A stretch of 64,000 bases of DNA from Luteimonas sp. MC1750. GTDB taxonomy: Bacteria; Pseudomonadota; Gammaproteobacteria; Xanthomonadales; Xanthomonadaceae. Location of the stretch: assembly GCF_016615955.1 (NCBI RefSeq), contig NZ_CP067113.1, positions 1,860,001-1,924,000 of the forward strand. Direction: 5' to 3'. This document shows, piece by piece, positions 1-64,000 of the stretch (within the stretch, counting starts at the first letter, position 1; every line of letters starts with the position of its first letter). A program made the position numbers and the translations under genes. The notes beneath the pieces are model-generated. The model worked only from the letters and a program-made list of their open reading frames with translations. It was not told the origin of the DNA and made no database searches.

Positions 1-318
1 TCGAGCTGCAGCGAGTTCACCATCAACCTGACCCACGTCGGCCGCCTGCCCGAGGCCGCGATGGGCCACAACGTGGTGGTCACCGCGGCGTCGAACATGG
101 CCAGCGTGGCTGCCGACGGCATCAGCGCGGGCGCCTCGGCCGGTTACGTCAAGGCCGGCGACGACCGCGTGGTCGCCGCGACCGAGATGATCGGCGGCGG
201 CGAAAGCACGTCGGTGACCTTCGACGTGTCCAAGCTCAAGGACGGCGGCCCCTACCAGTTCTTCTGCAGCTTCCCCGGCCACGCGGCGCTCATGAAGGGC
301 AGCATCAGCGTCGGCTGA
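1..318 (+). CDS. Azurin (blue copper protein), 5' truncated by window edge
   Basis: Periplasmic type-1 copper protein that carries single electrons between respiratory redox partners. The reading frame is open from base 1, and the visible part is the C-terminal 105 residues of a normally ~128-residue mature domain. The azurin pattern is clear: the segment after an N-terminal Cys reads SEFTINLTHVGRLP, followed by MGHN with the first Cu-ligand His. The C-terminal ligand loop reads FFCSFPGHAALMKG, giving Cys, His and axial Met. The ATG at 61 is internal, not the start. The signal peptide lies outside the window. A 16-bp perfect hairpin follows the stop. Family assignment is secure; the redox partner is unknown. 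Confidence 0.95.
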   Translation, partial: SSCSEFTINLTHVGRLPEAAMGHNVVVTAASNMASVAADGISAGASAGYVKAGDDRVVAATEMIGGGESTSVTFDVSKLKDGGPYQFFCSFPGHAALMKGSISVG

Positions 319-335
319 GGCCACCGCGGAACCGC

Positions 336-372
336 CAGACGCCCGCGCCGGCCCGTCCGGCGCGGGCGTCTG
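336..372 (+). terminator. Long perfect hairpin after azurin
   Basis: A 16-bp perfect stem (336-351 pairing with 357-372) with a 5-base loop begins 17 bases after the azurin stop. It is almost entirely G/C. No T-run follows, so it is a terminator-like hairpin and 3'-end stabiliser rather than a textbook intrinsic terminator. Confidence 0.6.
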
Positions 373-488
373 CGTTCCGGGCCCGGCGGGATGGCGACGG
401 ATAACGCCAGTAAAACATCCCGGGGACTACTGTCTGGCCTCGCGGAACGGCATCCCGCCGGCCGCCGATCGCCTGCTGGAGGTTCCGC

Positions 489-1214
489 ATGTCCTACTAC
501 ACCGGTCTGGTCGCCGCCGTTCCCACGGCCCGCAAGCAGGAGTACATCGACCACGCCGCGGCGGCGTGGCCGGTGTTCGCGGCGCACGGCGCCACCCGCA
601 TGGTCGAGACCTGGGGCGTCAACGTCCCGCACGGCCACACCACCGACTTCCACCGCTCGGTCGAGGCCGGCGACGACGAGACGGTGGTGTTCTCCTGGAT
701 CGCCTGGCCCGACCGGGACACCTGCGATGCCGCGTGGCAGAAGATGGAGACCGACGAGGCCATGGCCGCACTGCCCGCCATGCCCTTCGACGGCAGCCGC
801 ATGATCTACGGCGGCTTCTCGCCGGTTCTTGAAGCGGGCGAGCCGATGGGCTCGGCCTACTACCAGGGCTTCGTCCTGGCGGTGCCCGACGCGAACAAGG
901 AGGCCTATACCGCCATGACGCACACGGGCTGGGAGATCTTCGGCCAGCGCGGCGCGCTCGGCGTGGTCGAGGCCTGGGGCGAGGACGTCCCACGCGGCAA
1001 GCGCACCGATTTCTTTCGCGCGACCAAGGCCGTCGACGGCGAGGTCCCGGCGTTCAGCTGGATCGCCTGGCCCGACCGCGCCACCTGCGACCAGGCCGAA
1101 CAGGCCATGCAGGACGACCCGGCGATGCAGGACATGCCGGAGATGCCCTTCGACGGCCGGCGCATGATGTGGGCCGGCTTCGAGCCGATCTTCGACTCCG
1201 CCACGGCGTCCTGA
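489..1214 (+). CDS. Tandem-duplicated DUF1428 (YbaA-like) protein
   Basis: Unknown function. DUF1428 proteins such as E. coli YbaA are about 117 residues with a dimeric alpha/beta-barrel fold. This 241-residue protein holds two full copies. Copy 1 (about 1-117) starts MSYYTGLVAAVP and contains FSWIAWPDRDTCDAAW and MPFDGSRMIYGGF. Copy 2 (about 122-236) starts SAYYQGFVLAVP and contains FSWIAWPDRATCDQAE and MPFDGRRMMWAGF. The single chain probably mimics the homodimer. ATG 489 follows a GGAGG-like site (478-483). It is convergent with, and almost abuts, the permease on the other strand. Family certain; role not inferable. Confidence 0.88.
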   Translation: MSYYTGLVAAVPTARKQEYIDHAAAAWPVFAAHGATRMVETWGVNVPHGHTTDFHRSVEAGDDETVVFSWIAWPDRDTCDAAWQKMETDEAMAALPAMPFDGSRMIYGGFSPVLEAGEPMGSAYYQGFVLAVPDANKEAYTAMTHTGWEIFGQRGALGVVEAWGEDVPRGKRTDFFRATKAVDGEVPAFSWIAWPDRATCDQAEQAMQDDPAMQDMPEMPFDGRRMMWAGFEPIFDSATAS

Positions 1215-1215
1215 C

Positions 1216-2355
1216 TCAGGCGGTGCCTTCGGGCGCCGTGTGCACCACGACAGCGGCGCCGGCGGCGGGAACCTCCGGGCCTGCGCTGGCGTCGCTGGCC
1301 GCTTCGACGGCGTCCGCCGGCGCCGTGAACAGGTCCCAGGCCGAAATGAACAACGCGGCGATCAGCGGGCCGATCACGAAGCCGTTGAGCCCGAACAGCG
1401 CCATGCCGCCCAGCGTGGACACCAGCACCACGTAGTCCGGCATGCGCGTGTCCTTGCCGACCAGGATGGGGCGCAGGATGTTGTCGACCAGCCCGATCAC
1501 GAACACGCCGTAGCCGATCAGCACCAGGCCCTGCACGACCGAGCCGGTCGCGAGGAAATAGATCGCCACCGGGCCCCAGACCAGGAAAGTGCCCAGCGCC
1601 GGCAGCAGCGACAGGAAGGCCATCACCACCGACCACAGCACCACGCCCTGCACGCCGAGGATCCAGAAGATCAGGCCACCGAGCGCGCCCTGCACCAGGG
1701 CCACGACGATGTTGCCCTTGACCGTGGCGCGGATGACGGTGGTGAACTTGCCGATCAGGGCGCGCTTGTGCGCCTCGTTGAGCGGGATCGCGCGGTGGAT
1801 GCGCGCGGCCAGCATCGCGCCGTCGCGGAACAGGAAGAACAGCAGGTAGAGCATCATCGCGAAGGCGATGAAGAACTGCACCGTGCCCTGGCCCAGGTTG
1901 AGCGCCTGGGTCGCGACGAACTGGCTGAGGCTGGCGGCACCGTCGGCCAGCTTGTCCTGCAGCTCGGCGACGGTACCCAGGCCCAGGCGATCCAGCAGGT
2001 TGCTCGCCCAGTCGGGCAGCACGCGCATGACCTGCTGGAAGTAGTGCGCGAACCCGATGTCGCCTTCGCGCGCGCGCTGGAAGATCGACGTCGCCTCCTG
2101 CACCAGCGACACCGCGATCAGGCTGACCGGCAGGATCGCGATCACCAGGCAGACGCCCAGGGCCGCCAGCGCCGCCAGGTTGCGCCGCCCCGGCATCCGC
2201 TGCAGCAGCCAGCGGTGCAGCGGCGCGAACAGCAGCGCCAGGATCACCGCCCAGAACACCGCGCCGTAGAACGGCAGCAGGATCCAGCCGAACGCCAGCG
2301 TCACCGCCAGCAACAGGAAGAGGAAGACCTTGCGCTGCAGTTCGATGGTGTGCAT
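1216..2355 (-). CDS. AI-2E family transporter (PerM/YdiK-like permease)
   Basis: Inner-membrane protein of the AI-2E transporter family (PF01594), whose members have been linked to autoinducer-2 export, Na+/H+ antiport or metabolite efflux; the substrate cannot be told from sequence. About 379 residues from the chosen ATG, with an N-terminal pair of helices (KVFLFLLLAVTLAFGWILL), a central amphipathic region and a C-terminal helix cluster that includes GLVDNILRPILVG, the family's conserved DNxxRP-type motif. The frame stays open upstream to 2472, but that extension (Cys/Pro/Ala-rich) is not family-like and overlaps the cytochrome gene, so ATG 2355 is preferred. The C-terminal 35 residues are Ala/Glu-rich and variable. 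Confidence 0.88.
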   Translation of the reverse strand: MHTIELQRKVFLFLLLAVTLAFGWILLPFYGAVFWAVILALLFAPLHRWLLQRMPGRRNLAALAALGVCLVIAILPVSLIAVSLVQEATSIFQRAREGDIGFAHYFQQVMRVLPDWASNLLDRLGLGTVAELQDKLADGAASLSQFVATQALNLGQGTVQFFIAFAMMLYLLFFLFRDGAMLAARIHRAIPLNEAHKRALIGKFTTVIRATVKGNIVVALVQGALGGLIFWILGVQGVVLWSVVMAFLSLLPALGTFLVWGPVAIYFLATGSVVQGLVLIGYGVFVIGLVDNILRPILVGKDTRMPDYVVLVSTLGGMALFGLNGFVIGPLIAALFISAWDLFTAPADAVEAASDASAGPEVPAAGAAVVVHTAPEGTA

Positions 2356-2446
2356 TGCGATGGCATTGGCGGCGGAAGCCGGAGTTTGACAGGCTTCCGC
2401 CGCCGCGACAGCTTCCCGGCCCGGGCGTCCCGTCAGGGCATGCGGG

Positions 2447-2977
2447 TCAGAGCATGCGCCGCAGCACGCCATCCTTCCTGATGAAATGGTGCACCAGGGC
2501 CATGCCGGCGTGCCCGAGCACCATGGCGACCAGCAGCCACGCCAGGGGCGAGTGCAGCGCGCCGCCGACGTTCGCCAGCCACGGAATTTCCGCGCCCTTG
2601 GCCACCAGCTCCATGCCGAACACGGTCAGCCCGTAGCCATTGCCGAGCATGATCGCGAGGCCGGTCAGGGGCATCAGCAGCAGCGCCACGTACAGCGCCA
2701 CGTGTCCGGCCTTCGCCAGCAGGCCCAGCGCGCGCGGCGGCGGCGCGGGCGGGCGGTTCCCCTGGTTGCGCAGCGCCCAGACGATGCGTGGAACCACCAG
2801 CAGCAGCACCAGCACGCCGATGGAGATGTGCCAGGGCACCAGCGTCTGGCCGACCCAGTGTTCGCCGTCGTCGATGCGGTCGAAGAGCTTCAGCGCCTGC
2901 CAGATGACCAGCAGGGCCACCGTCCAGTGGAAGAAACGGGAGACGGTTCCATAGCGTTCCCTGGTGTCACGGCTCAT
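2447..2977 (-). CDS. Cytochrome b561 family protein
   Basis: 176-residue four-helix membrane cytochrome b, probably a quinol-linked electron carrier (CybB-like, PF01292). It starts RYGTVSRFFHWTVALLVIWQ, the classical YxxxxxxxHW heme-binding entry helix. Further His residues suited to heme ligation lie in helices containing VPWHISIGVL, GHVALYVALL and LVAMVLGHAGMALVHHF. Length and topology match bacterial b561. The stop lies 91 bases before the preferred permease start on the same strand, so co-transcription is possible. The acceptor is unknown; some family members oxidise quinol with superoxide. Confidence 0.92.
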   Translation of the reverse strand: MSRDTRERYGTVSRFFHWTVALLVIWQALKLFDRIDDGEHWVGQTLVPWHISIGVLVLLLVVPRIVWALRNQGNRPPAPPPRALGLLAKAGHVALYVALLLMPLTGLAIMLGNGYGLTVFGMELVAKGAEIPWLANVGGALHSPLAWLLVAMVLGHAGMALVHHFIRKDGVLRRML

Positions 2978-3052
2978 CGAAGGCTCCCTGGCGGTCGGCG
3001 GACGTCGTGGCTGGAGGATGCATCGGCAGCCGACGATCGTCGACCCCGCGGC

Positions 3053-4000
3053 TCATGAGGCAGGACGGCTCGCGGCGTCGAGTGCCTCGTGCGCGGACGC
3101 CGGCAGCACCAGGTCGGCCGCGGCCATGATGTCCTCGAGCTGGTCCAGGCGGGTGGCGCTGGCGATCGGCGTCACGCGCGGCTGCGCCATGAGCCAGGCG
3201 AGCGCGACCTGCGCCGGGGTTGCCGAGACGGCGTCGGCGACACCGCGCAGCGCGTCCAGCAGGGCCAGCCCGCGCGCGTCGAAGTAGCCGCCGAGGAATC
3301 CCGCGCGGGCACTGCCCGCCAGGTCCTCCACGCGGCGGTACTTGCCGGTCAGGAAGCCGCTCGCCAGCGAGAAATAGCTCACCACGCCCAGCGCGTGCGC
3401 GTCGGCCACCGCGGCCAGCGCCGACTCGTAGCCCGCGCGGTCGTACAGGTTGTAGCCCGGCTGCAGCACCTCGTAGCGCGCCAGCCCCTGGTCTTCCGAC
3501 ACCGCGAGCGCCTCGCGCAGCCGCGGCGCGTCGTAGTTCGACGCGCCCACCGTGCGCACCTTGCCCGCGTCCACCAGCCTGGAAAACGCGGCGAGGGTTT
3601 CCTGCAGCGGCACGCTGGCGTCATCCGCGTGCGCGAAGTAGACGTCGAGATGGTCGGTGCGTAGGCGACGCAGCGAATCCTCCACCGCGGCCTCGATATT
3701 GGCCGCCGACAGGCCGGTGCGCGGCGCCCACTTCCCGACCTTGGTCATCAGCACGACCCGGTCGCGGCGGCCGCGCGCCGCCAGCCAGCGCCCGATCACG
3801 GTCTCGGACTCGCCGCCTGACAGGCCGGGGGCCCAGGCGGAGTAGACGTCGGCGGTGTCGATGGCGTTGAAGCCGCGCTCGACGAAACGATCGAGCAGCG
3901 CGAACGACGTCGCCTCGTCGGCGGTCCAGCCGAAGACGTTGCCACCCAGCACCAGCGGTGCGACGTCGGGGCCGCTGCGGCCCAGTTTGCGGGTCTTCAT
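3053..4000 (-). CDS. Aldo/keto reductase
   Basis: 315-residue NADPH-dependent oxidoreductase of the AKR superfamily. It begins MKTRKLGRSGPDVAPLVLGGNVFGW, typical of the YajO/Tas-like branch. The tetrad is visible as Asp and Tyr in FNAIDTADVYSAW, Lys in VLMTKVGKW and His in LDVYFAHADD. It is the third gene of an apparent operon (dioxygenase, SDR, AKR), with only 12 bases between the SDR stop and this ATG. A LysR regulator is divergent from the first gene. The substrate is unknown; the context suggests reduction of a carbonyl made or handled by the neighbouring enzymes. Confidence 0.93.
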   Translation of the reverse strand: MKTRKLGRSGPDVAPLVLGGNVFGWTADEATSFALLDRFVERGFNAIDTADVYSAWAPGLSGGESETVIGRWLAARGRRDRVVLMTKVGKWAPRTGLSAANIEAAVEDSLRRLRTDHLDVYFAHADDASVPLQETLAAFSRLVDAGKVRTVGASNYDAPRLREALAVSEDQGLARYEVLQPGYNLYDRAGYESALAAVADAHALGVVSYFSLASGFLTGKYRRVEDLAGSARAGFLGGYFDARGLALLDALRGVADAVSATPAQVALAWLMAQPRVTPIASATRLDQLEDIMAAADLVLPASAHEALDAASRPAS

Positions 4001-4012
4001 GCGATCGACTCC

Positions 4013-4807
4013 TCAGGCGATGGTTTCCACGGTGCCGCCATCGACGCGCAACGCGGAGCCGGTGGTGGCGCTGGCCTGCGATGATGCGGCGTAGACGCTG
4101 AGGTTGGCGACCTCTTCGGGGGTGGCGAAGCGCCCGAGCAGGTTCGAGGGCCGGTTCTCGGCCAGGAACAGGGCCTCCATCTCCGACGGCGACACGCCGC
4201 GCTCGGCGGCAAGCCCGGCCATCATGTCCACCGCACCGTCGGTGCGGGTGGGGCCCGGCAGGATGGTGTTGACCGTGACGCCGGTACCAGCCAGCGCCTT
4301 GGCCAGGCCGCGCGAGAGGCCCTGCAGGGCCGCCTTGCTGACGCCGTAGTGCACCATCCCGGTCGGGATGTTGAGCGCCGATTCGCTGGACACGAACTGG
4401 ATCCGGCCCCATCCGCGCTCGCGCATGCCCGACGCGTAATGCCTGGCCAGGCGCACGCCGCTCATCACGTTGACCTGCCAGTACTCGTCCCACAGCGCGT
4501 CGTCGATGTCGAAGAACCCGCGTGCGCCATAGATGCCGAGGTTGTTGACCAGGATGTCCGCGTCCGGACGCGCGGCGACGAGGGCGCCACAGCCGTCCGC
4601 GGTGCCGAGGTCGGCGACCACGCCGGTGGCGTCGGTGCCGCCGGCGGCCTCGCGCAGCGTCGCCAGCGCGGCATCCACGCGCGCCTGGCTGCGGCCCACG
4701 ACGGTGACCGTGGCGCCGGCCTGCGCCAGTCCGGTGGCGATGGCCAGGCCGATGCCACCGGTGGAGCCGGTGACGATCGCGCGCTTGCCGGAAAGATCGA
4801 TCTTCAT
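4013..4807 (-). CDS. SDR family oxidoreductase
   Basis: 264-residue short-chain dehydrogenase/reductase. The Rossmann cofactor motif TGSTGGIG lies near residues 13-20, the NNLG stretch near 86-90, and the catalytic Ser and YxxxK appear in VSSESALNIPTGMVHYGVSK. The acidic/basic pattern after beta-2 (VVGRSQARV) suggests NADP(H). A strong AGGAGA ribosome site sits 5-6 bases before ATG 4807. It is the middle gene of the dioxygenase-SDR-AKR operon, 30 bases after the dioxygenase stop. The substrate is not predictable. Confidence 0.93.
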   Translation of the reverse strand: MKIDLSGKRAIVTGSTGGIGLAIATGLAQAGATVTVVGRSQARVDAALATLREAAGGTDATGVVADLGTADGCGALVAARPDADILVNNLGIYGARGFFDIDDALWDEYWQVNVMSGVRLARHYASGMRERGWGRIQFVSSESALNIPTGMVHYGVSKAALQGLSRGLAKALAGTGVTVNTILPGPTRTDGAVDMMAGLAAERGVSPSEMEALFLAENRPSNLLGRFATPEEVANLSVYAASSQASATTGSALRVDGGTVETIA

Positions 4808-4837
4808 GGGGAATCTCCTGTTGGGGTCCGGCGTGGT

Positions 4838-5695
4838 TCAGCCGAAACGGAATGCGGACAAGGTGGTCTTCATGACCTCCTCGGAATAGACCTTGCGGCC
4901 CGGCGAACCCGCGCCTGCGCCGGCGGCGACGAGCAGCGGAAGCAGGTGCTCCTCGCCGCCCGGCGGATGGCAGGCGCGGGCGTCGGGCGCAGCGGCCCAG
5001 TCGCGCAGCAACGACTCGCGCAGCGGCGCGTCACTCTCCACCGCCGCGGTCAGCCACGCATCGAAGCGCGCCGACACCGGGGTATAGCGCGGATCACCGT
5101 AGCCGCGCATGTTGTGGAAGCTCATGCCGCTGCCGACGATCAGCACGCCTTCATCGCGCAGTCCGGCGAGGGCACGGCCGGCGGCAATGTGCGCGGCGAC
5201 ATCCAGGTCGCCGCGCAGCGAGAGCTGCACCACCGGCACGTCGGCCTTCGGGAACATCAGCTTCAGCGGGATGAAGACGCCATGGTCGAAGCCGCGCGAG
5301 GGATCAACGCCCGCAGGCTGCCCGGCCTCCCCCAGCAACCCGGCGATCCGCGCCGCAAGCGACGGTTCGCCGGGCGCCGGGTAGGACAGCTCGTAGGTGT
5401 GCGCCGGGAAACCGCTGTAGTCGTAGATGAGGCCGGGGCGCGCCTGGCCGGTGGCGGCGAAGGCCGGCTCCAGCCAGTGCCCGGACACCAGCGCGATCGC
5501 GCGCGGTGGCTCCGGCAGGGTGGCGGCAACGCCCTTGAGGAAGCCGGCCATCCGGTCCCAGGTGTCGGCCGGATTCCAGTCCATGAAGAAGCAGGGCCCG
5601 GCGCCGTGCGGGACGAAGAAGACGGGCATCCGGGCGGGGCCCGGGGCGGTGGAATCCGTGGCGGAGGCTGTGGAGTTTGCGGTGGTCATATTCAT
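4838..5695 (-). CDS. DODA-type extradiol aromatic ring-opening dioxygenase (YgiD-like)
   Basis: Class III extradiol dioxygenase of the LigB/DODA family, a metal-dependent cytosolic enzyme that cleaves catecholic rings such as DOPA. From the chosen ATG (285 residues) the three expected metal-ligand His are in FFVPHGAG (His30), GHWLEP (His73) and FDHGVFIPL (His137), plus the downstream FHNM active-site His. The open frame extends to 5749, but that start would lie inside the palindromic operator between this gene and lysR, so ATG 5695 (or 5689) is chosen. First gene of a three-gene operon divergent from a LysR regulator, which probably controls it. Confidence 0.9.
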   Translation of the reverse strand: MNMTTANSTASATDSTAPGPARMPVFFVPHGAGPCFFMDWNPADTWDRMAGFLKGVAATLPEPPRAIALVSGHWLEPAFAATGQARPGLIYDYSGFPAHTYELSYPAPGEPSLAARIAGLLGEAGQPAGVDPSRGFDHGVFIPLKLMFPKADVPVVQLSLRGDLDVAAHIAAGRALAGLRDEGVLIVGSGMSFHNMRGYGDPRYTPVSARFDAWLTAAVESDAPLRESLLRDWAAAPDARACHPPGGEEHLLPLLVAAGAGAGSPGRKVYSEEVMKTTLSAFRFG

Positions 5696-5715
5696 GGCGA
5701 CCAGTGTCGGCCTTA

Positions 5716-5735
5716 CCGATTCTGATTGGAATCGG
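5716..5735. promoter_or_regulatory. Inverted repeat, likely LysR operator between divergent genes
   Basis: Perfect 6-bp arms CCGATT (5716-5721) and AATCGG (5730-5735) flank an 8-base spacer in the 85-base divergent region between the dioxygenase operon and the lysR gene. An overlapping ATTGG (5725-5729) / CCAAT (5736-5740) pair extends the symmetry. The position suits autoregulation and control of the operon. Inferred from symmetry and context. Confidence 0.5.
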
Positions 5736-5780
5736 CCAATCCTGGCCAACAGTTCGCACTCTTAGTGTTAGATTGGCGGC

Positions 5781-6698
5781 ATGGACCGGATCACCAGCAT
5801 GCGCGTCTTCGTCCGCGCGGCCACCGATGGCAGCCTGTCGGCCGCGGCCCGGCACCTCGGCATGTCGCCGGCCATGGCCACCAAGCATGTGAATGCCCTG
5901 GAGGCCCGCCTCGGCGTGAAGCTGCTCCATCGCAGCACCCGGCGGCTCGCGCTGACCGAGGCCGGCAGCGACTATCTCGAGGCCTGCCTGCGGATCCTGC
6001 CCGACATCGACGAGGCGGAAGCCGCCACCGCCTCCCAGCGGGTCAAGGCCAGCGGCCTGCTGCGCATGAACGTGCCGCTGTCATTCGGCCAGGCCTTCGT
6101 GGCGCCGCTCATCCCGGAGTTCTGCCACCGCTTTCCGGAGGTCACGGTGGAGCTGGGGCTGAGCGACGCCGAGCTCGACCTCCTCGCGGGCGGCTGGGAC
6201 CTGGGGGTGCGGATCGGGCGCCTGGCCGACAGCCCCCTGCAGGCGCGCCGGCTGGGTGACAGCCCGATGCGCGTCTGCGCCTCGCCGCACTACCTCGATA
6301 CCCGCGGCGTGCCCCGCCGGGTGGCGGAACTGGTGCAGCACAACTGCCTGGGCTACACCCTGTCGGCCACGCAGGGCCGCGGAACCTGGGCCTTCGGCAT
6401 CGATGGCGACATCCGCGTGCCTGCCAGCGGCAACCTGCTGGCGAACAACGGCGACGCGCTGCTGGCCGCGGCGGTGCGCGGCCAGGGGATCATCTACCAG
6501 CCCGGTTTCATCGTCGACGCGGCGCTCGCGCGCGGCGAACTGGTGGCGCTGGAGCTGGATCGGCCGACCGTGGCGCTCGGCGGCATCCACGTGCTCTACC
6601 CGCCCGACCGCCGCCCACCGGCCAAGGTGCGGGTGATGATCGACTACCTGGCCGATGCCTTCGCGGATGGACGTCCCGGGATTCCCACGCCGCGCTGA
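5781..6698 (+). CDS. LysR family transcriptional regulator
   Basis: 305-residue LTTR. The N-terminal winged HTH begins MDRITSMRVFVRAATDGSLSAAARHLGMSP, and the wing carries ARLGVKLLHRSTRRLALTEAG. An effector-binding domain of the DmlR/YhjC-like clade follows (SGLLRMNVPLSFGQAFVAPLIPEF). It is divergent from the dioxygenase-SDR-AKR operon with a palindrome in the shared promoter, so it most likely regulates that operon and itself. The effector is unknown. ATG 5781 fits the usual LTTR start (one residue before the HTH). Confidence 0.95.
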   Translation: MDRITSMRVFVRAATDGSLSAAARHLGMSPAMATKHVNALEARLGVKLLHRSTRRLALTEAGSDYLEACLRILPDIDEAEAATASQRVKASGLLRMNVPLSFGQAFVAPLIPEFCHRFPEVTVELGLSDAELDLLAGGWDLGVRIGRLADSPLQARRLGDSPMRVCASPHYLDTRGVPRRVAELVQHNCLGYTLSATQGRGTWAFGIDGDIRVPASGNLLANNGDALLAAAVRGQGIIYQPGFIVDAALARGELVALELDRPTVALGGIHVLYPPDRRPPAKVRVMIDYLADAFADGRPGIPTPR

Positions 6699-6701
6699 GC
6701 C

Positions 6702-7232
6702 TCAGAGCGTTGCCGTGACCTCGCCGCCGCGGCCCGCCAGGAGATCCTTCGCGCGCTGCTGCTCGTCGCGCGACAGCGCATGCACGACGACCGTCGTGCG
6801 GCGCGCTTCCATCGCCTCGTGCGTGGCGTGCACATAGCGGTCGTGGTCGGGACGGATCGACACCAGGCCGCCGAGGAGCAGTCCGCCAATGGTGGCGAAG
6901 AAGATCGTGGCCAGGCCCGCGGCCACCGGCGAGCGGGTCACGAACGGCAGCCCGGCCCACATCATGATGCCGAACGCGATCGCGCCCAGGATTGCGCCAA
7001 GGATGCCCAGCTTCACGTGCGCCACCAGGATGGTGCGCCAGATGCCCTTGCCCTCCGGCTCGAGCTTGATGTTGGCATCGGGCTCGTCGGGCGAGATCAC
7101 TTTGACCTGCTGGGGCTGCAGGCCGGCCTCGGACAGCAGCGCGGAAGCTGCGTCACGCGCCGCCGCGGCGCTGTCGAACACCGCGGCGAGCTTGCTGTTG
7201 GAGACCTCTCCGGTCAGCGGGTTGTCGGACAT
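6702..7232 (-). CDS. Hypothetical two-helix membrane protein (stress-protein-like N-terminus)
   Basis: No firm family. From ATG 7232 it is 176 residues: a soluble alpha/beta N-terminus (about 1-70; FDSAAAARDAASALLSEAGL resembles the 17M/YflT-like general stress fold), two Gly-rich membrane segments (about 78-97 and 108-132, AGLATIFFATIGGLLLGGLV), and a soluble C-terminus with TTVVVHALSRDEQQRAKDLL. The frame is open to 7316, but the extra 28 residues look non-coding. It ends three bases from the lysR stop on the opposite strand. Possibly an envelope stress protein; this is a guess from composition. Confidence 0.7.
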   Translation of the reverse strand: MSDNPLTGEVSNSKLAAVFDSAAAARDAASALLSEAGLQPQQVKVISPDEPDANIKLEPEGKGIWRTILVAHVKLGILGAILGAIAFGIMMWAGLPFVTRSPVAAGLATIFFATIGGLLLGGLVSIRPDHDRYVHATHEAMEARRTTVVVHALSRDEQQRAKDLLAGRGGEVTATL

Positions 7233-7355
7233 GACCCGGCTCCTGATGGACTGCGGCGATGATGGCAACCGCACCGTCCCGCCGGCGTGAGCGGCTGCGC
7301 CGCCAGCGTGAGCCACTCCCGCGCCGTGGTCAGCCCCGCTGAAGCAGGCGCGTCC

Positions 7356-7592
7356 TCAGCTGCAGCCGCCGCAGCAGGTGCTGCCACCGCTGACATGCAG
7401 TTCCTGCACGACCGGGGTGACGCCAAAGCCGGCCCGGCGCAGCGCCTCGGTCACCTCCGCGGTGCCCGCGCGGGTGACGATGTCGAGCCGGCCGCTGTCG
7501 GCGTCGAGCGCGACCTGGGCCGCGGGGTCCAGCGGGCGCAGCGCCGCGGCGAGGGTGGCGGCGTCCGGCCGGCCGTTGATGTCGAACTGCAT
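7356..7592 (-). CDS. Small protein with CCGGC metal-binding-like tail
   Basis: 78 residues from ATG 7592, preceded by a GGAG site. The body (about 1-66) looks like a small ferredoxin-fold/HMA-like domain: two predicted strands with acidic helices, including IVTRAGTAEVTEALRRAGF. The extreme C-terminus is STCCGGCS, a cluster of three Cys that could bind a soft metal or an Fe-S cluster. Function not established. The gene lies alone between a membrane protein and the divergent dienelactone hydrolase. Confidence 0.68.
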   Translation of the reverse strand: MQFDINGRPDAATLAAALRPLDPAAQVALDADSGRLDIVTRAGTAEVTEALRRAGFGVTPVVQELHVSGGSTCCGGCS

Positions 7593-7731
7593 GGGGATCT
7601 CCGGGTCATGGCGCCGGCATGCCCGGCGTCGCCATGGTCGGCGGCGCGTCCCGCCCGCGTCCTTGATGCGGATCAAGCGTCCGCCAGTCCTGCGCTATCG
7701 TGGGCATGACCACCGCACCCAGGAGTCCCGC

Positions 7732-8619
7732 ATGCCCCGCCTGACCGCGAAGGATTTCTCCCCCGAGCTGCTCGAGCTCTACGACGGCTACGTGCACGGG
7801 CGGATCACCCGCCGCCAGTTCCTCGACCGCGCCAGCCTGCTGGCGGTCGGCGGCATGACGGCCGTCGGCATCCTGGCCGCGCTGAGCCCGAACTACGCGC
7901 TCGCCCAGCAGGTGCAATTCACCGACCCGGAGATCCGCGCGGAGTACATCAGCTATCCCTCGCCGCGCGGCCACGGCGAGGTGCGCGGCTACCTGGTCCT
8001 GCCGGTCGCCGCCCAGGGCCCGGTGCCCGGCGTCGTGGTGGTGCACGAGAACCGCGGCCTCAATCCCTATATCGAGGACGTCGCGCGGCGCGTGGCCAAG
8101 GCGGGCTTCGCGGCGCTGGCGCCCGACGGCCTGAGCTCGGTCGGCGGCTATCCCGGCAACGACGAGCGCGGCCGCGAGCTGCAGCGCGGCGTCGATCCGG
8201 AAAAGCTCATGAACGACTTCTTCGCCGCCATCGAGTTCCTGCTCGCCGATCCGCGCACGACCCACCGCGTCGGCATCACCGGCTTCTGCTACGGGGGCGG
8301 GGTGTCGCACGCGGCGGCGGTGGCCTACCCCGAGCTGGCCGCGGCCGTGCCCTTCTACGGCCGCCAGGCCAGGCCGGAGGACGTGCCGCGCATCAAGGCG
8401 CCGCTGCTGATCCACTTCGCCGAGACCGACGACAACGTCAACGCGACCTGGCCGGCCTACGAGGCGGCGCTGAAGGCCGCCGGCACGGACTACGAGGCAC
8501 ACGTCTATCCCGGCACCCAGCACGGCTTCCACAACGACTCGACCCCGCGCTACGACGAGGCCCCGGCGAAGTTGGCGTGGGAACGCAGCATCGCCTGGTT
8601 CCGCCGCCACCTTGCGTGA
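7732..8619 (+). CDS. Dienelactone hydrolase family protein, Tat-exported
   Basis: 295-residue alpha/beta hydrolase of the DLH family. The Cys-His-Asp triad is visible as Cys186 in GFCYGGG, Asp in HFAETDDNVN (about 233-234) and His264 in GTQHGFHND. The N-terminus (residues 25-58) is a twin-arginine signal, ITRRQFLDRASLLAVGGMTA ending near ALAQ, so export after folding is expected; this form is common in proteobacteria. AGGAG at 7721-7725 fixes ATG 7732 although the frame is open much further upstream. The true substrate is probably not a dienelactone. Confidence 0.92.
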   Translation: MPRLTAKDFSPELLELYDGYVHGRITRRQFLDRASLLAVGGMTAVGILAALSPNYALAQQVQFTDPEIRAEYISYPSPRGHGEVRGYLVLPVAAQGPVPGVVVVHENRGLNPYIEDVARRVAKAGFAALAPDGLSSVGGYPGNDERGRELQRGVDPEKLMNDFFAAIEFLLADPRTTHRVGITGFCYGGGVSHAAAVAYPELAAAVPFYGRQARPEDVPRIKAPLLIHFAETDDNVNATWPAYEAALKAAGTDYEAHVYPGTQHGFHNDSTPRYDEAPAKLAWERSIAWFRRHLA

Positions 8620-8650
8620 CGTGGGGTGGCGCGGAGCGCGAGTGCGGTCC

Positions 8651-9238
8651 CTAGGCGCGGGTGGTGACCTGGAAGGCGACGCCCGCCGCCAGTCCTAGCC
8701 CCGCGCCAGAAAGCAGCTCGGCGGCCACATGACGGCCGAGCACCCACCGCGACCATGCCACCGCCAGCATCGCGGCGAGTAGCAGGCCCGATGCCAGGGC
8801 GTGGGGCCAGGCGATGCCGGCAGCGAATGCGGCAAACGCGACATGCAGCGAACTCTTCAGCCGCCCGTGCAGGAGGCGGCCCCCGAGCACGATCGCGCCC
8901 GGCAGGGCGACCGCGACCACCACGTCGCGATGCGCGCCGGCGGCCGCGAGCGCGAGCGCGAGCCCGAAGAACAGCCATGACGCGAAGCGGTTGAACTCGG
9001 CGCGTTCGTGCCGCTGCGAAGCATCGATGTGCGCCCAGCGCCCCGAGCGTGCCTTGGCAACGCTGTACAGCATCACCGCGCCTGCTGCGAGCGCGACGCT
9101 GGCCAGCACCTGGCGTTGCAGCCCGGAGGGAGCGCCGGCCCCTGTCGCCACGGCCGACGCCACCGCCATCAAGGGCACGGGATGGCACAGGATCGAAATC
9201 CCGCGGGCCAGTCGCTGGCGATGGACGGACTCAGCCAT
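8651..9238 (-). CDS. Divergent PAP2-family membrane phosphatase
   Basis: 195-residue membrane protein with about six hydrophobic segments. The C-terminal half matches the PAP2 superfamily: a C2-like LKSSLH (usually PSGH) and a C3-like SRWVLGRHVAAELLSG. In C3 the SR-x5-H-x3-D signature is kept except that the last Asp is Glu, and the first motif (KxxxxxxRP) is not obvious. It may be a degenerate or undecaprenyl/lipid phosphatase relative. Its ATG overlaps the stop of the upstream acyltransferase gene by 8 bases, suggesting translational coupling. Confidence 0.7.
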   Translation of the reverse strand: MAESVHRQRLARGISILCHPVPLMAVASAVATGAGAPSGLQRQVLASVALAAGAVMLYSVAKARSGRWAHIDASQRHERAEFNRFASWLFFGLALALAAAGAHRDVVVAVALPGAIVLGGRLLHGRLKSSLHVAFAAFAAGIAWPHALASGLLLAAMLAVAWSRWVLGRHVAAELLSGAGLGLAAGVAFQVTTRA

Positions 9239-10514
9239 TGCCGCGCCTCCGGAGCTGCCGGGACGCGAGCGCCACGCACGCCAGCCCGACGACGGCGCCC
9301 GGCCAGACGCCCCAGACCAGCGCCGACGCGAGGCCGAGGTACAGCACGAGTCCGCCGGCCAGCGTTGGCCGCAGGGCCTCCACCGCGGGCACCTCGCGCG
9401 TGCGTCGCAGTTCGAAGCGGACCACGAGCGCGACCAGCGGTGCCACGACCAGCAGGCACAGCGCGATCCAACCCAGCCGGCCGAGCCAGAACCCCGGCTC
9501 GCCGGGACTGCCGGCGTCGATCGGCAGGCCCAGGCGCTCGCCCAGCCAGGCGGCCGGGAGTTCGGCCAGCTTGTGCCACAGGTACAGCGGCATGCCGAGC
9601 GCGCCCAGCACCGCGATCACGCGCCCCAGCGCGCGCCCGGCCAGCAGCCGGCGCGCCAGCGGTTCGAAGGCGAGCACCGCGCCGGCCTGCAGCCACATGA
9701 CGCCGACCAGGGCCAGCGTCGGCGGCAGCATGTTGTTGCCCGCCAGCGCCACGCCCACCATCGCCACCGGATAGCCGCTGGCCATCGCCAGGGCGAGCCA
9801 CGCCGTGCCCAGCAGCAGCAGGCCCACGCCTGCGCGCACGCCGCCGAAGCGCCCGCGCTTCCACGCGATGCCCAGCTGCTGCGGCACCAGCCAGACCAGC
9901 AGCATGTTGATCCAGGCGATGCCGGCCGCGCTGTCGGCAACGCCGCGGCCCAGCCAGCGCAGCGCCTGCGGCGTCCAGGCCTGCGCGCGCACCACGTCGA
10001 GCACCGCCGCCACGGCCACCAGGCCAAGCACGGCGCGCAGGCCGAAGCGCGCATCCAGGCGCAGGCACCAGGGCAGCAGCGCCTGCACCGTCAGCAGCAT
10101 CAGCAGGAACCAGAGGTGGATGGTCAGCGACTGGTTGAAGACGGCCAGCAGGCGTCCGCCGGTGAACAGCGACAGCGCGGCCAGCAGCACCAGCGCCGCC
10201 AGGTAGGTGACGGTCGGCCGCGCCAGCCCGAGCGCGCGCGCCGCCCACCACTGGGCCTGCCGTCCGTCCCGCAGCCGCCGCTCCACGCTGCCCGCGCTCA
10301 CCGCCGCCGACACGAAGACGAACAGCGGCACCACCTGCACCAGCCAGGTCAACACGCCGGCCGCGTCCCAGATGCCGAGCAGGTGGTCGGTCTCGACCAG
10401 CCGGCCGTCGACCAGCCGCGGCAGCGTCGCGACCCAGTGCCCCAGCACCACCACCAGCAGCGCGCAGGCGCGCAGTGCATCGGGATAGGGATCGCGATCG
10501 GGTGACTGGGCCAT
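9231..10514 (-). CDS. Acyltransferase family 3 (OafA/YrhL-like) membrane protein
   Basis: About 427 residues from ATG 10514, with around ten hydrophobic helices. Membrane-bound O-acyltransferase 3 family (PF01757), which acetylates or succinylates surface glycans and lipids. The N-terminal signature is present: RDPYPDALRACALLVVVLGH (family R-x10-H) and VPLFVFVSAAVSAGS. IHLWFLLMLLTVQALLPW is also typical. The open frame upstream to 10694 is not protein-like. It overlaps the PAP2 gene by 8 bases, so the pair may act on the same envelope lipid or polymer. Divergent from fdhG. Confidence 0.85.
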   Translation of the reverse strand: MAQSPDRDPYPDALRACALLVVVLGHWVATLPRLVDGRLVETDHLLGIWDAAGVLTWLVQVVPLFVFVSAAVSAGSVERRLRDGRQAQWWAARALGLARPTVTYLAALVLLAALSLFTGGRLLAVFNQSLTIHLWFLLMLLTVQALLPWCLRLDARFGLRAVLGLVAVAAVLDVVRAQAWTPQALRWLGRGVADSAAGIAWINMLLVWLVPQQLGIAWKRGRFGGVRAGVGLLLLGTAWLALAMASGYPVAMVGVALAGNNMLPPTLALVGVMWLQAGAVLAFEPLARRLLAGRALGRVIAVLGALGMPLYLWHKLAELPAAWLGERLGLPIDAGSPGEPGFWLGRLGWIALCLLVVAPLVALVVRFELRRTREVPAVEALRPTLAGGLVLYLGLASALVWGVWPGAVVGLACVALASRQLRRRGNG

Positions 10515-10595
10515 GGCGTCGCGCGCAGAGGATTCGCCGCATCTTAATGGGCGGCGCCGGACGCGGCCCACCGCATTGTCGCGATCCTGCACGCG

Positions 10596-10624
10596 TTTAC
10601 CCGGCCTGCGGCGCGGACTATGCT
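10596..10624 (+). promoter_or_regulatory. Candidate sigma70 promoter for fdhGHI
   Basis: TTTACC (10596-10601) and TATGCT (10619-10624) are spaced by 17 bases, 4/6 matches each, predicting a start near 10631 and a 78-base leader. A small hairpin (CGGCCG arms 10662-10667 / 10674-10679) lies in the leader. No confident FNR or NarL box was seen. Confidence 0.4.
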
Positions 10625-10708
10625 GGGCCGTGCCTGCCTGCATCACGAGGGCACACCACGGCGGCCGGAAACACGGCCGACCCGCCACCACCACGCGAGG
10701 ATCGCTTC

Positions 10709-13700
10709 ATGGTCAGCATGAATCGACGGCAGTTCCTCAAGGTCTCGGGCACCGGCCTGGCAGGCTCCAGCCTGGCGCTGCTCGGCGCCAGTCCTGCGCC
10801 GGCCATGGCCGAAGTCCGCCAGTTCAAGCTGGCGCGCATGACCGAGACCCGGAACACCTGTCCCTACTGTTCGGTTGCCTGCGGCCTGCTCCTCTACGGG
10901 CTGGGTGACGGCGCCAAGAATTCCGCGGCCGCCATCGTCCATATCGAGGGCGATCCGGACCATCCGGTGAACCGCGGCACGCTGTGTCCGAAGGGCGCCG
11001 GGCTGATCGACTTCATCCACAGCCCCAACCGGCTGAAGCAGCCCGAATACCGGGCGCCCGGCTCGGACACGTGGCAGCCGATCAGCTGGAACGACGCGCT
11101 TGACCGCATCGCGCGCCTGATGAAGGACGATCGCGACGCGAACTTCGTCGCGCAGACGCCCGAAGGCCGCACGGTCAACCGCTGGCTCACCACCGGCATG
11201 CTGGCGGCCTCGGCCACCAGCAACGAGACCGCCTACATCACCCACAAGGTCGCGCGCAGCCTCGGCCTTCTCGCATTCGACAACCAGGCCCGCGTTTGAC
11301 ACGGCCCGACGGTGGCAGGTCTTGCCCCGACGTTTGGCCGTGGAGCGATGACGAACCATTGGGTCGACATCAAGAACGCGGACGTGATCCTGATCATGGG
11401 CGGCAATGCAGCCGAGGCCCATCCCTGCGGGTTCAAGTGGGTCACTGAAGCCAAGGCGCACAACGCCGCCAAGCTGATCGTGGTCGATCCGCGCTTCAAC
11501 CGCTCGGCATCGGTCGCGGACTACTACGCCCCGATCCGCACCGGCACGGACATCGTGTTCCTGGGCGCGGCCATCAGCAACCTGCTCGAGACTGACCGGA
11601 TCCACCACGAGTACGTCCGCAACTACACGGACATGTCCTTCGTCGTGCGCGAGGACTTCGCCTTCGACGGCGGCATCTACTCGGGCTATGACGCCGACCG
11701 CCGGCGCTACGACAAGGCGACCTGGGACTACGAGCGCGGCGACGACGGCTACGTCGTCACCGATCCCACGCTGCAGCACCCGCGCTGCGTCTACCAGCTG
11801 CTGAGGAAGCACTACGCGCGCTACACGCCGGAGATGGTCGAGCGGGTCTGCGGGACCACGCAGGAGCAGTTCCACACGGTCCTGGACATGCTTGCGTCGA
11901 CCGCCCGCCCCGACCGCGTGGCGACGATCCTCTACGCGCTGGGCTGGACCCAGCACTCGATCGGCTCGCAGATCATCCGCACCGGCGCGATGCTGCAGCT
12001 GCTGCTGGGCAACATCGGCGCGGCCGGCGGCGGCATGAACGCGCTGCGCGGCCATTCCAACATCCAGGGACTCACCGACCTCGGGCTGATGTCGAACCTG
12101 CTGCCGGGCTACATGACCCTGCCCAACGAGCACGAGCAGGACTACGGCACCTATATCGCCTCGCGCACGCTGAAACCCCTGCGCGAGAACCAGCTCAGCT
12201 ACTGGCAGCACTACGCCAAGTTCCACGTCAGCCTGATGAAGACCTGGTGGGGCGACGCGGCGACGGCGGAGAACGACTGGGCCTTCGACTACCTGCCCAA
12301 GCTCGACAAGCCCTACGACATGCTCCAGACCTACGAGCTGATGGACCAGGGCAAGGTCAACGGCTACATCTGCCAGGGCTTCAACCCGCTGGCGGCGGCG
12401 CCGAACAAGGCCAAGATGGTCTCGGCGCTGTCGAAGCTGAAGTTCATGGTGATCATGGACCCGCTGGTGACCGACACCTCGGAGTTCTGGAAGAACCACG
12501 GCAAGCACCACGACGTCGATTCCTCGGCGATCCAGACCGAGGTCTTCCGCCTGCCGACCACCTGCTTCGCGGAAGAGGAAGGCGCGCTGGTGAATTCCGG
12601 CCGGTGGCTGCAGTGGCACTGGAAGGGCGCCGAGCCGCCAGGCACCGCCAAGCCCGACATCGAGATCATGGCCGGGCTGCACCTGCGCATCCGCGAGCTG
12701 TACAACACCGAGGGCGGCGCGTTCCCGGATCCGATCGTCAACCTGGCCTGGAACTACGCCCAGCCCGCGCACCCCAGCGCCACCGAGCTGGCGATGGAGT
12801 ACAACGGCCGCGCGCTCCAGGACCTGGCCGACCCGCGCGACCCGACCCGCATCACCCGCCGCAAGGGCGAGCAGGTGTCCGGCTTCGGCGAGCTGCGCGA
12901 CGACGGCAGCACCGCCAGCGGCTGCTGGATCTATGCCGGCTGCTGGACCCAGGACGGCAACATGATGGCGCGGCGCGACAACAGCGATCCGACCGGCATC
13001 GGCCAGACCCTCAAGTGGGCCTGGGCCTGGCCGGCCAACCGCCGCATCCTGTACAACCGCGCCTCCGCCGACCCCACGGGCAGGCCCTTCGATCCGACCC
13101 GCGCCCTCGTGGCCTGGAACGGAACCGCCTGGGTCGGCTCCGACGTGCCGGACTTCAAGGCCGACGAGGATCCCGCCGGCGGCATGGGGCCCTTCATCAT
13201 GAATCCCGAGGGCGTGGCGCGCTTCTTCGCCCGCGACGGGATGGCCGAGGGCCCGTTCCCCGAGCACTACGAGCCGTTCGAGACCCCGCTCGGCTACAAC
13301 CCGCTGAACCCGGACACCCCCGGCGCCACCAGCAACCCGGCTGCACGCGTGTTCGAGAGCGACCTCGCGACCATGGGCACGGTAAAGGACTTCCCCTTCG
13401 TCGGCACCACCTACCGCCTGACCGAGCACTTCCACTACTGGACCAAGCACGTCCCGCTCAACGCGATCCTGCAGCCCGAGCAGTTCGTCGAGATCGGCGA
13501 AGGGCTGGCGCACCAGATCGGCGTGGCCAACGGCGAGCGCGTGCGCGTCTCGTCCATGCGCGGCCACATCGAGGCGGTGGCCGTGGTCACCAAGCGCATC
13601 CGCGCGCTCAAGGTCGACGGCAAGACCGTGCACCATGTCGGCATCCCGATCCACTGGGGCTTCACCGGGGTCGCCAAGCCCGGCTACCTGGCCAACACCC

Positions 13701-13777
13701 TCACGCCCTCGGTGGGCGACGGCAACTCGCAGACACCCGAGTTCAAGTCGTTCCTCGTGAACGTGGAAAAGGCATAG
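10709..13777 (+). CDS. fdnG: Formate dehydrogenase-N/O alpha subunit, selenocysteine-containing
   Basis: 1022-residue molybdopterin catalytic subunit oxidising formate to CO2, exported by Tat. The codon at 11297-11299 is TGA but is selenocysteine (residue 197; E. coli FdnG has Sec196). The frame is identical on both sides, the context [21 protein letters not shown] matches FdnG/FdoG, a bSECIS follows, and all four sel genes lie downstream. The Tat signal is [16 protein letters not shown] (Arg6-Arg7). The [4Fe-4S] ligands are Cys51, Cys54, Cys58 and Cys93 ([14 protein letters not shown]). GAGGA at 10697 supports ATG 10709; ATG 10718 is possible. The symbol fdoG would be equally valid. Confidence 0.97.
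11297..11329 (+). promoter_or_regulatory. Bacterial SECIS element (UGA plus hairpin)
   Basis: UGA at 11297-11299, then after 10 bases a hairpin: CGG (11310-11312) pairs with CCG (11327-11329), U11313 is bulged, GGCA (11314-11317) pairs with TGCC (11323-11326), and the apical loop is GGTCT (11318-11322). The bulged U and the GGU in the loop are the features SelB recognises in the E. coli fdhF/fdnG elements, at the expected distance from the UGA. Confidence 0.93.
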
Positions 13778-13787
13778 GAGCGCGGCG

Positions 13788-14756
13788 ATGGCACTGCAAT
13801 CACTCGACATCAAGCGGCGCTCCGCGACCACCTGGGAGCCGCCCGGCGCGCGCGAGCCGCACGCCGGCGGCTCGGTCGCCAAGCTGATCGACACCTCCAA
13901 GTGCATCGGCTGCAAGGCCTGCCAGGCGGCGTGCATGGAGTGGAACGACCTGCGCGACGAGGTCGGCGAGAACATCGGCGCCTACGACAACCCCGCCGAC
14001 CTCACGCCGCAGTCGTGGACGGTGATGCGCTTCGCCGAGCACGAGCGCGACGACGGCGGCCTCGAGTGGCTGATCCGCAAGGACGGCTGCATGCACTGCG
14101 AGGACCCGGGCTGCCTCAAGGCCTGCCCGGCGCCGGGTGCGATCATCCAGTACGCCAACGGCATCGTGGATTTCCACGAGGAGAACTGCATCGGCTGCGG
14201 CTACTGCATCACCGGCTGTCCGTTCGACGTCCCGCGCATCTCGAAGAAGGACAACAAGGCCTACAAGTGCACGCTGTGCTCGGACCGCGTGGCCGTGGGC
14301 CAGTCCCCGGCCTGCGCCAAGGTCTGCCCGACCGGCGCGATCGTGTTCGGCACCAAGGAGGCGATGACCGACCACGCCGCGGGGCGCATCGTCGACCTGA
14401 AGTCGCGCGGCTTCGACAACGCCGGCCTGTACGACCCGCAGGGCGTCGGCGGCACCCACGTGATGTACGTGCTGCACCACGCCGACAGGCCGGGGCTGTA
14501 CAGCGGCCTGCCGGAGAATCCGACGATCAGCCCGATGGTGGCGCTGTGGAAGGGCGTGGCCAAGCCGATCGGCCTGGCGGCGATGGCGCTCACCGCCTTC
14601 GTCGGCTTCTTCCACTTCATCCGCACCGGGCGCCAGACGGTGAGCGAAGTGGACGAGCAGGAGGCTGCGACCTCGCTGGGCGACGGTCCGCCTGCGGGCG
14701 ATTACCCGCCAGGCAGCCTGCAGCGCGCACGCGAGGAGGCACACCGCCATGACTGA
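13788..14756 (+). CDS. fdnH: Formate dehydrogenase-N/O beta (iron-sulfur) subunit
   Basis: 322-residue electron-transfer subunit with four [4Fe-4S] clusters. Cys motifs in order: [11 protein letters not shown] (about 38-48), [14 protein letters not shown] (about 102-115), [12 protein letters not shown] (about 135-146) and CTLCSDR...CAKVCP (about 162-184). A single C-terminal TM helix (about 265-283, [16 protein letters not shown]) anchors it beside the gamma subunit. It starts 10 bases after fdnG with a GGAG site, and its end overlaps fdnI by 8 bases. Length and order match FdnH/FdoH. Confidence 0.96.
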
Positions 14757-15402
14757 GCGCATCCAGGGCGGGCATCCGCGCGAAGTCGTGCGCTACACCG
14801 CCAACGAGCGCACCAACCACTGGCTGGTGGCGATCGGCTTCGTGCTGGCCGGCCTGTCGGGGCTGGCGCTGTACCACCCGGCCATGGCGTGGCTCTACGC
14901 CCTGTTCGGCGGTGGGCCGTGGACGCGCGTGCTGCACCCGTTCTTCGGCGTCTTCATGTTCCTGGTGTTCATCGTCTTCGCCTGGCACATGCGCGGCTCG
15001 AACCGGGTCGACGCGCGCGACCGCCAGTGGCTGCGGCAGATCGACGACGTGGTCGCCGGGCGCGAGGAGCGCCTGCCGGAGGTGGGGCGCTACAACGCCG
15101 GGCAGAAGCTGCTGTTCTGGGGCCTGGTGCTGTGCATGCTCGGGCTGCTGCTGACCGGCATCGCGATGTGGCAGCCGTGGTTCGCGCCGGCCTTCCCGAT
15201 CGTCCTGGTCCGCATCGCCTCGGTGCTGCACGCGATCCTGGCCACGGTGATCATCTGCATGATCATCTTCCACGCCTATTCGGCGTTCTGGGTCAAGGGT
15301 TCGATGGGCGCCATGGTCCGCGGCCGGGTCAGCCGCGGCTGGGCCTGGAAACACCACCGCGCATGGCTGCGCGACATCGACCGCGACTCCCAGCGGGACT
15401 GA
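14749..15402 (+). CDS. fdnI: Formate dehydrogenase-N/O gamma subunit, cytochrome b556
   Basis: 217-residue membrane subunit passing electrons from formate oxidation to the quinone pool through two b hemes. Four TM helices are visible, starting [20 protein letters not shown]. Candidate heme His residues include His of [15 protein letters not shown] and [22 protein letters not shown] 14749 overlaps the fdnH stop by 8 bases. It closes the fdnGHI operon; inverted repeats and an intrinsic terminator follow. Confidence 0.95.
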
Positions 15403-15470
15403 GCGCGGGCCGGCCGCGGCCTTTGCCCCGGCCGGCACCGATGCCCTAACCTGCCCCGACGTGGGCAGAC

Positions 15471-15501
15471 CGGCGCGCCCCCGGCGCGCCGTCCTTTTTT
15501 C
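15471..15501 (+). terminator. Intrinsic terminator between fdnI and fdhE
   Basis: Perfect 9-bp GC stem (CGGCGCGCC 15471-15479 / GGCGCGCCG 15483-15491) with a CCC loop, then TCCTTTTTT (15492-15500). It is the clearest Rho-independent terminator in the window and ends about 20 bases before the fdhE start. A weaker 7-bp inverted repeat lies at 15409-15436. Confidence 0.88.
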
Positions 15502-15520
15502 ACGCTCCGAAGGAGGCACC

Positions 15521-16450
15521 GTGCCGCGCATCCTGCCGCGAGGCGAGATCGAAAACCTCGACCACACCCGCATCCCGCGCCTGCGCATCCCCGAACGCGC
15601 CGGCGTGTTCTCCGATCGCGCCACGCGCCTGCGCCAGCTGGCAGCGTCGAGCACGGTCGGCGACTACCTGCTGCTGATGGCGCGCCTGGCGGATGCGCAG
15701 CAGCGCGCGCTGAAGGTGTTCATCGCCCCGGAGGTCGATGCCGGCGCGCTGGCCGAGGCCCGCAGGCACGACATGCCGCCGCTGCCGGCCACCAGCCTGG
15801 CGCGCGACCCGGCGTGGCGGGCCGTGCTCGCCGGACTGCTGGACGAAGTCGCGTCCGACCCCGGGACGCCGGCGCAGGCGGTCGAGGCCTGCACCGCGCT
15901 CGCGCGCGCGCTCGACGCGATGCCCGAGCGCGTCGAGCAGATCGCCGATGGCCTCCTGGCCGGGCGCGTCGAGGGTGCCGACGTGGCGCCCGCGCCCTTC
16001 GTCATGGCCGCCCTGCAGGTCTACTGGACCGCGATGGCCTCGGGGCTGCAGGAGGCGCAGCTGCCGGTCGGTGCCTTCGGCCTCTGCCCCACCTGCGGCA
16101 CGCCGCCGGTGGCGAGCGTGGTGCGCATCGGCGGCGCGCATGACGGCTACCGCTACCTGTGCTGCCCGCTGTGCAGCTGCGAATGGCACCTGGAGCGGGT
16201 GAAGTGCTCGCACTGCGCCGGCACCCGGGACATCGCCTACCACTACATCGAAGGCGGCCGCGAAGGCGTCAAGGCCGAGACCTGCGATGGCTGCCGCAGC
16301 TACCGCAAGATCTTCTACCAGGACACCGATCCCTTCATGGAGCCGGTGGCCGATGACCTCGGCAGCCTGGCGCTCGACATGCTGATGGGCGACGAAGCCT
16401 ATGCGCGCCGCAGCGGCAATCCGCTGCTGTGGCAGGACAGCGGGGACTGA
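15521..16450 (+). CDS. fdhE: Formate dehydrogenase accessory protein FdhE
   Basis: Cytosolic protein needed for assembly of respiratory formate dehydrogenases. The GTG at 15521 is chosen because AGGAGG (15511-15516) sits right before it and it gives exactly 309 residues, the length of E. coli FdhE. The C-terminal half holds four CxxC-type motifs of two rubredoxin-like metal sites: [21 protein letters not shown] and CDGCRSYRK. It begins just after an intrinsic terminator and is followed two bases later by selA, so FdhE and the Sec machinery form one unit. Confidence 0.95.
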
Positions 16451-16452
16451 CC

Positions 16453-17880
16453 GTGACCGTGCCCGACGACGACGCAGCGGCGGGCGCGAGCGACATTCCC
16501 TCGCTCGACCGCCTGCTGAAGGATCCGGCGATCGCGGCCCTGGCCACCGCGCACGGACTGGCTGGCGTGACCTCGGCGCTGCGCGCACGACTGCAGGCGC
16601 TGCGCGACGAGGCGCGGGCGGGGACGCTCCGGCACGCCGCGCTGGCGCCCGCCACGCTCGCCGAAGATCTCGGCGCAACGCTGGAGCGCGCCGCGCGCCC
16701 GCGCCTGCGCGCGGTCTACAACCTCACCGGCACCGTGCTGCACACCAACCTCGGCCGCGCCGTGCTGCCGGACGTCGCCGTGCAGTCGGTGGTCCAGGCC
16801 CTGTCCTCGCCGATGGCGCTGGAGTACGACCTCGAGCGCGGCGCGCGCGGCGACCGCGACGACCTGGTCGAAGCCCTGCTGTGCGAACTCACCGGCGCCG
16901 AAGCCGCGACCGTGGTCAACAACAACGCCGCCGCAGTGCTGCTGATGCTCAATTCGCTGGCCAACCGCCGCGAAGTGGTGGTGTCGCGCGGCGAGCTGGT
17001 CGAGATCGGCGGCGCCTTCCGCGTGCCGGACATCATGTCGCGCGCCGGGGCGAAGCTGGTCGAGGTCGGGACCACCAACCGGACCCATCCCGGCGACTAC
17101 GCCGGCGCCATCGGTCCGCGCACCGCCATGCTGATGAAGGTGCACTGCAGCAACTACGCGATCACCGGCTTCACCAGCAGCGTGGACACGCCGGCCCTGG
17201 CGGAGATCGCGCACGCACGTGGCCTGCCGGTTGGCGTGGACCTGGGCAGCGGCTCGCTGGTGGATCCGGCGCGCTGGGGCCTGCCGCACGGGCCGACCGT
17301 GCGCGAGACCCTCGAAGCCGGCGCCGACCTGGTGACCTTCAGCGGCGACAAGCTGCTCGGCGGCCCGCAGGCCGGCCTGATCGTGGGCAGCGCCGACCTG
17401 GTCGGGAAGATCCGCCGGAATCCGCTCAAGCGCGCGCTGCGCGTGGGCAAGCTCACCCTGGCCGCGCTGGAGCCGGTGCTGGCCCTGTACCGCGCGCCCG
17501 AACACCTGCCCGAACGCCTGACCACCCTGCGCCTGCTGCTGCGTCGCCCCGCCGCCATGCACGCCCAGGCGCTGCGCCTGGTCGCGCCGTTGCAGGCCGC
17601 GCTGGGACCGGCGTGGATGGTCGGCGACGCGGCCATGGCGAGCCAGATCGGCAGCGGGGCGATGCCGGTCGAAGCGCTGCCCAGCCACGGCCTGGTGCTG
17701 CGCCCCGCGGCGGCTCGCGGACGCGGGCGCGCCCTCGCCGGCCTGGGCCAGTCGCTGCGCGGCCTGCCGCGCCCGGTGATCGGGCGCATCGCCGACGATG
17801 CGCTCTGGCTCGACCTGCGCTGCCTGGAGGAGTCCGACGAAGCCGCCTTCGCCGCGCAACTGGCGGCGCTGCGCGCGTGA
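16453..17880 (+). CDS. selA: L-seryl-tRNA(Sec) selenium transferase
   Basis: PLP enzyme converting Ser-tRNA(Sec) to Sec-tRNA(Sec) with selenophosphate. 475 residues from GTG 16453, close to the usual ~463. The PLP Lys is in [13 protein letters not shown] (about Lys300), and [15 protein letters not shown] and [12 protein letters not shown] are family landmarks. GTG 16453 is preferred because GGGGA (16442-16446) precedes it by 6 bases; ATG 16429 would lie inside fdhE without a ribosome site. It overlaps selB by GTGA. Confidence 0.96.
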
Positions 17881-19817
17881 TCGTCGGCACCGCCGGGCAT
17901 ATCGACCACGGCAAGACCCGACTGGTGCGGGCCCTGACCGGGGTCGAGACCGACCGGCTGAAGGAGGAGCAGGCGCGCGGCATCTCGATCGAGCTCGGCT
18001 ACGCCTATGCGCCCCTGCCGGACGGCGGGGTGCTCGGCTATGTCGACGTGCCCGGCCACGAGAAGCTGGTGCACACCATGGCCGCCGGCGCCTGCGGCAT
18101 CGACTTCGGCCTGCTGGTGGTGGCCGCCGACGACGGCGTGATGCCGCAGACCCGCGAACACCTGGCCATCCTCGGGCTGCTGGGCGTGGCGCGCGGCGCA
18201 GTCGCGATCAGCAAGGCGGACCGGGTCGATGCCGGGCGGGTCGACCAGGTGCGCGCCGATGTCGCCGCGCTGCTGCAGGACGGACCGCTGGCCGGTGCGC
18301 CGATGTTCGCCACCGACGCCGCGGCGGATGGCGACCCGGGCGTCGCGGCGCTGCGCCGGCACCTGGAACACGAGGCGCGCACGGCACCCGGGCGTGATGC
18401 CGGGGGACTGTTCCGCCTGGCCGTGGACCGCGTCTTCACCCTGCCCGGCCACGGCACGATGGTCACCGGGACGGTGTTCGGCGGCCGCACCCAGGCGGGT
18501 GACGAGGGCGCACGGCTGGTGCTCGCGCCGGCGGGCACGCCGGTGCGGGTGCGGTCCATCCATGCCCAGAGCCAGCCGAGCCCCGAGGCGCGCGCCGGCC
18601 AGCGCTGCGCGCTGAACCTTGCCGGCACCGGGCGCGACGCGATCGAACGCGGCGACTGGATCGCCGACGCGCGCGCGTTCCGGCCCACGCGCAACCTCGA
18701 TGTCGAACTGCAGCTGCTGGATGCCGCCGCTGCCACGCTGGGCAACTGGGCGCCGGTCCACCTGCACCTGGGCACCGCACGCCGGCTGGCGCACGCGGTG
18801 CCGCTGGCGGACGCGGGCGTGGCCCCCGGGACGACGGGCCTCGTTCAGCTGGTGGTCGACGAGGCGCTGTGCGCTGCGCCCGGCGACCGCTTCATCCTCC
18901 GCGACGCCCAGGCCAGCCGCACCATCGGCGGCGGGCGCGTGCTCGATCCGGAGGCGCCGACGCGACGCCGGCGCTCGCCGCAGCGCCTGGCCTGGCTGGA
19001 CGGGATCGCCGCGATGCTCGACGGCGGCGGCCTCGCGGCGCTGCTCCGCGATGCCGCGCACGGCATCGACGAGGCGGCCCTGGTGCGCCTGGCCAGCCGC
19101 CCGCCCGGACAGCTCGAGCTGCCCCCGGACGCGCGCTGGCTCAGGCCGCGCGGCGGCGCGCCGATCGCGATCGCCGATGGCCCGCGCCACGCGCTGCAGG
19201 CCCGCATCGAACAGGCGCTGGCCGACTTCCACCGCGACGCGCCCGACGAACCGGGGCCCGAAGCCACCCGCCTGCGGCGCATCGCCCTGCCCACGGCGTC
19301 CGCCGCACTCTGGGAGGCCGTCCTCGATGAGCTGGCGGCGGCCGGACGCATCCAGCGCAAGGGACCCTGGCTGCATCTGCCGGGGCATACGGTGGCGATG
19401 GATGCCGACGACGCCGCGCTGGCCCGGCGCCTGCTCGCAGCGCTGGATGCGGGCGGCTTTGACCCGCCGTGGGTGCGCGACCTCGCGCGCATCGAGGACG
19501 CGCCCGAAGAGCGCGTGCGCCGCCTGCTGCGCATGCTGGCCCTGCAGGGCGAGGCGCACCAGGTGGTGCGCGACCTGTTCTACCACCGCGAGCGGATGCA
19601 GGCGCTCGCCGCGCTTGCGGTCGGCCTGGCCTGCGACGACGGCGCGGTGGCGGCCGCCGGCTTCCGCGATGCCACCGGCCTGGGGCGCAAGCGCGCGATC
19701 CAGCTGCTGGAGCATTTCGACCGCACCGGCCTGACCCGTCGCGTCCGCGACAGCCACGTCGTGCGCGCGGACAGCGCCTGGCTGCGGGCGCTGGGCACCG
19801 CCGCGGATCCCCTGTGA
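17877..19817 (+). CDS. selB: Selenocysteine-specific elongation factor SelB
   Basis: 646-residue GTPase that delivers Sec-tRNA(Sec) to UGA codons bearing a SECIS. GTPase motifs: G1 [11 protein letters not shown] at the very N-terminus, [20 protein letters not shown] (G2 region), DVPGHE (G3), and ISKAD for the usual NKxD (G4). EF-Tu-like domains II/III follow, then C-terminal winged helices (about 400-646; [20 protein letters not shown] is typical of the last one, which binds SECIS). The GTG start overlaps the selA stop (GTGA). A 10-bp hairpin follows the stop. Confidence 0.96.
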
Positions 19818-19819
19818 TA

Positions 19820-19846
19820 GCGTGACCCGGGCTCCGCGGGTCACGC
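19820..19846 (+). terminator. 10-bp hairpin between selB and selC
   Basis: Perfect stem 19820-19829 / 19837-19846 with a 7-base loop, starting 2 bases after the selB stop and ending 12 bases before the tRNA. No T-run follows. It may be a weak terminator or a processing/stability element at the mRNA-tRNA junction. Confidence 0.45.
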
Positions 19847-19858
19847 GGACACCACGAT

Positions 19859-19954
19859 GGAAGGCAAGCGCGCCCGGTGGCGTGGCCGGGCTTCAAACCC
19901 GGTTGGGGGCGTCAGCCGCTCCCAGGCAGGTTCGACTCCTGTTGCCTTCCGCCA
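19859..19954 (+). tRNA. selC: tRNA-Sec (anticodon TCA)
   Basis: 96-base selenocysteine tRNA including encoded GCCA. It has the hallmark 8-bp acceptor stem (GGAAGGCA with TGCCTTCC), an anticodon loop CTTCAAA with TCA at 19893-19895, a long variable arm (about 19903-19924), and a T arm with GGTTCGACTCC. The sequence is very close to E. coli selC. Unusually it sits between selB and selD in the same orientation, 37 bases before selD. Confidence 0.98.
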
Positions 19955-19991
19955 TCCCGCGCCGCGCGCGCGCGAACGACCCGAGTGCAGC

Positions 19992-21065
19992 ATGTCCGCA
20001 GATACCCCTGCGCCCGCCGGCGCGACCAAAGCTCCGCGTCTCACCTCGCTGTCCCACGGCGGCGGCTGCGGCTGCAAGATCGCGCCCGGCGTGCTCGCCG
20101 ACCTGCTGAAGCGCTCGGCGCCGGCACGTGCCTGGCCGCAGCTGATGGTCGGCAACGACACCGCCGACGACGCCGCGGTCTACCGCCTCAACGACCAGCA
20201 GGCGCTGATCGCCACCACCGACTTCTTCATGCCGATCGTCGACGATCCCTACGACTTCGGCCGCATCGCCGCCACCAACGCGCTGTCCGACGTCTACGCC
20301 ATGGGCGGCACGCCGGTGATGGCGCTTGCGCTGGTGGGGATGCCGGTCAACGTGCTGCCGCACGCGGTGATCGCCGGGATCCTGCGCGGCGGCGAGGATG
20401 CCTGCGCCGCCGCGGGCATCCCGGTCGCCGGCGGCCACAGCATCGATTCGGTGGAGCCGATCTACGGCCTGGCCGCGATGGGCCTGGCCCATCCCGACCG
20501 CATCCGCCGCAACGTCGACGCGCGGCCCGGCGACCTGCTGGTGCTGGGCAAGCCGCTGGGCGTGGGGATCCAGTCCGCGGCGCTGAAGCGCGGCCGGCTC
20601 GACGCTGCCGGCTATCGCGCCATGATCGACGCCACCACCCGTCTCAACACCCCGGGCATCGCGCTGGCCGCGCTGGACGGCGTGCACGCGATGACCGATG
20701 TCACCGGCTTCGGCCTGCTCGGCCATGCGCTCGAACTGGCGCGCGGCGCGGGCCTCACCCTGCGCCTGCGCTACGACGACCTGCCCTGGCTGCCGGGCGT
20801 GCAGGCACTGGCCGCCGACGGCGTGGTCACCGGCGCGTCCGCCCGCAACTGGGCGGCCTGCGGCGAGCACGTGCAGCTCGGCGCGGACCTCGACACGGTC
20901 GCGCGCGACCTGCTCACCGATCCGCAGACTTCGGGCGGACTGCTCGTGTCATGCGCCCCGCAGGCGCTCGGCGAGGTGCTGGACATCTTCCACCGCGAGG
21001 GCTTCGCCGGGGCCTCGGTCATCGGCGAGACGCGGGCCGGGCCGGTGCGGGTCGAGGTCGGCTAG
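19992..21065 (+). CDS. selD: Selenide, water dikinase (selenophosphate synthase)
   Basis: Makes selenophosphate, the Se donor for SelA, from selenide and ATP. 357 residues, close to the family norm. The N-terminal Gly-rich loop GGGCGCKIAP carries the catalytic Cys and Lys (Cys form, so SelD is itself not a selenoprotein here). ATP/Mg sites appear as GNDTADDAAVY and TTDFFMPIVDDPYDFG; GGHSIDS and DPQTSGGLL are conserved. ATG 19992 is 37 bases after selC; longer upstream starts would run through the tRNA. Confidence 0.96.
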   Translation: MSADTPAPAGATKAPRLTSLSHGGGCGCKIAPGVLADLLKRSAPARAWPQLMVGNDTADDAAVYRLNDQQALIATTDFFMPIVDDPYDFGRIAATNALSDVYAMGGTPVMALALVGMPVNVLPHAVIAGILRGGEDACAAAGIPVAGGHSIDSVEPIYGLAAMGLAHPDRIRRNVDARPGDLLVLGKPLGVGIQSAALKRGRLDAAGYRAMIDATTRLNTPGIALAALDGVHAMTDVTGFGLLGHALELARGAGLTLRLRYDDLPWLPGVQALAADGVVTGASARNWAACGEHVQLGADLDTVARDLLTDPQTSGGLLVSCAPQALGEVLDIFHREGFAGASVIGETRAGPVRVEVG

Positions 21066-21111
21066 CGGGGAGCGGGCACCCGGGAGCAGCACGGGACCCG
21101 GGCACGCGCGG

Positions 21112-21546
21112 TCAGGCGATGGCGCGTCGGGACCCGCCGATGCGTCTGGCCAGCACGATCGCCAGCCACGCGGGCGGCAGGTAGGCCAGCAGCAGGTCGG
21201 CGGCGATAAACCACGCCGGGGCCGGGATCATGGCCGCGGCCACGATCCCGCCGGCCAGGAACAGCACGCCGATGGTCCAGGCGAACGCCGCCCTGTGGCT
21301 GCCGGCGACCAGGAAGGCGACGCAGGCGCCGGCCAGCGTCCCCAGCGCGTGCGCCAGGAACGGGACGAGGAAATGCCGGGGCTCGAACAGGTGGATGCCC
21401 GCCTTGAGCCCTTCGGCCGTGGTGGTGTCCACGCCCACCGGCGGCGGTGCCAGGGCCGGCCCGACCGCGATGATCGCCATGTTGACCACGCTGCCAACCA
21501 CCAGCCCCGCGAGCACCGCCGCGACGTTGCGCATCCAGACCTTCAT
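21112..21546 (-). CDS. Hypothetical four-helix membrane protein
   Basis: Unrecognised. 144 residues from ATG 21546, chosen because GGGGA lies six bases upstream; ATG 21552 directly abuts that site. Four hydrophobic segments (VAAVLAGLVVGSVVNMAIIAVG, ALGTLAGACVAFLVAG, FAWTIGVLFLAGGIVAAAMI, WFIAADLLLAYLPPAWLAIVL) and a polar loop with FEPRHFLVPF after the first. The C-terminus is Arg-rich (VLARRIGGSRRAIA). It converges with selD. No motif allows a functional call. Confidence 0.7.
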   Translation of the reverse strand: MKVWMRNVAAVLAGLVVGSVVNMAIIAVGPALAPPPVGVDTTTAEGLKAGIHLFEPRHFLVPFLAHALGTLAGACVAFLVAGSHRAAFAWTIGVLFLAGGIVAAAMIPAPAWFIAADLLLAYLPPAWLAIVLARRIGGSRRAIA

Positions 21547-21664
21547 GGCCATTCCCCGGTTGCCTCCCCGCGGAAGGCCTGGACCGATTCTATCGGCAGC
21601 CCGCTCCATGGCGGCGGTTCACCCGCGCCGCGGTAGGGTGTACGGCCTATCACGCGCCGTGACG

Positions 21665-22003
21665 ATGTCCCACATTCCCGCCCTCGAAGCTCCGCCCGCG
21701 CCCGCGGCCACCATCAGCTGCGCGAGCTGCGACGCCGTCTGCTGCCGCATGACCGTGGTGCTGCAGGCCGGCGATGACATCGCCGAGCACCTCACCGACT
21801 ACACCGACGCCGGGCTGCACGTCATGGCGCGCGACGAGTTCGGCTGGTGCGTGGCGGTGGATCCGGCCGGCCGCGGCTGCTCGATCTACGACGCGCGCCC
21901 CGAGGTCTGCCGCCGGTTCCTCATGGCCGGGCCCTACTGCCGCGCCATCCGCGAGGACTACGCCGACCGGAACGCCCGCAACATACCGTTGCAGATGTTC
22001 TGA
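21665..22003 (+). CDS. YkgJ family cysteine-cluster protein
   Basis: 112-residue protein of the YkgJ/UPF0153 zinc- or iron-binding family. Cys pattern: ISCASCDAVCCR (about 17-28), FGWC, GCSIYDARPEVCRRF and PYCR. These proteins have been proposed to bind a metal cluster; the biochemical role is unknown. The frame is open far upstream, but ATG 21665 gives the family's length. It is followed 76 bases later by a small Lys-rich gene. Confidence 0.85.
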   Translation: MSHIPALEAPPAPAATISCASCDAVCCRMTVVLQAGDDIAEHLTDYTDAGLHVMARDEFGWCVAVDPAGRGCSIYDARPEVCRRFLMAGPYCRAIREDYADRNARNIPLQMF

Positions 22004-22079
22004 CCCCGGCGCGGCCGGCGGCTGCTGCATCGGAGCCGCGTTTTCGTACACTGGGCGTCCTGTTCCCCTCCGGTGACCC

Positions 22080-22232
22080 ATGGCAAAGCCCAACTACTCA
22101 TTCGAAAAACGCCAGCGCGAGCTGGCCAAGAAGAAGAAGCAGGACGAGAAGGACGCCAGGAAGCGCGCCGAGCGCGAGGCCAAGGCGGCGACCGAGCCGC
22201 GGCCCGACACGCCGGAACACGCGCCGGACTGA
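22080..22232 (+). CDS. Small Lys/Glu-rich coiled protein
   Basis: 50-residue ORF starting MAKPNYSFEKRQRELAKKKK and continuing in a charged helix with alternating Lys/Glu/Arg, ending in a Pro-rich tail. It resembles a widely conserved short protein in Xanthomonadaceae and other proteobacteria that has no known role. No strong ribosome site (CCGGTGACCC precedes the ATG). Kept because the N-terminal NYSFEKRQRELAKK motif looks conserved and the helix is a plausible nucleic-acid or ribosome contact. Confidence 0.65.
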   Translation: MAKPNYSFEKRQRELAKKKKQDEKDARKRAEREAKAATEPRPDTPEHAPD

Positions 22233-22239
22233 GCGCCGG

Positions 22240-23124
22240 TCAGCGGCCCGACAGCTGCTCGAGCGTGGCGTCCTTGTCCTGCCAGAGCCCGTTGAGCCAC
22301 TGCTGGAAGCGCGCGCGCGTCGCGCGGTCCTCCTGGTAGCGCCCGCCCATCTCCGCGGCATCGGGAATCGGGCGCTGGCGCACGACCACGTGCACCTCCG
22401 GGATGCGCCCGCCCATCAGGTCGACCATCGTCGGCCGGCCCGCGGGATAGACGATGGTGACGTCCAGCAGCGCATGCAGCGCATCGCCCATGGCGTCGAT
22501 CACGAAGGCCACGCCGCCCGCCTTGGGCTTGAGCAGGTGGCGGTAGGGTGATGCCTGGCGCGCGTGCTTGCCGGGCGTGAAGCGCGTGCCTTCGACGAAG
22601 TTCATCACCGCCACCGGCATCTCGCGGAATTTCCCGCAGGCCCGGCGCGTGGCCTCCATGTCGCGCTGCCCCAGGCCCGGATCGCGGGCGATCTGCGCGC
22701 GGCTGTAGCGGCCCATGAAGGGGAAATCCAGCGCCCACCAGGCCAGGCCCAGCACCGGCACCCAGAACAGCTGCTGCTTGAGGAAGAAGCGCATCAGCGG
22801 GATGCGGCGGTTGAACACCTTCTGCAGCACCACGATGTCGACCCAGCTCTGGTGGTTGGCCAGCACCAGGTAGTGGCCGTCGTACATCAGCCCTTCGTCG
22901 CCCGACACGTGGAAGCGGGTGCCGGTCAGGGTGTCGATCATCCAGGTGTTGGCGGCGATCCAGCTTTCGGCGATGGCCGACAGCGCGCGGCCCAGCGCCC
23001 TGCGCACGCCCGCGAACGGCAGCAGCGCCTTGAACAGCGCCAGCAGCAGCAGCGGCGCGGCGTGCAGCACGGTGTGGATGGCGATCAGCGACAGGACCAG
23101 CGCGGCGCGCAGCAACGACATCAT
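22240..23124 (-). CDS. 1-acyl-sn-glycerol-3-phosphate acyltransferase-like (YihG-type)
   Basis: 294-residue inner-membrane acyltransferase of the PlsC superfamily. An N-terminal TM helix (about 5-35, LLLLALFKALLPFAG) precedes the catalytic HxxxxD motif, ANHQSWVD. The substrate-binding block reads NFVEGTRFTPGK (family EGTR), and P-loop-like KPKAGGVAFVI follows, as in E. coli YihG. Probably acylates lysophosphatidic acid or a related lipid. ATG 23124 (or adjacent ATG 23121) gives the family start. It converges with the small Lys-rich gene. Confidence 0.92.
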   Translation of the reverse strand: MMSLLRAALVLSLIAIHTVLHAAPLLLLALFKALLPFAGVRRALGRALSAIAESWIAANTWMIDTLTGTRFHVSGDEGLMYDGHYLVLANHQSWVDIVVLQKVFNRRIPLMRFFLKQQLFWVPVLGLAWWALDFPFMGRYSRAQIARDPGLGQRDMEATRRACGKFREMPVAVMNFVEGTRFTPGKHARQASPYRHLLKPKAGGVAFVIDAMGDALHALLDVTIVYPAGRPTMVDLMGGRIPEVHVVVRQRPIPDAAEMGGRYQEDRATRARFQQWLNGLWQDKDATLEQLSGR

Positions 23125-23298
23125 GGGCACGACGCAGGATCCGGAAACGATGTGGAAGCGTAGCAAACGCCGCGCGGCGTTGGCAGGCGGCCGCGTGCCG
23201 CAGGTGCCCGTGCGTGACTAAAGGCGGGTGATCGCGAGGTCCCGCACCGCTACAGTCCGGGGCTTGGCGCGCCACGTTCCGGCGCGGAAGGAATCAGG

Positions 23299-24891
23299 AT
23301 GTTGAAGCGTTGCGCGGTGGCGGTGCTCCTCGGTGCCAGTGGCCTGGCGATGGCCAACGAGCCCGTCGACCTGGACATGGTCAGCCGGATCCGCCAGGAG
23401 GCTTTCCACAACTCGCAGGTCATGGCGACCTTCAGCCACCTCACCGAAACCATCGGCCCGCGCCTGACCAACTCGCCGCAGATGGCCGAAGCGAACGCCT
23501 GGACCCGCGGCAAGTTCAGCGAATGGGGCCTGGCCAACGTCCACGACGACGCGTTCGACGACTTCGGCCGCGGCTGGGAGTTCAGCGCCGCCAGCGTCGA
23601 GATGCTGGGCGAGCGCGTCCAGCCGCTGCATGCCCTGCCCAAGGCCTGGACGCCGGGCACCAACGGACCGGTCGAGGGCGAACTGGTGCGGGTGGACATC
23701 AAGAAGCTGTCCGACATCGACGCCCTGCGCGGCACGCTGGGCGGGAAGATCCTGCTGCTGGGCGAGGCGCGCGAGTACAAGCGCGGCACCGAGCCGGACT
23801 CGCACCGCCACGACGCCACTTCGCTGGAAGGCCTGCAGGAGTTCACCGTGCCCAGGTCGGCCGCCGCGGACCGCGCGAAGCGGGTCAAGGAATATGGCGA
23901 GCGCCAGGCGCTCACCCGCGCCGTCAACAGCTTCTTCGCCGAGGAAGGCGCGCTGGCCGCGATCAGCATCAGCAGCTGGGACAACGGCATCATCCGCGTG
24001 GCGGGCGGCGGGTCGCGCAAGGCCGGCGAGCCGATCGGAATCCCGGAGCTGGCGATGATCGCCGAGCACTTCAATCCGCTGGTTCGCGCGCTCGAGGCCA
24101 GCCAGCCGGTGCGCCTGCGCGTCAACGTGGACGCGCGCTTCACCGACGAGGCCAACCAGCCCGGCCACAACACCATCGCCGAGATCCCCGGCCGCGGGCG
24201 CAAGGCCAACGAGATCGTGATGATCGGCGCGCACCTGGATTCCTGGCACACCGGCACCGGCGCGGCGGACAACGCCGCCGGCGTGGCGGTGATGATGGAG
24301 GCCATGCGCATCCTCAAGGCCGTGGGCGCCCGTCCCGAGCGCACGATCCGCGTCGCGCTGTGGAGCGGCGAGGAACAGGGCCTGGTCGGTTCGCAGGACT
24401 ACGTCGCCCGCCACTTCGCGGCCTACCCGGAGCCGGCCGACCCGGCGCAGAAGGCGCTGCCGGCGTCGCTGCGCGAGCCGACCGGCCCGCTGCAGAAGAC
24501 GCGCGACTACGAGCGCTTCTCGGTCTACTTCAACATGGACAACGGCTCGGGCCGCTTCCGCGGCATCTACGCCCAGGAGAACCTGGCGGCGATGCCGGTC
24601 TTCAAGGCCTGGCTGGAGCCGTTCCATGACGTCGGCGCGACCACGGTCGCGACCCGCAACACCGGCAGCACCGACCACATCGCCTTCGACCGCGTCGGCC
24701 TGCCCGGCTTCCAGTTCATCCAGGACCGGCTGGACTACTTCACCAACGTCCACCACACCCACCTGGACACCTGGGACCACATCGAGCCCGAGGACCTGAA
24801 GCAGGCCGCGGCGATCGTCGCCTCGTTTGCGTACCACGCGGCGATGCGCGAAGAGCGCATGCCGCGCAAGCCGCTGCTCGATCCGAAGTAG
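23299..24891 (+). CDS. M28 family metallopeptidase (secreted aminopeptidase-like)
   Basis: 530-residue exported zinc peptidase. The N-terminal signal MLKRCAVAVLLGASGLAMA ends near residue 19. The catalytic region carries the M28 ligands: His312 and Asp314 in GAHLDSW, Asp324 in GAADNAAG, Glu358/Glu359 in SGEEQG, and a late His in TNVHHTHLDTW. STDHIAFDRVGLPG is another family block. A PA-like insert occupies about 120-250. It likely trims peptides in the periplasm or medium. It converges with the GGDEF-methyltransferase gene 50 bases away; whether it processes that locus's peptide is untested. Confidence 0.92.
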   Translation: MLKRCAVAVLLGASGLAMANEPVDLDMVSRIRQEAFHNSQVMATFSHLTETIGPRLTNSPQMAEANAWTRGKFSEWGLANVHDDAFDDFGRGWEFSAASVEMLGERVQPLHALPKAWTPGTNGPVEGELVRVDIKKLSDIDALRGTLGGKILLLGEAREYKRGTEPDSHRHDATSLEGLQEFTVPRSAAADRAKRVKEYGERQALTRAVNSFFAEEGALAAISISSWDNGIIRVAGGGSRKAGEPIGIPELAMIAEHFNPLVRALEASQPVRLRVNVDARFTDEANQPGHNTIAEIPGRGRKANEIVMIGAHLDSWHTGTGAADNAAGVAVMMEAMRILKAVGARPERTIRVALWSGEEQGLVGSQDYVARHFAAYPEPADPAQKALPASLREPTGPLQKTRDYERFSVYFNMDNGSGRFRGIYAQENLAAMPVFKAWLEPFHDVGATTVATRNTGSTDHIAFDRVGLPGFQFIQDRLDYFTNVHHTHLDTWDHIEPEDLKQAAAIVASFAYHAAMREERMPRKPLLDPK

Positions 24892-24915
24892 GCCCGCAGC
24901 ACTCGCCGACCGCTC

Positions 24916-24931
24916 GCCGACAGCCGTCGGC
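24916..24931. terminator. Small hairpin between convergent genes
   Basis: GCCGAC (24916-24921) pairs with GTCGGC (24926-24931) across an AGCC loop in the 50-base gap between the M28 peptidase and the GGDEF-methyltransferase gene. It could serve either strand. No T-run, so weak support. Confidence 0.3.
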
Positions 24932-24941
24932 TGCGGCGCGG

Positions 24942-27443
24942 TCAGCCCGTCGCCTGCACCCTGCGCGGCACGCGCAGTGGCGGGATGACCAGGGTGGTGT
25001 ATTCCTCGTAGTGCGCCGTCGGCAGGCCCGACAGCGGCAGGCGCTCGATGCGCGGCGCGTCGATCGGCAGCTGCGCCGCCTCGTACAGCACCACCTCGTG
25101 GTCGGCCGGATACCAGCGCAGCAGCTTGGCCACCAGGGCCTCGAGGCCTTCCGGCTCCGCATGCAGGCGGGTGCAGGACAGGTCGCCCGCCAGCGTCACC
25201 TGCCACAGCAGCACCAGCGCGGCGGTATCGGGCTCGCGCTCGTGGATGAGGAAATGCGTGGCTTCCAGCGACTGCACGCCGCGCAGCCCCGGATCGACGC
25301 CGAGATCGGCGTAGAGACAGGCCTCGGCCGAGATCCCGGGCTCCATCCGCGCCGGCAGGCCGAGTTCGCGGGTCTTGCGGACCACCGCATGCGGCACGTC
25401 GGCGAAGACGCCGGGATGGCCATAGAACACCGCGCAGACCTGCCGGCCGGCCTCGACCTCGGCCATGATCGCGGCGTCGATCTCGCGATAGGTCTCGCGC
25501 CGGTCCTTGCCCGGTGCGTAATGCATCCCGAGGTTCACCGCGTCCGGCCGGAAGCCCAGGATCATGCCCAGGGCGAAGGGATCGACCAGGCAGAACACCA
25601 CCTCGGCCTCGCGGATCTCGGACAGCGTGCGCTCGCTCGCGTGGCGGCCGAACTGGATGCCGCTGCCCACCACCACCAGCGAGCCGCGCGGGCCCTCGTC
25701 CTGCAGCGCGCCTTCGCCCTGCGCGCGGACCACGCGGTCGCGGCCGCCGTGCTTGGCCCGGTAGAGCGCCTGGTCGGCGTTGTGGATGAGCTGCTCGAGG
25801 GTGCTGGTGCTGCCGTCGTACTGGCAGACGCCGGCGCTGAGGTTGAAGCTGAAGGTCTGTCCGAACACGGTGACCGGCCCGATCCGTTCGCGCAGCCGCT
25901 GCATCAGCGCGTCGGCGTCGGCGGCACTGCCCTCGAGCAGGATGGTGAACTCGTCGCCGCCGCTGCGTCCGGCGATGCCGTCGTTGCCGACCACCTCGCT
26001 GATCCAGCCGCCGAGGCAGCGCAGCGCCTCGTCGCCCGCGGCATGTCCATGGCGGTCGTTGACCTGCTTGAACAGGTCGATGTCGGCGATGATCGCGGTG
26101 AATGGACGGTTGCCCTGGCGCGCGCGCTTGAAGGCTTCGCTCCCGCGCATGCGCACCTGCTGGTAGTTGAACAGGCCGGTCAGTCCGTCGCGTTCGGACT
26201 GCCGGCGGTAGCGGCCCCGCTCGCGCGAGCTGTGGCGCAGCAGCAGCAGGAGCAGCAGCGCGGTCGCCATCAGGCCGAAGATGCCCAGGCCCAGCAGCCA
26301 CTGCCGGCGCTGCGTGGCGGTGACCTGCAGCGCGGCCAGCTCCTTCTCGGCCTCGAGCAGCGCGATCTGCTGCTCCTTCAGCCGCGTGTCGAACTCGACC
26401 TGCAGGTAGGCCAGCCGGCGTTCGCGCGATTCACGCTCGGCGACCTCCTGGGCCGCCATCGCGCGCTGCAGGTGGGTGAGCGCACCGGCGTTGTCGCCGC
26501 GCTGCTCGGCCAGCCTGGCCAGCAGGCGCTCGGTCTCGGCCACCGCGAGTTCGGTCTTCTGCCCGCGGTAGTACTCCAGCGTGTCCAGCAGCAGGCTCTC
26601 CGCACGGCGCAGGTCGCGGTCGAGCGCGATGAGGTTGCCGGCCATCTCCAGCCGCGCGCTCCAGCTGCCGGCGGTGAACCCGGCGGCCTCGAACTCGGCA
26701 AGCGCCTGGCGCGACCACTCCAGCGCCTCTTCCGGCCGGCCCTGGGCGGCGACCATCTTGCCCACGCCGTACTTGGCGTTGGCGACGAAAACCAGGTCGC
26801 CGGCCGCCTGGCAGGCCTCGAGCTGCTGGCGCCTCCAGGCCTCGGCCTCGCTGAAGTTGCCCGCGTGGTCCTCGGCCATGGCCAGGTCGGCAATGGCCAG
26901 GCAGCGCGCACGCGCGTCCCCACCGGACTCGACCGCGTCCAGTCCCTGGCGCGCCAGGTCGCGCGCCTTGCCGATCTCGCCCACGAGGGTGTGCAGGTAG
27001 CTGGCCACGCCGAGCAGCGCGGGCGCGCTCTCCGGGGCGTCCGGCAGGTACTCCAGGCCCTCGCTCAGCCAGCCGAACGCCCGCGGCCAGTCCTCGACGT
27101 TGGCGGCGATGCTGATCGCGGTGGTATAGGCGCGCACGCGCTGCGCCGGGGAGATCTCCTGCTGCTGCAGCAGCCGGGCGAATCCCTCGAGCGCCGCGGG
27201 TTCCCTGCCGGCGAGCCCGAGGTTGCGCAGGCGCACGAACTCGACCCGCGCGCGCTGTTCCGGCGAGAGTTCGTCCAGACGCGTCGCCAGGTCGTCGACC
27301 TTGCGCTCGGATTCGCGCCAGTGCGCGGAAATCGACAGCTGCTCGATTTCCGCGACCTGCGCTTCCAGGGCATCGTTGGCGAACGCGCGCGGTCCCGCCA
27401 GCACCAGCAGCAGGATGGCGACAATGCGGACCAGCCGGCTCAT
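24942..27443 (-). CDS. TPR-TM-GGDEF protein fused to a borosin-type peptide N-methyltransferase domain
   Basis: 833 residues in one frame. Hydrophobic N-terminus (5-22, likely signal), TPR-like helices (about 25-335), coiled coil (335-380), TM helix (383-403), GGDEF domain (about 416-575; DGLTGLFN 419-426, SGGDEF 494-499; no RxxD inhibitory site), then a tetrapyrrole-methylase-fold domain (587-833). That last part has GSLVVVGSGI (587-596), an APGKDRRETY block matching the OphMA catalytic Arg/Tyr region (643-652), YGHPGVF (674-680), PGISAEACLYADLGVDP (702-718) and SLEATHFL (725-732). These are hallmarks of borosin alpha-N-methyltransferases (SonM, OphMA), not of cobalamin methylases. The predicted topology puts the TPRs outside and both enzyme domains in the cytosol. 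It lies 39 bases after a SonA-like peptide gene. Domain calls firm; borosin role inferred. Confidence 0.85.
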   Translation of the reverse strand: MSRLVRIVAILLLVLAGPRAFANDALEAQVAEIEQLSISAHWRESERKVDDLATRLDELSPEQRARVEFVRLRNLGLAGREPAALEGFARLLQQQEISPAQRVRAYTTAISIAANVEDWPRAFGWLSEGLEYLPDAPESAPALLGVASYLHTLVGEIGKARDLARQGLDAVESGGDARARCLAIADLAMAEDHAGNFSEAEAWRRQQLEACQAAGDLVFVANAKYGVGKMVAAQGRPEEALEWSRQALAEFEAAGFTAGSWSARLEMAGNLIALDRDLRRAESLLLDTLEYYRGQKTELAVAETERLLARLAEQRGDNAGALTHLQRAMAAQEVAERESRERRLAYLQVEFDTRLKEQQIALLEAEKELAALQVTATQRRQWLLGLGIFGLMATALLLLLLLRHSSRERGRYRRQSERDGLTGLFNYQQVRMRGSEAFKRARQGNRPFTAIIADIDLFKQVNDRHGHAAGDEALRCLGGWISEVVGNDGIAGRSGGDEFTILLEGSAADADALMQRLRERIGPVTVFGQTFSFNLSAGVCQYDGSTSTLEQLIHNADQALYRAKHGGRDRVVRAQGEGALQDEGPRGSLVVVGSGIQFGRHASERTLSEIREAEVVFCLVDPFALGMILGFRPDAVNLGMHYAPGKDRRETYREIDAAIMAEVEAGRQVCAVFYGHPGVFADVPHAVVRKTRELGLPARMEPGISAEACLYADLGVDPGLRGVQSLEATHFLIHEREPDTAALVLLWQVTLAGDLSCTRLHAEPEGLEALVAKLLRWYPADHEVVLYEAAQLPIDAPRIERLPLSGLPTAHYEEYTTLVIPPLRVPRRVQATG

Positions 27444-27482
27444 GGACTGGCGGTCGTCAGCGGACGGCGGCGAGGACGGCGG

Positions 27483-27695
27483 CTAGTACGCCTTCACGAT
27501 GTGGTTGGTCGCGAACTGTCCGTCGGTCAGCCCGGTGAGCTTCTTGATGGACGCGTAGTCCTTGGACAGCATCGCTTTCTGCTCCTCGTCGGTGAGGCCG
27601 GAGCGCCGCACCACCGAGTCAGGATCCTTCTCGTACTCCGCGGCGAGCGCGGCATCGCTCGCGAGCTTCCTCATCAGGTCGAGCAGCGTCAGCAT
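27483..27695 (-). CDS. Putative split-borosin precursor peptide (SonA/LigA-like)
   Basis: 70-residue peptide with a strong AAGGGGA ribosome site 7 bases before ATG 27695. Residues about 1-55 form a helical domain (LTLLDLMRKLASDAALAAEY, then DPDSVVRRSGLTDEEQKAML) similar to the N-terminal helical domain of SonA, the Shewanella split-borosin substrate, which is often auto-annotated as LigA-like. Residues 56-70 form a short flexible tail ending ATNHIVKAY, in the place where SonA is N-methylated. It is directly upstream of, and in operon with, the gene carrying a borosin-type methyltransferase domain. There is no LigB partner, so a dioxygenase subunit is unlikely. Candidate methylation sites are in HIVKAY (65-70); inference only. 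Confidence 0.78.
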   Translation of the reverse strand: MLTLLDLMRKLASDAALAAEYEKDPDSVVRRSGLTDEEQKAMLSKDYASIKKLTGLTDGQFATNHIVKAY

Positions 27696-27817
27696 CGTGG
27701 TGTCCCCTTAGATGTTCGAACGTCCATGGTCTGGCCGGGACCCCTTTCCCCCCCGGCTCCGCAGGATCGAACGACATTAGCACAGGCAGGCGGCCGTCCG
27801 GCAGCCGCCAGGCCGCT

Positions 27818-28948
27818 TCACGGGCTGCAGCCGACCGCCTCGATGATCGCTCCTGCCAGCGCGTGCAGCGCGTCGCGATGGCCGCTGCGCGCCGACGCGA
27901 CGCCATCGTCCGACGTCATCGCCAGCACCAGGTCCAGCGACGGAACGACGTAGAGCATCTGCCCGCCATAGCCCCAGGCGTAGCGCACCGGCTCACCGGC
28001 GATATTGCGCAGGAACCAACCGTAACCGTAGCCGTCGCCGGTGAAGCGCGAGCGGGTCCGCGGCTGCCACGATGCATCGATCCACGCCTGCGACAGCAGG
28101 CGACGCCCGTCGCGCGACACGCCGCCGCTGCGGTAGAGCTCGCCGAAGGCCAGCAGGGAGCGCGTGTCCATCGCCATGTTGTTGCCGCCGAAGTGGATGC
28201 CCTGCGGGTCGCGGTCCCAGGACGCGATGACGAAGCCGGCCTGCGGGCCCAGCCATTCGCGCGCGAGCTCGCGGACCGGCCGCCCGCTGGCACGCGCCAG
28301 GATCGCCGACAGCAGGTGGGTCGATCCGGTCGAGTACAGCATCCCGCCGCCGGGCTCGTCGACGAAGGGGCGCGCGAGCGCATCGCGCACCCAGTTGTCG
28401 CTGCTCACCCAGCGGCCGTAATACGGTCCCGACGTGCGCTCCAGTCCGGCCTGCATCGACAGCAGGTGTCCGATGGTCACGCGTGCCAGCCGGGGGTCGG
28501 GATCCCGGGGGAGATCCGACTTGAGCAGCGGCGCGATGGGCTGGTCGACGCCGTCGAGCAGTCCCTTGTCGATCGCGATGCCGACCAGCGCGGACATCAC
28601 CGTCTTCGACGCCGACTTGATGTTGGCCGGCGTGTCCGGACGCGCGCCGTCGTAGCCGCGCTCGGCAAGGACGACGCCGCTGCGGGCGACGACGACCGCG
28701 CGCAGCGACGCGATCGCATCGGCGTCCTCCAGCAGGGCTTCGACCGTCGTGGACAGGTCCCGGGCGTCGGGACCGGTGGAGCAGCGCCGCACCTCCAGCG
28801 CAGCGGCTGGCATCTGCGTCGACTGCGTCGCGTGCGTCCGCGGAGCCTGCGACAGCGCGCTCTCCGGCGTCCTGCCACACGCGAGCTGCGCAAACGCCGC
28901 CAGCACGACCATCGCGATCAGGCGCCTGGACCTGGCACGGCCGGCCAT
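27818..28948 (-). CDS. Class C beta-lactamase-family serine hydrolase, lipoprotein
   Basis: 376 residues from ATG 28948. Penicillin-binding/beta-lactamase fold: nucleophile motif SASK (IKSASKTVMSALVG), a YST element in MLYSTGSTHLLSAI (the YxN-equivalent) and a C-terminal WGYGGQ where class C enzymes have KTG/HxG. The N-terminus reads RLIAMVVLAAFAQLAC, a lipobox, so it is probably anchored in the envelope. More likely an esterase or D-Ala-peptidase than an antibiotic-resistance enzyme. In-frame starts at 29017, 29023 and 29038 exist; 28948 best fits the lipoprotein signal. Divergent from the formylglutamate amidohydrolase gene. Confidence 0.85.
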   Translation of the reverse strand: MAGRARSRRLIAMVVLAAFAQLACGRTPESALSQAPRTHATQSTQMPAAALEVRRCSTGPDARDLSTTVEALLEDADAIASLRAVVVARSGVVLAERGYDGARPDTPANIKSASKTVMSALVGIAIDKGLLDGVDQPIAPLLKSDLPRDPDPRLARVTIGHLLSMQAGLERTSGPYYGRWVSSDNWVRDALARPFVDEPGGGMLYSTGSTHLLSAILARASGRPVRELAREWLGPQAGFVIASWDRDPQGIHFGGNNMAMDTRSLLAFGELYRSGGVSRDGRRLLSQAWIDASWQPRTRSRFTGDGYGYGWFLRNIAGEPVRYAWGYGGQMLYVVPSLDLVLAMTSDDGVASARSGHRDALHALAGAIIEAVGCSP

Positions 28949-29128
28949 CGTGCGCGGAGCCCTGGGACGGGCGGACGTGATGCGGGTAGAGGTTTCGCGG
29001 GCGGACGTCGCGTGCATGGGCATCGTGCGTGTCGGCATCAGCGGAGCTTCGCAGCGTTCGCGTGTCCACAACGTCGGCGGGTGGGGCGCTCCACACCGCG
29101 CACGCCACGCGCCGCCCATGGTCACGGC

Positions 29129-30019
29129 ATGATCATTGCCGGGCTGCCAGCATCGCCGCCCATGGCTTTGCGAGACGTCACGGCCGCACGCGGTCGCTAT
29201 TTCACCGGCAGCGAGCTGCCGATTCCCTCCGACGCGGCGCGCGAATGGAACATCGCGGTGGCCGATGGACCGGTCGTCGCCACGGCGATCCACGACGGGC
29301 ACCACATCCGTCCGGCGCTGCGGTCGCTGCTGGCCCTGTCCGACGCGGCACGCTTCCGCGAGGAGGACCCGCTGACCGGCGTGCTGACCGAGGTCGGCGA
29401 CGTGCGCATCCAGGTCCCGTCCTCGCGCTTCGAACTCGACCACAACCGCCCGCGCAAGGGCGCGGTCTATGCCCGGCCGGAGGACTGCTGGGGGCTGGAG
29501 GTCTGGCGCAGGCCGTTGCCGGAGGCCGAGATCGCGCGCTCGCTCGCGGGCTGGGACCGCTTCCGCTCGATGTTCGCCGAACTGCTGGACCGGCTGCTGG
29601 AGCGCTGGGAGGCGGTGCTGCTGGTCGACATCCACAGCTACAACCACCGCCGCGACGGTCCCGATGGCGAGGCCGCGCCGCAGGACGGCAATCCCGACAT
29701 CGAGCTGGGCCTGACGACCGCCGACCCGGAGCGCTGGGGCGATGTCGCCAGGCGCTTCACCTCGGCGCTGCAGGCGACGCCCATCGGCGGCCGCGTGCCC
29801 GACGTGCGCGCCAACGTGCGCTTCCCGACCGGCGGCGATTTCCCGGAGTGGGTGTACTCGCGCTGGGGCGGACGGGTGTGCACGATCTCGCCCGAGTACA
29901 AGAAGATCTTCATGGACGAGCACAGCGGCCAGGTCGACATCGCCGCACTCTATGCCCTGCGCGACGGGCTGCGGGTGGCGGTGGACGCGGTCCGCGGCGA
30001 CTTCAGGGCCAGGTCGTGA
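29129..30019 (+). CDS. N-formylglutamate amidohydrolase family protein
   Basis: 296 residues (PF05013). These are zinc hydrolases releasing formate from N-formylglutamate or acting on related N-acyl amino acids. Motifs include ATAIHDGHHIRP, SSRFELDHNRPR (family FxxDxNR), LLVDIHSYNHRR (metal His) and GGRVCTISPEYKKIFMDE. No convincing ribosome site; ATG 29162 is an alternative. Not in a histidine-degradation context: it is the first gene of a trio whose members overlap by 3-4 bases (this gene, DUF1704, GshB-like ATP-grasp), implying a different, peptide-like substrate. Confidence 0.88.
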   Translation: MIIAGLPASPPMALRDVTAARGRYFTGSELPIPSDAAREWNIAVADGPVVATAIHDGHHIRPALRSLLALSDAARFREEDPLTGVLTEVGDVRIQVPSSRFELDHNRPRKGAVYARPEDCWGLEVWRRPLPEAEIARSLAGWDRFRSMFAELLDRLLERWEAVLLVDIHSYNHRRDGPDGEAAPQDGNPDIELGLTTADPERWGDVARRFTSALQATPIGGRVPDVRANVRFPTGGDFPEWVYSRWGGRVCTISPEYKKIFMDEHSGQVDIAALYALRDGLRVAVDAVRGDFRARS

Positions 30020-31242
30020 GCGCGCGCCCCGCAACAGCCGCGTCGCCGCGGCCGCTGCCACCCGTGGCGGCCGAGGTCGACGCCGCGCTCATCGAGCTGG
30101 ATGCCGGGCTGGACTGGCTGATCGCGCTCACGCCGCTCGGCACCGACGCACTCTGGGACGATTTCGAGGCGTCGGGGCGGACCCGCGTCGCGCCGCTGCG
30201 CTACGCCGATCCGCCGGCCGGGCTCGAGGTGATGCGCGAGCGCCTGCTGGCGCTGCCGATCGGGGACATCGAATCACCCCTGCTGGCCGGCGTGCTCGGC
30301 GAGAAGCAGCGCGAACTCGCACGCATGATCGAACTGGTCCGGCTACGCGGCACCGACGGCTTCGTGGGCGCGAGCATCGATCTCTTCGGCGGCGTCGAGG
30401 CGGGCCTGCTGGCTGTCGCCCGCGAGATCCTCGCCGGCGTCGGTGACGGCGAGCCGCTGGAAGCCGACACCGGCGTGGATGCCGTGGTCGCCGCAATCGA
30501 GGACGAAGTCGCCTGGTACCGCGAACGTGCGCCGGGCTTCAGCCTGGACGTGGTGGTGGACGCGGACATCGGTTCGCTGATGATGGTCTCGCACGGCCGC
30601 CTGTACCTGGACGCCCGCCTGCGGCTGCCGCGCGCGCGGCTGCAGCCCCTCGTGCAGCACGAGGTCGGCACCCACGTGCTGACCCGCCACAACGGCCTGC
30701 AGCAGCCGCTGCGACAGCTCTCCGTGGGCCTTGCCCACTACGACCCGCTGCAGGAAGGCCTGGGCGTACTGGCCGAATTCCTTGCCGGCTACCTCCCGGG
30801 CGAACGGCTGCGCGTCCTGGCCGCGCGCGTGGTGGCCGCCGACATGGCGATCCACGGCGAGGACATCCCGGCCATCTTCGCCTGCCTGCATGACACCCAC
30901 GCGTTCTCCACCGCCGACGCCTTCGACATCGCGGTGCGCGCCTGCCGCGGCGGCGGACTGACCAAGGACGCGGTCTACCTGCGCGGCCTGCGCGACCTGC
31001 TGGAGCACCTGCGCGCGGGCGGCAGCTTCGAGCTGCTGTTCGCGGGCAAGTTCGCGCTCGACCACCTCGTGGTCCTCGAACAGCTGGCCGATGCCGGCTG
31101 GGTGGTCGCGCCGGCGCTCCTGCCCCGCTACGCCTCGGCCGAGGGCTTCGAGCAGTCGCTGGAGCGCTGTCGCGGCACCGCCCTCGAGGCACTGCACCAC
31201 GCCCATCCCCCTTCCCTTCCCATGCAGGATCCCACGCCATGA
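30016..31242 (+). CDS. DUF1704 / QEGLA (TIGR02421-type) metallopeptidase-like protein
   Basis: 408 residues. DUF1704 family, related to eukaryotic tubulin-tyrosine carboxypeptidases of the MATCAP type. The gluzincin-like core is visible: LVQHEVGTHVLTRHNG holds the HExxxH-like motif (HEVGTH), and LQEGLGVLAEFLAGY holds the QEGL motif with the third ligand Glu. The family suggests a carboxypeptidase acting on a C-terminal residue; the bacterial substrate is unknown. GTG 30016 overlaps the previous stop (GTGA) and its own stop overlaps the next ATG, so the three genes are translationally coupled. Confidence 0.85.
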   Translation: MSARPATAASPRPLPPVAAEVDAALIELDAGLDWLIALTPLGTDALWDDFEASGRTRVAPLRYADPPAGLEVMRERLLALPIGDIESPLLAGVLGEKQRELARMIELVRLRGTDGFVGASIDLFGGVEAGLLAVAREILAGVGDGEPLEADTGVDAVVAAIEDEVAWYRERAPGFSLDVVVDADIGSLMMVSHGRLYLDARLRLPRARLQPLVQHEVGTHVLTRHNGLQQPLRQLSVGLAHYDPLQEGLGVLAEFLAGYLPGERLRVLAARVVAADMAIHGEDIPAIFACLHDTHAFSTADAFDIAVRACRGGGLTKDAVYLRGLRDLLEHLRAGGSFELLFAGKFALDHLVVLEQLADAGWVVAPALLPRYASAEGFEQSLERCRGTALEALHHAHPPSLPMQDPTP

Positions 31243-32300
31243 GCGACCGTCCACTGCGCCTCGGGTTCGTCGTCAACGACGTCGCCACCGAGCAGGACAA
31301 CTACACCACCATCCGCCTTGCACGCACCGCGGCCAACCAGGGACACAGCGTGGCGCTGATCGGACTGGCGGACTTCATCTACGACGCCAACGGCAGCGTC
31401 TGCGCCATGGCGCACCTGCCGTCGGGCAGCGCCTACGCCGACGACCAGGCGCTGCTGGACGAGATCCAGGGCGACGAGGCCGCCACCCAGCGCATCAGCG
31501 TGGAAGAGCTGGACGTGCTGATGCTGCGCAGCGACCCGGCCGAGGAACTGGTCGACCGTCCCTGGGCGTCGAACAGCGCGCTGCTGTTCGCCCAGCTGGT
31601 GACCCGGCGCGGCGTGATCGTGCTCAACGACCCCTTCCATCTCACCAACGCTTCGAACAAGACCTATTTCCAGCATTTCCCCGAGGAAGTGCGCCCGGTC
31701 ACCTGCATCAGCCGCGACCCCGACGAGCTGCGCGCCTTCATCGCCACCCACGGCGGCCGCGGCGTGATCAAGCCGCTGCAGGGCTCCGGCGGACACGGCG
31801 TGTTCGTGGTCAAGGATGGCGAGGCCGCCAACCTCAACCAGATGATCGAGGCGGTGACCCGCGACGGCTATGCCATCGCCCAGGAATACCTGCCCAAGGC
31901 CGCCGACGGCGACCTGCGCCTGCTGACGCTCAACGGCCGCCCGCTGCAGGTCGACGGCCGCTACGCCTGCTTCCGCCGCTACAACGACAGCGGCGACGCG
32001 CGCAGCAACATCAGCGCCGGCGGCAAGATCGAGCTCGCCGAACCGGATGCCGACGCGCTGCGGCTGGCCGAGGCGGTGGCGCCCAAGCTGATCCGCGACG
32101 GCATGTACCTCGCCGGCCTCGACATCGTCGGCGACAAGCTGATGGAGGTGAACGTCGACACGCCCGGCGGCATCAACATGGCCGAGGAGCTGACCGGCGT
32201 CGACTTCAGCAGCCACATCATCGCGGACTTCGCGCGCAAGGTGCGGCTGCGCGAGCAGTACCACGGCATCCTGTCGAACGTGGAGCTGGCGGTGATGTAA
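31239..32300 (+). CDS. Glutathione synthetase-like ATP-grasp ligase
   Basis: 353 residues of the GshB-like ATP-grasp family. Visible blocks: LMLRSDPAEELVDRPWA (GshB-like N-domain), GRGVIKPLQGSGGHGVFVVK (ATP-grasp lysine loop), IAQEYLPKAADGDLRLLTLN, and the metal site LMEVNVDTPGGINMAEELTG. It forms an amide or peptide bond using ATP. True GshB is ~315 residues; this is the paralogue that usually travels with DUF1704, so a non-glutathione product is likely. ATG 31239 overlaps the DUF1704 stop by 4 bases. Confidence 0.9.
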   Translation: MSDRPLRLGFVVNDVATEQDNYTTIRLARTAANQGHSVALIGLADFIYDANGSVCAMAHLPSGSAYADDQALLDEIQGDEAATQRISVEELDVLMLRSDPAEELVDRPWASNSALLFAQLVTRRGVIVLNDPFHLTNASNKTYFQHFPEEVRPVTCISRDPDELRAFIATHGGRGVIKPLQGSGGHGVFVVKDGEAANLNQMIEAVTRDGYAIAQEYLPKAADGDLRLLTLNGRPLQVDGRYACFRRYNDSGDARSNISAGGKIELAEPDADALRLAEAVAPKLIRDGMYLAGLDIVGDKLMEVNVDTPGGINMAEELTGVDFSSHIIADFARKVRLREQYHGILSNVELAVM

Positions 32301-32320
32301 AGCGCGTCGCGCGCGGCGCC

Positions 32321-33940
32321 TCAGGCACCCGCGACCTGGTGGCCCCTGCGCAGCAGCCGGCCGGCACGCACGCCGGCCGTGCCGGCCCCGAAGGCGGGCC
32401 GGCCGTTCACCAGCACCAGGTCGAAGCCTTCGGCCAGCGCCGTGGGATCGATGTAATCGGCACGGGCCTGCACGCGGCCCGGATCGAACAGGACCAGATC
32501 GGCTTTCGCGCCGATGCGCACCAGCCCGCGGTCGCGCAGTCCCAGGATCGACGCCGGCAGCGAGGTGGCCTTGCGCACCGCTTCCTCCAGCGGCACCCGC
32601 GCATCCGCCGCGGCGAACTCCCCGATCCACTTCGCGAACGTGCCGGCGCCCCGCGGATGGCTGCCGCCGGGCGAGCCGTCGCTGGCGATGGCGACGAAGG
32701 GCTCGAGCAGCAGCCGGTCCTGCAGCGCGCGGTCCATGACGAAATGTGCCGCCTGGCCGCCGCCGGGGCCGAGCTCGACCAGCACCTCGACGAACGGACG
32801 ACCTTCGGCCTCCGCGACCTGGTCCAGGCGGCGTCCGGCGTGCGGGCCGGTGCCGAAGAGGAGTGCGCCGGGGCCATTGCGCTTCGCCATCCGCGCCTGC
32901 AGGTGCGCGCGCAGCGCGTCGCCGCGGGCCGCGACGACCGCCGCATAGTCGTTCGGCGGCAGCGCCCATTCCGGGAACAGGATGGCGATGCCGGTGTAGC
33001 TGGCCTCGTACGGGTAGGCGTCGGCGGTGGGGCTATTGCCCCGGCCGCGCAGTCCCTGCAGGAAGGCCAGCAGCTCCACGGCGGCGGCTTCGCCCTGGCC
33101 ATAGACCATCTTCAGGTGCGAGACGTGCGCGCGTGCCGGGCCCGCCGCCTCCACCAGTTCGCGGATCGACGCGCGCACGTCGTCGGCGTCCTCGGAGCGC
33201 ATATGGCTCATCGCCACGCCGTCGAAGCGCGCGACCACCGGCCCCAGCGCCGCCAGTTCGCGCATCTCCGCATAGCGGCCGGGCACGTATTCGAGCCCCG
33301 TCGACAGGCCGAAGGCGCCGGCACGCAGGTCGGCCTCGAGCACCGCCTGCAGCCGTTCGAGCTCCGCGTCCGAGGGCCTGCGCGTCCCGTCGTCGATCCC
33401 GGCCCGGCGGCGCAGCGCGCCGTGGCCCGACAGGGTGGCGATATTGATGTCGGGCGTGGCGGCGGCGACCGCGCCCATCCACGCGGGCAGGCTGCCGGCC
33501 TCCCGCCCTGCGCCGGCCAGCGCGGGGCTGCCGCCGTCCTGGCCCAGCACCACCGTGGTCACGCCCATCGCCAGGAAGGGCGTGAACGCGGACTCGAGCG
33601 GATCGCCGTGGGTGTGCAGGTCGATGAAGCCCGGCGCGAGCACGCGGCCGCCGCCCTCGACCACGCGCAGCCCGTGCGCACCGCGCGCCGGGATCTGTCC
33701 GATGCCGGCGATCGCGTCACCGCGTACCAGCACGTCGGTGGCGCGTGCCGGCGCGCCGCTGCCGTCGACCAGGCGCACGTCGCGCAGCAGCAGGCCCGCA
33801 TCGCCCGCATCGCCTGCCCCGGCCACCCCGACTGTCCCGGCTGCCGGCCGCCGCGCGCGGGCGCGTGGAAGGGCCGCGCTGGCGGCGGCCGCGGCCAGCG
33901 TTGCCAGCACCTGCCGCCTGGACCACGTCGCCTCGTGCAT
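32321..33940 (-). CDS. N-acyl-D-amino-acid deacylase / D-aminoacylase family amidohydrolase, exported
   Basis: 539 residues. Amidohydrolase superfamily, D-aminoacylase branch: metal motif PGFIDLHTHGDP, then GLSTGLEYVPG, MSHMRSED and HVSHLKMVYG with further metal His, and a late SLPASILGLRDRGLVRIGAKADLVLFDP that is diagnostic of the family. The N-terminus TWSRRQVLATLAAAAASAAL is a twin-arginine signal, so the enzyme is probably periplasmic. It converges with the ATP-grasp gene 20 bases away. The substrate is unproven. Confidence 0.9.
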   Translation of the reverse strand: MHEATWSRRQVLATLAAAAASAALPRARARRPAAGTVGVAGAGDAGDAGLLLRDVRLVDGSGAPARATDVLVRGDAIAGIGQIPARGAHGLRVVEGGGRVLAPGFIDLHTHGDPLESAFTPFLAMGVTTVVLGQDGGSPALAGAGREAGSLPAWMGAVAAATPDINIATLSGHGALRRRAGIDDGTRRPSDAELERLQAVLEADLRAGAFGLSTGLEYVPGRYAEMRELAALGPVVARFDGVAMSHMRSEDADDVRASIRELVEAAGPARAHVSHLKMVYGQGEAAAVELLAFLQGLRGRGNSPTADAYPYEASYTGIAILFPEWALPPNDYAAVVAARGDALRAHLQARMAKRNGPGALLFGTGPHAGRRLDQVAEAEGRPFVEVLVELGPGGGQAAHFVMDRALQDRLLLEPFVAIASDGSPGGSHPRGAGTFAKWIGEFAAADARVPLEEAVRKATSLPASILGLRDRGLVRIGAKADLVLFDPGRVQARADYIDPTALAEGFDLVLVNGRPAFGAGTAGVRAGRLLRRGHQVAGA

Positions 33941-34077
33941 CGCGCTTCCCCGCTGTGATGGACGCTGCAGGGTAGCCGAGCCCGCGCGCCGCGGTCACAC
34001 GGGCGCGCCCGCTTCATGCACGCACGCGCAGGCTCGGGATCCACGTGGCGCCGCCACTGATCCGCCGGAGATTCCCG

Positions 34078-34344
34078 ATGAACGCCCGCTTCCCGCTGTC
34101 CCTGCTGGCTGCCGCCTGCCTGCTGCTCGCGCTCGGCGCCTGCGACCGCCGCGTGACCGATGCGCCCGACGAATCGCGCGCAGCCGACACCGAGATCCAG
34201 CCGGCCGGTACGGCCGGCGACGCCTCGCGTCCGGCCGACAGCGCCAACCCCGATGCGCGCTGCGCCGGCCTGCAGGAGCAGGCGCTGCGCGACTGCATGG
34301 AAGGCGTCGACAGCGCCCGTGAAGCCAGCGACCTGCGCCAGTAG
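34078..34344 (+). CDS. Small lipoprotein, hypothetical
   Basis: 88 residues from ATG 34078 with CGGAG (34066-34070) upstream. Lipobox LLALGAC near residue 21 follows a hydrophobic stretch. The mature part is Asp/Ala/Pro-rich and ends with two Cys (RCAGLQEQALRDC) that may form a disulfide. No known domain. A 6-bp hairpin (34349-34354 / 34363-34368) lies after the stop. Confidence 0.72.
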   Translation: MNARFPLSLLAAACLLLALGACDRRVTDAPDESRAADTEIQPAGTAGDASRPADSANPDARCAGLQEQALRDCMEGVDSAREASDLRQ

Positions 34345-34396
34345 CCATCGGGGGCACTCGCTCCCCCGCTTGGGCGCTACGTGCCAATGGGGCTGG

Positions 34397-34954
34397 TCAG
34401 CCGCGCCAGTTGGCGTGCGCGTCCCAGAACGCGACGGCGCGGCGGTAGGCATCGCGGTCGATCGGCACGCCCGAGCCGCCCTCCTCCACGCCCAGCGCGT
34501 TGCGCATCATGGTGATCGGGGCCATCGGCGTTTCCACCGGCTCGGCGGTGTACATGCAGCCGACCACGCCCCAGTCGGCATCGATCGGCGTGCCTTCCTT
34601 CGCCATCTGCTCGCGGCTGTAGAGGATCACCACCAGGTAGTCGGCGACCGGCGGCTCGAGGCCTTCGAACCAGCGCACCAGCACCGGCAGCTCCTCGCGG
34701 GTGCGCGCCTCGTAGGCCGAACGCAGCAGGTGGCGGTTGGCGTCGGTGACCGGAACCGCGAGGCACCGCGTCGAGGTCCAGTTGCGGTGCACGTGCAGCC
34801 GGCAGAACGGCGCGTAACCCTCGAGCACCTGCAGCGGCGCGACGTCGTTGAGATGGCGTTCGAACTGCGCAGGGGTGCAGTCCTGGATGGTGTTGCGCCG
34901 TGGTTCGCGCGGAAACAGCCGCGCGCGGGCGAAATCGGTGAGGACGATGGACAT
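34397..34954 (-). CDS. DUF3228 family protein
   Basis: 185 residues from ATG 34954. Conserved DUF3228 features include IVLTDFARARLFPREPR at the N-terminus, SREQMAKEG and the GVVGCMYTAEPVETPMAPITMMRNALG block. Cytosolic, function unknown; no catalytic motif assigned. The frame is open to 35074, but that part crosses the RES-Xre promoter. It is divergent from the antitoxin gene with 101 bases between starts. Confidence 0.85.
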   Translation of the reverse strand: MSIVLTDFARARLFPREPRRNTIQDCTPAQFERHLNDVAPLQVLEGYAPFCRLHVHRNWTSTRCLAVPVTDANRHLLRSAYEARTREELPVLVRWFEGLEPPVADYLVVILYSREQMAKEGTPIDADWGVVGCMYTAEPVETPMAPITMMRNALGVEEGGSGVPIDRDAYRRAVAFWDAHANWRG

Positions 34955-35020
34955 GGGCGTGGATGCTAAACCGTGGCCAGCGGTTCCCCGGCACCGGGAG
35001 TCCCCGGAGCACCATTCGCC

Positions 35021-35049
35021 TTGACTTTGGTCCCGATCGGGACTAGATT
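35021..35049 (+). promoter_or_regulatory. RES-Xre promoter with palindromic operator
   Basis: TTGACT (35021-35026), a 17-base spacer and TAGATT (35044-35049) form the best sigma70 promoter in the window. The spacer contains a 14-base perfect palindrome, GTCCCGATCGGGAC (35030-35043), ideally placed for repression by the Xre antitoxin. The predicted start point is at or next to ATG 35056, so the mRNA may be leaderless. Confidence 0.8.
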
Positions 35050-35055
35050 CGAGCC

Positions 35056-35451
35056 ATGAAAGCCGCCGTCGCACTGCCTGCCTGCGCCCCGCGCCGGGAC
35101 CTGACCGGACCGGCGCTGCGCGCCTTCTTCAACATCACCCGCCGCTGGGAGCTCACCGCCGACCAGGAGCGCGTGCTCCTCGGTAACCCGGGGCGTTCGA
35201 CGTTCTTCCGCTGGAAGCGCGATCTCGACGGTGCGCTGTCGCAGGACACGCTGGAGCGGATCAGCTACCTGCTGGGCATCTGGAAGGCGCTGCAGATCCT
35301 GTTCCCCGAGCCGAGCCAGGCCGACGCCTGGGTCAGGCGGGCCAACGACGCCCCGCTCTTCGGCGGCCAGAGCGCGCTCGAGCGCATGCTCGCCGGGCAG
35401 GTTGCCGACCTCTACAGCGTGCGCCGGTACCTCGACGCACAGCGCGGATGA
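35056..35451 (+). CDS. Xre/MbcA/ParS-type antitoxin
   Basis: 131 residues. The N-terminal HTH-like segment (about 15-60; RWELTADQERVLLGNPGRSTFFRWKRD) is followed by the DUF2384 toxin-binding part (about 65-131; LERISYLLGIWKALQILFPEPSQADAWVRRANDAPLFGG). This is the antitoxin half of an RES-Xre module: it neutralises the toxin next door and, with it, represses the promoter at 35021-35049. It overlaps the toxin gene by 4 bases (ATGA). Confidence 0.93.
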   Translation: MKAAVALPACAPRRDLTGPALRAFFNITRRWELTADQERVLLGNPGRSTFFRWKRDLDGALSQDTLERISYLLGIWKALQILFPEPSQADAWVRRANDAPLFGGQSALERMLAGQVADLYSVRRYLDAQRG

Positions 35452-36152
35452 GCGCGCCGCGCGGCATCGGCCGCGCCCGCGTGGCATGGCGCCCGAGCTA
35501 CCGGATCGTGCCCAGCCGCTTCCCGCCCGTGGGCCTGTTCGACCGCATCGCGTCGCCGGCCGACCTCGATGCGCTGTTCGAGATCGAGGGCCTGACCAAC
35601 CCGCGCCTGCGCCAGGAGCTCGGCGACCTCTCCATGGTGCCGCGCGGGCGCCGCATCAGCGGGCCCGGCACCACCCCGGTGATGGCCGCCTTCCTGCACG
35701 CCAACCCGGACGGTTCGCGCTTCTCGGACGGCAGCTGGGGCGTGTACTACGCGGCACGCGAGCGCGATACCGCCATCGCCGAAACCATCCATCACCGCCA
35801 GGCGTTCCTGCGCCACACCGGCGAACCACCCTGCGTGCTGCAGATGCGCTGCTACCTGGCCGACGTCACCGGGCGGCTGCACGACATCCGCGGCGGATGG
35901 CCCGCGCTGCACGATCCCGATGCGTACGCGGCGAGCCAGGCCGCGGCGCGCACGCTGCGCGAGGCCGGCAGCGACGGCATCGTCTACGACAGCGCGCGGC
36001 GCGACGGCGGCCAGTGCGTGGCGGTGTTCTACCCCGACCTGGTCTCGCCCGCGCGCCAGGGTCCGCACCTGCACTACCACTGGGACGGTGCGCGCATCTC
36101 CCACTACTCGGTCATCGAGGAAGTCACCGCGGTCGCGGCGCCCCGGGGCTGA
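35448..36152 (+). CDS. RES domain toxin
   Basis: 234 residues. RES toxins resemble ADP-ribosyltransferases and degrade NAD+, causing growth arrest. The three name-giving residues are present in order: an Arg near YRIVPSRFPP, the Glu in TAIAETIHHRQAF and the Ser in GIVYDSARRDGG; GRRISGPGTTPVMAAF is also conserved. It overlaps the antitoxin by 4 bases. Slightly longer than the commonest RES toxins (~160-230), with an extra C-terminal stretch HLHYHWDGARISHY that is common to this subgroup. Confidence 0.93.
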   Translation: MSAPRGIGRARVAWRPSYRIVPSRFPPVGLFDRIASPADLDALFEIEGLTNPRLRQELGDLSMVPRGRRISGPGTTPVMAAFLHANPDGSRFSDGSWGVYYAARERDTAIAETIHHRQAFLRHTGEPPCVLQMRCYLADVTGRLHDIRGGWPALHDPDAYAASQAAARTLREAGSDGIVYDSARRDGGQCVAVFYPDLVSPARQGPHLHYHWDGARISHYSVIEEVTAVAAPRG

Positions 36153-36159
36153 GCCCGCG

Positions 36160-36765
36160 TCAGCCGCCCGGCGCGGCGTAGGTGCCCACCAGCTTCGCCT
36201 TGGCCAGGACATGGCCGCGCATGGCGTCCACCAGGGCGGCGCGGTCGGCGTCGTCGGCAAGCTCCAGCGTCGCATCGAGCGCGAAGAGCTGCAGCTGGTA
36301 ATGGTGCAGGCCGCTGCCCTCCGGCGGCCTTGGCCCGAAGTAGCCCACGGTGCCGCGGTCGTTCAGGCCCTGGCGCATGCCGGCCGGATCGGCCAGGCGC
36401 GCGTCGGCGGCCAGCCCTTCGGGCAGCGCGGTGGCGCCGGCCGGGATGTTCCATGCCACCCAGTGGACATAAGGCTCGGGACGGTCGGCGTCGGGGTCTT
36501 CCATCAGCAGCGCATACGACACCGCGCCGTCGACCGGCACCCATGACAGCGGCAGCGAGACGTCATCGGCGTAGGCGCTGTGGCGCGCCGGAATCGGCTG
36601 CCCGTCTGCAAACGCCGGCGAGCCCAGCGTCGCGGCGGCGGTTCCGCTGGCCTGGGTCGCGGGGCTGTCGAACGCGATGGTGCCTACGCCGCCGCAGCCG
36701 CCGACGGCCAGCAGCAGTGAGACGAGCGCCAGCATGGGCAGGCGGCGCGGACAGGTGATCGCCAT
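36160..36765 (-). CDS. YbhB/YbcL family Raf kinase inhibitor-like lipoprotein
   Basis: 201 residues of the PEBP family. The anion-binding pocket blocks are visible: LPLSWVPVDGAVSYALLMEDPDA and VHWVAWNIPAG, then GTVGYFGPRPPEGSGLHHYQLQLFALD. The N-terminus MLALVSLLLAVGGC is a lipoprotein signal, so the protein sits in the envelope rather than the cytosol. Bacterial members have no proven kinase-related role. It ends 8 bases from the toxin stop on the other strand. Confidence 0.92.
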   Translation of the reverse strand: MAITCPRRLPMLALVSLLLAVGGCGGVGTIAFDSPATQASGTAAATLGSPAFADGQPIPARHSAYADDVSLPLSWVPVDGAVSYALLMEDPDADRPEPYVHWVAWNIPAGATALPEGLAADARLADPAGMRQGLNDRGTVGYFGPRPPEGSGLHHYQLQLFALDATLELADDADRAALVDAMRGHVLAKAKLVGTYAAPGG

Positions 36766-36808
36766 GGCGGATCCTTCGGGCGCGGGACCTCAGGCTAGCG
36801 CGGCCGGC

Positions 36809-37849
36809 TCAGTCCTGGAAGACCGGCCCCAGCAGCCGGAAGCTCCCGTCGTCGGCATCCATCTCGACCTGCCCGCCCACCGGCACGATGAACTGTTCGC
36901 GGATGTGCCCGATCATCGCGCCGCGGTAGGCCGGGATGCCCAGCGGGCGGATGTAGTCGTCCAGGATCTCGTCGAGCGTCAGCGACCCGTAGCCGTCTCC
37001 CGGATCGCAGTCGGTGCACTCGCCGAAGATGAAGCCGGCCAGTCCGTCCAGCGCGCCCATCAGCCGGAGCGTGCTGAACATCCGGTCGATCCGGTACGGC
37101 GCTTCGGACACGTCCTCGAGGAACAGCACCTTGCCGCGGAAGTCCGGCAGGTAGGGCGATCCGGCCAGCGCCGTCAGCACCGCCAGGTTGCCGCCCACCA
37201 GCTGGCCCTGCGCGCGGCCACCGGTGATGGTCAGCGTGCGGTTGCGGCGTGGCACCAGTTCGTCGCCCGCCTCCACCCGGTTGCGGTAGTGCATCAGCTC
37301 GCGCTGGAAGAACAGGCGGCGGAACTGGTCGGCATTGAAGGCGTTCCAGCTGCCGGTGCCATTGGGTCCGTGGAAGGTCACCAGTCCGGTGCGCGCATGG
37401 ATGCCGCTGTGCAGCGCGGAGATGTCGGAATAGCCCAGCAGCACCTTGGGGTTGGCGCGGATCGCGTCGTAGTCGAGCAGGGGCAGCAGGCGCGCGGCGC
37501 CCGAGCCGCCGCGCACGGCGACGACCGCGCGCACCTCGGGGTCGGCGAACGCGGCATTGATGTCGCCGGCGCGCGCGGCGTCGCTGCCGGCCAGGTGGCC
37601 GCGGCGCGACGCGTGGTGCGCCCCGGTCTTCACCCGGAAGCCGAGCGCCTCCATGACGTCCCGCGAAAGCTGCAGGTTGAGGCGGTCATCGGTGGCCGAC
37701 GACGGACTGACCAGGGCGACGGTGTCGCCTTCGCGCAGCGCGCGTGGCAGCAGCCGCTCCTGCCCCGCCGCCATGGCGCCACGGCCGCCGGCGAGCGGCA
37801 GCAGCAGGCCGGCAAGCGCCATGTGGCCGATGAAAGCGCGTCTGTGCAT
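36809..37849 (-). CDS. LD-carboxypeptidase family S66 (LdcA-like), exported form
   Basis: 346 residues. Murein tetrapeptidase family recycling peptidoglycan by removing the terminal D-Ala. The nucleophile Ser is in LLGYSDISALH, with the partner Glu in FIFGECTDCD and His in MIGHIREQF. GDTVALVSPSS is the family N-terminal block. A Tat/Sec-like N-terminus (MHRRAFIGHMALAGLLLPLAG) suggests periplasmic location, unlike cytosolic E. coli LdcA, so it may act on murein directly or on other peptides. Confidence 0.9.
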   Translation of the reverse strand: MHRRAFIGHMALAGLLLPLAGGRGAMAAGQERLLPRALREGDTVALVSPSSATDDRLNLQLSRDVMEALGFRVKTGAHHASRRGHLAGSDAARAGDINAAFADPEVRAVVAVRGGSGAARLLPLLDYDAIRANPKVLLGYSDISALHSGIHARTGLVTFHGPNGTGSWNAFNADQFRRLFFQRELMHYRNRVEAGDELVPRRNRTLTITGGRAQGQLVGGNLAVLTALAGSPYLPDFRGKVLFLEDVSEAPYRIDRMFSTLRLMGALDGLAGFIFGECTDCDPGDGYGSLTLDEILDDYIRPLGIPAYRGAMIGHIREQFIVPVGGQVEMDADDGSFRLLGPVFQD

Positions 37850-37969
37850 GTCCGGTCCTGGTTCCCGATCCGCCGAGTGTACGTGCAGCGGACGGTCGCC
37901 CCGCTGGACAACGTGTTCACTCTGGCGGACCTAAGCTGCCAGCCCACGTTCGAACACGAAGGACCACCC

Positions 37970-38452
37970 ATGAGCACGCACCCCGGACTCGCCACCGTTC
38001 CCAAGGTCGACATCGAGCGCTACATGGGCACGTGGTACGAGATCGCGCGGCTGCCGATGCGCCACGAGCCGGAGGATGCGACCGACATCACCGCGACCTA
38101 CTCGCTCAAGGCGGATGGCAAGGTCGAGGTCTGCAACCGCATGCGCCGTGGCGGCGAGGTCGACGAGGCGCTGGGGGAGGCCACGGCGCTCGACGACAGT
38201 GCAAGCCGCCTGGAGGTGAGCTTCCTGCCCGAAGGCCTGCGCTGGATCCCCTTCACCAAGGGCGACTACTGGATCATCGGCCTCGAGCCGGACTACAGCG
38301 TGGCCCTGGTCGGCAGCCCGGACCGCAAGTACCTGTGGCTGCTTGCGCGCACGCCGCGGATCGAACCTGCCACCCGCGAGCACTACCTCGCCATCGCCCG
38401 CGCGCAGGGCTTCGACCTGACGCCGCTGATCGATACGCCGCAGAGCGCCTGA
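37970..38452 (+). CDS. Lipocalin family protein (Blc-like)
   Basis: 160 residues. Lipocalin signature MGTWYEIARLPMRHE (about 16-30), middle strands TYSLKADGKVEVCNRM and FTKGDYWIIGLEPDYSVALVGSP, and the C-terminal LWLLARTP arginine motif, all as in E. coli Blc. It binds lysophospholipids or fatty acids. Unlike Blc it lacks an obvious signal or lipobox from ATG 37970 (GAAGGA upstream), so it may be cytosolic. Confidence 0.93.
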   Translation: MSTHPGLATVPKVDIERYMGTWYEIARLPMRHEPEDATDITATYSLKADGKVEVCNRMRRGGEVDEALGEATALDDSASRLEVSFLPEGLRWIPFTKGDYWIIGLEPDYSVALVGSPDRKYLWLLARTPRIEPATREHYLAIARAQGFDLTPLIDTPQSA

Positions 38453-38567
38453 CCCTCGCGGGACGGCACCCTCGCCGGACCCCAAGGCGCACCCGACGCT
38501 GGCGCGCGGGTGCGCCCACCGCTATCGTTACGCCCCGCCCAGATCACGGCCCCGGGGACGAGCGAAC

Positions 38568-39731
38568 GTGAGCAAGCAGGCAGCCGGTGCGGTCGCGGAT
38601 GACGTGCCCGCCCAGTGCGAGAACTGCGCGGCCACCCTGCATGGCGTCTTCTGCCATGCCTGCGGCCAGTCGGTGCACAACCCCATCCGGCATCTCGGCC
38701 ACGCCGTCGAGGAGTTCTTCGAAGCGTTCTGGCACCTCGACGGCCGCCTCTTCCGCACCCTGCGCGACCTCTGGTCGCCCGGCAAGGTGGCGATCAACTA
38801 CCTGGCCGGCCACCGCGCGCGCTATATCGCGCCGCTGCGGCTGTTCGTGGTGCTGAGCGTGCTGACCTTCTTCATCGGCGCGGTGGTCATCCACGTCGAG
38901 GACGGTGGCGTGGACCCCGACGCGGTGGCAGACATCGCCAATGCGCGGACGCCCGCCGAGGTGGAGCGCGTACGCGACGCGCTGGTCGCCGGCATCGAGC
39001 AGGCGCGCGTCGATGCGGGAGAGACGCCGGGCGTCGACCCGGCGCTGGTGATGGCCGAGGTGCGCGTCCAGAGCGCCGCCGCGAACCGCATCCGCGAGCT
39101 GGAAGGCAAGCCCGCCGCCGCTCCGGTCGATGACGCGCTTCCGCCATCGGTGCGCCCCGCGCGTCTGCAGCTCAACATCCTCGGTCACCGGGGCGAGTGG
39201 CACCCGCAGGACAACCCCTTCATCGTCGGCTGGTGGCCCGGCTTCGCCAACGACTGGCTCAATCGCAAGCTGGGCAACCTCGAGAAGAACATGCAGTCGC
39301 TGGGGGCGGGCACCGCCGACAGCTGGCTGAAGGCGATGATGGCCTCGGCGCCATCGGCGCTGTTCCTGCTGGTGCCGGTGTTCGCCGTGCTGCTGCGCAT
39401 CGCCTACCTTTTCAGCGGCCGGGTCTACCTCGAGCACCTGGTGGTGGCGCTGTACAGCCACGTCTTCCTGCTGATCATGCTGACGCTGGCGTTCGTGCTG
39501 GCGGCCGCCAACAGCTGGGTCTCGTCGACCCTGGGAAGCTTCGCCCTCGGCGCCTGCTTCGCGGCGGTGATGGCCTGGATGCCGATCTACCTGCTGCTGA
39601 TGCAGAAGCGCGTGTACCGGCAGGCGTGGTGGCTGACCCTGCTCAAGTACCTGGTGGTCGGCTACGTCTATTTCATGATGCTGCTGGTGGCCACGCTGCT
39701 GGTCTTCCTGGCGCGGCTGACCGCCGCCTGA
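38568..39731 (+). CDS. DUF3667 membrane protein with N-terminal zinc ribbon
   Basis: 387 residues from a GTG start. The N-terminal zinc ribbon CENCAATLHGVFCHACGQ (about 17-34) is followed by the DUF3667 block HLDGRLFRTLRDLWSPGKVAINYLAGHRARY. About five TM helices follow (FVVLSVLTFFIGAVVIHV; SALFLLVPVFAVLLRIAYLF; VFLLIMLTLAFVLAAA; and two more near the C-terminus), with an acidic loop between the first two. Unknown function. A 10-bp hairpin follows the stop. Confidence 0.87.
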   Translation: MSKQAAGAVADDVPAQCENCAATLHGVFCHACGQSVHNPIRHLGHAVEEFFEAFWHLDGRLFRTLRDLWSPGKVAINYLAGHRARYIAPLRLFVVLSVLTFFIGAVVIHVEDGGVDPDAVADIANARTPAEVERVRDALVAGIEQARVDAGETPGVDPALVMAEVRVQSAAANRIRELEGKPAAAPVDDALPPSVRPARLQLNILGHRGEWHPQDNPFIVGWWPGFANDWLNRKLGNLEKNMQSLGAGTADSWLKAMMASAPSALFLLVPVFAVLLRIAYLFSGRVYLEHLVVALYSHVFLLIMLTLAFVLAAANSWVSSTLGSFALGACFAAVMAWMPIYLLLMQKRVYRQAWWLTLLKYLVVGYVYFMMLLVATLLVFLARLTAA

Positions 39732-39760
39732 TCACCTTCGCGCACGGTCGTGCAGCGGAG

Positions 39761-39786
39761 CGGCGCACCCGGTTCGGGGTGCGCCG
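39761..39786. terminator. Bidirectional hairpin between convergent genes
   Basis: Perfect 10-bp stem (39761-39770 / 39777-39786) with loop GGTTCG, between the DUF3667 gene and the outer-membrane protein gene that converge here. It is likely a shared terminator although no T-run is present. Confidence 0.55.
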
Positions 39787-39793
39787 CCTGGAC

Positions 39794-40588
39794 TCAGAAG
39801 CGGACTTCGGCGCCCAGCATCAGGGTGTCCGCGCGGTTGACCTCGTAGTAGCCCGCGTCCCAGTAGTAGCTGTCGAAGTAGACGTAGTTGGTGTACGTCA
39901 GGCCGAGGTTGACGTGGCGGTTGACGTCGACGCCGAGGCCCAGGCCAAAGTAGCCGCCGTCGACGTCCATGGCGTCGTCGCCCTTCTCTTCCGCGGCCCA
40001 GTAGCCGGCGCGGACCAGGGCATAGACCGGGCTGGTCCGTCCGAAGTTGAAGCGCGCGTTGACGCCGATGCTCGCATAGTCGACGTCGTCCACGAAGAAG
40101 CCGTCCTCGGTCTTCGCGCCGAGTTCGCCGCGGGCCAGCTCGATGCCGATCAGGGTCACCGAACCGGCCTGCCAGCGGTATCCGGCATTGAGTTCGCGTG
40201 TCGACTGGTCGACGTCGTCGTAGACCCAGCCACGGCCGCCCTTGGCGCCAACGAAGAATCCGCCACGGCTTTCGACATGGGCCTGGCGTGCCTCCGGTGC
40301 AGGCGCCGGTGCCGGGATCTCGTAGGCGTGGATCATCGGCGCGGCCGGCGGGTTGCCCGTGGCGGAGGTCCGCGGCGCCGCGGCGTCCCGGGCCTGCGGT
40401 GCCGTCGCATCACGCGCGACCGGTGCCGGCGTCGACACCGGCGGAATGCGCTTGGCCGGATCGGCTTCGCGCTGGGCCGGCGGCTTCCAGCCCTCGAGCG
40501 GCCGGGTCTGCGCGTGTGCCGTCGCGGCGCCGCCGATGGCGCATGCGATCAGGGCGACCGTCGCTGCGGCCTGCCTGGTGTTCTTCAT
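39794..40588 (-). CDS. Outer-membrane beta-barrel protein, hypothetical
   Basis: 264 residues from ATG 40588 (AAGGGGA upstream). Signal peptide about 1-25 (ACAIGGAATAHAQ), an extended Pro/Ala-rich periplasmic linker (about 26-100), then an eight-strand-like barrel with alternating strands: RGGFFVGAKGGRGW, SVTLIGIELARGEL, VYALVRAGYWAAEE, GYFGLGLGVDVNRHVNLGLT. It ends with the C-terminal Phe (AEVRF) that the BAM complex reads. Resembles OmpA/OmpX-like surface barrels. Function unknown. Confidence 0.82.
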   Translation of the reverse strand: MKNTRQAAATVALIACAIGGAATAHAQTRPLEGWKPPAQREADPAKRIPPVSTPAPVARDATAPQARDAAAPRTSATGNPPAAPMIHAYEIPAPAPAPEARQAHVESRGGFFVGAKGGRGWVYDDVDQSTRELNAGYRWQAGSVTLIGIELARGELGAKTEDGFFVDDVDYASIGVNARFNFGRTSPVYALVRAGYWAAEEKGDDAMDVDGGYFGLGLGVDVNRHVNLGLTYTNYVYFDSYYWDAGYYEVNRADTLMLGAEVRF

Positions 40589-40741
40589 GGTGTCCCCTTC
40601 AATGGATGATGCACGGTCGGCGTGCTGCCTTCCTGGCGTGCGGTCATCCCTGGAAGCAGGGGACGTGCCAATCGATCGCGGAGCGTCCATGGGACCTCCG
40701 GACCACCTCTCCGACGCTGCGCGGCAACACTCGCCGCTGCG

Positions 40742-40768
40742 GGTCAGGCCCCTTGGCAGGGCCTGACC
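40742..40768. terminator. 10-bp hairpin downstream of the DUF4142 gene
   Basis: GGTCAGGCCC (40742-40751) pairs perfectly with GGGCCTGACC (40759-40768) around a 7-base loop. It lies 19 bases beyond the DUF4142 stop (minus strand). Probable terminator lacking a T-run. Confidence 0.5.
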
Positions 40769-40787
40769 GTTTCACCGTAGAAAGCGC

Positions 40788-41393
40788 CTAGATCGTCGCG
40801 CGGGGACCGCCGGTCGACGCGGCGCCCTCTTCGCCTCCCGTCGAACCCGCCGCATCCGAAACCGCCGCATCCGCGGACGCCTCCGTACCCGACGTGCCCT
40901 TGCCCGACGCGGTGGACTGCAGCTCCGCCAGCCGTTCGGCGTGAGCGCGCAGCTTCGGCAGCACGCCCTCGGCGAGCGGGCCACCGGCGCCGCCCTGCGA
41001 AACCTCGCGTTCGTAGGCGCGGATGGAATCGCGATGGCACTTGGCCATGTGCTGGAGCCAGGCGCGGTCGTAGGCTTCGCCCTGCAGCAGGTCCAGCGCA
41101 TGCAGCGCGTCGGCCTGCCGGGCGTCGGGCTCGGGGAGTTCGAGGCCGGACGCCTGCGCCAGTTCGCTGTTGTGCTCGCCGTGGTCGTGCTCGATCTGCT
41201 GTGCGAACGCGCGCACGTCGGCCGAGGCACCACGCAGCTGCGCCGAGCGCGCCGCCGCGACATCGGCCACGCCGGACTGCAGCGCCTGCTCGAAGAAGCC
41301 GCTGCCGACCCGCGCGGGTCGCTTCGCCATGGTCTTCCAGGCCGCGTAACCGGCGCCGGCCAGTACGCCAAGTTTGATCAGTCGTCCGAGCAT
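40788..41393 (-). CDS. DUF4142 domain protein
   Basis: 201 residues from ATG 41393 (GGAG 8 bases upstream). A short N-terminal hydrophobic segment (LIKLGVLAGAGYAAW) precedes a ferritin-like four-helix DUF4142 domain (about 40-155) with FFEQALQSGVADVAAARSAQ, FAQQIEHDHGEHNSEL and WLQHMAKCHRDSIRAYE. The C-terminal 45 residues are low-complexity Ser/Gly/Ala. Unknown function; often envelope-linked in proteobacteria. Confidence 0.83.
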   Translation of the reverse strand: MLGRLIKLGVLAGAGYAAWKTMAKRPARVGSGFFEQALQSGVADVAAARSAQLRGASADVRAFAQQIEHDHGEHNSELAQASGLELPEPDARQADALHALDLLQGEAYDRAWLQHMAKCHRDSIRAYEREVSQGGAGGPLAEGVLPKLRAHAERLAELQSTASGKGTSGTEASADAAVSDAAGSTGGEEGAASTGGPRATI

Positions 41394-41514
41394 GTAGGGA
41401 TCTCCAGGGTGGGGTCGGGCGAGCATGGACCGCCAGCCGTCCGCACCGCGTGCAGAGCGGGTGCCACGCCGGCTTTGACGCCCGCCTCATGATGGCCGCA
41501 CCGATACTCGCGGC

Positions 41515-42258
41515 ATGCCCGAAGGTCCTTCCATCGTCATCCTGCGCGAGGCCGCCGCCGGCCTCGCGGGCCGCAAGGTGCTGCGGGTGTCGGGCAACAG
41601 CACTCAGGACATCGCGCGCATGCAGGGGCAGAAGGTCCTGGCCGTGCGCAGCTGGGGCAAGCACTTCCTGCTGGAGTTCAAGGGCTTCAGCCTACGCATC
41701 CACTTCCTGCTGTTCGGCAGCTGGCGCCTCAACGAGGAGCGCGACCGCCCGCCCCGGCTCTCGCTGGGATTCAGCAAGGGTGAGGTGCTCAACCTCTACG
41801 CGTGTTCGGTGCGTTTCCTCGAGGGCGATCTCGACGCCCATTACGACTGGAGCGCCGACGTGATGAACGCCGCCTGGGACGCCAAGGCGGCCCGCCGCAA
41901 GCTGCGCGCCCAGCCCGCGACGCTCGCGGCCGATGCCCTGCTCGACCAGGACCTGTTCGCCGGCGTGGGCAACATCATCAAGAACGAGGTGCTGCACCGG
42001 ATCCGCGTGCACCCGGAGAGCGCCGTCGGCGCCCTGCCGCCGCGCAAGCTGGGCGAGCTCGTCACCCAGGCGCGCGAATACAGCTTCGACTTCTACCGGT
42101 GGAAGAAGGATTTCGTGCTGAAGAAGAACTACCAGGTACACACCAAATCGACCTGTCCGCGCGACGGCACCCGGCTCAGCTACCGCAAGCATCTCGGCAA
42201 GGCGCAGCGCCGCGCCTTCTGGTGCGACACCTGCCAGCGGCTCTACCAGGACGCCTGA
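41515..42258 (+). CDS. Fpg/Nei family DNA glycosylase (endonuclease VIII-like)
   Basis: 247 residues. Base-excision-repair glycosylase/AP lyase for oxidised bases. It starts MPEGPSIVIL: Pro2 is the Schiff-base nucleophile and Glu3 the general acid. A catalytic-type Lys is in VRSWGKHFLLEF, the H2TH domain contains DQDLFAGVGNIIKNEVLHRIRVHP, and a C4 zinc finger ends the protein (CPRDGT, CDTCQ). The PEGPS start and short length place it in the Nei-like subgroup rather than MutM. Confidence 0.93.
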   Translation: MPEGPSIVILREAAAGLAGRKVLRVSGNSTQDIARMQGQKVLAVRSWGKHFLLEFKGFSLRIHFLLFGSWRLNEERDRPPRLSLGFSKGEVLNLYACSVRFLEGDLDAHYDWSADVMNAAWDAKAARRKLRAQPATLAADALLDQDLFAGVGNIIKNEVLHRIRVHPESAVGALPPRKLGELVTQAREYSFDFYRWKKDFVLKKNYQVHTKSTCPRDGTRLSYRKHLGKAQRRAFWCDTCQRLYQDA

Positions 42259-42265
42259 TCCGCGG

Positions 42266-42871
42266 TCAGGCGCGCTCGACGCGGAAGTCGATCGGCTTGT
42301 AGCTGAAGTTGTTCGACTGGCCGGCCGAGCACGCCGTCATGGCCACGACCAGCGGCATTTCCGCGCGCAGGCTGATGTGGTCACCGGCGCGGCTGAGCGG
42401 CGGCAGCACGGCCACTTCCCCGCTCTGCCCGTCCACGGTGACGTTCATGAAGATGTTGAAGGCCACCGGCACGCGGTCGCGTCCGATACCCCAGGGCGCC
42501 AGCGCACCGGCCAGGTTGCCCTCGCAGCCGGGGCGCCCGACCTCCTCACCGTACAGTTTTTCGAACATCTCCTTCGAGCACGGCGTCAGGGTGAAGTCGT
42601 GCCGGCCGCAGGTGTCCTCGATGATGGTGAACATCGGGCGGCTGCGGTTGGAGTACAGCACGTCGCCGGTGCTGAGCCAGAGCCTGGACGCGTAGTCGAT
42701 CGAGCGCCCGGACGAGAGGTATTCGTCGAGGTCGTCGCGGCAGAAGGCGGTGAGGTCGCTGACCTGCTGGCCCATCGGGTCGATCACCACCAGCACATCG
42801 CCGGCTGCCAGCTCCACCGCGTGACCGGAGCACGGCGGGATGCGCACGGTCCCGGCGGCATCGGCGCTCAT
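42266..42871 (-). CDS. DUF1989 / urea carboxylase-associated family protein
   Basis: 201 residues. DUF1989 proteins accompany urea/guanidine carboxylases, and some pairs act as carboxyguanidine deiminases. Typical blocks: IPPCSGHAVELAAGDVLVVID, GQQVSDLTAFCRDDL, SRPMFTIIEDTCGRHDFTLTPCS (putative metal-binding Cys/His) and VAFNIFMNV. No carboxylase is nearby. It overlaps the YqcI/YcgG gene by 4 bases (ATGA), so the two proteins are coupled. Confidence 0.88.
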   Translation of the reverse strand: MSADAAGTVRIPPCSGHAVELAAGDVLVVIDPMGQQVSDLTAFCRDDLDEYLSSGRSIDYASRLWLSTGDVLYSNRSRPMFTIIEDTCGRHDFTLTPCSKEMFEKLYGEEVGRPGCEGNLAGALAPWGIGRDRVPVAFNIFMNVTVDGQSGEVAVLPPLSRAGDHISLRAEMPLVVAMTACSAGQSNNFSYKPIDFRVERA

Positions 42872-43575
42872 CGCGCGGGCTTGGGGCGGAACGGGCAGGT
42901 CCAGTCGCTGCCGACGGCGCGTCCGCTGTACTGGCGCGCCTCCGACGCCGCGCCGTAGTCGGCCAGGTTCGGGTTGATCGAACCCTGCAGCGCGATGTCG
43001 CGCTCGCGGGTGGCGGCCTGCATCTTCGCGTAGCGGCCGTCGCCCTTCAGGCGATCGAACTGCCGGTGCGAGTTGAACACCAGCGCAGGCGACTCGAAGC
43101 GACGCGCCGTGCGCGAAGCGCCCGCGTGCAGCCCGATCACGAAGAACGGATGACCGGCCAGGCTGAGGCTGAAGCGCGGGTCGGCTGGATCGCGGCTGAC
43201 GTCGGACGACCAGCGCGCGCCGCGACCCACGTCCAGCTCATGCAGGCGCTGCAGCTGCGACCACAGCAGGGCCTCGAAGCGCTGCTCGCTGGTGTCGCCG
43301 GGGCCGTCGAACAGTGCGACGAACGCGCGCACCGTCAGGTCGTCCTCGGCCGAGGCATCCAGCACGGCGCCGAACTCCGCCAGCGCGTCGAGCAGCGGGA
43401 CATCGTTGCGCCGGTCGCCGAGCGCGCCAAGCTCGAAGGTCTCGATGGCGTCGCGGGCCAGCGCCGCCTTGGATCCCACGCAGGGGAAGGCGGGATTGGC
43501 GACGTGGTCAAGGAAGCTGCGGGTCAGCGGGCCGGTGCGGGGATGTGCCGGCAGGGACAGGGTGGCGGTATTCAT
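42868..43575 (-). CDS. YqcI/YcgG family protein
   Basis: 235 residues. Family blocks: FPCVGSKAAL near the N-terminus, HELDVGRGARWSSDVSRDP, FSLSLAGHPFFVIGLHAGASRTARRF, PALVFNSHRQFDRL and the C-terminal CPFRP. From memory, some family members have been reported as heme-dependent N-oxygenases of guanidine-like substrates; that is not shown for this one. First gene of a two-gene operon with DUF1989 and divergent from a FabR-like regulator, with 168 bases between starts. Confidence 0.87.
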   Translation of the reverse strand: MNTATLSLPAHPRTGPLTRSFLDHVANPAFPCVGSKAALARDAIETFELGALGDRRNDVPLLDALAEFGAVLDASAEDDLTVRAFVALFDGPGDTSEQRFEALLWSQLQRLHELDVGRGARWSSDVSRDPADPRFSLSLAGHPFFVIGLHAGASRTARRFESPALVFNSHRQFDRLKGDGRYAKMQAATRERDIALQGSINPNLADYGAASEARQYSGRAVGSDWTCPFRPKPAR

Positions 43576-43743
43576 GGCCGCCCACGCTATCGACGGCGCT
43601 GCGATCAGGACGTGAGCGCACCGGCGTCGCGGCCGCGGTGGTCAGGTCCGATTCACCGCGTCGCGCCGGCGCGCGGCGCGCGGCGCGGCGTTGGCGCTCC
43701 GATTGCGCGATCATGGGCCCTCTTCGCCCGATGCAGTCCCGAC

Positions 43744-44379
43744 GTGCCCCACTCCGCTCCAGCCACGCGCCGACCGCTCGGCCGCCGGCCGTCGATCACC
43801 CGCGAGGACCTGATCAACGCCGCGCTGGCGCTGCTCGGCCCCAACCGCAGCGTGTCCACCCTGGGCCTGCGCGAGGTGGCCCGGCAGGCGGGCATCGCGC
43901 CCAACAGCTTCTACCGCCACTTCCGCGACATCGACGAGCTGGCGGTGACGCTGATCGAACTCGCCGGCACCTCGCTACGCGCGGTCATCGGCCAGGCGCG
44001 CCATCGCGCCAGCAACGGACACGGCGTGGTGCGCGGATCGGTGGAAGCATTCTTCGACCGGCTGCGCGCCGACGACCGGTTCCTCCTGCTGCTCCTGCGC
44101 GAGGGCCTGGCCGGCTCGGATGCCTACAAGCAGGCCGTGGACGCGCAGCTGCGCTTCTTCGAGGAGGAACTGCATGTGGACCTGGCCCGGACGGCAGACC
44201 CCGCCGCACGGCCGCTGCATGCCCCGGAGCTCGTGGCGCGTGCCATCACCCGGCTCGTGTTCGCCGTCGGCGCGAGCGCGATCGACCTGCCGCCGGAACG
44301 CGACCAGGAACAGATCGACGCGCTCACGACCATGGTCAGGATGATCCTGGTCGGCGCTCGGGGCATGCACGCGGCCTGA
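43744..44379 (+). CDS. FabR-like TetR family repressor
   Basis: 211 residues from GTG 43744, the only suitable start near the HTH. The HTH region reads ITREDLINAALALLGPNRSV then LGLREVARQAGIAPNSFYRHFRDIDELAVTLIELAG, near-identical in pattern to E. coli FabR, which represses unsaturated fatty-acid genes. No ribosome site is evident. The divergent YqcI/DUF1989 pair could be a target. The 3' end overlaps the RluA-like gene by 44 bases tail to tail. Confidence 0.88.
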   Translation: MPHSAPATRRPLGRRPSITREDLINAALALLGPNRSVSTLGLREVARQAGIAPNSFYRHFRDIDELAVTLIELAGTSLRAVIGQARHRASNGHGVVRGSVEAFFDRLRADDRFLLLLLREGLAGSDAYKQAVDAQLRFFEEELHVDLARTADPAARPLHAPELVARAITRLVFAVGASAIDLPPERDQEQIDALTTMVRMILVGARGMHAA

Positions 44380-45334
44380 CGCGGGCCAGGGCCTCCGGTA
44401 TCCGCAACGCGGAAGCCGACTGGAAGCAACGGCGGTCGCCGGTCAACGGGTCGTCGAAGCCGAGCGACGTGGCGAACAGCTGCAGCGGGCGCGCATGGTC
44501 GTCCGCGTCCAGGTCGCCCAAGTCGGGATACAGGCGGTCATTGAGGATCGGCGCGCCCAGGGCCGCCATGTGCACGCGCAGCTGGTGCTTGCGCCCGGTC
44601 ACCGGCTGCAGGCGGTAGAGCCAGACATCGGCACCGCGCTCGAGCACGTCGACCATGGTTTCGCTGTTGCACCCGTCGGGCACCTCGCGCATGCGGAAGA
44701 AGGGCTCGCCGCGCTCCAGGCGGCTGCGATGCACGCGCGGGAAGGCGACGCCCGGAAGCGGCGGCGCCAGCGCGTGGTAGACCTTGTCGATCCGGCGCTC
44801 CCGGAACAGCGCCTGGTAGCGCGCACGGCTGGCCGGCTCGGCCGAGAACATCACCAGCCCGGCGGTCTCGCGGTCCAGGCGGTGCAGCGGCACCAGCGCC
44901 GGGTTGTCCAGGCGGTGCACCAGGCGGGTCAGCAGGGTTTCACGCACCCAAGCGCCCGTGGGCGCGACCGGAAGGAAATGCGGCTTGTCGGCGACCACCA
45001 GGTGCGCATCGACATGCACGATGGACTCGGCGAACGGAATCGCAGGCTCGTCGTCCACCTCGCGGAAGTAGTGCACCTCGGCGCCCGCCCTGAAGGCCGC
45101 GGACGCGGCCAGCGCGTAGCCGTCGGCGTCCAGCACGCGTCCGCGCGCGAAGCGCCCATGCCAGGTCGCCGCGGGCACGCGGGGAAACCGCGCGCACAGC
45201 GCCTCCAGCACCGTGGCCCATGGCCCGGGCGGAAGCTGCAGCCGGCTGGCCGGGATGCCATCGCGCACGGGCCGCACAGGACGCCCGGCACGCACGGCTG
45301 CAGGCCCGCCGCCGGCGCCATCGCCTCCTGTCAC
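44336..45334 (-). CDS. RluA family pseudouridine synthase
   Basis: 332 residues from GTG 45334 (GGGAAGGG upstream). The catalytic motif ALVPLHRLDRETAGLVMFS carries the Asp of HRLDxxTxG. IVHVDAHLVVADKPHFLPVAP and LQPVTGRKHQLRVHMAALG are further RluA landmarks. No S4 domain; the N-terminal ~80 residues are a variable module. This branch often acts on rRNA or tRNA; the site cannot be named. Confidence 0.92.
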   Translation of the reverse strand: MTGGDGAGGGPAAVRAGRPVRPVRDGIPASRLQLPPGPWATVLEALCARFPRVPAATWHGRFARGRVLDADGYALAASAAFRAGAEVHYFREVDDEPAIPFAESIVHVDAHLVVADKPHFLPVAPTGAWVRETLLTRLVHRLDNPALVPLHRLDRETAGLVMFSAEPASRARYQALFRERRIDKVYHALAPPLPGVAFPRVHRSRLERGEPFFRMREVPDGCNSETMVDVLERGADVWLYRLQPVTGRKHQLRVHMAALGAPILNDRLYPDLGDLDADDHARPLQLFATSLGFDDPLTGDRRCFQSASALRIPEALARVRPRACPERRPGSS

Positions 45335-45355
45335 GCCGGCCCTTCCCGCATGCCC

Positions 45356-46066
45356 TCAGTCGCCCACCGAGCGCTCGACGATGATGCGCTCCGCCAGCCA
45401 CTGGTCGCGGCCCAGCTGCCGCGCCTGCACGCGCACCAGGTCGCCGCGCTCGAGGTCTTCGGGGCGATAGCGTCGGCCCTGGTATTCGACCGTGGTGCGC
45501 CCGTCATAGGCCACCTGCACGCCGCCGCGATAGCCCCGGGCGTCCGCGTCCAGGCGGATCGTCCTGGCACGCGTGTCCACGTAGGCGACCGATCCGCGCA
45601 GGTCGGTCCCGTCAGCCTGGCCGCCGTCGTAGCCGCCGCCAAAGCCGCCTTCGCGGACGTTGCGCACCACCTCGATGGTGCGCGCCCAGGTCTCGCGACC
45701 CGAGGCCGCGGCGTCGATCCGCACCACGTCGCCGCGCTCCAGGCCTTCCACGGCGCTCTCGCGCCCCTGGTAGAAGAGACGCGTGCGCTGGTCGTAGCGC
45801 ACCTCCTGCTGCAGCCTGCGGCCGCTGCGCGGGTCGTCGACCAGCAGCAGGATGCGGCCGTAGCCGGCATCCAGCCGCTCGACCGTGCCGAGGATCCCGT
45901 CGCCATACGGCGAGGGATAGCCCTGGTCGGGATAGCCCTGGTCCGGGTAGCGCGGCTGGTCCGGGTAGCGCTGGTCCGGATAGCCGTAGCCTCCGCCGCT
46001 CGCGCAGCCGGCAAGGGCGAGGACGCTGGCGACCAGCACGAGGGTGATGCGGCGAAGGTGGGTCAT
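45356..46066 (-). CDS. Lipoprotein with YPDQ repeats and duplicated beta domain
   Basis: 236 residues from ATG 46066. Lipobox VLALAGC near residue 20. A Tyr/Pro/Asp/Gln repeat follows (five YPDQ-like units, about residues 27-50). Then two copies of a ~65-residue beta-rich unit (DUF5666/OB-like): copy 1 begins GTVERLDAGYGRILL and ends LERGDVVRID; copy 2 begins GSVAYVDTRARTIRL and ends LERGDLVRVQ. Envelope protein of unknown role. Confidence 0.8.
   Translation of the reverse strand: MTHLRRITLVLVASVLALAGCASGGGYGYPDQRYPDQPRYPDQGYPDQGYPSPYGDGILGTVERLDAGYGRILLLVDDPRSGRRLQQEVRYDQRTRLFYQGRESAVEGLERGDVVRIDAAASGRETWARTIEVVRNVREGGFGGGYDGGQADGTDLRGSVAYVDTRARTIRLDADARGYRGGVQVAYDGRTTVEYQGRRYRPEDLERGDLVRVQARQLGRDQWLAERIIVERSVGD
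45918..45988. repeat. 12-15 bp tandem repeats encoding YPDQ units
   Basis: Imperfect tandem copies of the unit ATAGCCCTGGTCC/GGGTAGCGCTGGTCC run within the lipoprotein gene and encode its YPDQ repeats. Unit lengths are multiples of 3, so copy-number change would keep frame. Confidence 0.65.
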
Positions 46067-46168
46067 GCGTCTGCTCCAGCGGGCCTGGATCCCATATGCC
46101 GCCTCGATCGTGAACCCCGGGTCAGCGGCCGGCGCGGCGGCACGGCAGGACGGCTGCACGCTGCTGCA

Positions 46169-46957
46169 CTAGGGCAGCAGCGCCGTCCACCCGGCGGTCG
46201 AGAAGCGCTCCGTCGCCAGCGCCTCGGCGCGGCCCAGCTCGTCCGGATGCAGCACGTCGCGCACCAGGCCACCGTGCCGCTGGCGGAAGGTGTCGACCAT
46301 GTGATCGATCACCGCCGCGCGCGACAGGCCGGTCTGGCTGCGCAGCGGGTCGACGCGCTTCGCCGCGCTGGTGGTGCCCTTGTCGGACAGCTTCTCGCGG
46401 CCGACGCGCAGCACCTCCAACATCTTCGCCGCGTCGATGTCGTAGGCCATGGTGACGTGGTGCAGCACCGCGCCGCGACGCCGGGTCTGGGCGGCGCCGG
46501 CGATCTTGCCGGCCTTCGAGGTGATGTCGTTCAGCGGCTGGTACCAGGCCTCGATGCCCAGCCCGGCCAGCGCCTCGATCACCCACTCGTCCATGAAGGC
46601 ATAGGCCTGCTCGAAGGACATGCCCCCGACCAGGGACACCGGCGCGACGATCGAATAGGTGATGGTGTTGCCCGGCTCGATGAACATCGCGCCGCCGCCG
46701 CTGATCCGCCGCACCACCTCGATCCCGTGGCGCGCCGCGGCCGCGGCGTCGACCTCGTTGCGCAGCGACTGGAAGCGGCCCATCACCACCGCCGGGCCCG
46801 CCCATTCCCAGACCCGCAGCGTCGGCGGGCGGCGGCCCGCGGCCACCTCGTCGAGCATCACGTCGTCGAGCGCCATGTGCAGCGCGGGCGCCTGCGGACC
46901 CGCGTGCACGAGGTGCCAGGCGTGGTCCTGCCAGGCGCTGCGGTCCACGGCGCTCAT
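46169..46957 (-). CDS. lplA: Lipoate-protein ligase A, large (N-terminal) subunit
   Basis: 262 residues. Attaches lipoate to E2/H proteins via lipoyl-AMP. Motifs: PAVVMGRFQSLRNEVD, the RRISGGGAMFIEPGN adenylate loop, and NDITSKAGKIAGAAQTRR with the catalytic Lys. E. coli LplA is ~338 residues and has an extra C-terminal domain; here that domain is the separate gene just upstream (46954-47286), overlapping by ATGA. This is the bipartite arrangement known from Thermoplasma LplA/LplB. Confidence 0.88.
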   Translation of the reverse strand: MSAVDRSAWQDHAWHLVHAGPQAPALHMALDDVMLDEVAAGRRPPTLRVWEWAGPAVVMGRFQSLRNEVDAAAAARHGIEVVRRISGGGAMFIEPGNTITYSIVAPVSLVGGMSFEQAYAFMDEWVIEALAGLGIEAWYQPLNDITSKAGKIAGAAQTRRRGAVLHHVTMAYDIDAAKMLEVLRVGREKLSDKGTTSAAKRVDPLRSQTGLSRAAVIDHMVDTFRQRHGGLVRDVLHPDELGRAEALATERFSTAGWTALLP

Positions 46958-47286
46958 GCCCCGGCCTGCCCGGACCGCATCGCCCCGCCTGCGCCCAGCG
47001 CGCGCCGCACCGCCACCGCCACGCCCTCGGGCGTGAGGCCGTAGAGCTGCGTGTCCGCGTCCAGCGCGGCGGTCACGGCGGCGCTGAGCTCAGCCTCGCC
47101 GGCATCGGCGGGAAATCCGACCAGGGCGGCGTTGATGGCGTCCAGCGCGCTGGCGGGTTCGAGGAAGAAGTCCCCGCTGACCTGCACGCTGGCGATGCGT
47201 CCCCCGGCCAGCGCCAGGTCGACCACCACCAGCTTGCCGCCGGGGACCTTGTATTCGCCGTGGCCGGCGTCGTCGATGCTGTGCAT
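46954..47286 (-). CDS. Lipoate-protein ligase C-terminal domain as separate subunit (LplB-like)
   Basis: 110 residues matching the LplA accessory C-terminal domain: GEYKVPGGKLVVVDLALAGGRIASVQVSGDF then EPASALDAINAALVG. In bipartite ligases this small subunit is needed for the adenylation step. First gene of the pair; its stop overlaps the lplA ATG. The C-terminal ~25 residues (VRRALGAGGAMRSGQ) are variable. Confidence 0.83.
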   Translation of the reverse strand: MHSIDDAGHGEYKVPGGKLVVVDLALAGGRIASVQVSGDFFLEPASALDAINAALVGFPADAGEAELSAAVTAALDADTQLYGLTPEGVAVAVRRALGAGGAMRSGQAGA

Positions 47287-47370
47287 CCATGCAGTCTAAC
47301 CAGCCCGGTGGGCGCATACTGCAAGCGTGGATTGCGCCCGCAATCCCGCGCCAGCGCGAGGAGCACGAGC

Positions 47371-47487
47371 ATGAGCAAGGGCCTGAACCAGAAGAAAGAG
47401 ACCAAGAAGAAACCGCTGAAGACCGCCAAGGAGAAGAAGGCGGAAAAGCGCGACAAGAACGCCGCCAAGCCGTTCGCCCCGGCGTGA
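47371..47487 (+). CDS. Small Lys-rich protein
   Basis: 38 residues, begins MSKGLNQKKETKKKPLKTAK and is about 40% Lys, with a Pro/Ala end. AGGAG lies 8 bases before ATG 47371. The stop overlaps the GTG of the pseudouridine synthase gene, so translation is coupled and the peptide could be a leader ORF or an RNA-binding partner. Similar short Lys-rich proteins are widespread and uncharacterised. Confidence 0.72.
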   Translation: MSKGLNQKKETKKKPLKTAKEKKAEKRDKNAAKPFAPA

Positions 47488-48215
47488 GCGTGGAGGTCGA
47501 ACCGGTTCGGCTGGCGAAACGCCTCATCGCCCTCACCGGCTGCTCGCGCGCCGACGCCGAGCAGTACATCAAGGGCGGCTGGGTGACGGTTGACGGTGAG
47601 CCGGTCGAGAACCCCGCGCACCCGGTCACCAACGAAACCCTGGTGCTCGATCCCGCGGCGCGGCAGGAAGCCAGCGAGCCGGCGACGATCCTGCTGCACA
47701 AGCCGGCCGGCTACGACGCCATCAGCGGCGCCCGGCCGGCGGCGGCGCTGGTCGACCCCTCCAGCCGCTGGGCCGACGATCCCTCGGGCGTGCGCCTGCT
47801 GCAGCGCCACTTCCATCGGCTGACCCCGCTGATGCCGCTCGACGCCGAGGCCAGCGGCCTGCTGGTGTTCACCCAGGACGGCCGCGTCTGGCGGCGGCTG
47901 AGCGAGGACCGCGACGACATCGAGCAGGAGTTCGTGGTCGAGGTCGGCGGCGAGATCGGCCCCTGGGGCCTGGCGAAGCTCCAGCACGGCCTGTCCTACG
48001 GCGGCCGGGCCCTGCCGCCGTGCAAGGTCAGCTGGCAGAACGAGATCCGCCTGCGCTTCGCGATCAAGGGCGTGCAGGGCGGCCAGCTGCGCGACATGTG
48101 CGCCCAGGTGGGCCTGGACGTGGTGGCGATCCGGCGCATCCGCATCGGCCGGATCGCGCTGGCGAAGATGCCCGAGGGTGCCTGGCGCTACCTGCCCGTC
48201 GGCGAACGCTTCTGA
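47484..48215 (+). CDS. RsuA/RluB/E/F-type pseudouridine synthase
   Basis: 243 residues from a GTG that overlaps the previous stop (GTGA). N-terminal S4 domain (RLAKRLIALTGCSRADAEQYIKGGWVTVDGE, about 6-38), then the catalytic core with PLMPLDAEASGLLVFTQDG; the catalytic Asp is kept although the usual GRLDxxTxG is relaxed to PLDAEASG. C-terminal MCAQVGLDVVAIRRIRIGRI is typical of RluF/RluB. Followed after 8 bases by a TrmY-like methyltransferase, hinting at a shared RNA target. Confidence 0.9.
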   Translation: MSVEVEPVRLAKRLIALTGCSRADAEQYIKGGWVTVDGEPVENPAHPVTNETLVLDPAARQEASEPATILLHKPAGYDAISGARPAAALVDPSSRWADDPSGVRLLQRHFHRLTPLMPLDAEASGLLVFTQDGRVWRRLSEDRDDIEQEFVVEVGGEIGPWGLAKLQHGLSYGGRALPPCKVSWQNEIRLRFAIKGVQGGQLRDMCAQVGLDVVAIRRIRIGRIALAKMPEGAWRYLPVGERF

Positions 48216-48223
48216 GCACGGCG

Positions 48224-48844
48224 ATGCGGACCTTCGTCCTGCGCGCGCGGGCGGCCCCGACCGACAGCCAGGCGCTGCTGGCCTCCGTCGGCCAGGCGGC
48301 CCACGCCGAGATCCTCGCGCACACGCTGATGAACGCCATCTTCGTGGCGCAGTCCCACCGGCCCGGCGTCGTCGTCTACCTGGTGCTGGAAAGCACCCGC
48401 GACTTCTCGCGCACGATCCGCTTCGAGTCCAGCGCCATCCGCGATATCGGCGGCTTCGACGAACGCACCCTGCTGGCCAGGATCGCCCACGCGCTGGACA
48501 CGTCCAGGGGCATGGGCAAGGAGGAGACCCGACCGGTGGAGCCCGGCGTCACCGTGCAGACGCTCAGCTTCGAGCGCCTGGTGCAGCAGCTGGCCGACAG
48601 CCACCAGCTGTTCCTGATGGACCGCAAGGGCGCCCCGATCCACGCCCAGGCCTTTGGCGACAACCCCTGCTTCCTGCTGACCGACCACATCCCGATGCCG
48701 AAGAAGGTGATTCCCGGCCTCGAGCGCATGGGCGCGAAGAAGATCAGCCTCGGCCCGACCATGCTGTTCGCCTCGCAGTGCGTGGTCCTCATCCACCACG
48801 CCCTGGACCAGCCCGCCCCCACCCGCCCCGACCCAATCCTGTAG
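48224..48844 (+). CDS. TrmY-like tRNA pseudouridine N1-methyltransferase (SPOUT)
   Basis: 206 residues of the COG1901/TrmY family. The archaeal enzyme methylates N1 of pseudouridine-54 in tRNA with SAM. Conserved blocks: RTFVLRARAAPTD, RPGVVVYLVLESTRDFSRTIRFES, and the SPOUT knot LTDHIPMPKKVIPGLERMGAKKISLGPTMLFASQCVV. It lies 8 bases after a pseudouridine synthase gene. Bacterial members are sporadic. The TAG stop lies inside a REP-like palindrome. Confidence 0.9.
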   Translation: MRTFVLRARAAPTDSQALLASVGQAAHAEILAHTLMNAIFVAQSHRPGVVVYLVLESTRDFSRTIRFESSAIRDIGGFDERTLLARIAHALDTSRGMGKEETRPVEPGVTVQTLSFERLVQQLADSHQLFLMDRKGAPIHAQAFGDNPCFLLTDHIPMPKKVIPGLERMGAKKISLGPTMLFASQCVVLIHHALDQPAPTRPDPIL

Positions 48845-48862
48845 GAGCGGCTACAGCCGCGA
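48839..48862. repeat. REP-like palindromic element
   Basis: TGTAGGAGCGGCTACAGCCGCG-type sequence (stem GCGGC 48847-48851 / GCCGC 48856-48860, TACA loop). The GTAGGAGCGGCT..AGCCGCGA form is a common dispersed repeat in Xanthomonadaceae and pseudomonads. It supplies the TAG stop of the TrmY gene. Only one copy was noticed in this window. Confidence 0.7.
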
Positions 48863-48879
48863 TCCGCCCCGCAACCGCA

Positions 48880-49350
48880 TCACCCGCCCCGGACCCTCAG
48901 CGTCAGCCCCTTGAGGAAGTTCCGCAGCAGCTGGTCGCCGCAGGCGCGGTAGTTCTTGTGTCCCGGCTGGCGGAACAGCGCCGACAGCTCCGGCCTGGAC
49001 ACCGGGAAGCCGGCATCCGCGAACACCTGGTGCATGTCCACGTCCTTGAGTTCGAAGGCCACCCGCAGCTTCTTCAGCACCACGTTGTTGCTGATGCGCT
49101 TTTCCACCGGCCGCGGCGCAACGCTCGCGTCGCGCCCGCGCAGGTGGACGATCAGGCCGTCCAGCACGTGGGCCAGCACCGCGTCGCTGCAGGCCTGGTA
49201 GCCGGGCTCCTCCTCGCGCAGCAGGAAGGCGCGGACGTCGTCCTTCTCCAGCGGAAAGTCCGGATCGGCCAGCCGGACCAGTTCGACCACGTGCTGGTCG
49301 CCCAGGTCGAGCATGTAACGGAGGCTGCGCAGGACGTCGTTGTTGATCAT
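48880..49350 (-). CDS. DUF1456 family protein (YehS-like)
   Basis: 156 residues with two DUF1456 repeats. Repeat 1 starts MINNDVLRSLRYMLDLGDQH and includes FLLREEEPGYQACSDAVLAHVLDGLI; repeat 2 starts ISNNVVLKKLRVAFELKDVDM and includes FRQPGHKNYRACGDQLLRNFLKGL. Same length as E. coli YehS. Function unknown. Converges with the TrmY gene over the REP element. Confidence 0.9.
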   Translation of the reverse strand: MINNDVLRSLRYMLDLGDQHVVELVRLADPDFPLEKDDVRAFLLREEEPGYQACSDAVLAHVLDGLIVHLRGRDASVAPRPVEKRISNNVVLKKLRVAFELKDVDMHQVFADAGFPVSRPELSALFRQPGHKNYRACGDQLLRNFLKGLTLRVRGG

Positions 49351-49416
49351 GGAATCCGGGCGTGGCGAAGGAGCGTGCAGTCTACCGGCGCGGGCGCGGC
49401 GACGTGCCCGCCGGCC

Positions 49417-49752
49417 TCAGGGGCCGGTGAAGCGCGCCGGGCTGGCCAGGGCACGGTCGCCTGCGCTCCTGCCGGGCTGCATCTGCCGCTGCCCCGCGCG
49501 CAGCGCGGCGGCGACCGCGCGCATCGGCTGTGGCTGGTACATGAGCGCGGTGCGGCGCGCCTGCTCACCGGTCGGCTCGGCGGCGTGAACGGCCGGGGCC
49601 GGGGCCGGGGCCGGTTCCGCCACCGCGGCCACCGGCTGGGCCCCGTCCAGCACCCCGGCCTGGGGTCCACCCCCCGGCATGCCCTGGACGCAGCCCACCA
49701 CCAGACACGCAGCCATCGCGGCCGCGAACACGTTTCCAACCGAAATCGCCAT
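49417..49752 (-). CDS. Small Pro/Ala-rich lipoprotein, hypothetical
   Basis: 111 residues from ATG 49752. Lipobox AACLVVGC after a short hydrophobic stretch, then a low-complexity Pro/Ala/Val linker (AEPAPAPAPAVHAAEP) and a basic Gln/Arg-rich C-terminus. No domain recognised. The longer frame to 49836 includes non-coding-looking sequence. Confidence 0.6.
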   Translation of the reverse strand: MAISVGNVFAAAMAACLVVGCVQGMPGGGPQAGVLDGAQPVAAVAEPAPAPAPAVHAAEPTGEQARRTALMYQPQPMRAVAAALRAGQRQMQPGRSAGDRALASPARFTGP

Positions 49753-49859
49753 CTCCAGCCTGCGCCCTGCCGACATCAACCACGGGTTGCACGCACAAGG
49801 CGTGCCAGCGCCTGGCCCGCCTGTCGCTGGGCCCAAGGGCAGGGCCCGGCGCGAACGGC

Positions 49860-50462
49860 TCAGTCATGCGGCACAAGGTGACGCCGGGCGTCGGCCCGGC
49901 GGAACAGCAGCGCCGACGCGCCCCACGGAAGCGCGAAGGCGGCCACCAGCACGATCTCCCGCAGCAGCGACAGGCGGCCCGCGTCCCCGTCGGCCGACGC
50001 CAGCCCGACGCCCAGCCCGGCCAGCGCGGCCACCAGCTGCGCCAGCGCGGTCAGGGCCATCGCCCGGGCCATGCCGCGCGCGCGGAACTTCGCGCGCAAG
50101 GCGCCGACGGCCGCCACCAGCAGCACGGCGACGAACAGCAGGTTGAGCGGATCGCCCTCGCCTCCCAGCATGCCCACCGCCAGATTGACCGACACGGTCA
50201 GGAAGGCGGCGGCGAGCGCCAGCGCGAAGCCGGCGCGCCAGGCCGTGCCGGCGCGGCGCCGGGTGGCGAACTCGTACAGCCCGCAGACCGCCGCGAGCAG
50301 CAGCCCCATCACCAGGAAGTCGCTGCCGGTCCAGTGCACGCCCGGCGCGTCCAGGTGCATCGCGACGGCCGGCAGCAGCAGGAGCCCGGCCGCACCGCCC
50401 CAGACCAGGGTCCGGAACCGGTTGGCGCGGCGGGCGGGTGCGGGCTTCGGGAGGGTGGACAT
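49860..50462 (-). CDS. Hypothetical five/six-helix membrane protein
   Basis: 200 residues from ATG 50462. Basic N-terminus (PAPARRANRFRT), then hydrophobic segments TLVWGGAAGLLLLPAVAM, FLVMGLLLAAVCGLYEF, AGFALALAAAFLTVSVNLAVGML, LLFVAVLLVAAVGAL, ALTALAQLVAALAGLGVGLA and EIVLVAAFALPWGASALLF. No catalytic motif. Could not be assigned to a family with certainty. Confidence 0.7.
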   Translation of the reverse strand: MSTLPKPAPARRANRFRTLVWGGAAGLLLLPAVAMHLDAPGVHWTGSDFLVMGLLLAAVCGLYEFATRRRAGTAWRAGFALALAAAFLTVSVNLAVGMLGGEGDPLNLLFVAVLLVAAVGALRAKFRARGMARAMALTALAQLVAALAGLGVGLASADGDAGRLSLLREIVLVAAFALPWGASALLFRRADARRHLVPHD

Positions 50463-50559
50463 GACGGCTTCCTCGGGACCGGATGGTGGCCCATCGTCAT
50501 GCCCGGCGGTGAAGCCATGCGGGCGCACGCGTGAAGCCGGGACGAAGTGCCCGCCGCGC

Positions 50560-51000
50560 TCAGTCCGGGCCGAAGATCGCCGGCCCGGCCTCGCGCATGA
50601 AGATGGCCAGCGTCACCGGTCCCACGCCGCGGAACTCCAGCAGGCGGCGCTCGAACTCCTCGCGGCTGCCGGCCGCCTCGGCGATGCCCAGGATGCGCCC
50701 GTCATAGTCGTCGACCAGGGTCCGGCACAAGCGCGCGAGCCGGGTGGCAGTGGATTCGTCGTAGCGGCGATAGCCGCCCTCGCCCAGCATCCGCACCAGC
50801 TGGGCATGGCTGCACTCGCAGAGCCTGCCGGGGGTGTCGCGGCCGTGCGTTTCGACGATGACCCGCCAGGTGCCGGCGGCGATCGCCTGCGAGATGCGGT
50901 TGCCGAACAGGAAGCTGGCCAGGAACCACTTGAACAGCGACGTCTCGTCGCCCTCGAGCAGATCGAAGCCAAGGTCACGGGGAAGCAGTTGGCGGCGCAT
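50560..51000 (-). CDS. Endonuclease III-like HhH protein, small
   Basis: 146 residues from ATG 51000. Helix-hairpin-helix GPD-like core: LFKWFLASFLFGNRISQAIA at the N-terminus and LLEFRGVGPVTLAIFMRE (HhH hairpin) near the C-terminus. It is shorter than Nth (211) and lacks the Fe-S Cys loop and the catalytic Lys-Asp pair in recognisable form, so it may bind DNA without glycosylase activity. Role unknown. Confidence 0.68.
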   Translation of the reverse strand: MRRQLLPRDLGFDLLEGDETSLFKWFLASFLFGNRISQAIAAGTWRVIVETHGRDTPGRLCECSHAQLVRMLGEGGYRRYDESTATRLARLCRTLVDDYDGRILGIAEAAGSREEFERRLLEFRGVGPVTLAIFMREAGPAIFGPD

Positions 51001-51086
51001 GCACGGTCTCCAGGGGCGGGCCGCATCCAACCATGCCCGCGGTGCAGTCCGGGTGTAGCCGGCGCCCTGCGGTCGGCAACCGCCGC

Positions 51087-51464
51087 CTAGCCGTCCTTGT
51101 GCTTCGCGCCGAGCAGTGACTTCAGGTCGGCAAAGGGATTGGACGTCGCCGCGGCGGGCGCGTCCTCCGCGTGGAGCGCGCTGACGCCGGTGTGGTCGAG
51201 CTGGCGCGAGTGCTCGTTGTCGTGGCAGTACAGGCACAACAGCTCCCAGTTGCTGCCGTCGGCCGGATTGTCGTCGTGGTTGTGGTTGCGATGGTGCACG
51301 GTGAGCTCGCGCAGGTTGGCGCGGGTGAACTCGCGGGCGCAGCGGCCGCAGATCCACGGATACATGTTGAGCGCGCGCTCGCGGTAACCGTGCCCGCGCT
51401 GCTCGGCCGCGCGGCGGGCGTCGGCGACGATACGGTCCAGGCGGGCGTTGTCGGGTGTCGGCAT
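51087..51464 (-). CDS. YajD family HNH nuclease
   Basis: 125 residues. HNH motif with zinc Cys pairs: YPWICGRCAREF (about 35-46), LRELTVHHRNHNHDDNP (catalytic His-His), and NWELLCLYCHDNEHSR. It matches E. coli YajD in length and pattern. Nicking of DNA is expected; biological role unknown. The C-terminal tail PFADLKSLLGAKHK is also YajD-like. Confidence 0.93.
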   Translation of the reverse strand: MPTPDNARLDRIVADARRAAEQRGHGYRERALNMYPWICGRCAREFTRANLRELTVHHRNHNHDDNPADGSNWELLCLYCHDNEHSRQLDHTGVSALHAEDAPAAATSNPFADLKSLLGAKHKDG

Positions 51465-51480
51465 GGTGGCGGTCCTCGGG

Positions 51481-52740
51481 TTACCAGGGGACGGCGTACG
51501 GTTCGCGGTCCCCGCGCTGCAGGCCGCGGAACAGCACCGCGGCGTCGGCAGCATCCCACACGAAGGCGGTGTCGTCGTAAGGATTGCGAAGCGCGGCGGT
51601 GGCCACGGCGGCCGCGGCGTGCTCGCGCGCGATGCCCTCGCTGCGCAGCGTCGCGACCAGCAGCGTGGCGCGGCGCAGGCCCTCCAGATCGGCGATCCGG
51701 GACGCGTAGGTGGAATAGACGGTGGCCGGTCCGGTTGCCTCGAGCACGGTGCCAAGCAGGTTGTACGGACGGAACCGGACAGGCGCCGCTTCGGTCCCAA
51801 GCGCCTCCACGGCCGGCCCCAGCGCCGGATACGGCAGCTCCGACAGCTCGCCCATCCGTACCATCCGCGTGGCGAACAGGTTGCGCGTGGCCTGCTCCTG
51901 GAACAGCGGACGCTGCAGGCGGCGGCTCCAGCGCTCGCCCGCACCCCCCTTGGCCGGGTCCGGTGACAGCATGTTGCGCAGCGTGCCACCGATCATCTCC
52001 CACTCTCCGCCCAGTGGTCGCAGCAGCGACCGCTCCTGCGTCGTCAGCGGCTGCTGCCAGGACGGTGGCACCGCGGCGGCAACCAGATCCGGCGCAAGCT
52101 CGCGCAGCGCCAGGTTGCCGTGGTCGAGATTCCGCTCGACCGCGGCGACTGCGACCATCTTCGTCAGCAGCAGGTCCGACGAGGCGAGCACCCGGCGCCA
52201 GAACACCAGGTCGCGCTCCAGCAGCTCGCGCACCGCGGCCGGATCACCGGCAAGCGCCTTCTCCCGGACCGCCAGCAGGTGCAGCGTCTGCCCGCCGAGC
52301 GCGTGCCGGTAGTCGGCCAGCGGCGTGAACGCATCGCCCGGAACGGCTTCCCGCCATCTGTCGGTCTCGAGCATGCGGCGATAGCCGTCCAGCAGCCACT
52401 GCTCCGACGCGCGCCACTGCGCAAGCGCCGCGGGATCCGCTTCGGATGCCGCGATGCACGCCAGGGCGCGGCTGCAGGACGCGGCCAGCGCCGCGACCTC
52501 CGCGCTGCGCGCATCGGTGTCGCGCGAGTCGCCGGCCAGGGTGATCGCGTGGACGTATCCGTTCGCCGCGTCGGCCAGCGCCGGACGGTCGTGTGCCAGT
52601 GCGGCGAGCCGCTGCGCGTCCGCGGACGGCGCCTCGTCGCTCCAGTTCACTGCCAACAGCACCAGGTACGCGAGGACCACGAAGCCCAGCAGCGCGGCAA
52701 CCGCCCATGCGCTCGCGCGCAGTACGCGTCTTGCGTGCAT
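51481..52740 (-). CDS. Hypothetical single-pass membrane protein
   Basis: 419 residues from ATG 52740 (GGAG and AAGGGA upstream); ATG 52761 gives 7 more. One N-terminal TM helix (AWAVAALLGFVVLAYLVLLAVNW), then a large periplasmic, mainly helical Ala/Leu/Arg-rich domain with CSRALACIAASEADP (two Cys) and FWRRVLASSDLLLTKMVAVAAVERN. No known family or motif recognised. Lies between the HNH nuclease and glutaminase genes, same strand. Confidence 0.72.
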   Translation of the reverse strand: MHARRVLRASAWAVAALLGFVVLAYLVLLAVNWSDEAPSADAQRLAALAHDRPALADAANGYVHAITLAGDSRDTDARSAEVAALAASCSRALACIAASEADPAALAQWRASEQWLLDGYRRMLETDRWREAVPGDAFTPLADYRHALGGQTLHLLAVREKALAGDPAAVRELLERDLVFWRRVLASSDLLLTKMVAVAAVERNLDHGNLALRELAPDLVAAAVPPSWQQPLTTQERSLLRPLGGEWEMIGGTLRNMLSPDPAKGGAGERWSRRLQRPLFQEQATRNLFATRMVRMGELSELPYPALGPAVEALGTEAAPVRFRPYNLLGTVLEATGPATVYSTYASRIADLEGLRRATLLVATLRSEGIAREHAAAAVATAALRNPYDDTAFVWDAADAAVLFRGLQRGDREPYAVPW

Positions 52741-52814
52741 TCCCTTCTTCTCCTTCCCCATCGGCCCGTCACTCCATGACGCCGGCCGAGCCTGTTCCGT
52801 GACCCGGTCGCCGG

Positions 52815-53783
52815 TCAGAACACCGACAGCCCCGTCATCCGCGTGAAGCGGTGCAGCGCATAGCGGCCAAGCAGCGAGTTGCCCTTTTCGTCCAGGCCCG
52901 GCGACCAGACGCAGAGGCCCATCACCCGCGGCACCACCGCCACGATCCCGCCGCCCACCCCGCTCTTCGCCGGCAGGCCGACGTAGAACGCGAAGTCCCC
53001 GGCGGCGTCGTAGGTCCCGGCGGTCATCATCACCGAATTGATGCGGGTGGCGCCTTCGGCGGTGGTCACCTGCTCGCCGGAGCTCCCGCAGCGACCGCCG
53101 TCGGCGAGGTACTGCATGCTGCGCGCCAGGTCCACGCAGTCCATGCACAGCGAGCACTGCAGGTAGTAGAAGTCGAGTACGTCCTGCACCTCGTTGCGCA
53201 GGTTGTCGTAGCTGCGGATGAAGTTGGCCAGCGCGACGTTGCGGTGGCCGCTTTCGCGCTCGGATTTCGCCACCACCTCGTCGGTTCCGACCTCGCTGTT
53301 GCCCGAACGCGCGCGCATGAACGCCAGCAGTGTGCGTTCGGCGTCGTCGAAGTTCGACAGCACCACGTCCGCGGTCACCAGCGCGCCGGCGTTCATGAAG
53401 GGATTGCGCGGGATGCCCTTCTCGAGCTCGAGCTGGATCAGCGAGTTGTACGGATCACCCGAAGGCTCGCGGTCGACCCGCGTCCACAGCGCATCGCCGA
53501 TCGCCTCCAGCGCCAGGGTCAGCGTGTAGACCTTGGAGATGCTCTGGATCGAGAAGCGCTCGCGCGCATCGCCCACCTCGTGCACCCGGCCATCGACCAT
53601 GGCCAGGGCCATGCCGAAGCGGTCCAGGGGCACTTCGGCGAGCATCGGGATGTAGTCGGCCACCTTTCCTTCGCCGAAGCGCTTGCGCACCTCCTCGTTG
53701 ATGGTGCCGAGGATGTCGTCGAGGTCGAGGCGCCCGAGGTCGTCGGGATTCGGGGGAAGCTTGCGCATCTGCTGCGGGTCCAC
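52815..53783 (-). CDS. glsA: Glutaminase (GlsA/YbaS family)
   Basis: 322 residues from GTG 53783; ATG 53768 would give 317, nearer the usual ~308. Serine-dependent beta-lactamase-fold glutaminase, glutamine to glutamate and ammonia. Catalytic SISK is in ERFSIQSISKVYTL. Other family blocks: NPFMNAGALVT, YDNLRNEVQDVLDFYY, INSVMMTAGTYDAAGDFAFYVGLPAKSGVGGG. It may assist acid tolerance or nitrogen metabolism. Confidence 0.95.
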   Translation of the reverse strand: MDPQQMRKLPPNPDDLGRLDLDDILGTINEEVRKRFGEGKVADYIPMLAEVPLDRFGMALAMVDGRVHEVGDARERFSIQSISKVYTLTLALEAIGDALWTRVDREPSGDPYNSLIQLELEKGIPRNPFMNAGALVTADVVLSNFDDAERTLLAFMRARSGNSEVGTDEVVAKSERESGHRNVALANFIRSYDNLRNEVQDVLDFYYLQCSLCMDCVDLARSMQYLADGGRCGSSGEQVTTAEGATRINSVMMTAGTYDAAGDFAFYVGLPAKSGVGGGIVAVVPRVMGLCVWSPGLDEKGNSLLGRYALHRFTRMTGLSVF

Positions 53784-53894
53784 TCATGGCGGGATGCCGC
53801 CGGAGCGGCCAAGACCCCATGATGCCGCATCGCCCGTGCGTCGCCCGGTGACCGCCCGCGCGCGCGGATGTCAGCGCGGACGGGTCGCCGCGCT

Positions 53895-54905
53895 CTAGCC
53901 GGACACTCCCCCGTCCGGGCCCTCTTCGCGCCGCTCCAGGTAGCGTGCGGCTTCTTCCTCATAGGGCTCCAGCCCCGGCGCGAGGTGCGGCAGCAGCAGG
54001 CGCAGCCAGGCGCGGCTGGCCATCCGCGTCTCGCGCGGACAGCCGCGCGCACGTTCGGGCGTAAGGTCGCCCGCGTCGACCATGTCGGCGAAGCCCGCGG
54101 GATCGGTGCCGTAGATCAGGCACTGCAGGTTGAAGTAGCGCTGCTCGCCCAGCGCGTGCTCGTCGGCATAGGCGCGCAGGTTGTAGGCGCCGGTGCTGCG
54201 CGACAGCAGCCAGTTCGCCGCCATGCGCAGGTTGCCCACGACCGCGTCGGGCGTCTCGTCGAGGCCGGCGAAACGCAGCATCAGGATCGCGGCCAGCTGG
54301 TCGACCGCATCCTCCTGGCGGCCGGTGACCGGCAGGTCGAGCAGGTGCACCAGGGCGTGCCCGGTCTCGTGCAGCACGATGAAGCGGACGTTGGCGAGCA
54401 CGTAGCGGTTGGGATAGTCGGCGCCCAGCGCGCCGGCGCGCTGCTGCTCGAGGCCGCGCTCGTACAGCGTGCGCAGGGTCTCGTAGCAGAGCACCACTTC
54501 GGCCCCGGCCGGACGGTAGAAGGCGCCGAACTCGCCGCATTCCGCGGTGACGTAGCGCAGCGCGCGTGGCAGCGCGAACATCCCGTCGATTGCCTGCACT
54601 TCCGGCAGGCGGCGCCACAGGTCGGCGTCGCGGACGCGGGCATGGATGTCCTGCAGGCCGGCGGAGCGCGGCGGCGCGTAGGCGTAGTCGAACGCCGGAG
54701 CCGCCGCGGGCGGCGCCTGCGCCGCGGTGGCCGCGCGGGGGCGCACGACCTTGCGCGGCAGGGCGCCGTGCGTGCGATGGGTCCGGGTCTCGTGGGTCAC
54801 GAGCGCGCGGTCCTGCGCGGGCGCGGCTGTCGCCGGCAGGCCGGCGCAGCCGGATGCAGCCGCCAGTACGGCCAGGAACGCGATCAGGCTGACGTGGGCG
54901 AGCAT
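53895..54905 (-). CDS. DUF4344 metallopeptidase-like lipoprotein
   Basis: 336 residues from ATG 54905. Lipobox VLAAASGC, then an Ala/Pro-rich linker and a metallopeptidase domain with VRFIVLHETGHALVHLLDLP, a gluzincin HExxH (HETGH), preceded by PAGAEVVLCYETLRTLYE. QEDAVDQLAAILML supplies a likely third Glu ligand (EDAVDQ, as in DUF4344 proteins). Envelope protease-like; substrate unknown. The frame is open to 55088 inside the next gene. Confidence 0.85.
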   Translation of the reverse strand: MLAHVSLIAFLAVLAAASGCAGLPATAAPAQDRALVTHETRTHRTHGALPRKVVRPRAATAAQAPPAAAPAFDYAYAPPRSAGLQDIHARVRDADLWRRLPEVQAIDGMFALPRALRYVTAECGEFGAFYRPAGAEVVLCYETLRTLYERGLEQQRAGALGADYPNRYVLANVRFIVLHETGHALVHLLDLPVTGRQEDAVDQLAAILMLRFAGLDETPDAVVGNLRMAANWLLSRSTGAYNLRAYADEHALGEQRYFNLQCLIYGTDPAGFADMVDAGDLTPERARGCPRETRMASRAWLRLLLPHLAPGLEPYEEEAARYLERREEGPDGGVSG

Positions 54906-54969
54906 CGGAAGCGGAAGGTCCGGCGCCGGGGACGGAGGCGCACGAGTCTGGCAGACCGCCTCCGCAGCG

Positions 54970-56106
54970 TCATCCGGCGCGCCGGCAGTCGGCGAAGAAG
55001 CGCAGCATCCCGGCCGATGCATCCGGCCCCTGCGGATCGGTGTAGGTGCCGGCCGCGTCGCCACCCGACCAGGCGTGGCCCGCGCCATGGATCATCCAGT
55101 GCTCGGCCAGCACGCGGCCGTCGGCGGCGCGATGCAGGGTGCGCGTCGCGCTTCGTCCGCCTGCGCCCGCAGCCTGTTCGCGCGTGCTCGATGTGGAGCG
55201 GACTTCCGCGACCGGGCGGCCACCGAGGCTCTGCTCGACCACGCCCCGCGCGTTGTCGGGATGCACGGTGGTGTCGCCGTCACCGTGGAAGACGATCGCC
55301 GGAACGGTGGTGCCCGCGGCCGCGACGCGCCGGCCGGCGCCACCCTTGCGCATGGCCGCGAACGCCGAGGGCATGTCGCTGGCCAGTCCCGTGGGCAGTC
55401 CGGAGTGCACGCCGATGGCGGCGTACAGCTCGGGATGCGTATCGGCCAGCACCGCCGCCATCGCCCCGCCCGCCGACAGACCCGCCACGTACACGCGCCC
55501 GGCGTCGAGGCCGCGGGTCGCGACCAGTGCGCGGGTCAGCGCCGCGAGGATCGCCGGCTCGCCGCTGTCGCGCTGCTGGTCGCTGCCGCGGAACCAGTTC
55601 CAGCAGCGGTTCGGGTTGCGCGCGGACGACTGGGCGGGCCAGGCGACCACGTAGCCCTGCGCACCGGCCAGCACGTCCATGCGCGTACCGCGCGCGAAGT
55701 CTTCCGGCGTCTGGGTGCAGCCGTGCAGCATCACCAGCAGGGGCGCACCCCGGGTGTCGAGCCCGTCGGGAACATGGAGCCGGTAGTCGAGCTCCCCGGC
55801 CTCGCAGGAGAACCGGCGGCGCCCCCGGGCGGGCGGGCGCGGCGCTCCGGGTCGCGGGGCGGGCGTCGGCCGTGGAGCAGGGCCCGCCTGCGGGGCATCC
55901 GTCGCACGCCCGTCGTCGACGATCCGGAATTCGCCCTCGATGCAATCGTCCGGTCCCGCGCCTGTGCGGCCAGCCGCGGCCGGTGCAGTGTCCGTGGATC
56001 CGCGGCCAACCCCTCCGGTGAGCCGGTGCTGGAGCGTGCGCGTCGCGGCCTGCAGGTCGCCGGCCTGCATCAGGCGCATCGCCTGGCGCATGGTGTCGTT
56101 GTTCAT
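54970..56106 (-). CDS. Extracellular PHB depolymerase family esterase
   Basis: 378 residues, alpha/beta hydrolase of the LpqC/PhaZ-like family. Blocks: LDYRLHVPDGLDTRGAPLLVMLHGCTQ (oxyanion), the nucleophile AGLSAGGAMA, VFHGDGDTTVHPDN (Asp) and MIHGAGHAWSGG (His). The N-terminal ~100 residues hold a phasin-like MRQAMRLMQAGDLQAATRTLQ and a Pro-rich linker; no clear signal peptide. It follows an RHH-protein gene by 11 bases, a recurrent pair. Confidence 0.9.
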   Translation of the reverse strand: MNNDTMRQAMRLMQAGDLQAATRTLQHRLTGGVGRGSTDTAPAAAGRTGAGPDDCIEGEFRIVDDGRATDAPQAGPAPRPTPAPRPGAPRPPARGRRRFSCEAGELDYRLHVPDGLDTRGAPLLVMLHGCTQTPEDFARGTRMDVLAGAQGYVVAWPAQSSARNPNRCWNWFRGSDQQRDSGEPAILAALTRALVATRGLDAGRVYVAGLSAGGAMAAVLADTHPELYAAIGVHSGLPTGLASDMPSAFAAMRKGGAGRRVAAAGTTVPAIVFHGDGDTTVHPDNARGVVEQSLGGRPVAEVRSTSSTREQAAGAGGRSATRTLHRAADGRVLAEHWMIHGAGHAWSGGDAAGTYTDPQGPDASAGMLRFFADCRRAG

Positions 56107-56117
56107 GGTGTTCCTGG

Positions 56118-56528
56118 TCAGTGGATGCGGCCGGCCAATGCGGCTTTCACCCGTGGGCTTGCATGCAGCGCGCCGAGCACGGTGATCGACTCGATGGCTT
56201 CCAGCGCGAGCTCGGGCGTGACGTCGTCGGCGATGCGCACCAGCCCCAGGGCCTGGATGCGCAGGCGCTCGCCGGCATCGCGCGCGGCCTCGAGTTCGCG
56301 CCGCCCGTAGTCCTGCAGTCCCATCACCAGCGTGCGGCGCGACACGGTGTTGCGCAGCGCGTCGCCATGCACGGTGAGCTGGTTGCGGATGGCGGTGCGG
56401 ATCAGATCGGTGCGGTTGGCGTAGAAGCCCTCCTGCACCAGCAGGTCGATCTGCCCGAGGTCGACGACGCCGAGGTTGATGGTGATCTTCTCGCTGTCGG
56501 CGACGGGTCGCGGTCGTGGATCTGGCAT
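56118..56528 (-). CDS. Ribbon-helix-helix (CopG-like) domain protein
   Basis: 136 residues from ATG 56528 (56588 also possible). The N-terminal RHH reads KITINLGVVDLGQIDLLVQEGFYANRTDLIRTAIRNQL (about 14-52), a metJ/Arc-type DNA-binding fold. The C-terminal part (about 55-136) is a helical domain of unknown role. It sits directly before the PHB depolymerase-like esterase (11 bases) and diverges from an MFS transporter, so it may regulate either. Confidence 0.85.
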   Translation of the reverse strand: MPDPRPRPVADSEKITINLGVVDLGQIDLLVQEGFYANRTDLIRTAIRNQLTVHGDALRNTVSRRTLVMGLQDYGRRELEAARDAGERLRIQALGLVRIADDVTPELALEAIESITVLGALHASPRVKAALAGRIH

Positions 56529-56677
56529 GGGCAGAGGTCGCTTTCGGATGGCGAGCGCCAGCCTAGCACCATCCGTGTGGATGGTCATGAACGCGATCGT
56601 ACCGTCGTGGCGTCGATCAACCGCCGCGCGAGGCGATTAGACTCGCCGGAGGCCGCGCGGCCGTCCCGGAGTCTCCG

Positions 56678-58174
56678 ATGTCCAGCCAGACCCTCCCGCC
56701 CGGCACCGGCTCCAGCCTGCACTCCCCGCGCGAGCGCAACGCATCCGTGTTCAAGGGCGACGACGCCGCGCTGCTCGGCATCGTGCTGGCCGTCGTCACC
56801 TTCTGGCTGTTCGCCCAGACCACGATGAACATCGGGCCGGTGATGGCCGCGGACCTCGGCATGCCGATGCCGGTCATGAACATCGCGATCTCGCTCGCGG
56901 CCCTGTTCTCGGGAATGTTCACCGTGGTCCTGGGCGGCTTCGGCGACAGGTACGGCCGGGTGCGGATGGTCCTGGTGGGCAATGGCCTGGGCATCGCCGG
57001 CTCGCTGCTGATCGCCTTCGCCTTCGGCGCCGCCTCCACTCCGATGATCCTTGCCGGCCGCGTGCTGCAGGGCCTGGCCGCCGGCGCGATCATGCCGTCG
57101 ACCATGGCCCTGCTGAAGACCTACTGGGACGGCCGCGAGCGCCAGCGCGCCATTTCGATGTGGTCGATCGGGTCCTGGGGCGGCTCCGGCCTGACCAATG
57201 TCTTCGGCGGCTTCATGGCCTCGACCGCGCTGGGATGGCGCGCCATCTTCATCATCAGCGCGCTGGTCTCGCTGGCGTCCATCGCGCTGGTGCGGCGGAT
57301 CCCGGAGTCGGCCCCGGCGGCCGGGCGCGATCCGGAGACCGACTGGGCGGGCATCGCTTCCCTCGCCGTGGGCCTGGCGGCCCTGCTGGTCGTGGTCACC
57401 CAGGGATCGGCGATCGGCTGGGGCAGCCTGGTCACCTGGGCCCTGCTGGCGGTCTTCCTCGTCGCCCTGGGCGTCTTCGTCAACGCCGAGCGGCACGCGG
57501 CCAGTCCGCTGGTGGACTTCAGGCTGTTCCGCAACCCGGTGTTCACCGGCGCCGCGCTGTCCAACTTCCTGATCAACGGCACCGCCGGCGCGCTGGCGGT
57601 GTCGCTGTGGGTGCTGCAGGGCGCGGCGGGCATGTCCGCGGCAACGACGGGCTATCTCACCATCGGCTATGCCGTCGCCATCATCGCCTTCATCCGCGTG
57701 GGCGAAAAACTGCTGCAGCGCCACGGCCCGCGCAAGCCGATGGCCTGGGGCAGCCTGATCGTGCTGGCCGCCATCCTCCTGCTCATGGCCACGCACACCC
57801 TGCAGTGGCAATACACCGCGCTGGCGGTGGTGGCCTACGCGCTGTTCGGGCTCGGCCTGGCGTTCTACGCCACGCCGTCGGTGGATGCGGCGCTGTCCAA
57901 CCTGCCGGACGCGCAGACCGGTGCGGGCTCGGGCATCTACAAGATGGCCTCGGCGCTGGGCGCCGCGTTCGGCGTGGCGATCTCGGCGGCGATCTTCACC
58001 GCACTCGCGCAGTCCGGGCTCGAGGCCGTCGGCGCGGCGATCGAGTTCACCGGCCGCCAGGACAACCTGGCGGTGCGCCAGGCCGGCATGGTCGGCCTGG
58101 CCTTCAACGCGCTGATGGCGCTGGCCGCGCTGGTGTCGATCACCGTCTTCATTCCCGGGCAGGCGAAGCGCTAG
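56678..58174 (+). CDS. MFS transporter, DHA2 (14-TMS) family
   Basis: 498 residues with 14 hydrophobic segments. Drug:H+ antiporter features: motif A-like GGFGDRYGRVRMVLVG after TM2 and motif C-like region LQGLAAGAIMPSTMALLK; WRAIFIISALVSLASIALVRRIPE marks TM6 end. Probably exports toxic compounds; the substrate is unknown. ATG 56678 has a CGGAG site. Divergent from the RHH gene, 149 bases apart. Confidence 0.92.
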   Translation: MSSQTLPPGTGSSLHSPRERNASVFKGDDAALLGIVLAVVTFWLFAQTTMNIGPVMAADLGMPMPVMNIAISLAALFSGMFTVVLGGFGDRYGRVRMVLVGNGLGIAGSLLIAFAFGAASTPMILAGRVLQGLAAGAIMPSTMALLKTYWDGRERQRAISMWSIGSWGGSGLTNVFGGFMASTALGWRAIFIISALVSLASIALVRRIPESAPAAGRDPETDWAGIASLAVGLAALLVVVTQGSAIGWGSLVTWALLAVFLVALGVFVNAERHAASPLVDFRLFRNPVFTGAALSNFLINGTAGALAVSLWVLQGAAGMSAATTGYLTIGYAVAIIAFIRVGEKLLQRHGPRKPMAWGSLIVLAAILLLMATHTLQWQYTALAVVAYALFGLGLAFYATPSVDAALSNLPDAQTGAGSGIYKMASALGAAFGVAISAAIFTALAQSGLEAVGAAIEFTGRQDNLAVRQAGMVGLAFNALMALAALVSITVFIPGQAKR

Positions 58175-58216
58175 GCACGCGCGTCAGCCGTCCTGCCGCC
58201 GCACCTGCGGCTGTGG

Positions 58217-59347
<1,131 letters not shown>

Positions 59348-59351
59348 CGGC

Positions 59352-59912
59352 TCAGCTCCGCGGCGGGTGCCGCCCCTCCGCGAACTCTTCCACGATCTTG
59401 CGGCAGAACGCCGGCAGGTCGTCCGGCTTGCGGCTCGAGACCAAGCCCTGGTCGGTCACCACCTCCTCGTCCACCACCTCGGCCCCGGCATTGCGCAGGT
59501 CGGTGCGCACGCTCGGCCAGGACGTCATGCGGCGGCCGCGCACCACGTCGGCCTCGATCAGCACCCAGGGTCCGTGGCAGATCACCCCGATCGGCTTGCC
59601 ACTGCGCGCGAAGTCGCGCACGAAGCCCACCGCCGCCTCGTCCATGCGCAGCGTGTCCGGGTTTGCCACGCCGCCGGGCAGGATCAGCGCGTCGAAGTCG
59701 TCGATGCTGGCCTCGGCCACCAGGCCATCGACCTGCAACCGGTCACCGGGCTTGTCGTGGTGCATGCCCTGGATCTCGCCCGCCTTGATCGACAGCAGGC
59801 TGACCTTGGCGCCCGCCTCTTCCACGGCCTTCCGCGGTTCGGTCAGTTCCACCTGCTCGAAGCCATCGGTGGCGAGGATGGCGACGCGGCGGTTCTCGAG
59901 GGTCTTGTGCAT
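59352..59912 (-). CDS. DJ-1/PfpI family protein (YhbO-like)
   Basis: 186 residues, type-1 glutamine amidotransferase fold. The nucleophile elbow is IGVICHGPWVLIEA (Cys-His), with the Glu in ATDGFEQVE. This subfamily includes stress protease/deglycase-like proteins such as YhbO; activity is debated. GAGG precedes ATG 59912. First gene of a pair with the alkene reductase, suggesting a response to electrophiles such as glyoxals and enals. Confidence 0.93.
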   Translation of the reverse strand: MHKTLENRRVAILATDGFEQVELTEPRKAVEEAGAKVSLLSIKAGEIQGMHHDKPGDRLQVDGLVAEASIDDFDALILPGGVANPDTLRMDEAAVGFVRDFARSGKPIGVICHGPWVLIEADVVRGRRMTSWPSVRTDLRNAGAEVVDEEVVTDQGLVSSRKPDDLPAFCRKIVEEFAEGRHPPRS

Positions 59913-60099
59913 GGTGCCTCCGGGGGAATCTCGCGGTGCCCGACCGCGGGGCCGACGAGCATGCAGGTCCGTCGATGGAGGCGACGTGAGCCGCGCACGC
60001 CGCTCTCACCGCCACGTCAGGACGCGATTGCTAGTCTTGCCTGATTCCCAGCACCGCAACGGCGGAGCCCGCGAACCACCGCCGAGACGAGGGCCACCC

Positions 60100-61095
60100 A
60101 TGACAGGATCCGAAGCGTGGAAGGACAGGATCAAGGCCGACTTCCACCTCGCCATCGTCCTGCTGTTCGGCACGATCACCGTTCTGGTGGTGCTGCCCTT
60201 CTCGATCCGCCGCTTCTTCGTGGACGAGGCGCTTGCCGGCACCTTCGGATTGCTGATCATGGCCTGCATCGCATCCGGCGTCGCCTACGCCTGGCGGACC
60301 GGTCGTACCCAGGGCGCCGCGAACTTCATCGCCGCCATCTACTGCGTCTTCTGCATCGCCATCGTGCACCTGGTGCAGCCGTCCGGCGCGCTGTGGGCCT
60401 ATCCGGTGCTGGTGGCCAATTTCCTGCTCGCCAGCCGGAGCCGCGCGCTGCTGCTGTCCTCGGGCGTGGTCGCGGGGGTGATGATCGGCAACGTCCAGCT
60501 CGCCGCCGTCGTCGACCAGCTCACCTTCCTTGGCACGGCGCTGATGGTGAGCACGTTCGCGTTCGTCTTCGCGTCGCGCACGGCGCTGCAGCGTGCCCAG
60601 CTCGAGGCCATCGCCCTGCGCGATCCGCTGACCGGCGCCAACAACCGCCGCGGCCTGGACGCGGAACTCGAGATCGCCATGGCTTCGAGCAAGCGCAGCA
60701 GCGAGCCGCTGGGAATGCTGGTCTTCGACATCGACCATTTCAAGCGTGTGAACGACAGCTTCGGCCATGAAGCGGGCGACCAGGTCCTGCGCGGGATCGC
60801 TGCCCTGGTGCACGCGAACACGCGCAGGCAGGACCGGTTCTTTCGCCTCGGCGGCGAAGAATTCGCACTCCTCCTTCCCGGCACCAGCCCCGCGGCGCTG
60901 CGCGACGTGGCCGAAAAGCTGCGCCAGGCGGTGGAACGCGAGGTCCAGGCCGAGGGACATCCCGTCACCATCTCCATCGGTGCGGCGCCGGTCCGCGCCG
61001 GCGAGACGCCTGCCGAATGGTTGGCGCGCGCCGATGCCGCGATGTACGCGGCCAAGCGCGGCGGCCGCAACCGCACGGTGGTGGCAGAGGCGTGA
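60100..61095 (+). CDS. Membrane diguanylate cyclase (GGEEF)
   Basis: 331 residues. Around six N-terminal helices (about 15-165, a 5-6TM sensor module without known ligand), then a GGDEF domain: LRDPLTGANNRRGLD, FDIDHFKRVNDSFGHEAGD and the active site RLGGEEF. Predicted to make cyclic-di-GMP. The region upstream of GGEEF (TRRQDRFFRL) contains RRQD, an RxxD I-site, so product inhibition is likely. ATG 60100 chosen; the open frame upstream is not coding. Confidence 0.93.
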   Translation: MTGSEAWKDRIKADFHLAIVLLFGTITVLVVLPFSIRRFFVDEALAGTFGLLIMACIASGVAYAWRTGRTQGAANFIAAIYCVFCIAIVHLVQPSGALWAYPVLVANFLLASRSRALLLSSGVVAGVMIGNVQLAAVVDQLTFLGTALMVSTFAFVFASRTALQRAQLEAIALRDPLTGANNRRGLDAELEIAMASSKRSSEPLGMLVFDIDHFKRVNDSFGHEAGDQVLRGIAALVHANTRRQDRFFRLGGEEFALLLPGTSPAALRDVAEKLRQAVEREVQAEGHPVTISIGAAPVRAGETPAEWLARADAAMYAAKRGGRNRTVVAEA

Positions 61096-61183
61096 ACCTC
61101 GCCGACATCCGCCGCGGGTCCTGCATCCACTTCGGCGTCGGCGCGACGATGGCGCGTGCGGAAGGGCGTCGCCACGCCGGCGA

Positions 61184-61753
61184 TCAGTTTTCGACGCCAA
61201 TCCGCTCCGACTCCTGCATCGGGCGACCCGTTGCAGCATCGAAGAAGGGAGACTCGCGCTGCCCGCGCAGGCGCGCACCGAGCACGCCCTTCGCGATGCA
61301 CAGGCCGCCCCACAGGAAGGCCAGCGGCGTCGCACGCACCGGCGCGTTCGCCGACGCCGAATGCACTACGCAGCTGCCCGCCGGTCCCACGGCCGCGTCC
61401 ACCGCCGCGGCATCGGGCAGGCACGCCGTGCACAGGCCCACGTAATGCACGCGGGGATTGCGTGCGGTGTTTCCCAGCGGCGTGCGGCAGCAGGCGGCGT
61501 ACCAGCGGTACACCCTGCCGCTCAGCGTGCCGCAGGCGATCTGCCCGCTGCCCGCGGTGAATCGCAGCCCCGACGGCGCCATGGCGACGATGTCGGTGCC
61601 GCCGCACGCATCGAGCAGCCCCGGTGTTCCCAGCCAACGCGCATAGGCCTGGCAGTCCCGGCAATGGCAGCTGACGCGGGCATAGGTCCGGGCAGCCCGT
61701 GCTTCGCCCTGGACCTGGCCGCAGCGGCAGCGCAGCGGAATGATGCGGCTCAT
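61184..61753 (-). CDS. DUF6151 / GFA-like zinc protein
   Basis: 189 residues. CENP-V/GFA-like zinc fold: PLRCRCGQVQGE at the N-terminus, VSCHCRDCQAY, and ACCRTPLGN later supply the Cys ligands. The DUF6151 subgroup shares RWYAACCRTPLGNT and HYVGL. Function unknown; GFA relatives bind glutathione adducts. It sits between two GGEEF genes but nothing shows a link. Confidence 0.82.
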   Translation of the reverse strand: MSRIIPLRCRCGQVQGEARAARTYARVSCHCRDCQAYARWLGTPGLLDACGGTDIVAMAPSGLRFTAGSGQIACGTLSGRVYRWYAACCRTPLGNTARNPRVHYVGLCTACLPDAAAVDAAVGPAGSCVVHSASANAPVRATPLAFLWGGLCIAKGVLGARLRGQRESPFFDAATGRPMQESERIGVEN

Positions 61754-61831
61754 GCATCGCCTGCAACTGGGGAAGGAAAGTCGATGCCGAATCGTACAGG
61801 CGGCCTCGCCGCAAGGTGAAGCGCTTCGCGG

Positions 61832-62989
61832 CTATGCCGGCTCGGCCACATGGGCCTGGTCCCGGCCCGCACGCTTGGCGCTGTACAGCGCGGTATCGGC
61901 CTCGGCCACCGCGTTGGTGAAATCGTCGCCCGCCGCCCATGCGGCCACGCCGATGCTGGCAGTGACCGATAGGCGTGACTCGCCGAATCGGAACGGCGTC
62001 CCGCCTACCGCCGCGCGCATGCGCTCGGCAGCCGCGCCGGCCCCTTCCATGCCGGACGCGTCCAGCAGCACCAGGAACTCCTCGCCGCCCCAGCGGGCCA
62101 GCGGCGTGCCGGTGCGCAGCGTCCCGCGCAGGCGGCCGGACACCGCGCGCAGCACCTCGTCGCCGCGCTCGTGGCCGTGGGTGTCGTTGATCGGCTTGAA
62201 ATGGTCGACGTCCAGCAGCAGCACCGCCGGCAGGCGTCCACGTGCCAGCACGTCGGCCTGCCACACCGCGGCGCGCTCGAGCAGCGCGCGGCGCGTCAGC
62301 AGCCCGGTCAGCTCGTCGATGTCCGCGTACCGGCGCAGCCGGTAGTGCAGCCGGGCGTTGGCCAGGTTGAGCACCAGCGCGCCCACCAGCAGGGGCAGCA
62401 GCGCATAGAGCACCGCATAGGCGGGCAGCAGCGGCGCCTCGACGTAAAGCAGGTGGCGATGCTCGGGCCCGTCGTGGCGGATCGCCGCGTCCAGCGCCAC
62501 GATCCAGCTGCACGCGTAGACCAGCAGGGTCACCGCCACCGCGGCCTCGGCCGCGTTGCGCGGCGCCACCAGCGCCCGGCGCATGGTCCAGGTGATACCC
62601 AGCGACACCGCCAGGCACAGCGCATGGAAGGTCAGCGCGAAGCTGCGCGGCCCCGCGAACCAGGCCAGCAGCAGGGCCAGGCTGGGCACGCCGATCTCCA
62701 GCGCCAGCCGGGTGATGGCGACCGGGCGCGCGCCGACCAGCGGCCGCAGCGCGCGATAGATCACCGCCGTGCCCACGACCGCCGTCAGGGCGAGGACCAG
62801 GAGCGGCCATCGCGCGGCGCGTTCGGCGACTCCGCTGGTCACCATGCCGGCGCCCAGCAGCGCGAAGCCCAGGGCGGAGCGCGCCAGCCCGCCGCGATTG
62901 AGACTGTCGCCCTGGACCGCGATCAGCAGCATCAGGGCCGCGGCCCACGCGCCGAAGCCGCCGATCACGTAGGTGAAAAGCATGTCCAT
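61832..62989 (-). CDS. Membrane diguanylate cyclase (GGEEF), second
   Basis: About 385 residues from ATG 62989 (62998 and 62983 are close alternatives; GAGG precedes). Seven or so N-terminal helices (LFTYVIGGFGAWAAALMLLIA onward) resemble a 7TM-like sensor, then a GGDEF domain: DIDELTGLLTRRALLE, LDVDHFKPINDTHGHERGDE and active site RWGGEEF. The RxxD position (TLRTGTPLARWGG) lacks a clear I-site. Cyclic-di-GMP synthesis expected; signal unknown. Confidence 0.9.
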   Translation of the reverse strand: MDMLFTYVIGGFGAWAAALMLLIAVQGDSLNRGGLARSALGFALLGAGMVTSGVAERAARWPLLVLALTAVVGTAVIYRALRPLVGARPVAITRLALEIGVPSLALLLAWFAGPRSFALTFHALCLAVSLGITWTMRRALVAPRNAAEAAVAVTLLVYACSWIVALDAAIRHDGPEHRHLLYVEAPLLPAYAVLYALLPLLVGALVLNLANARLHYRLRRYADIDELTGLLTRRALLERAAVWQADVLARGRLPAVLLLDVDHFKPINDTHGHERGDEVLRAVSGRLRGTLRTGTPLARWGGEEFLVLLDASGMEGAGAAAERMRAAVGGTPFRFGESRLSVTASIGVAAWAAGDDFTNAVAEADTALYSAKRAGRDQAHVAEPA

Positions 62990-63273
62990 TGAATGCATGC
63001 CTCGAGGTGCGTGGGCGGGCGCGGCGTGCGCGCAGGGCTGTTCCCTCCGGGAGCCCCCCACCGCAAGCAACAAATATGCCAGTGGCACCCGGGAGCCCCG
63101 GTGATGACGGCGAACGCACCACCCTCGAGGCGAGCTGCATCAGCGCGCACCTGCAGCTGTACCACCCCGGCGGCACCACGCCGGGTCGCCTGCAGGCGCG
63201 GCCGTGCGTGCATGGCCTGCGGGCATGCTGCGTGAAGCGTCGCACCCGACAGCGACCCACCCGAGGGCTCCAC

Positions 63274-64000
63274 ATGGATCGTCGCTGTTTCCTCGGCGCA
63301 GGCAGCATTGCGGTCGCTTCGCCGATGTTGTCCGGCCTGGGCATGCCGGCCGCAGCGAACGCCTCCGCGCCGGAGTCGAGGCGCGTGAACTTCGCCTCCG
63401 ACGGTCTCGGGCTTGACCCCGCCGAGTACGCGGCGGTGCTGTCGCAGGTCGTGGCCGACGGCGACTTCCAGCCCGACAACTACTCGCAGGGCGGCATCAT
63501 CCGTGCCCTGGAAACCAGGTTCGCGCGCCTGTTGGGCAAGGACGACGCGATCTACCTGCCGACCGGGACGCTGGCGAACCATCTGGCGGTGCGCAAGCTC
63601 GCCGGGAACGACCGCCGCGTGCTGGTGCAAGCGGAAAGCCACCTCTACAACGACAGCGGCGACTGCGCGCAGACCCTGAGCGGGCTGAATCTCGTGCCCC
63701 TGGCGGACGGCGCCAGCACGCCGTCGGTCGACGAGGTCGAGCGCTGGCTGCGGCGCTCGGACGGCGGCCGGGTCGAGACCCGCGTCGGCGTCATCGCCAT
63801 CGAGTCACCGGTGCGGCGACGCCACCACGAGATGGTGGACTTCGACACGCTCGCGCGCATCAGCCGCCTCGCCCGCGAACGCGGCATCCGCCTGCACCTG
63901 GACGGCGCGCGGCTGTTCAACCTGCCGCTGCACTCCGGGCACGGCCTGCACGCGTATGGCGCGCTGTTCGACACGGTCTACGTCTCGCTGTGGAAACACT
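63274..64000 (+). CDS. Threonine aldolase-like PLP enzyme with signal peptide, 3' truncated
   Basis: 242 residues visible; the window ends inside the gene. Beta-eliminating lyase/threonine aldolase family: NFASDGLG, DDAIYLPTGTLANHLAVR, ESHLYNDSGD, IAIESPVRRRHHEMVDFD, RLHLDGARLFNL (PLP Asp) and YVSLWKH with the PLP Lys at about residue 241. The N-terminus MDRRCFLGAGSIAVASPMLSG looks like a Tat signal, so the enzyme may be exported, which is unusual. ATG 63274 fits; no strong ribosome site. Confidence 0.88.
   Translation, partial: MDRRCFLGAGSIAVASPMLSGLGMPAAANASAPESRRVNFASDGLGLDPAEYAAVLSQVVADGDFQPDNYSQGGIIRALETRFARLLGKDDAIYLPTGTLANHLAVRKLAGNDRRVLVQAESHLYNDSGDCAQTLSGLNLVPLADGASTPSVDEVERWLRRSDGGRVETRVGVIAIESPVRRRHHEMVDFDTLARISRLARERGIRLHLDGARLFNLPLHSGHGLHAYGALFDTVYVSLWKH

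Follow-up and report, generated by a model that had tools for sequence, protein, structure and literature searches.

Organisation of the locus

The window (the whole 64,000-nucleotide stretch of the Luteimonas sp. MC1750 chromosome analysed here) carries two neighbouring genes on its minus strand. The upstream gene encodes a small peptide related to the borosin precursor SonA, and the downstream gene encodes a large protein that combines tetratricopeptide repeats (TPR), a membrane helix (TM), a GGDEF domain and a borosin-type methyltransferase. Their features are as follows.

27483..27695, minus strand: SonA-like borosin precursor gene, 70 residues (SonA chains, E 1.8e-07; fold match)
27534..27695, minus strand: leader / borosin-binding domain, residues 1-54 (model helices; Pfam LigA at 0.00041, below cut-off)
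27486..27533, minus strand: putative core, residues 55-70, GLTDGQFATNHIVKAY, predicted methylation zone (conservation; no helix in the model)
24942..27443, minus strand: TPR-TM-GGDEF-borosin methyltransferase fusion, 833 residues (single ORF, Pfam, database matches)
27375..27443, minus strand: predicted signal peptide, residues 1-23 (hydrophobic 1-19; ...PRAFAND; cleavage site placed by eye)
26301..27374, minus strand: predicted periplasmic TPR domain, residues 24-381 (Pfam TPR_12, AlphaFold2, Foldseek)
26229..26300, minus strand: membrane helix, residues 382-405 (hydropathy)
25725..26210, minus strand: GGDEF diguanylate cyclase domain, residues 412-573 (PF00990 at 5.4e-34, intact motifs)
25686..25724, minus strand: variable linker, residues 574-586 (entropy averaging 2.42 bits across the fused family)
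24945..25685, minus strand: borosin alpha-N-methyltransferase domain, residues 587-833 (PF00590; SonM, E 2.2e-68)

The single 833-residue frame described in the sequence-only reading was borne out by the ORF, its Pfam domains, its motifs and its hydropathy. Three Pfam families matched above their cut-offs, namely TPR_12 (3.8e-11), GGDEF (5.4e-34, residues 418-570) and TP_methylase (4.6e-16, residues 589-790). The signature motifs lie at residues 495-499 (GGDEF), 674-680 (YGHPGVF), 702-718 (PGISAEACLYADLGVDP) and 725-732 (SLEATHFL), and hydropathy peaks at residues 1-19, 382-405 and 613-630, the last of these within the methyltransferase domain. The ORF coordinates likewise place the 70-residue peptide gene upstream at the distance first reported, 39 bases.

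The methyltransferase region is matched by 336 database proteins, its own included (E <= 1e-10, within a length window), and all 120 of those 336 that were listed carry both GGDEF and TP_methylase. A fusion produced by chance or by misassembly is ruled out by these 336 matching proteins and the domain pair common to the 120 listed. Within its own genome the locus has no extra copies, with one methyltransferase match and one precursor match. At Rfam gathering thresholds the window yielded SECIS_3 and tRNA-Sec alone and no c-di-GMP riboswitch, and a simple consensus scan near the locus found no sigma-70 promoter or terminator pattern.

Identity of the methyltransferase domain

Among solved relatives, SonM is the best match to the C-terminal domain. 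The fungal borosins follow at about 1e-31 to 1e-37 (OphMA at about 7e-36), and the best precorrin enzyme reaches 1.4e-4. The equivalents of SonM Y58, R67 and Y71 are kept in 107/107, 107/107 and 106/107 fused or GGDEF-linked sequences, respectively, the one exception being a G at the Y71 position of a fused sequence. Moreover, SonM itself sits within the tree of GGDEF-linked methyltransferases. The proposed identity as a borosin-type alpha-N-methyltransferase is thus upheld by the gap between the borosin and precorrin matches.

The domain does match PF00590 above cut-off, as would be expected if it were a tetrapyrrole (corrin/porphyrin) methylase with an unrelated small ORF next to it. Yet it does not group with the cobalamin/siroheme methylases, the E-values of SonM and the fungal borosins are better than those of precorrin enzymes by over 25 orders of magnitude, and the borosin catalytic residues are kept. 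We give the tetrapyrrole reading a negligible chance; at the family level, that identity is refuted by sequence.

The closest known system is SonM/SonA, the type IV split borosin of Shewanella oneidensis, described in PMC8429565, whose methyltransferase is homologous to the domain in the window. As in that system, the precursor here is separate and adjacent, with a SonA-like predicted five-helix leader. Unlike the free-standing type IV SonM (about 263 residues), however, the window domain forms the C-terminus of an 833-residue protein. In the fungal fused borosins OphMA and dbOphMA the methyltransferase is again homologous (E about 1e-34 to 1e-37), but there it is joined to the substrate peptide, whereas the partner in the window is a signalling protein and the substrate is encoded separately. 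Tetratricopeptide-repeat diguanylate cyclases, for their part, share the TPR-TM-GGDEF layout and the active-cyclase motifs of the window protein, which differs from them by adding a borosin-type methyltransferase domain and a paired precursor gene.

Borosin types V-X were reportedly defined by Imani 2022 and Cho 2022. Literature searches found no paper joining borosins with a diguanylate cyclase and none joining borosins with TPR; SO1480, which we take to be the locus tag next after SonA, returned no paper either. For borosins with GGDEF a single paper came up, and for borosins with histidine kinase a single review of marine peptides. The sequence-only reading was unaware of any borosin enzyme described with a GGDEF domain, and this novelty claim fails in part, since the Figure 1 legend on borosin architectures in PMC11395268 (Xu et al. 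2024) defines 'GGDEF' and names such a domain among the borosin types. The legend speaks of a GGDEF-sequence-containing domain, and the window protein, with its own GGDEF domain, may or may not be of the type meant there; TPR and diguanylate are absent from the main text of PMC11395268.

The precursor peptide

By sequence, the 70-residue peptide matches the SonA chains at E 1.8e-07, and its gene has 112 homologues. Its model has five helices (residues 4-13, 15-23, 25-31, 36-43 and 47-54) followed by a disordered tail (mean pLDDT 74), with the core helix-free and of low confidence. The top PDB match of the model is the SonA leader, at 1.0 A over 50 residues (Foldseek E 0.058, probability 1.00). 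Sequence and predicted fold therefore agree with the SonA-like character first suggested for this ORF. The ORF is also conserved in homologous loci, as anticipated: a SonA-like precursor lies upstream of 24 of the 26 fused genes in fetched loci, and the remaining two (L016 and L143) begin at a contig end, so that it accompanies 24/24 assessable fused genes. The methyltransferase domain, which is predicted to face the cytoplasm, very probably acts on this precursor.

The tail varies less than the leader, with a mean entropy of 0.58 bits for residues 53-70 vs 0.84 bits for residues 1-52 (111 rows). A putative core more conserved than its leader is unlike what would be expected of a diversifying toxin. 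In SonA numbering, which follows PMC8429565, the L63 and I65 positions would correspond without gaps to T63 and H65 in the window precursor; no methylation site is claimed because the cores of layout-i precursors (defined below) contain gaps. Close to the known pair is locus L125, whose methyltransferase shares 78% identity with SonM across 242 residues and is adjoined by the precursor and a TPR-GGDEF gene. The two tails differ (GQFATNHIVKAY in the window precursor, DYQMFVVINHGNN in L125), and methylation of the window peptide is predicted.

Signalling partners of borosin methyltransferases

We surveyed 130 distinct borosin methyltransferases in fetched loci. The set is non-random and its members are kin to one another: loci were drawn from ranked match lists, mostly as the top match per genome, the short loci L001 and L034-L063 were excluded, and three near-duplicates (at least 98% identity) were removed before counting. 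The fusion architecture accounts for 26/130, one of which (L019) consists of two overlapping frames, with the TPR in one and the GGDEF-methyltransferase in the other. A further 81/130 have a separate same-strand GGDEF gene at most 1.2 kb away, for which chance alone would give a median of about 1.9% and no more than 3.9%, judging from GGDEF counts in 20 genomes. In these split relatives the methyltransferase is a separate gene, unlike in the window protein. It follows the GGDEF gene in 21/130 (layout i) and precedes it in 60/130 (layout ii), and a crude search detected precursors in 37 of the 60 layout-ii loci. L156 was assigned to layout i on the basis of the GGDEF gene closest to it; that gene lacks a TPR match, and a TPR-GGDEF gene lies on the opposite side.

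The GGDEF partners closely resemble the fused protein. In particular, 78/81 match the TPR profile of the window protein at 1e-4 or better, and the partner in L117 is a 79th match at 2e-4. Even where no GGDEF gene is close, another TPR protein stands beside the borosin genes in 9/23 loci: TPR-HisKA-HATPase (L024, twice, and L027), TPR-kinase-receivers (L130, L134), Pkinase-TPR (L026), BTAD-NB-ARC-TPR (L028, L030) and plain TPR (L031, L032). No TPR partner was found in the other 14 of these 23 loci. In L144, a TPR homologous to that of the window protein (5e-43) bears a kinase-receiver output, and the same gene cluster holds a TPR-GGDEF protein.

Beyond Gammaproteobacteria, 9/19 further loci have a TPR partner (L164, L166, L171-L177). 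These come from L164-L183, of which 19 are counted since L168 duplicates L026; L164, L165 and L166 share genomes with L030, L027 and L031, respectively, and L173-L177 are closely similar, with L174, L175 and L177 assigned from near-identical N-termini alone. Another of the later loci, L178, has a protein kinase neighbour with no Pfam TPR match. In the other 9 of the 19, no TPR partner was identified among the minority of neighbours that were scanned. Thus, the TPR is the usual constant among borosin partners while the output differs, and this recurrent pairing of borosins with TPR signalling proteins, wider than the fusion alone, appears to be new.

A crude clustering of longest frames by blastp alone (clusters of at least 6 loci) revealed no recurring exporter or peptidase and no recurring immunity or further tailoring gene. 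Once the TPR-GGDEF/methyltransferase cluster, the precursors and antisense-looking frames had been set aside, the most widespread cluster consisted of a receiver-like protein, present in 14/129 loci, and all others reached 7 or fewer.

These results bear on whether the locus is an ordinary natural-product cluster with an incidental TPR-GGDEF regulator, its peptide being a secreted bioactive compound. Biosynthetic clusters often include their own regulators, which fits this account. So does the nematocidal activity of omphalotin A, the founding fungal borosin (PMC11285071). On the other hand, the crude clustering showed no recurrent export, immunity, protease or further tailoring gene, conservation of the core is high, and one clade has its regulator fused to the enzyme; we consider the account very improbable.

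Phylogeny of fused and split forms

The fused proteins form a single clade (support 98/76; 97% of 200 bootstrap trees), although these values are rough because bootstrapping stopped short of full convergence and the tree was rooted at its midpoint. In the lineages next to this clade the gene order is precursor, TPR-GGDEF, methyltransferase. The fusion clade sits inside a lineage whose operons are split into precursor, TPR-GGDEF and methyltransferase genes.

On the view taken in the sequence-only reading, the TPR would sense an outside cue and drive both the GGDEF and the methyltransferase, with the methylated peptide as output and not as the signal. In its favour, members of the fused clade carry the enzyme on the same chain as the receptor. 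GGDEF domains function as dimers. SonM likewise acts as a homodimer, according to PMC8429565, and one dimer switch could therefore set both activities. Gating through the chain cannot be general, however, because the methyltransferase of split loci is unattached to the receptor; some partners, moreover, are plain TPR or transcription-activator proteins. Such gated methylation strikes us as rather unlikely.

The TPR domain and the cyclase

The TPR domain is placed outside the cytoplasm because of the hydrophobic N-terminus (residues 1-19) and the membrane helix (382-405), that is, by hydropathy alone. Its AlphaFold2 model is confident (mean pLDDT 93.3), with a long helix that runs into the membrane. 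The top Foldseek match to this model is a pheromone-bound Rap receptor (E 6.2e-08), and further Rap and NprR receptors are among the matches listed; a second aligner puts non-pheromone TPRs above pheromone receptors.

Rap, NprR and AimR are the peptide-pheromone receptors of the RRNPP family, whose outputs are HTH or phosphatase functions. The model of the window protein appears to share the TPR receptor fold of Rap and NprR. Unlike the cytoplasmic RRNPP receptors, its TPR is predicted from hydropathy to be periplasmic and membrane-anchored in a Gram-negative host, and the systems described here have a borosin-type precursor and a GGDEF or kinase output.

Both GGDEF and DxDxFKxxND are intact in all 120 fused proteins listed, the window's own included. 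An RxxD inhibitory site is common in diguanylate cyclases, though not obligatory; RxxD is present in 2/120 fused proteins listed, 0/21 layout-i and 35/60 layout-ii proteins. The window cyclase has GxxG at this I-site position and so, like 118/120 of the fused proteins listed, is without the RxxD product-inhibition site. Its control would therefore rest more on the receptor.

A proposed peptide signal to c-di-GMP

The locus itself has the domain content, the gene pairing and the intact catalytic motifs described above. Given that peptide genes stand beside signalling proteins in many relatives, we predict that the methylated peptides act as cell signals and not as antibiotics. Because the TPR proteins that accompany the borosin pair are of several kinds, the signal may be the peptide itself. 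The peptide and the TPR signalling protein probably share one pathway.

Our preferred reading, to which we assign a probability of about 0.45, is that the domain methylates the peptide tail and that the TPR reads the methylated peptide to set c-di-GMP. The methyltransferase domain would N-methylate the conserved tail of the precursor, and the peptide would then be released and reach the periplasm, perhaps helped by its N-methylation. There it would bind the TPR superhelix and, by way of the long helix and the membrane segment, alter the activity of the cyclase; we propose this last, periplasmic part tentatively. With the two fused, the peptide's maker would stay at its receptor and their stoichiometry would be fixed.

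Alternatively, the precursor could remain in the cytoplasm as a regulatory subunit, its leader docking on the methyltransferase domain and the precursor, according to its methylation, opening or blocking the neighbouring GGDEF dimer. A leader whose predicted structure is that of a folded docking domain, the peptide gene present with every assessable fusion (24/24) and the lack of a recurring exporter or peptidase in the crude clustering would all suit such a subunit. Nevertheless, partners that share only the TPR (kinases, transcription activators) recur without a fused methyltransferase, which makes it a quite improbable arrangement.

Extending the preferred reading, in which the TPR reads the methylated peptide, many bacterial borosins might be signalling peptides, each a ribosomal, backbone N-methylated peptide whose mature form is the dedicated ligand of a TPR receptor with an interchangeable output, predicted to be GGDEF, a histidine kinase with or without receivers, a Ser/Thr kinase or a BTAD-type activator. 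In Luteimonas and its relatives maker and receptor would be one protein, an RRNPP-like relay from peptide to c-di-GMP in Gram-negative bacteria. We offer this generalization as a speculative one, with the odds somewhat against it.

Implications

For the role of bacterial split borosins there is now a concrete candidate answer that can be tested: most of those examined accompany TPR signalling proteins, and one clade has the borosin enzyme built into a predicted c-di-GMP receptor protein. If true, this would tie the drug-like chemistry of backbone N-methylation to bacterial signalling; many orphan borosins would gain a candidate receptor, and c-di-GMP control in Gram-negative bacteria would acquire an input driven by peptides.

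The fusion gene and its precursor

We analysed a gene for a borosin-type methyltransferase fused to a TPR-GGDEF protein, together with the small gene adjacent to it. The frames of 833 and 70 residues proposed by the sequence-only reading, 39 bases apart, are both real.

27443..24942, minus strand: fusion protein, 833 residues, one open reading frame
27695..27483, minus strand: SonA-like peptide gene, 70 residues, open reading frame with a SonA match

By Pfam and hydropathy, the fusion runs from an N-terminal hydrophobic stretch through a TPR region, a membrane helix (about 382-405) and a GGDEF domain (418-570) to a TP_methylase-fold domain (589-790). In a search against solved structures, the top match of the methyltransferase domain is SonM (E 2.2e-68), of the split SonM/SonA pair of Shewanella oneidensis; fungal borosin enzymes rank next (E about 1e-31 to 1e-37) and precorrin methylases are far behind (E 1.4e-4). 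The proposed kinship with known borosin enzymes is thus borne out.

The peptide matches SonA by sequence (E 1.8e-07). The predicted structure, a moderate-confidence model with a mean pLDDT of 74, shows five helices followed by a disordered tail. Among PDB entries, Foldseek places the leader of SonA first (1.0 A over 50 residues; probability 1.00, with an E of only 0.058, the chain being so short). A database search gave 112 precursor homologues. With the window's own peptide added and two divergent rows removed (111 rows), mean entropy is 0.58 bits for residues 53-70 versus 0.84 bits for residues 1-52; as the search favours similar precursors, the relation between the two regions is informative rather than the absolute values.

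Elsewhere, the window carries a selenocysteine kit:

11294-11352, plus strand: SECIS_3 element; the TGA at 11297 is in frame within a long plus-strand frame (9002-13774, TGA read as a residue)
19859-19950, plus strand: tRNA-Sec gene
19857-21065, plus strand: SelD-like frame (by eye)

A conserved family of fused proteins

The fusion is a conserved family. The methyltransferase region matches 336 proteins, the window's own included (E <= 1e-10, allowed length range), from genera including, for fused proteins, Luteimonas, Pseudoxanthomonas and Rubrivivax. Among the matches listed, all 120 proteins have both GGDEF and TP_methylase, 113 are 820-870 residues long, and all retain intact GGDEF and DxDxFKxxND motifs. 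The methyltransferase is the most conserved part of the family (mean entropy 0.46 bits), followed by GGDEF (0.74) and TPR (1.06). The small upstream frame is also conserved: in fetched loci, 24 of 26 fused genes have a precursor directly upstream, and the other two begin at a contig end.

In a midpoint-rooted methyltransferase tree, whose bootstrap had not fully settled, the fused sequences form a single clade (support 98/76; 97% of 200 bootstrap trees). It adjoins operons ordered precursor, TPR-GGDEF, methyltransferase, the nearby forks being modestly supported. SonM groups with locus L125, which we infer to be from Shewanella; the methyltransferase there is 78% identical to SonM and is accompanied by a precursor and a TPR-GGDEF gene.

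Individual loci show variations. A Dokdonella MAG (L013, 688-6765) has a tandem pair of precursor and TPR-GGDEF-methyltransferase units, two copies are present in Rubrivivax gelatinosus IM 151, each on its own contig (L014, L022), and in L019 (4203-6777, plus strand) the gene reads as two overlapping frames, TPR and GGDEF-methyltransferase.

GGDEF neighbours of borosin methyltransferases

Named genomes contributed 32 loci, and ranked searches found borosin matches in 133/395 genomes of the family sample, 144/299 of the order, 10/369 of the class and 15/398 of the phylum. Named loci and regions fetched from ranked matches yielded 130 distinct methyltransferases. Of these, 26 are fused. A separate GGDEF gene on the same strand stands before the methyltransferase in 21 cases (layout i, with a median gap of -3 bases) and after it in 60 (layout ii, with a median gap of 348 bases), and 23 methyltransferases have none inside 1.2 kb. 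Because genomes carry 16-63 GGDEF domains (20 genomes, the window's own among them), so near a same-strand GGDEF is expected by chance in about 1.9% of cases (median; at most 3.9%); the 130 loci share ancestry and are a non-random draw, and so are not 130 independent events.

Among the 81 GGDEF proteins encoded separately, 78 match the window's TPR profile at <= 1e-4 and one more does so at 2e-4. The RxxD inhibitory site occurs in 2/120 listed fused, 0/21 layout-i and 35/60 layout-ii proteins. A precursor was detected in 37 of the 60 layout-ii loci. In some of these (e.g. L065, L073, L151) the core differs from the window's TNHxI core and represents a second type, which is M(F)CM-x-x-APDE-like and carries long acidic tails.

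TPR partners with other outputs

TPR rather than GGDEF is the usual constant beside borosin genes. In nine of the 23 loci lacking a close same-strand GGDEF gene, another TPR protein adjoins the borosin genes (Pfam):

L024 (twice), L027: TPR-HisKA-HATPase proteins
L130, L134: TPR-kinase-receiver hybrids
L026: Pkinase-TPR protein
L028, L030: BTAD-NB-ARC-TPR activators
L031, L032: plain TPR proteins

The other 14 show no TPR partner. In L132 the GGDEF gene is on the opposite strand; in L136 and L137 it lies about 1.8 kb from the methyltransferase and its product has no TPR match, that of L137 (the one scanned with Pfam) being of the 7TMR-DISM type. A SonA-like ORF adjoins the methyltransferase in both. 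No partner of note was seen in the remaining 11, one of which is truncated by a contig end.

Locus L144 (4088-10036, minus strand) clusters a precursor, a TPR-kinase-receiver protein, a methyltransferase and a TPR-GGDEF protein. The TPR region of the kinase-receiver protein matches the window's at 5e-43. This is a natural site for comparing two outputs.

Further afield, borosin genomes are scarce: 3/112 in a Polyangium sample, 3/126 cyanobacterial, 6/131 chloroflexote and 7/129 acidobacterial (centres included). Nine of the 19 loci fetched from these samples have a TPR partner and in ten none was identified; the partners are of BTAD-TPR type (chloroflexote sample), paired TPR proteins (cyanobacterial sample) and of Pkinase-TPR type (Polyangium genome). 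Three loci of the acidobacterial sample (L179-L181) have 319-residue frames with a borosin-binding-domain-like start (by eye) and a methyltransferase-profile match, each immediately followed by a second methyltransferase.

Published architectures and persistence of the association

SonM/SonA are described in PMC8429565, the main text of which does not contain GGDEF, tetratricopeptide or cyclic-di-GMP. For borosin types V-X, PMC11285071 credits the definitions to Cho et al. and Imani et al. The sequence-only reading knew of no described borosin enzyme with a GGDEF domain, a claim that fails in part: a figure legend on borosin types in PMC11395268 names a GGDEF-sequence-containing domain, and a GGDEF-bearing borosin architecture is therefore already in print. 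TPR and diguanylate do not occur in the main text of that paper, which is the only one to pair borosin with GGDEF among the 32 open-licence papers found to mention borosin. In these open-licence searches, no pairing was found of borosin with diguanylate cyclase or of 'borosins' with TPR, one review pairs borosin with histidine kinase, and no earlier report was found of the TPR-partner rule or the swap of outputs. Judging by the switches in gene order and the partner swaps, our results suggest that the link between borosins and GGDEF/TPR proteins has been kept through rearrangement.
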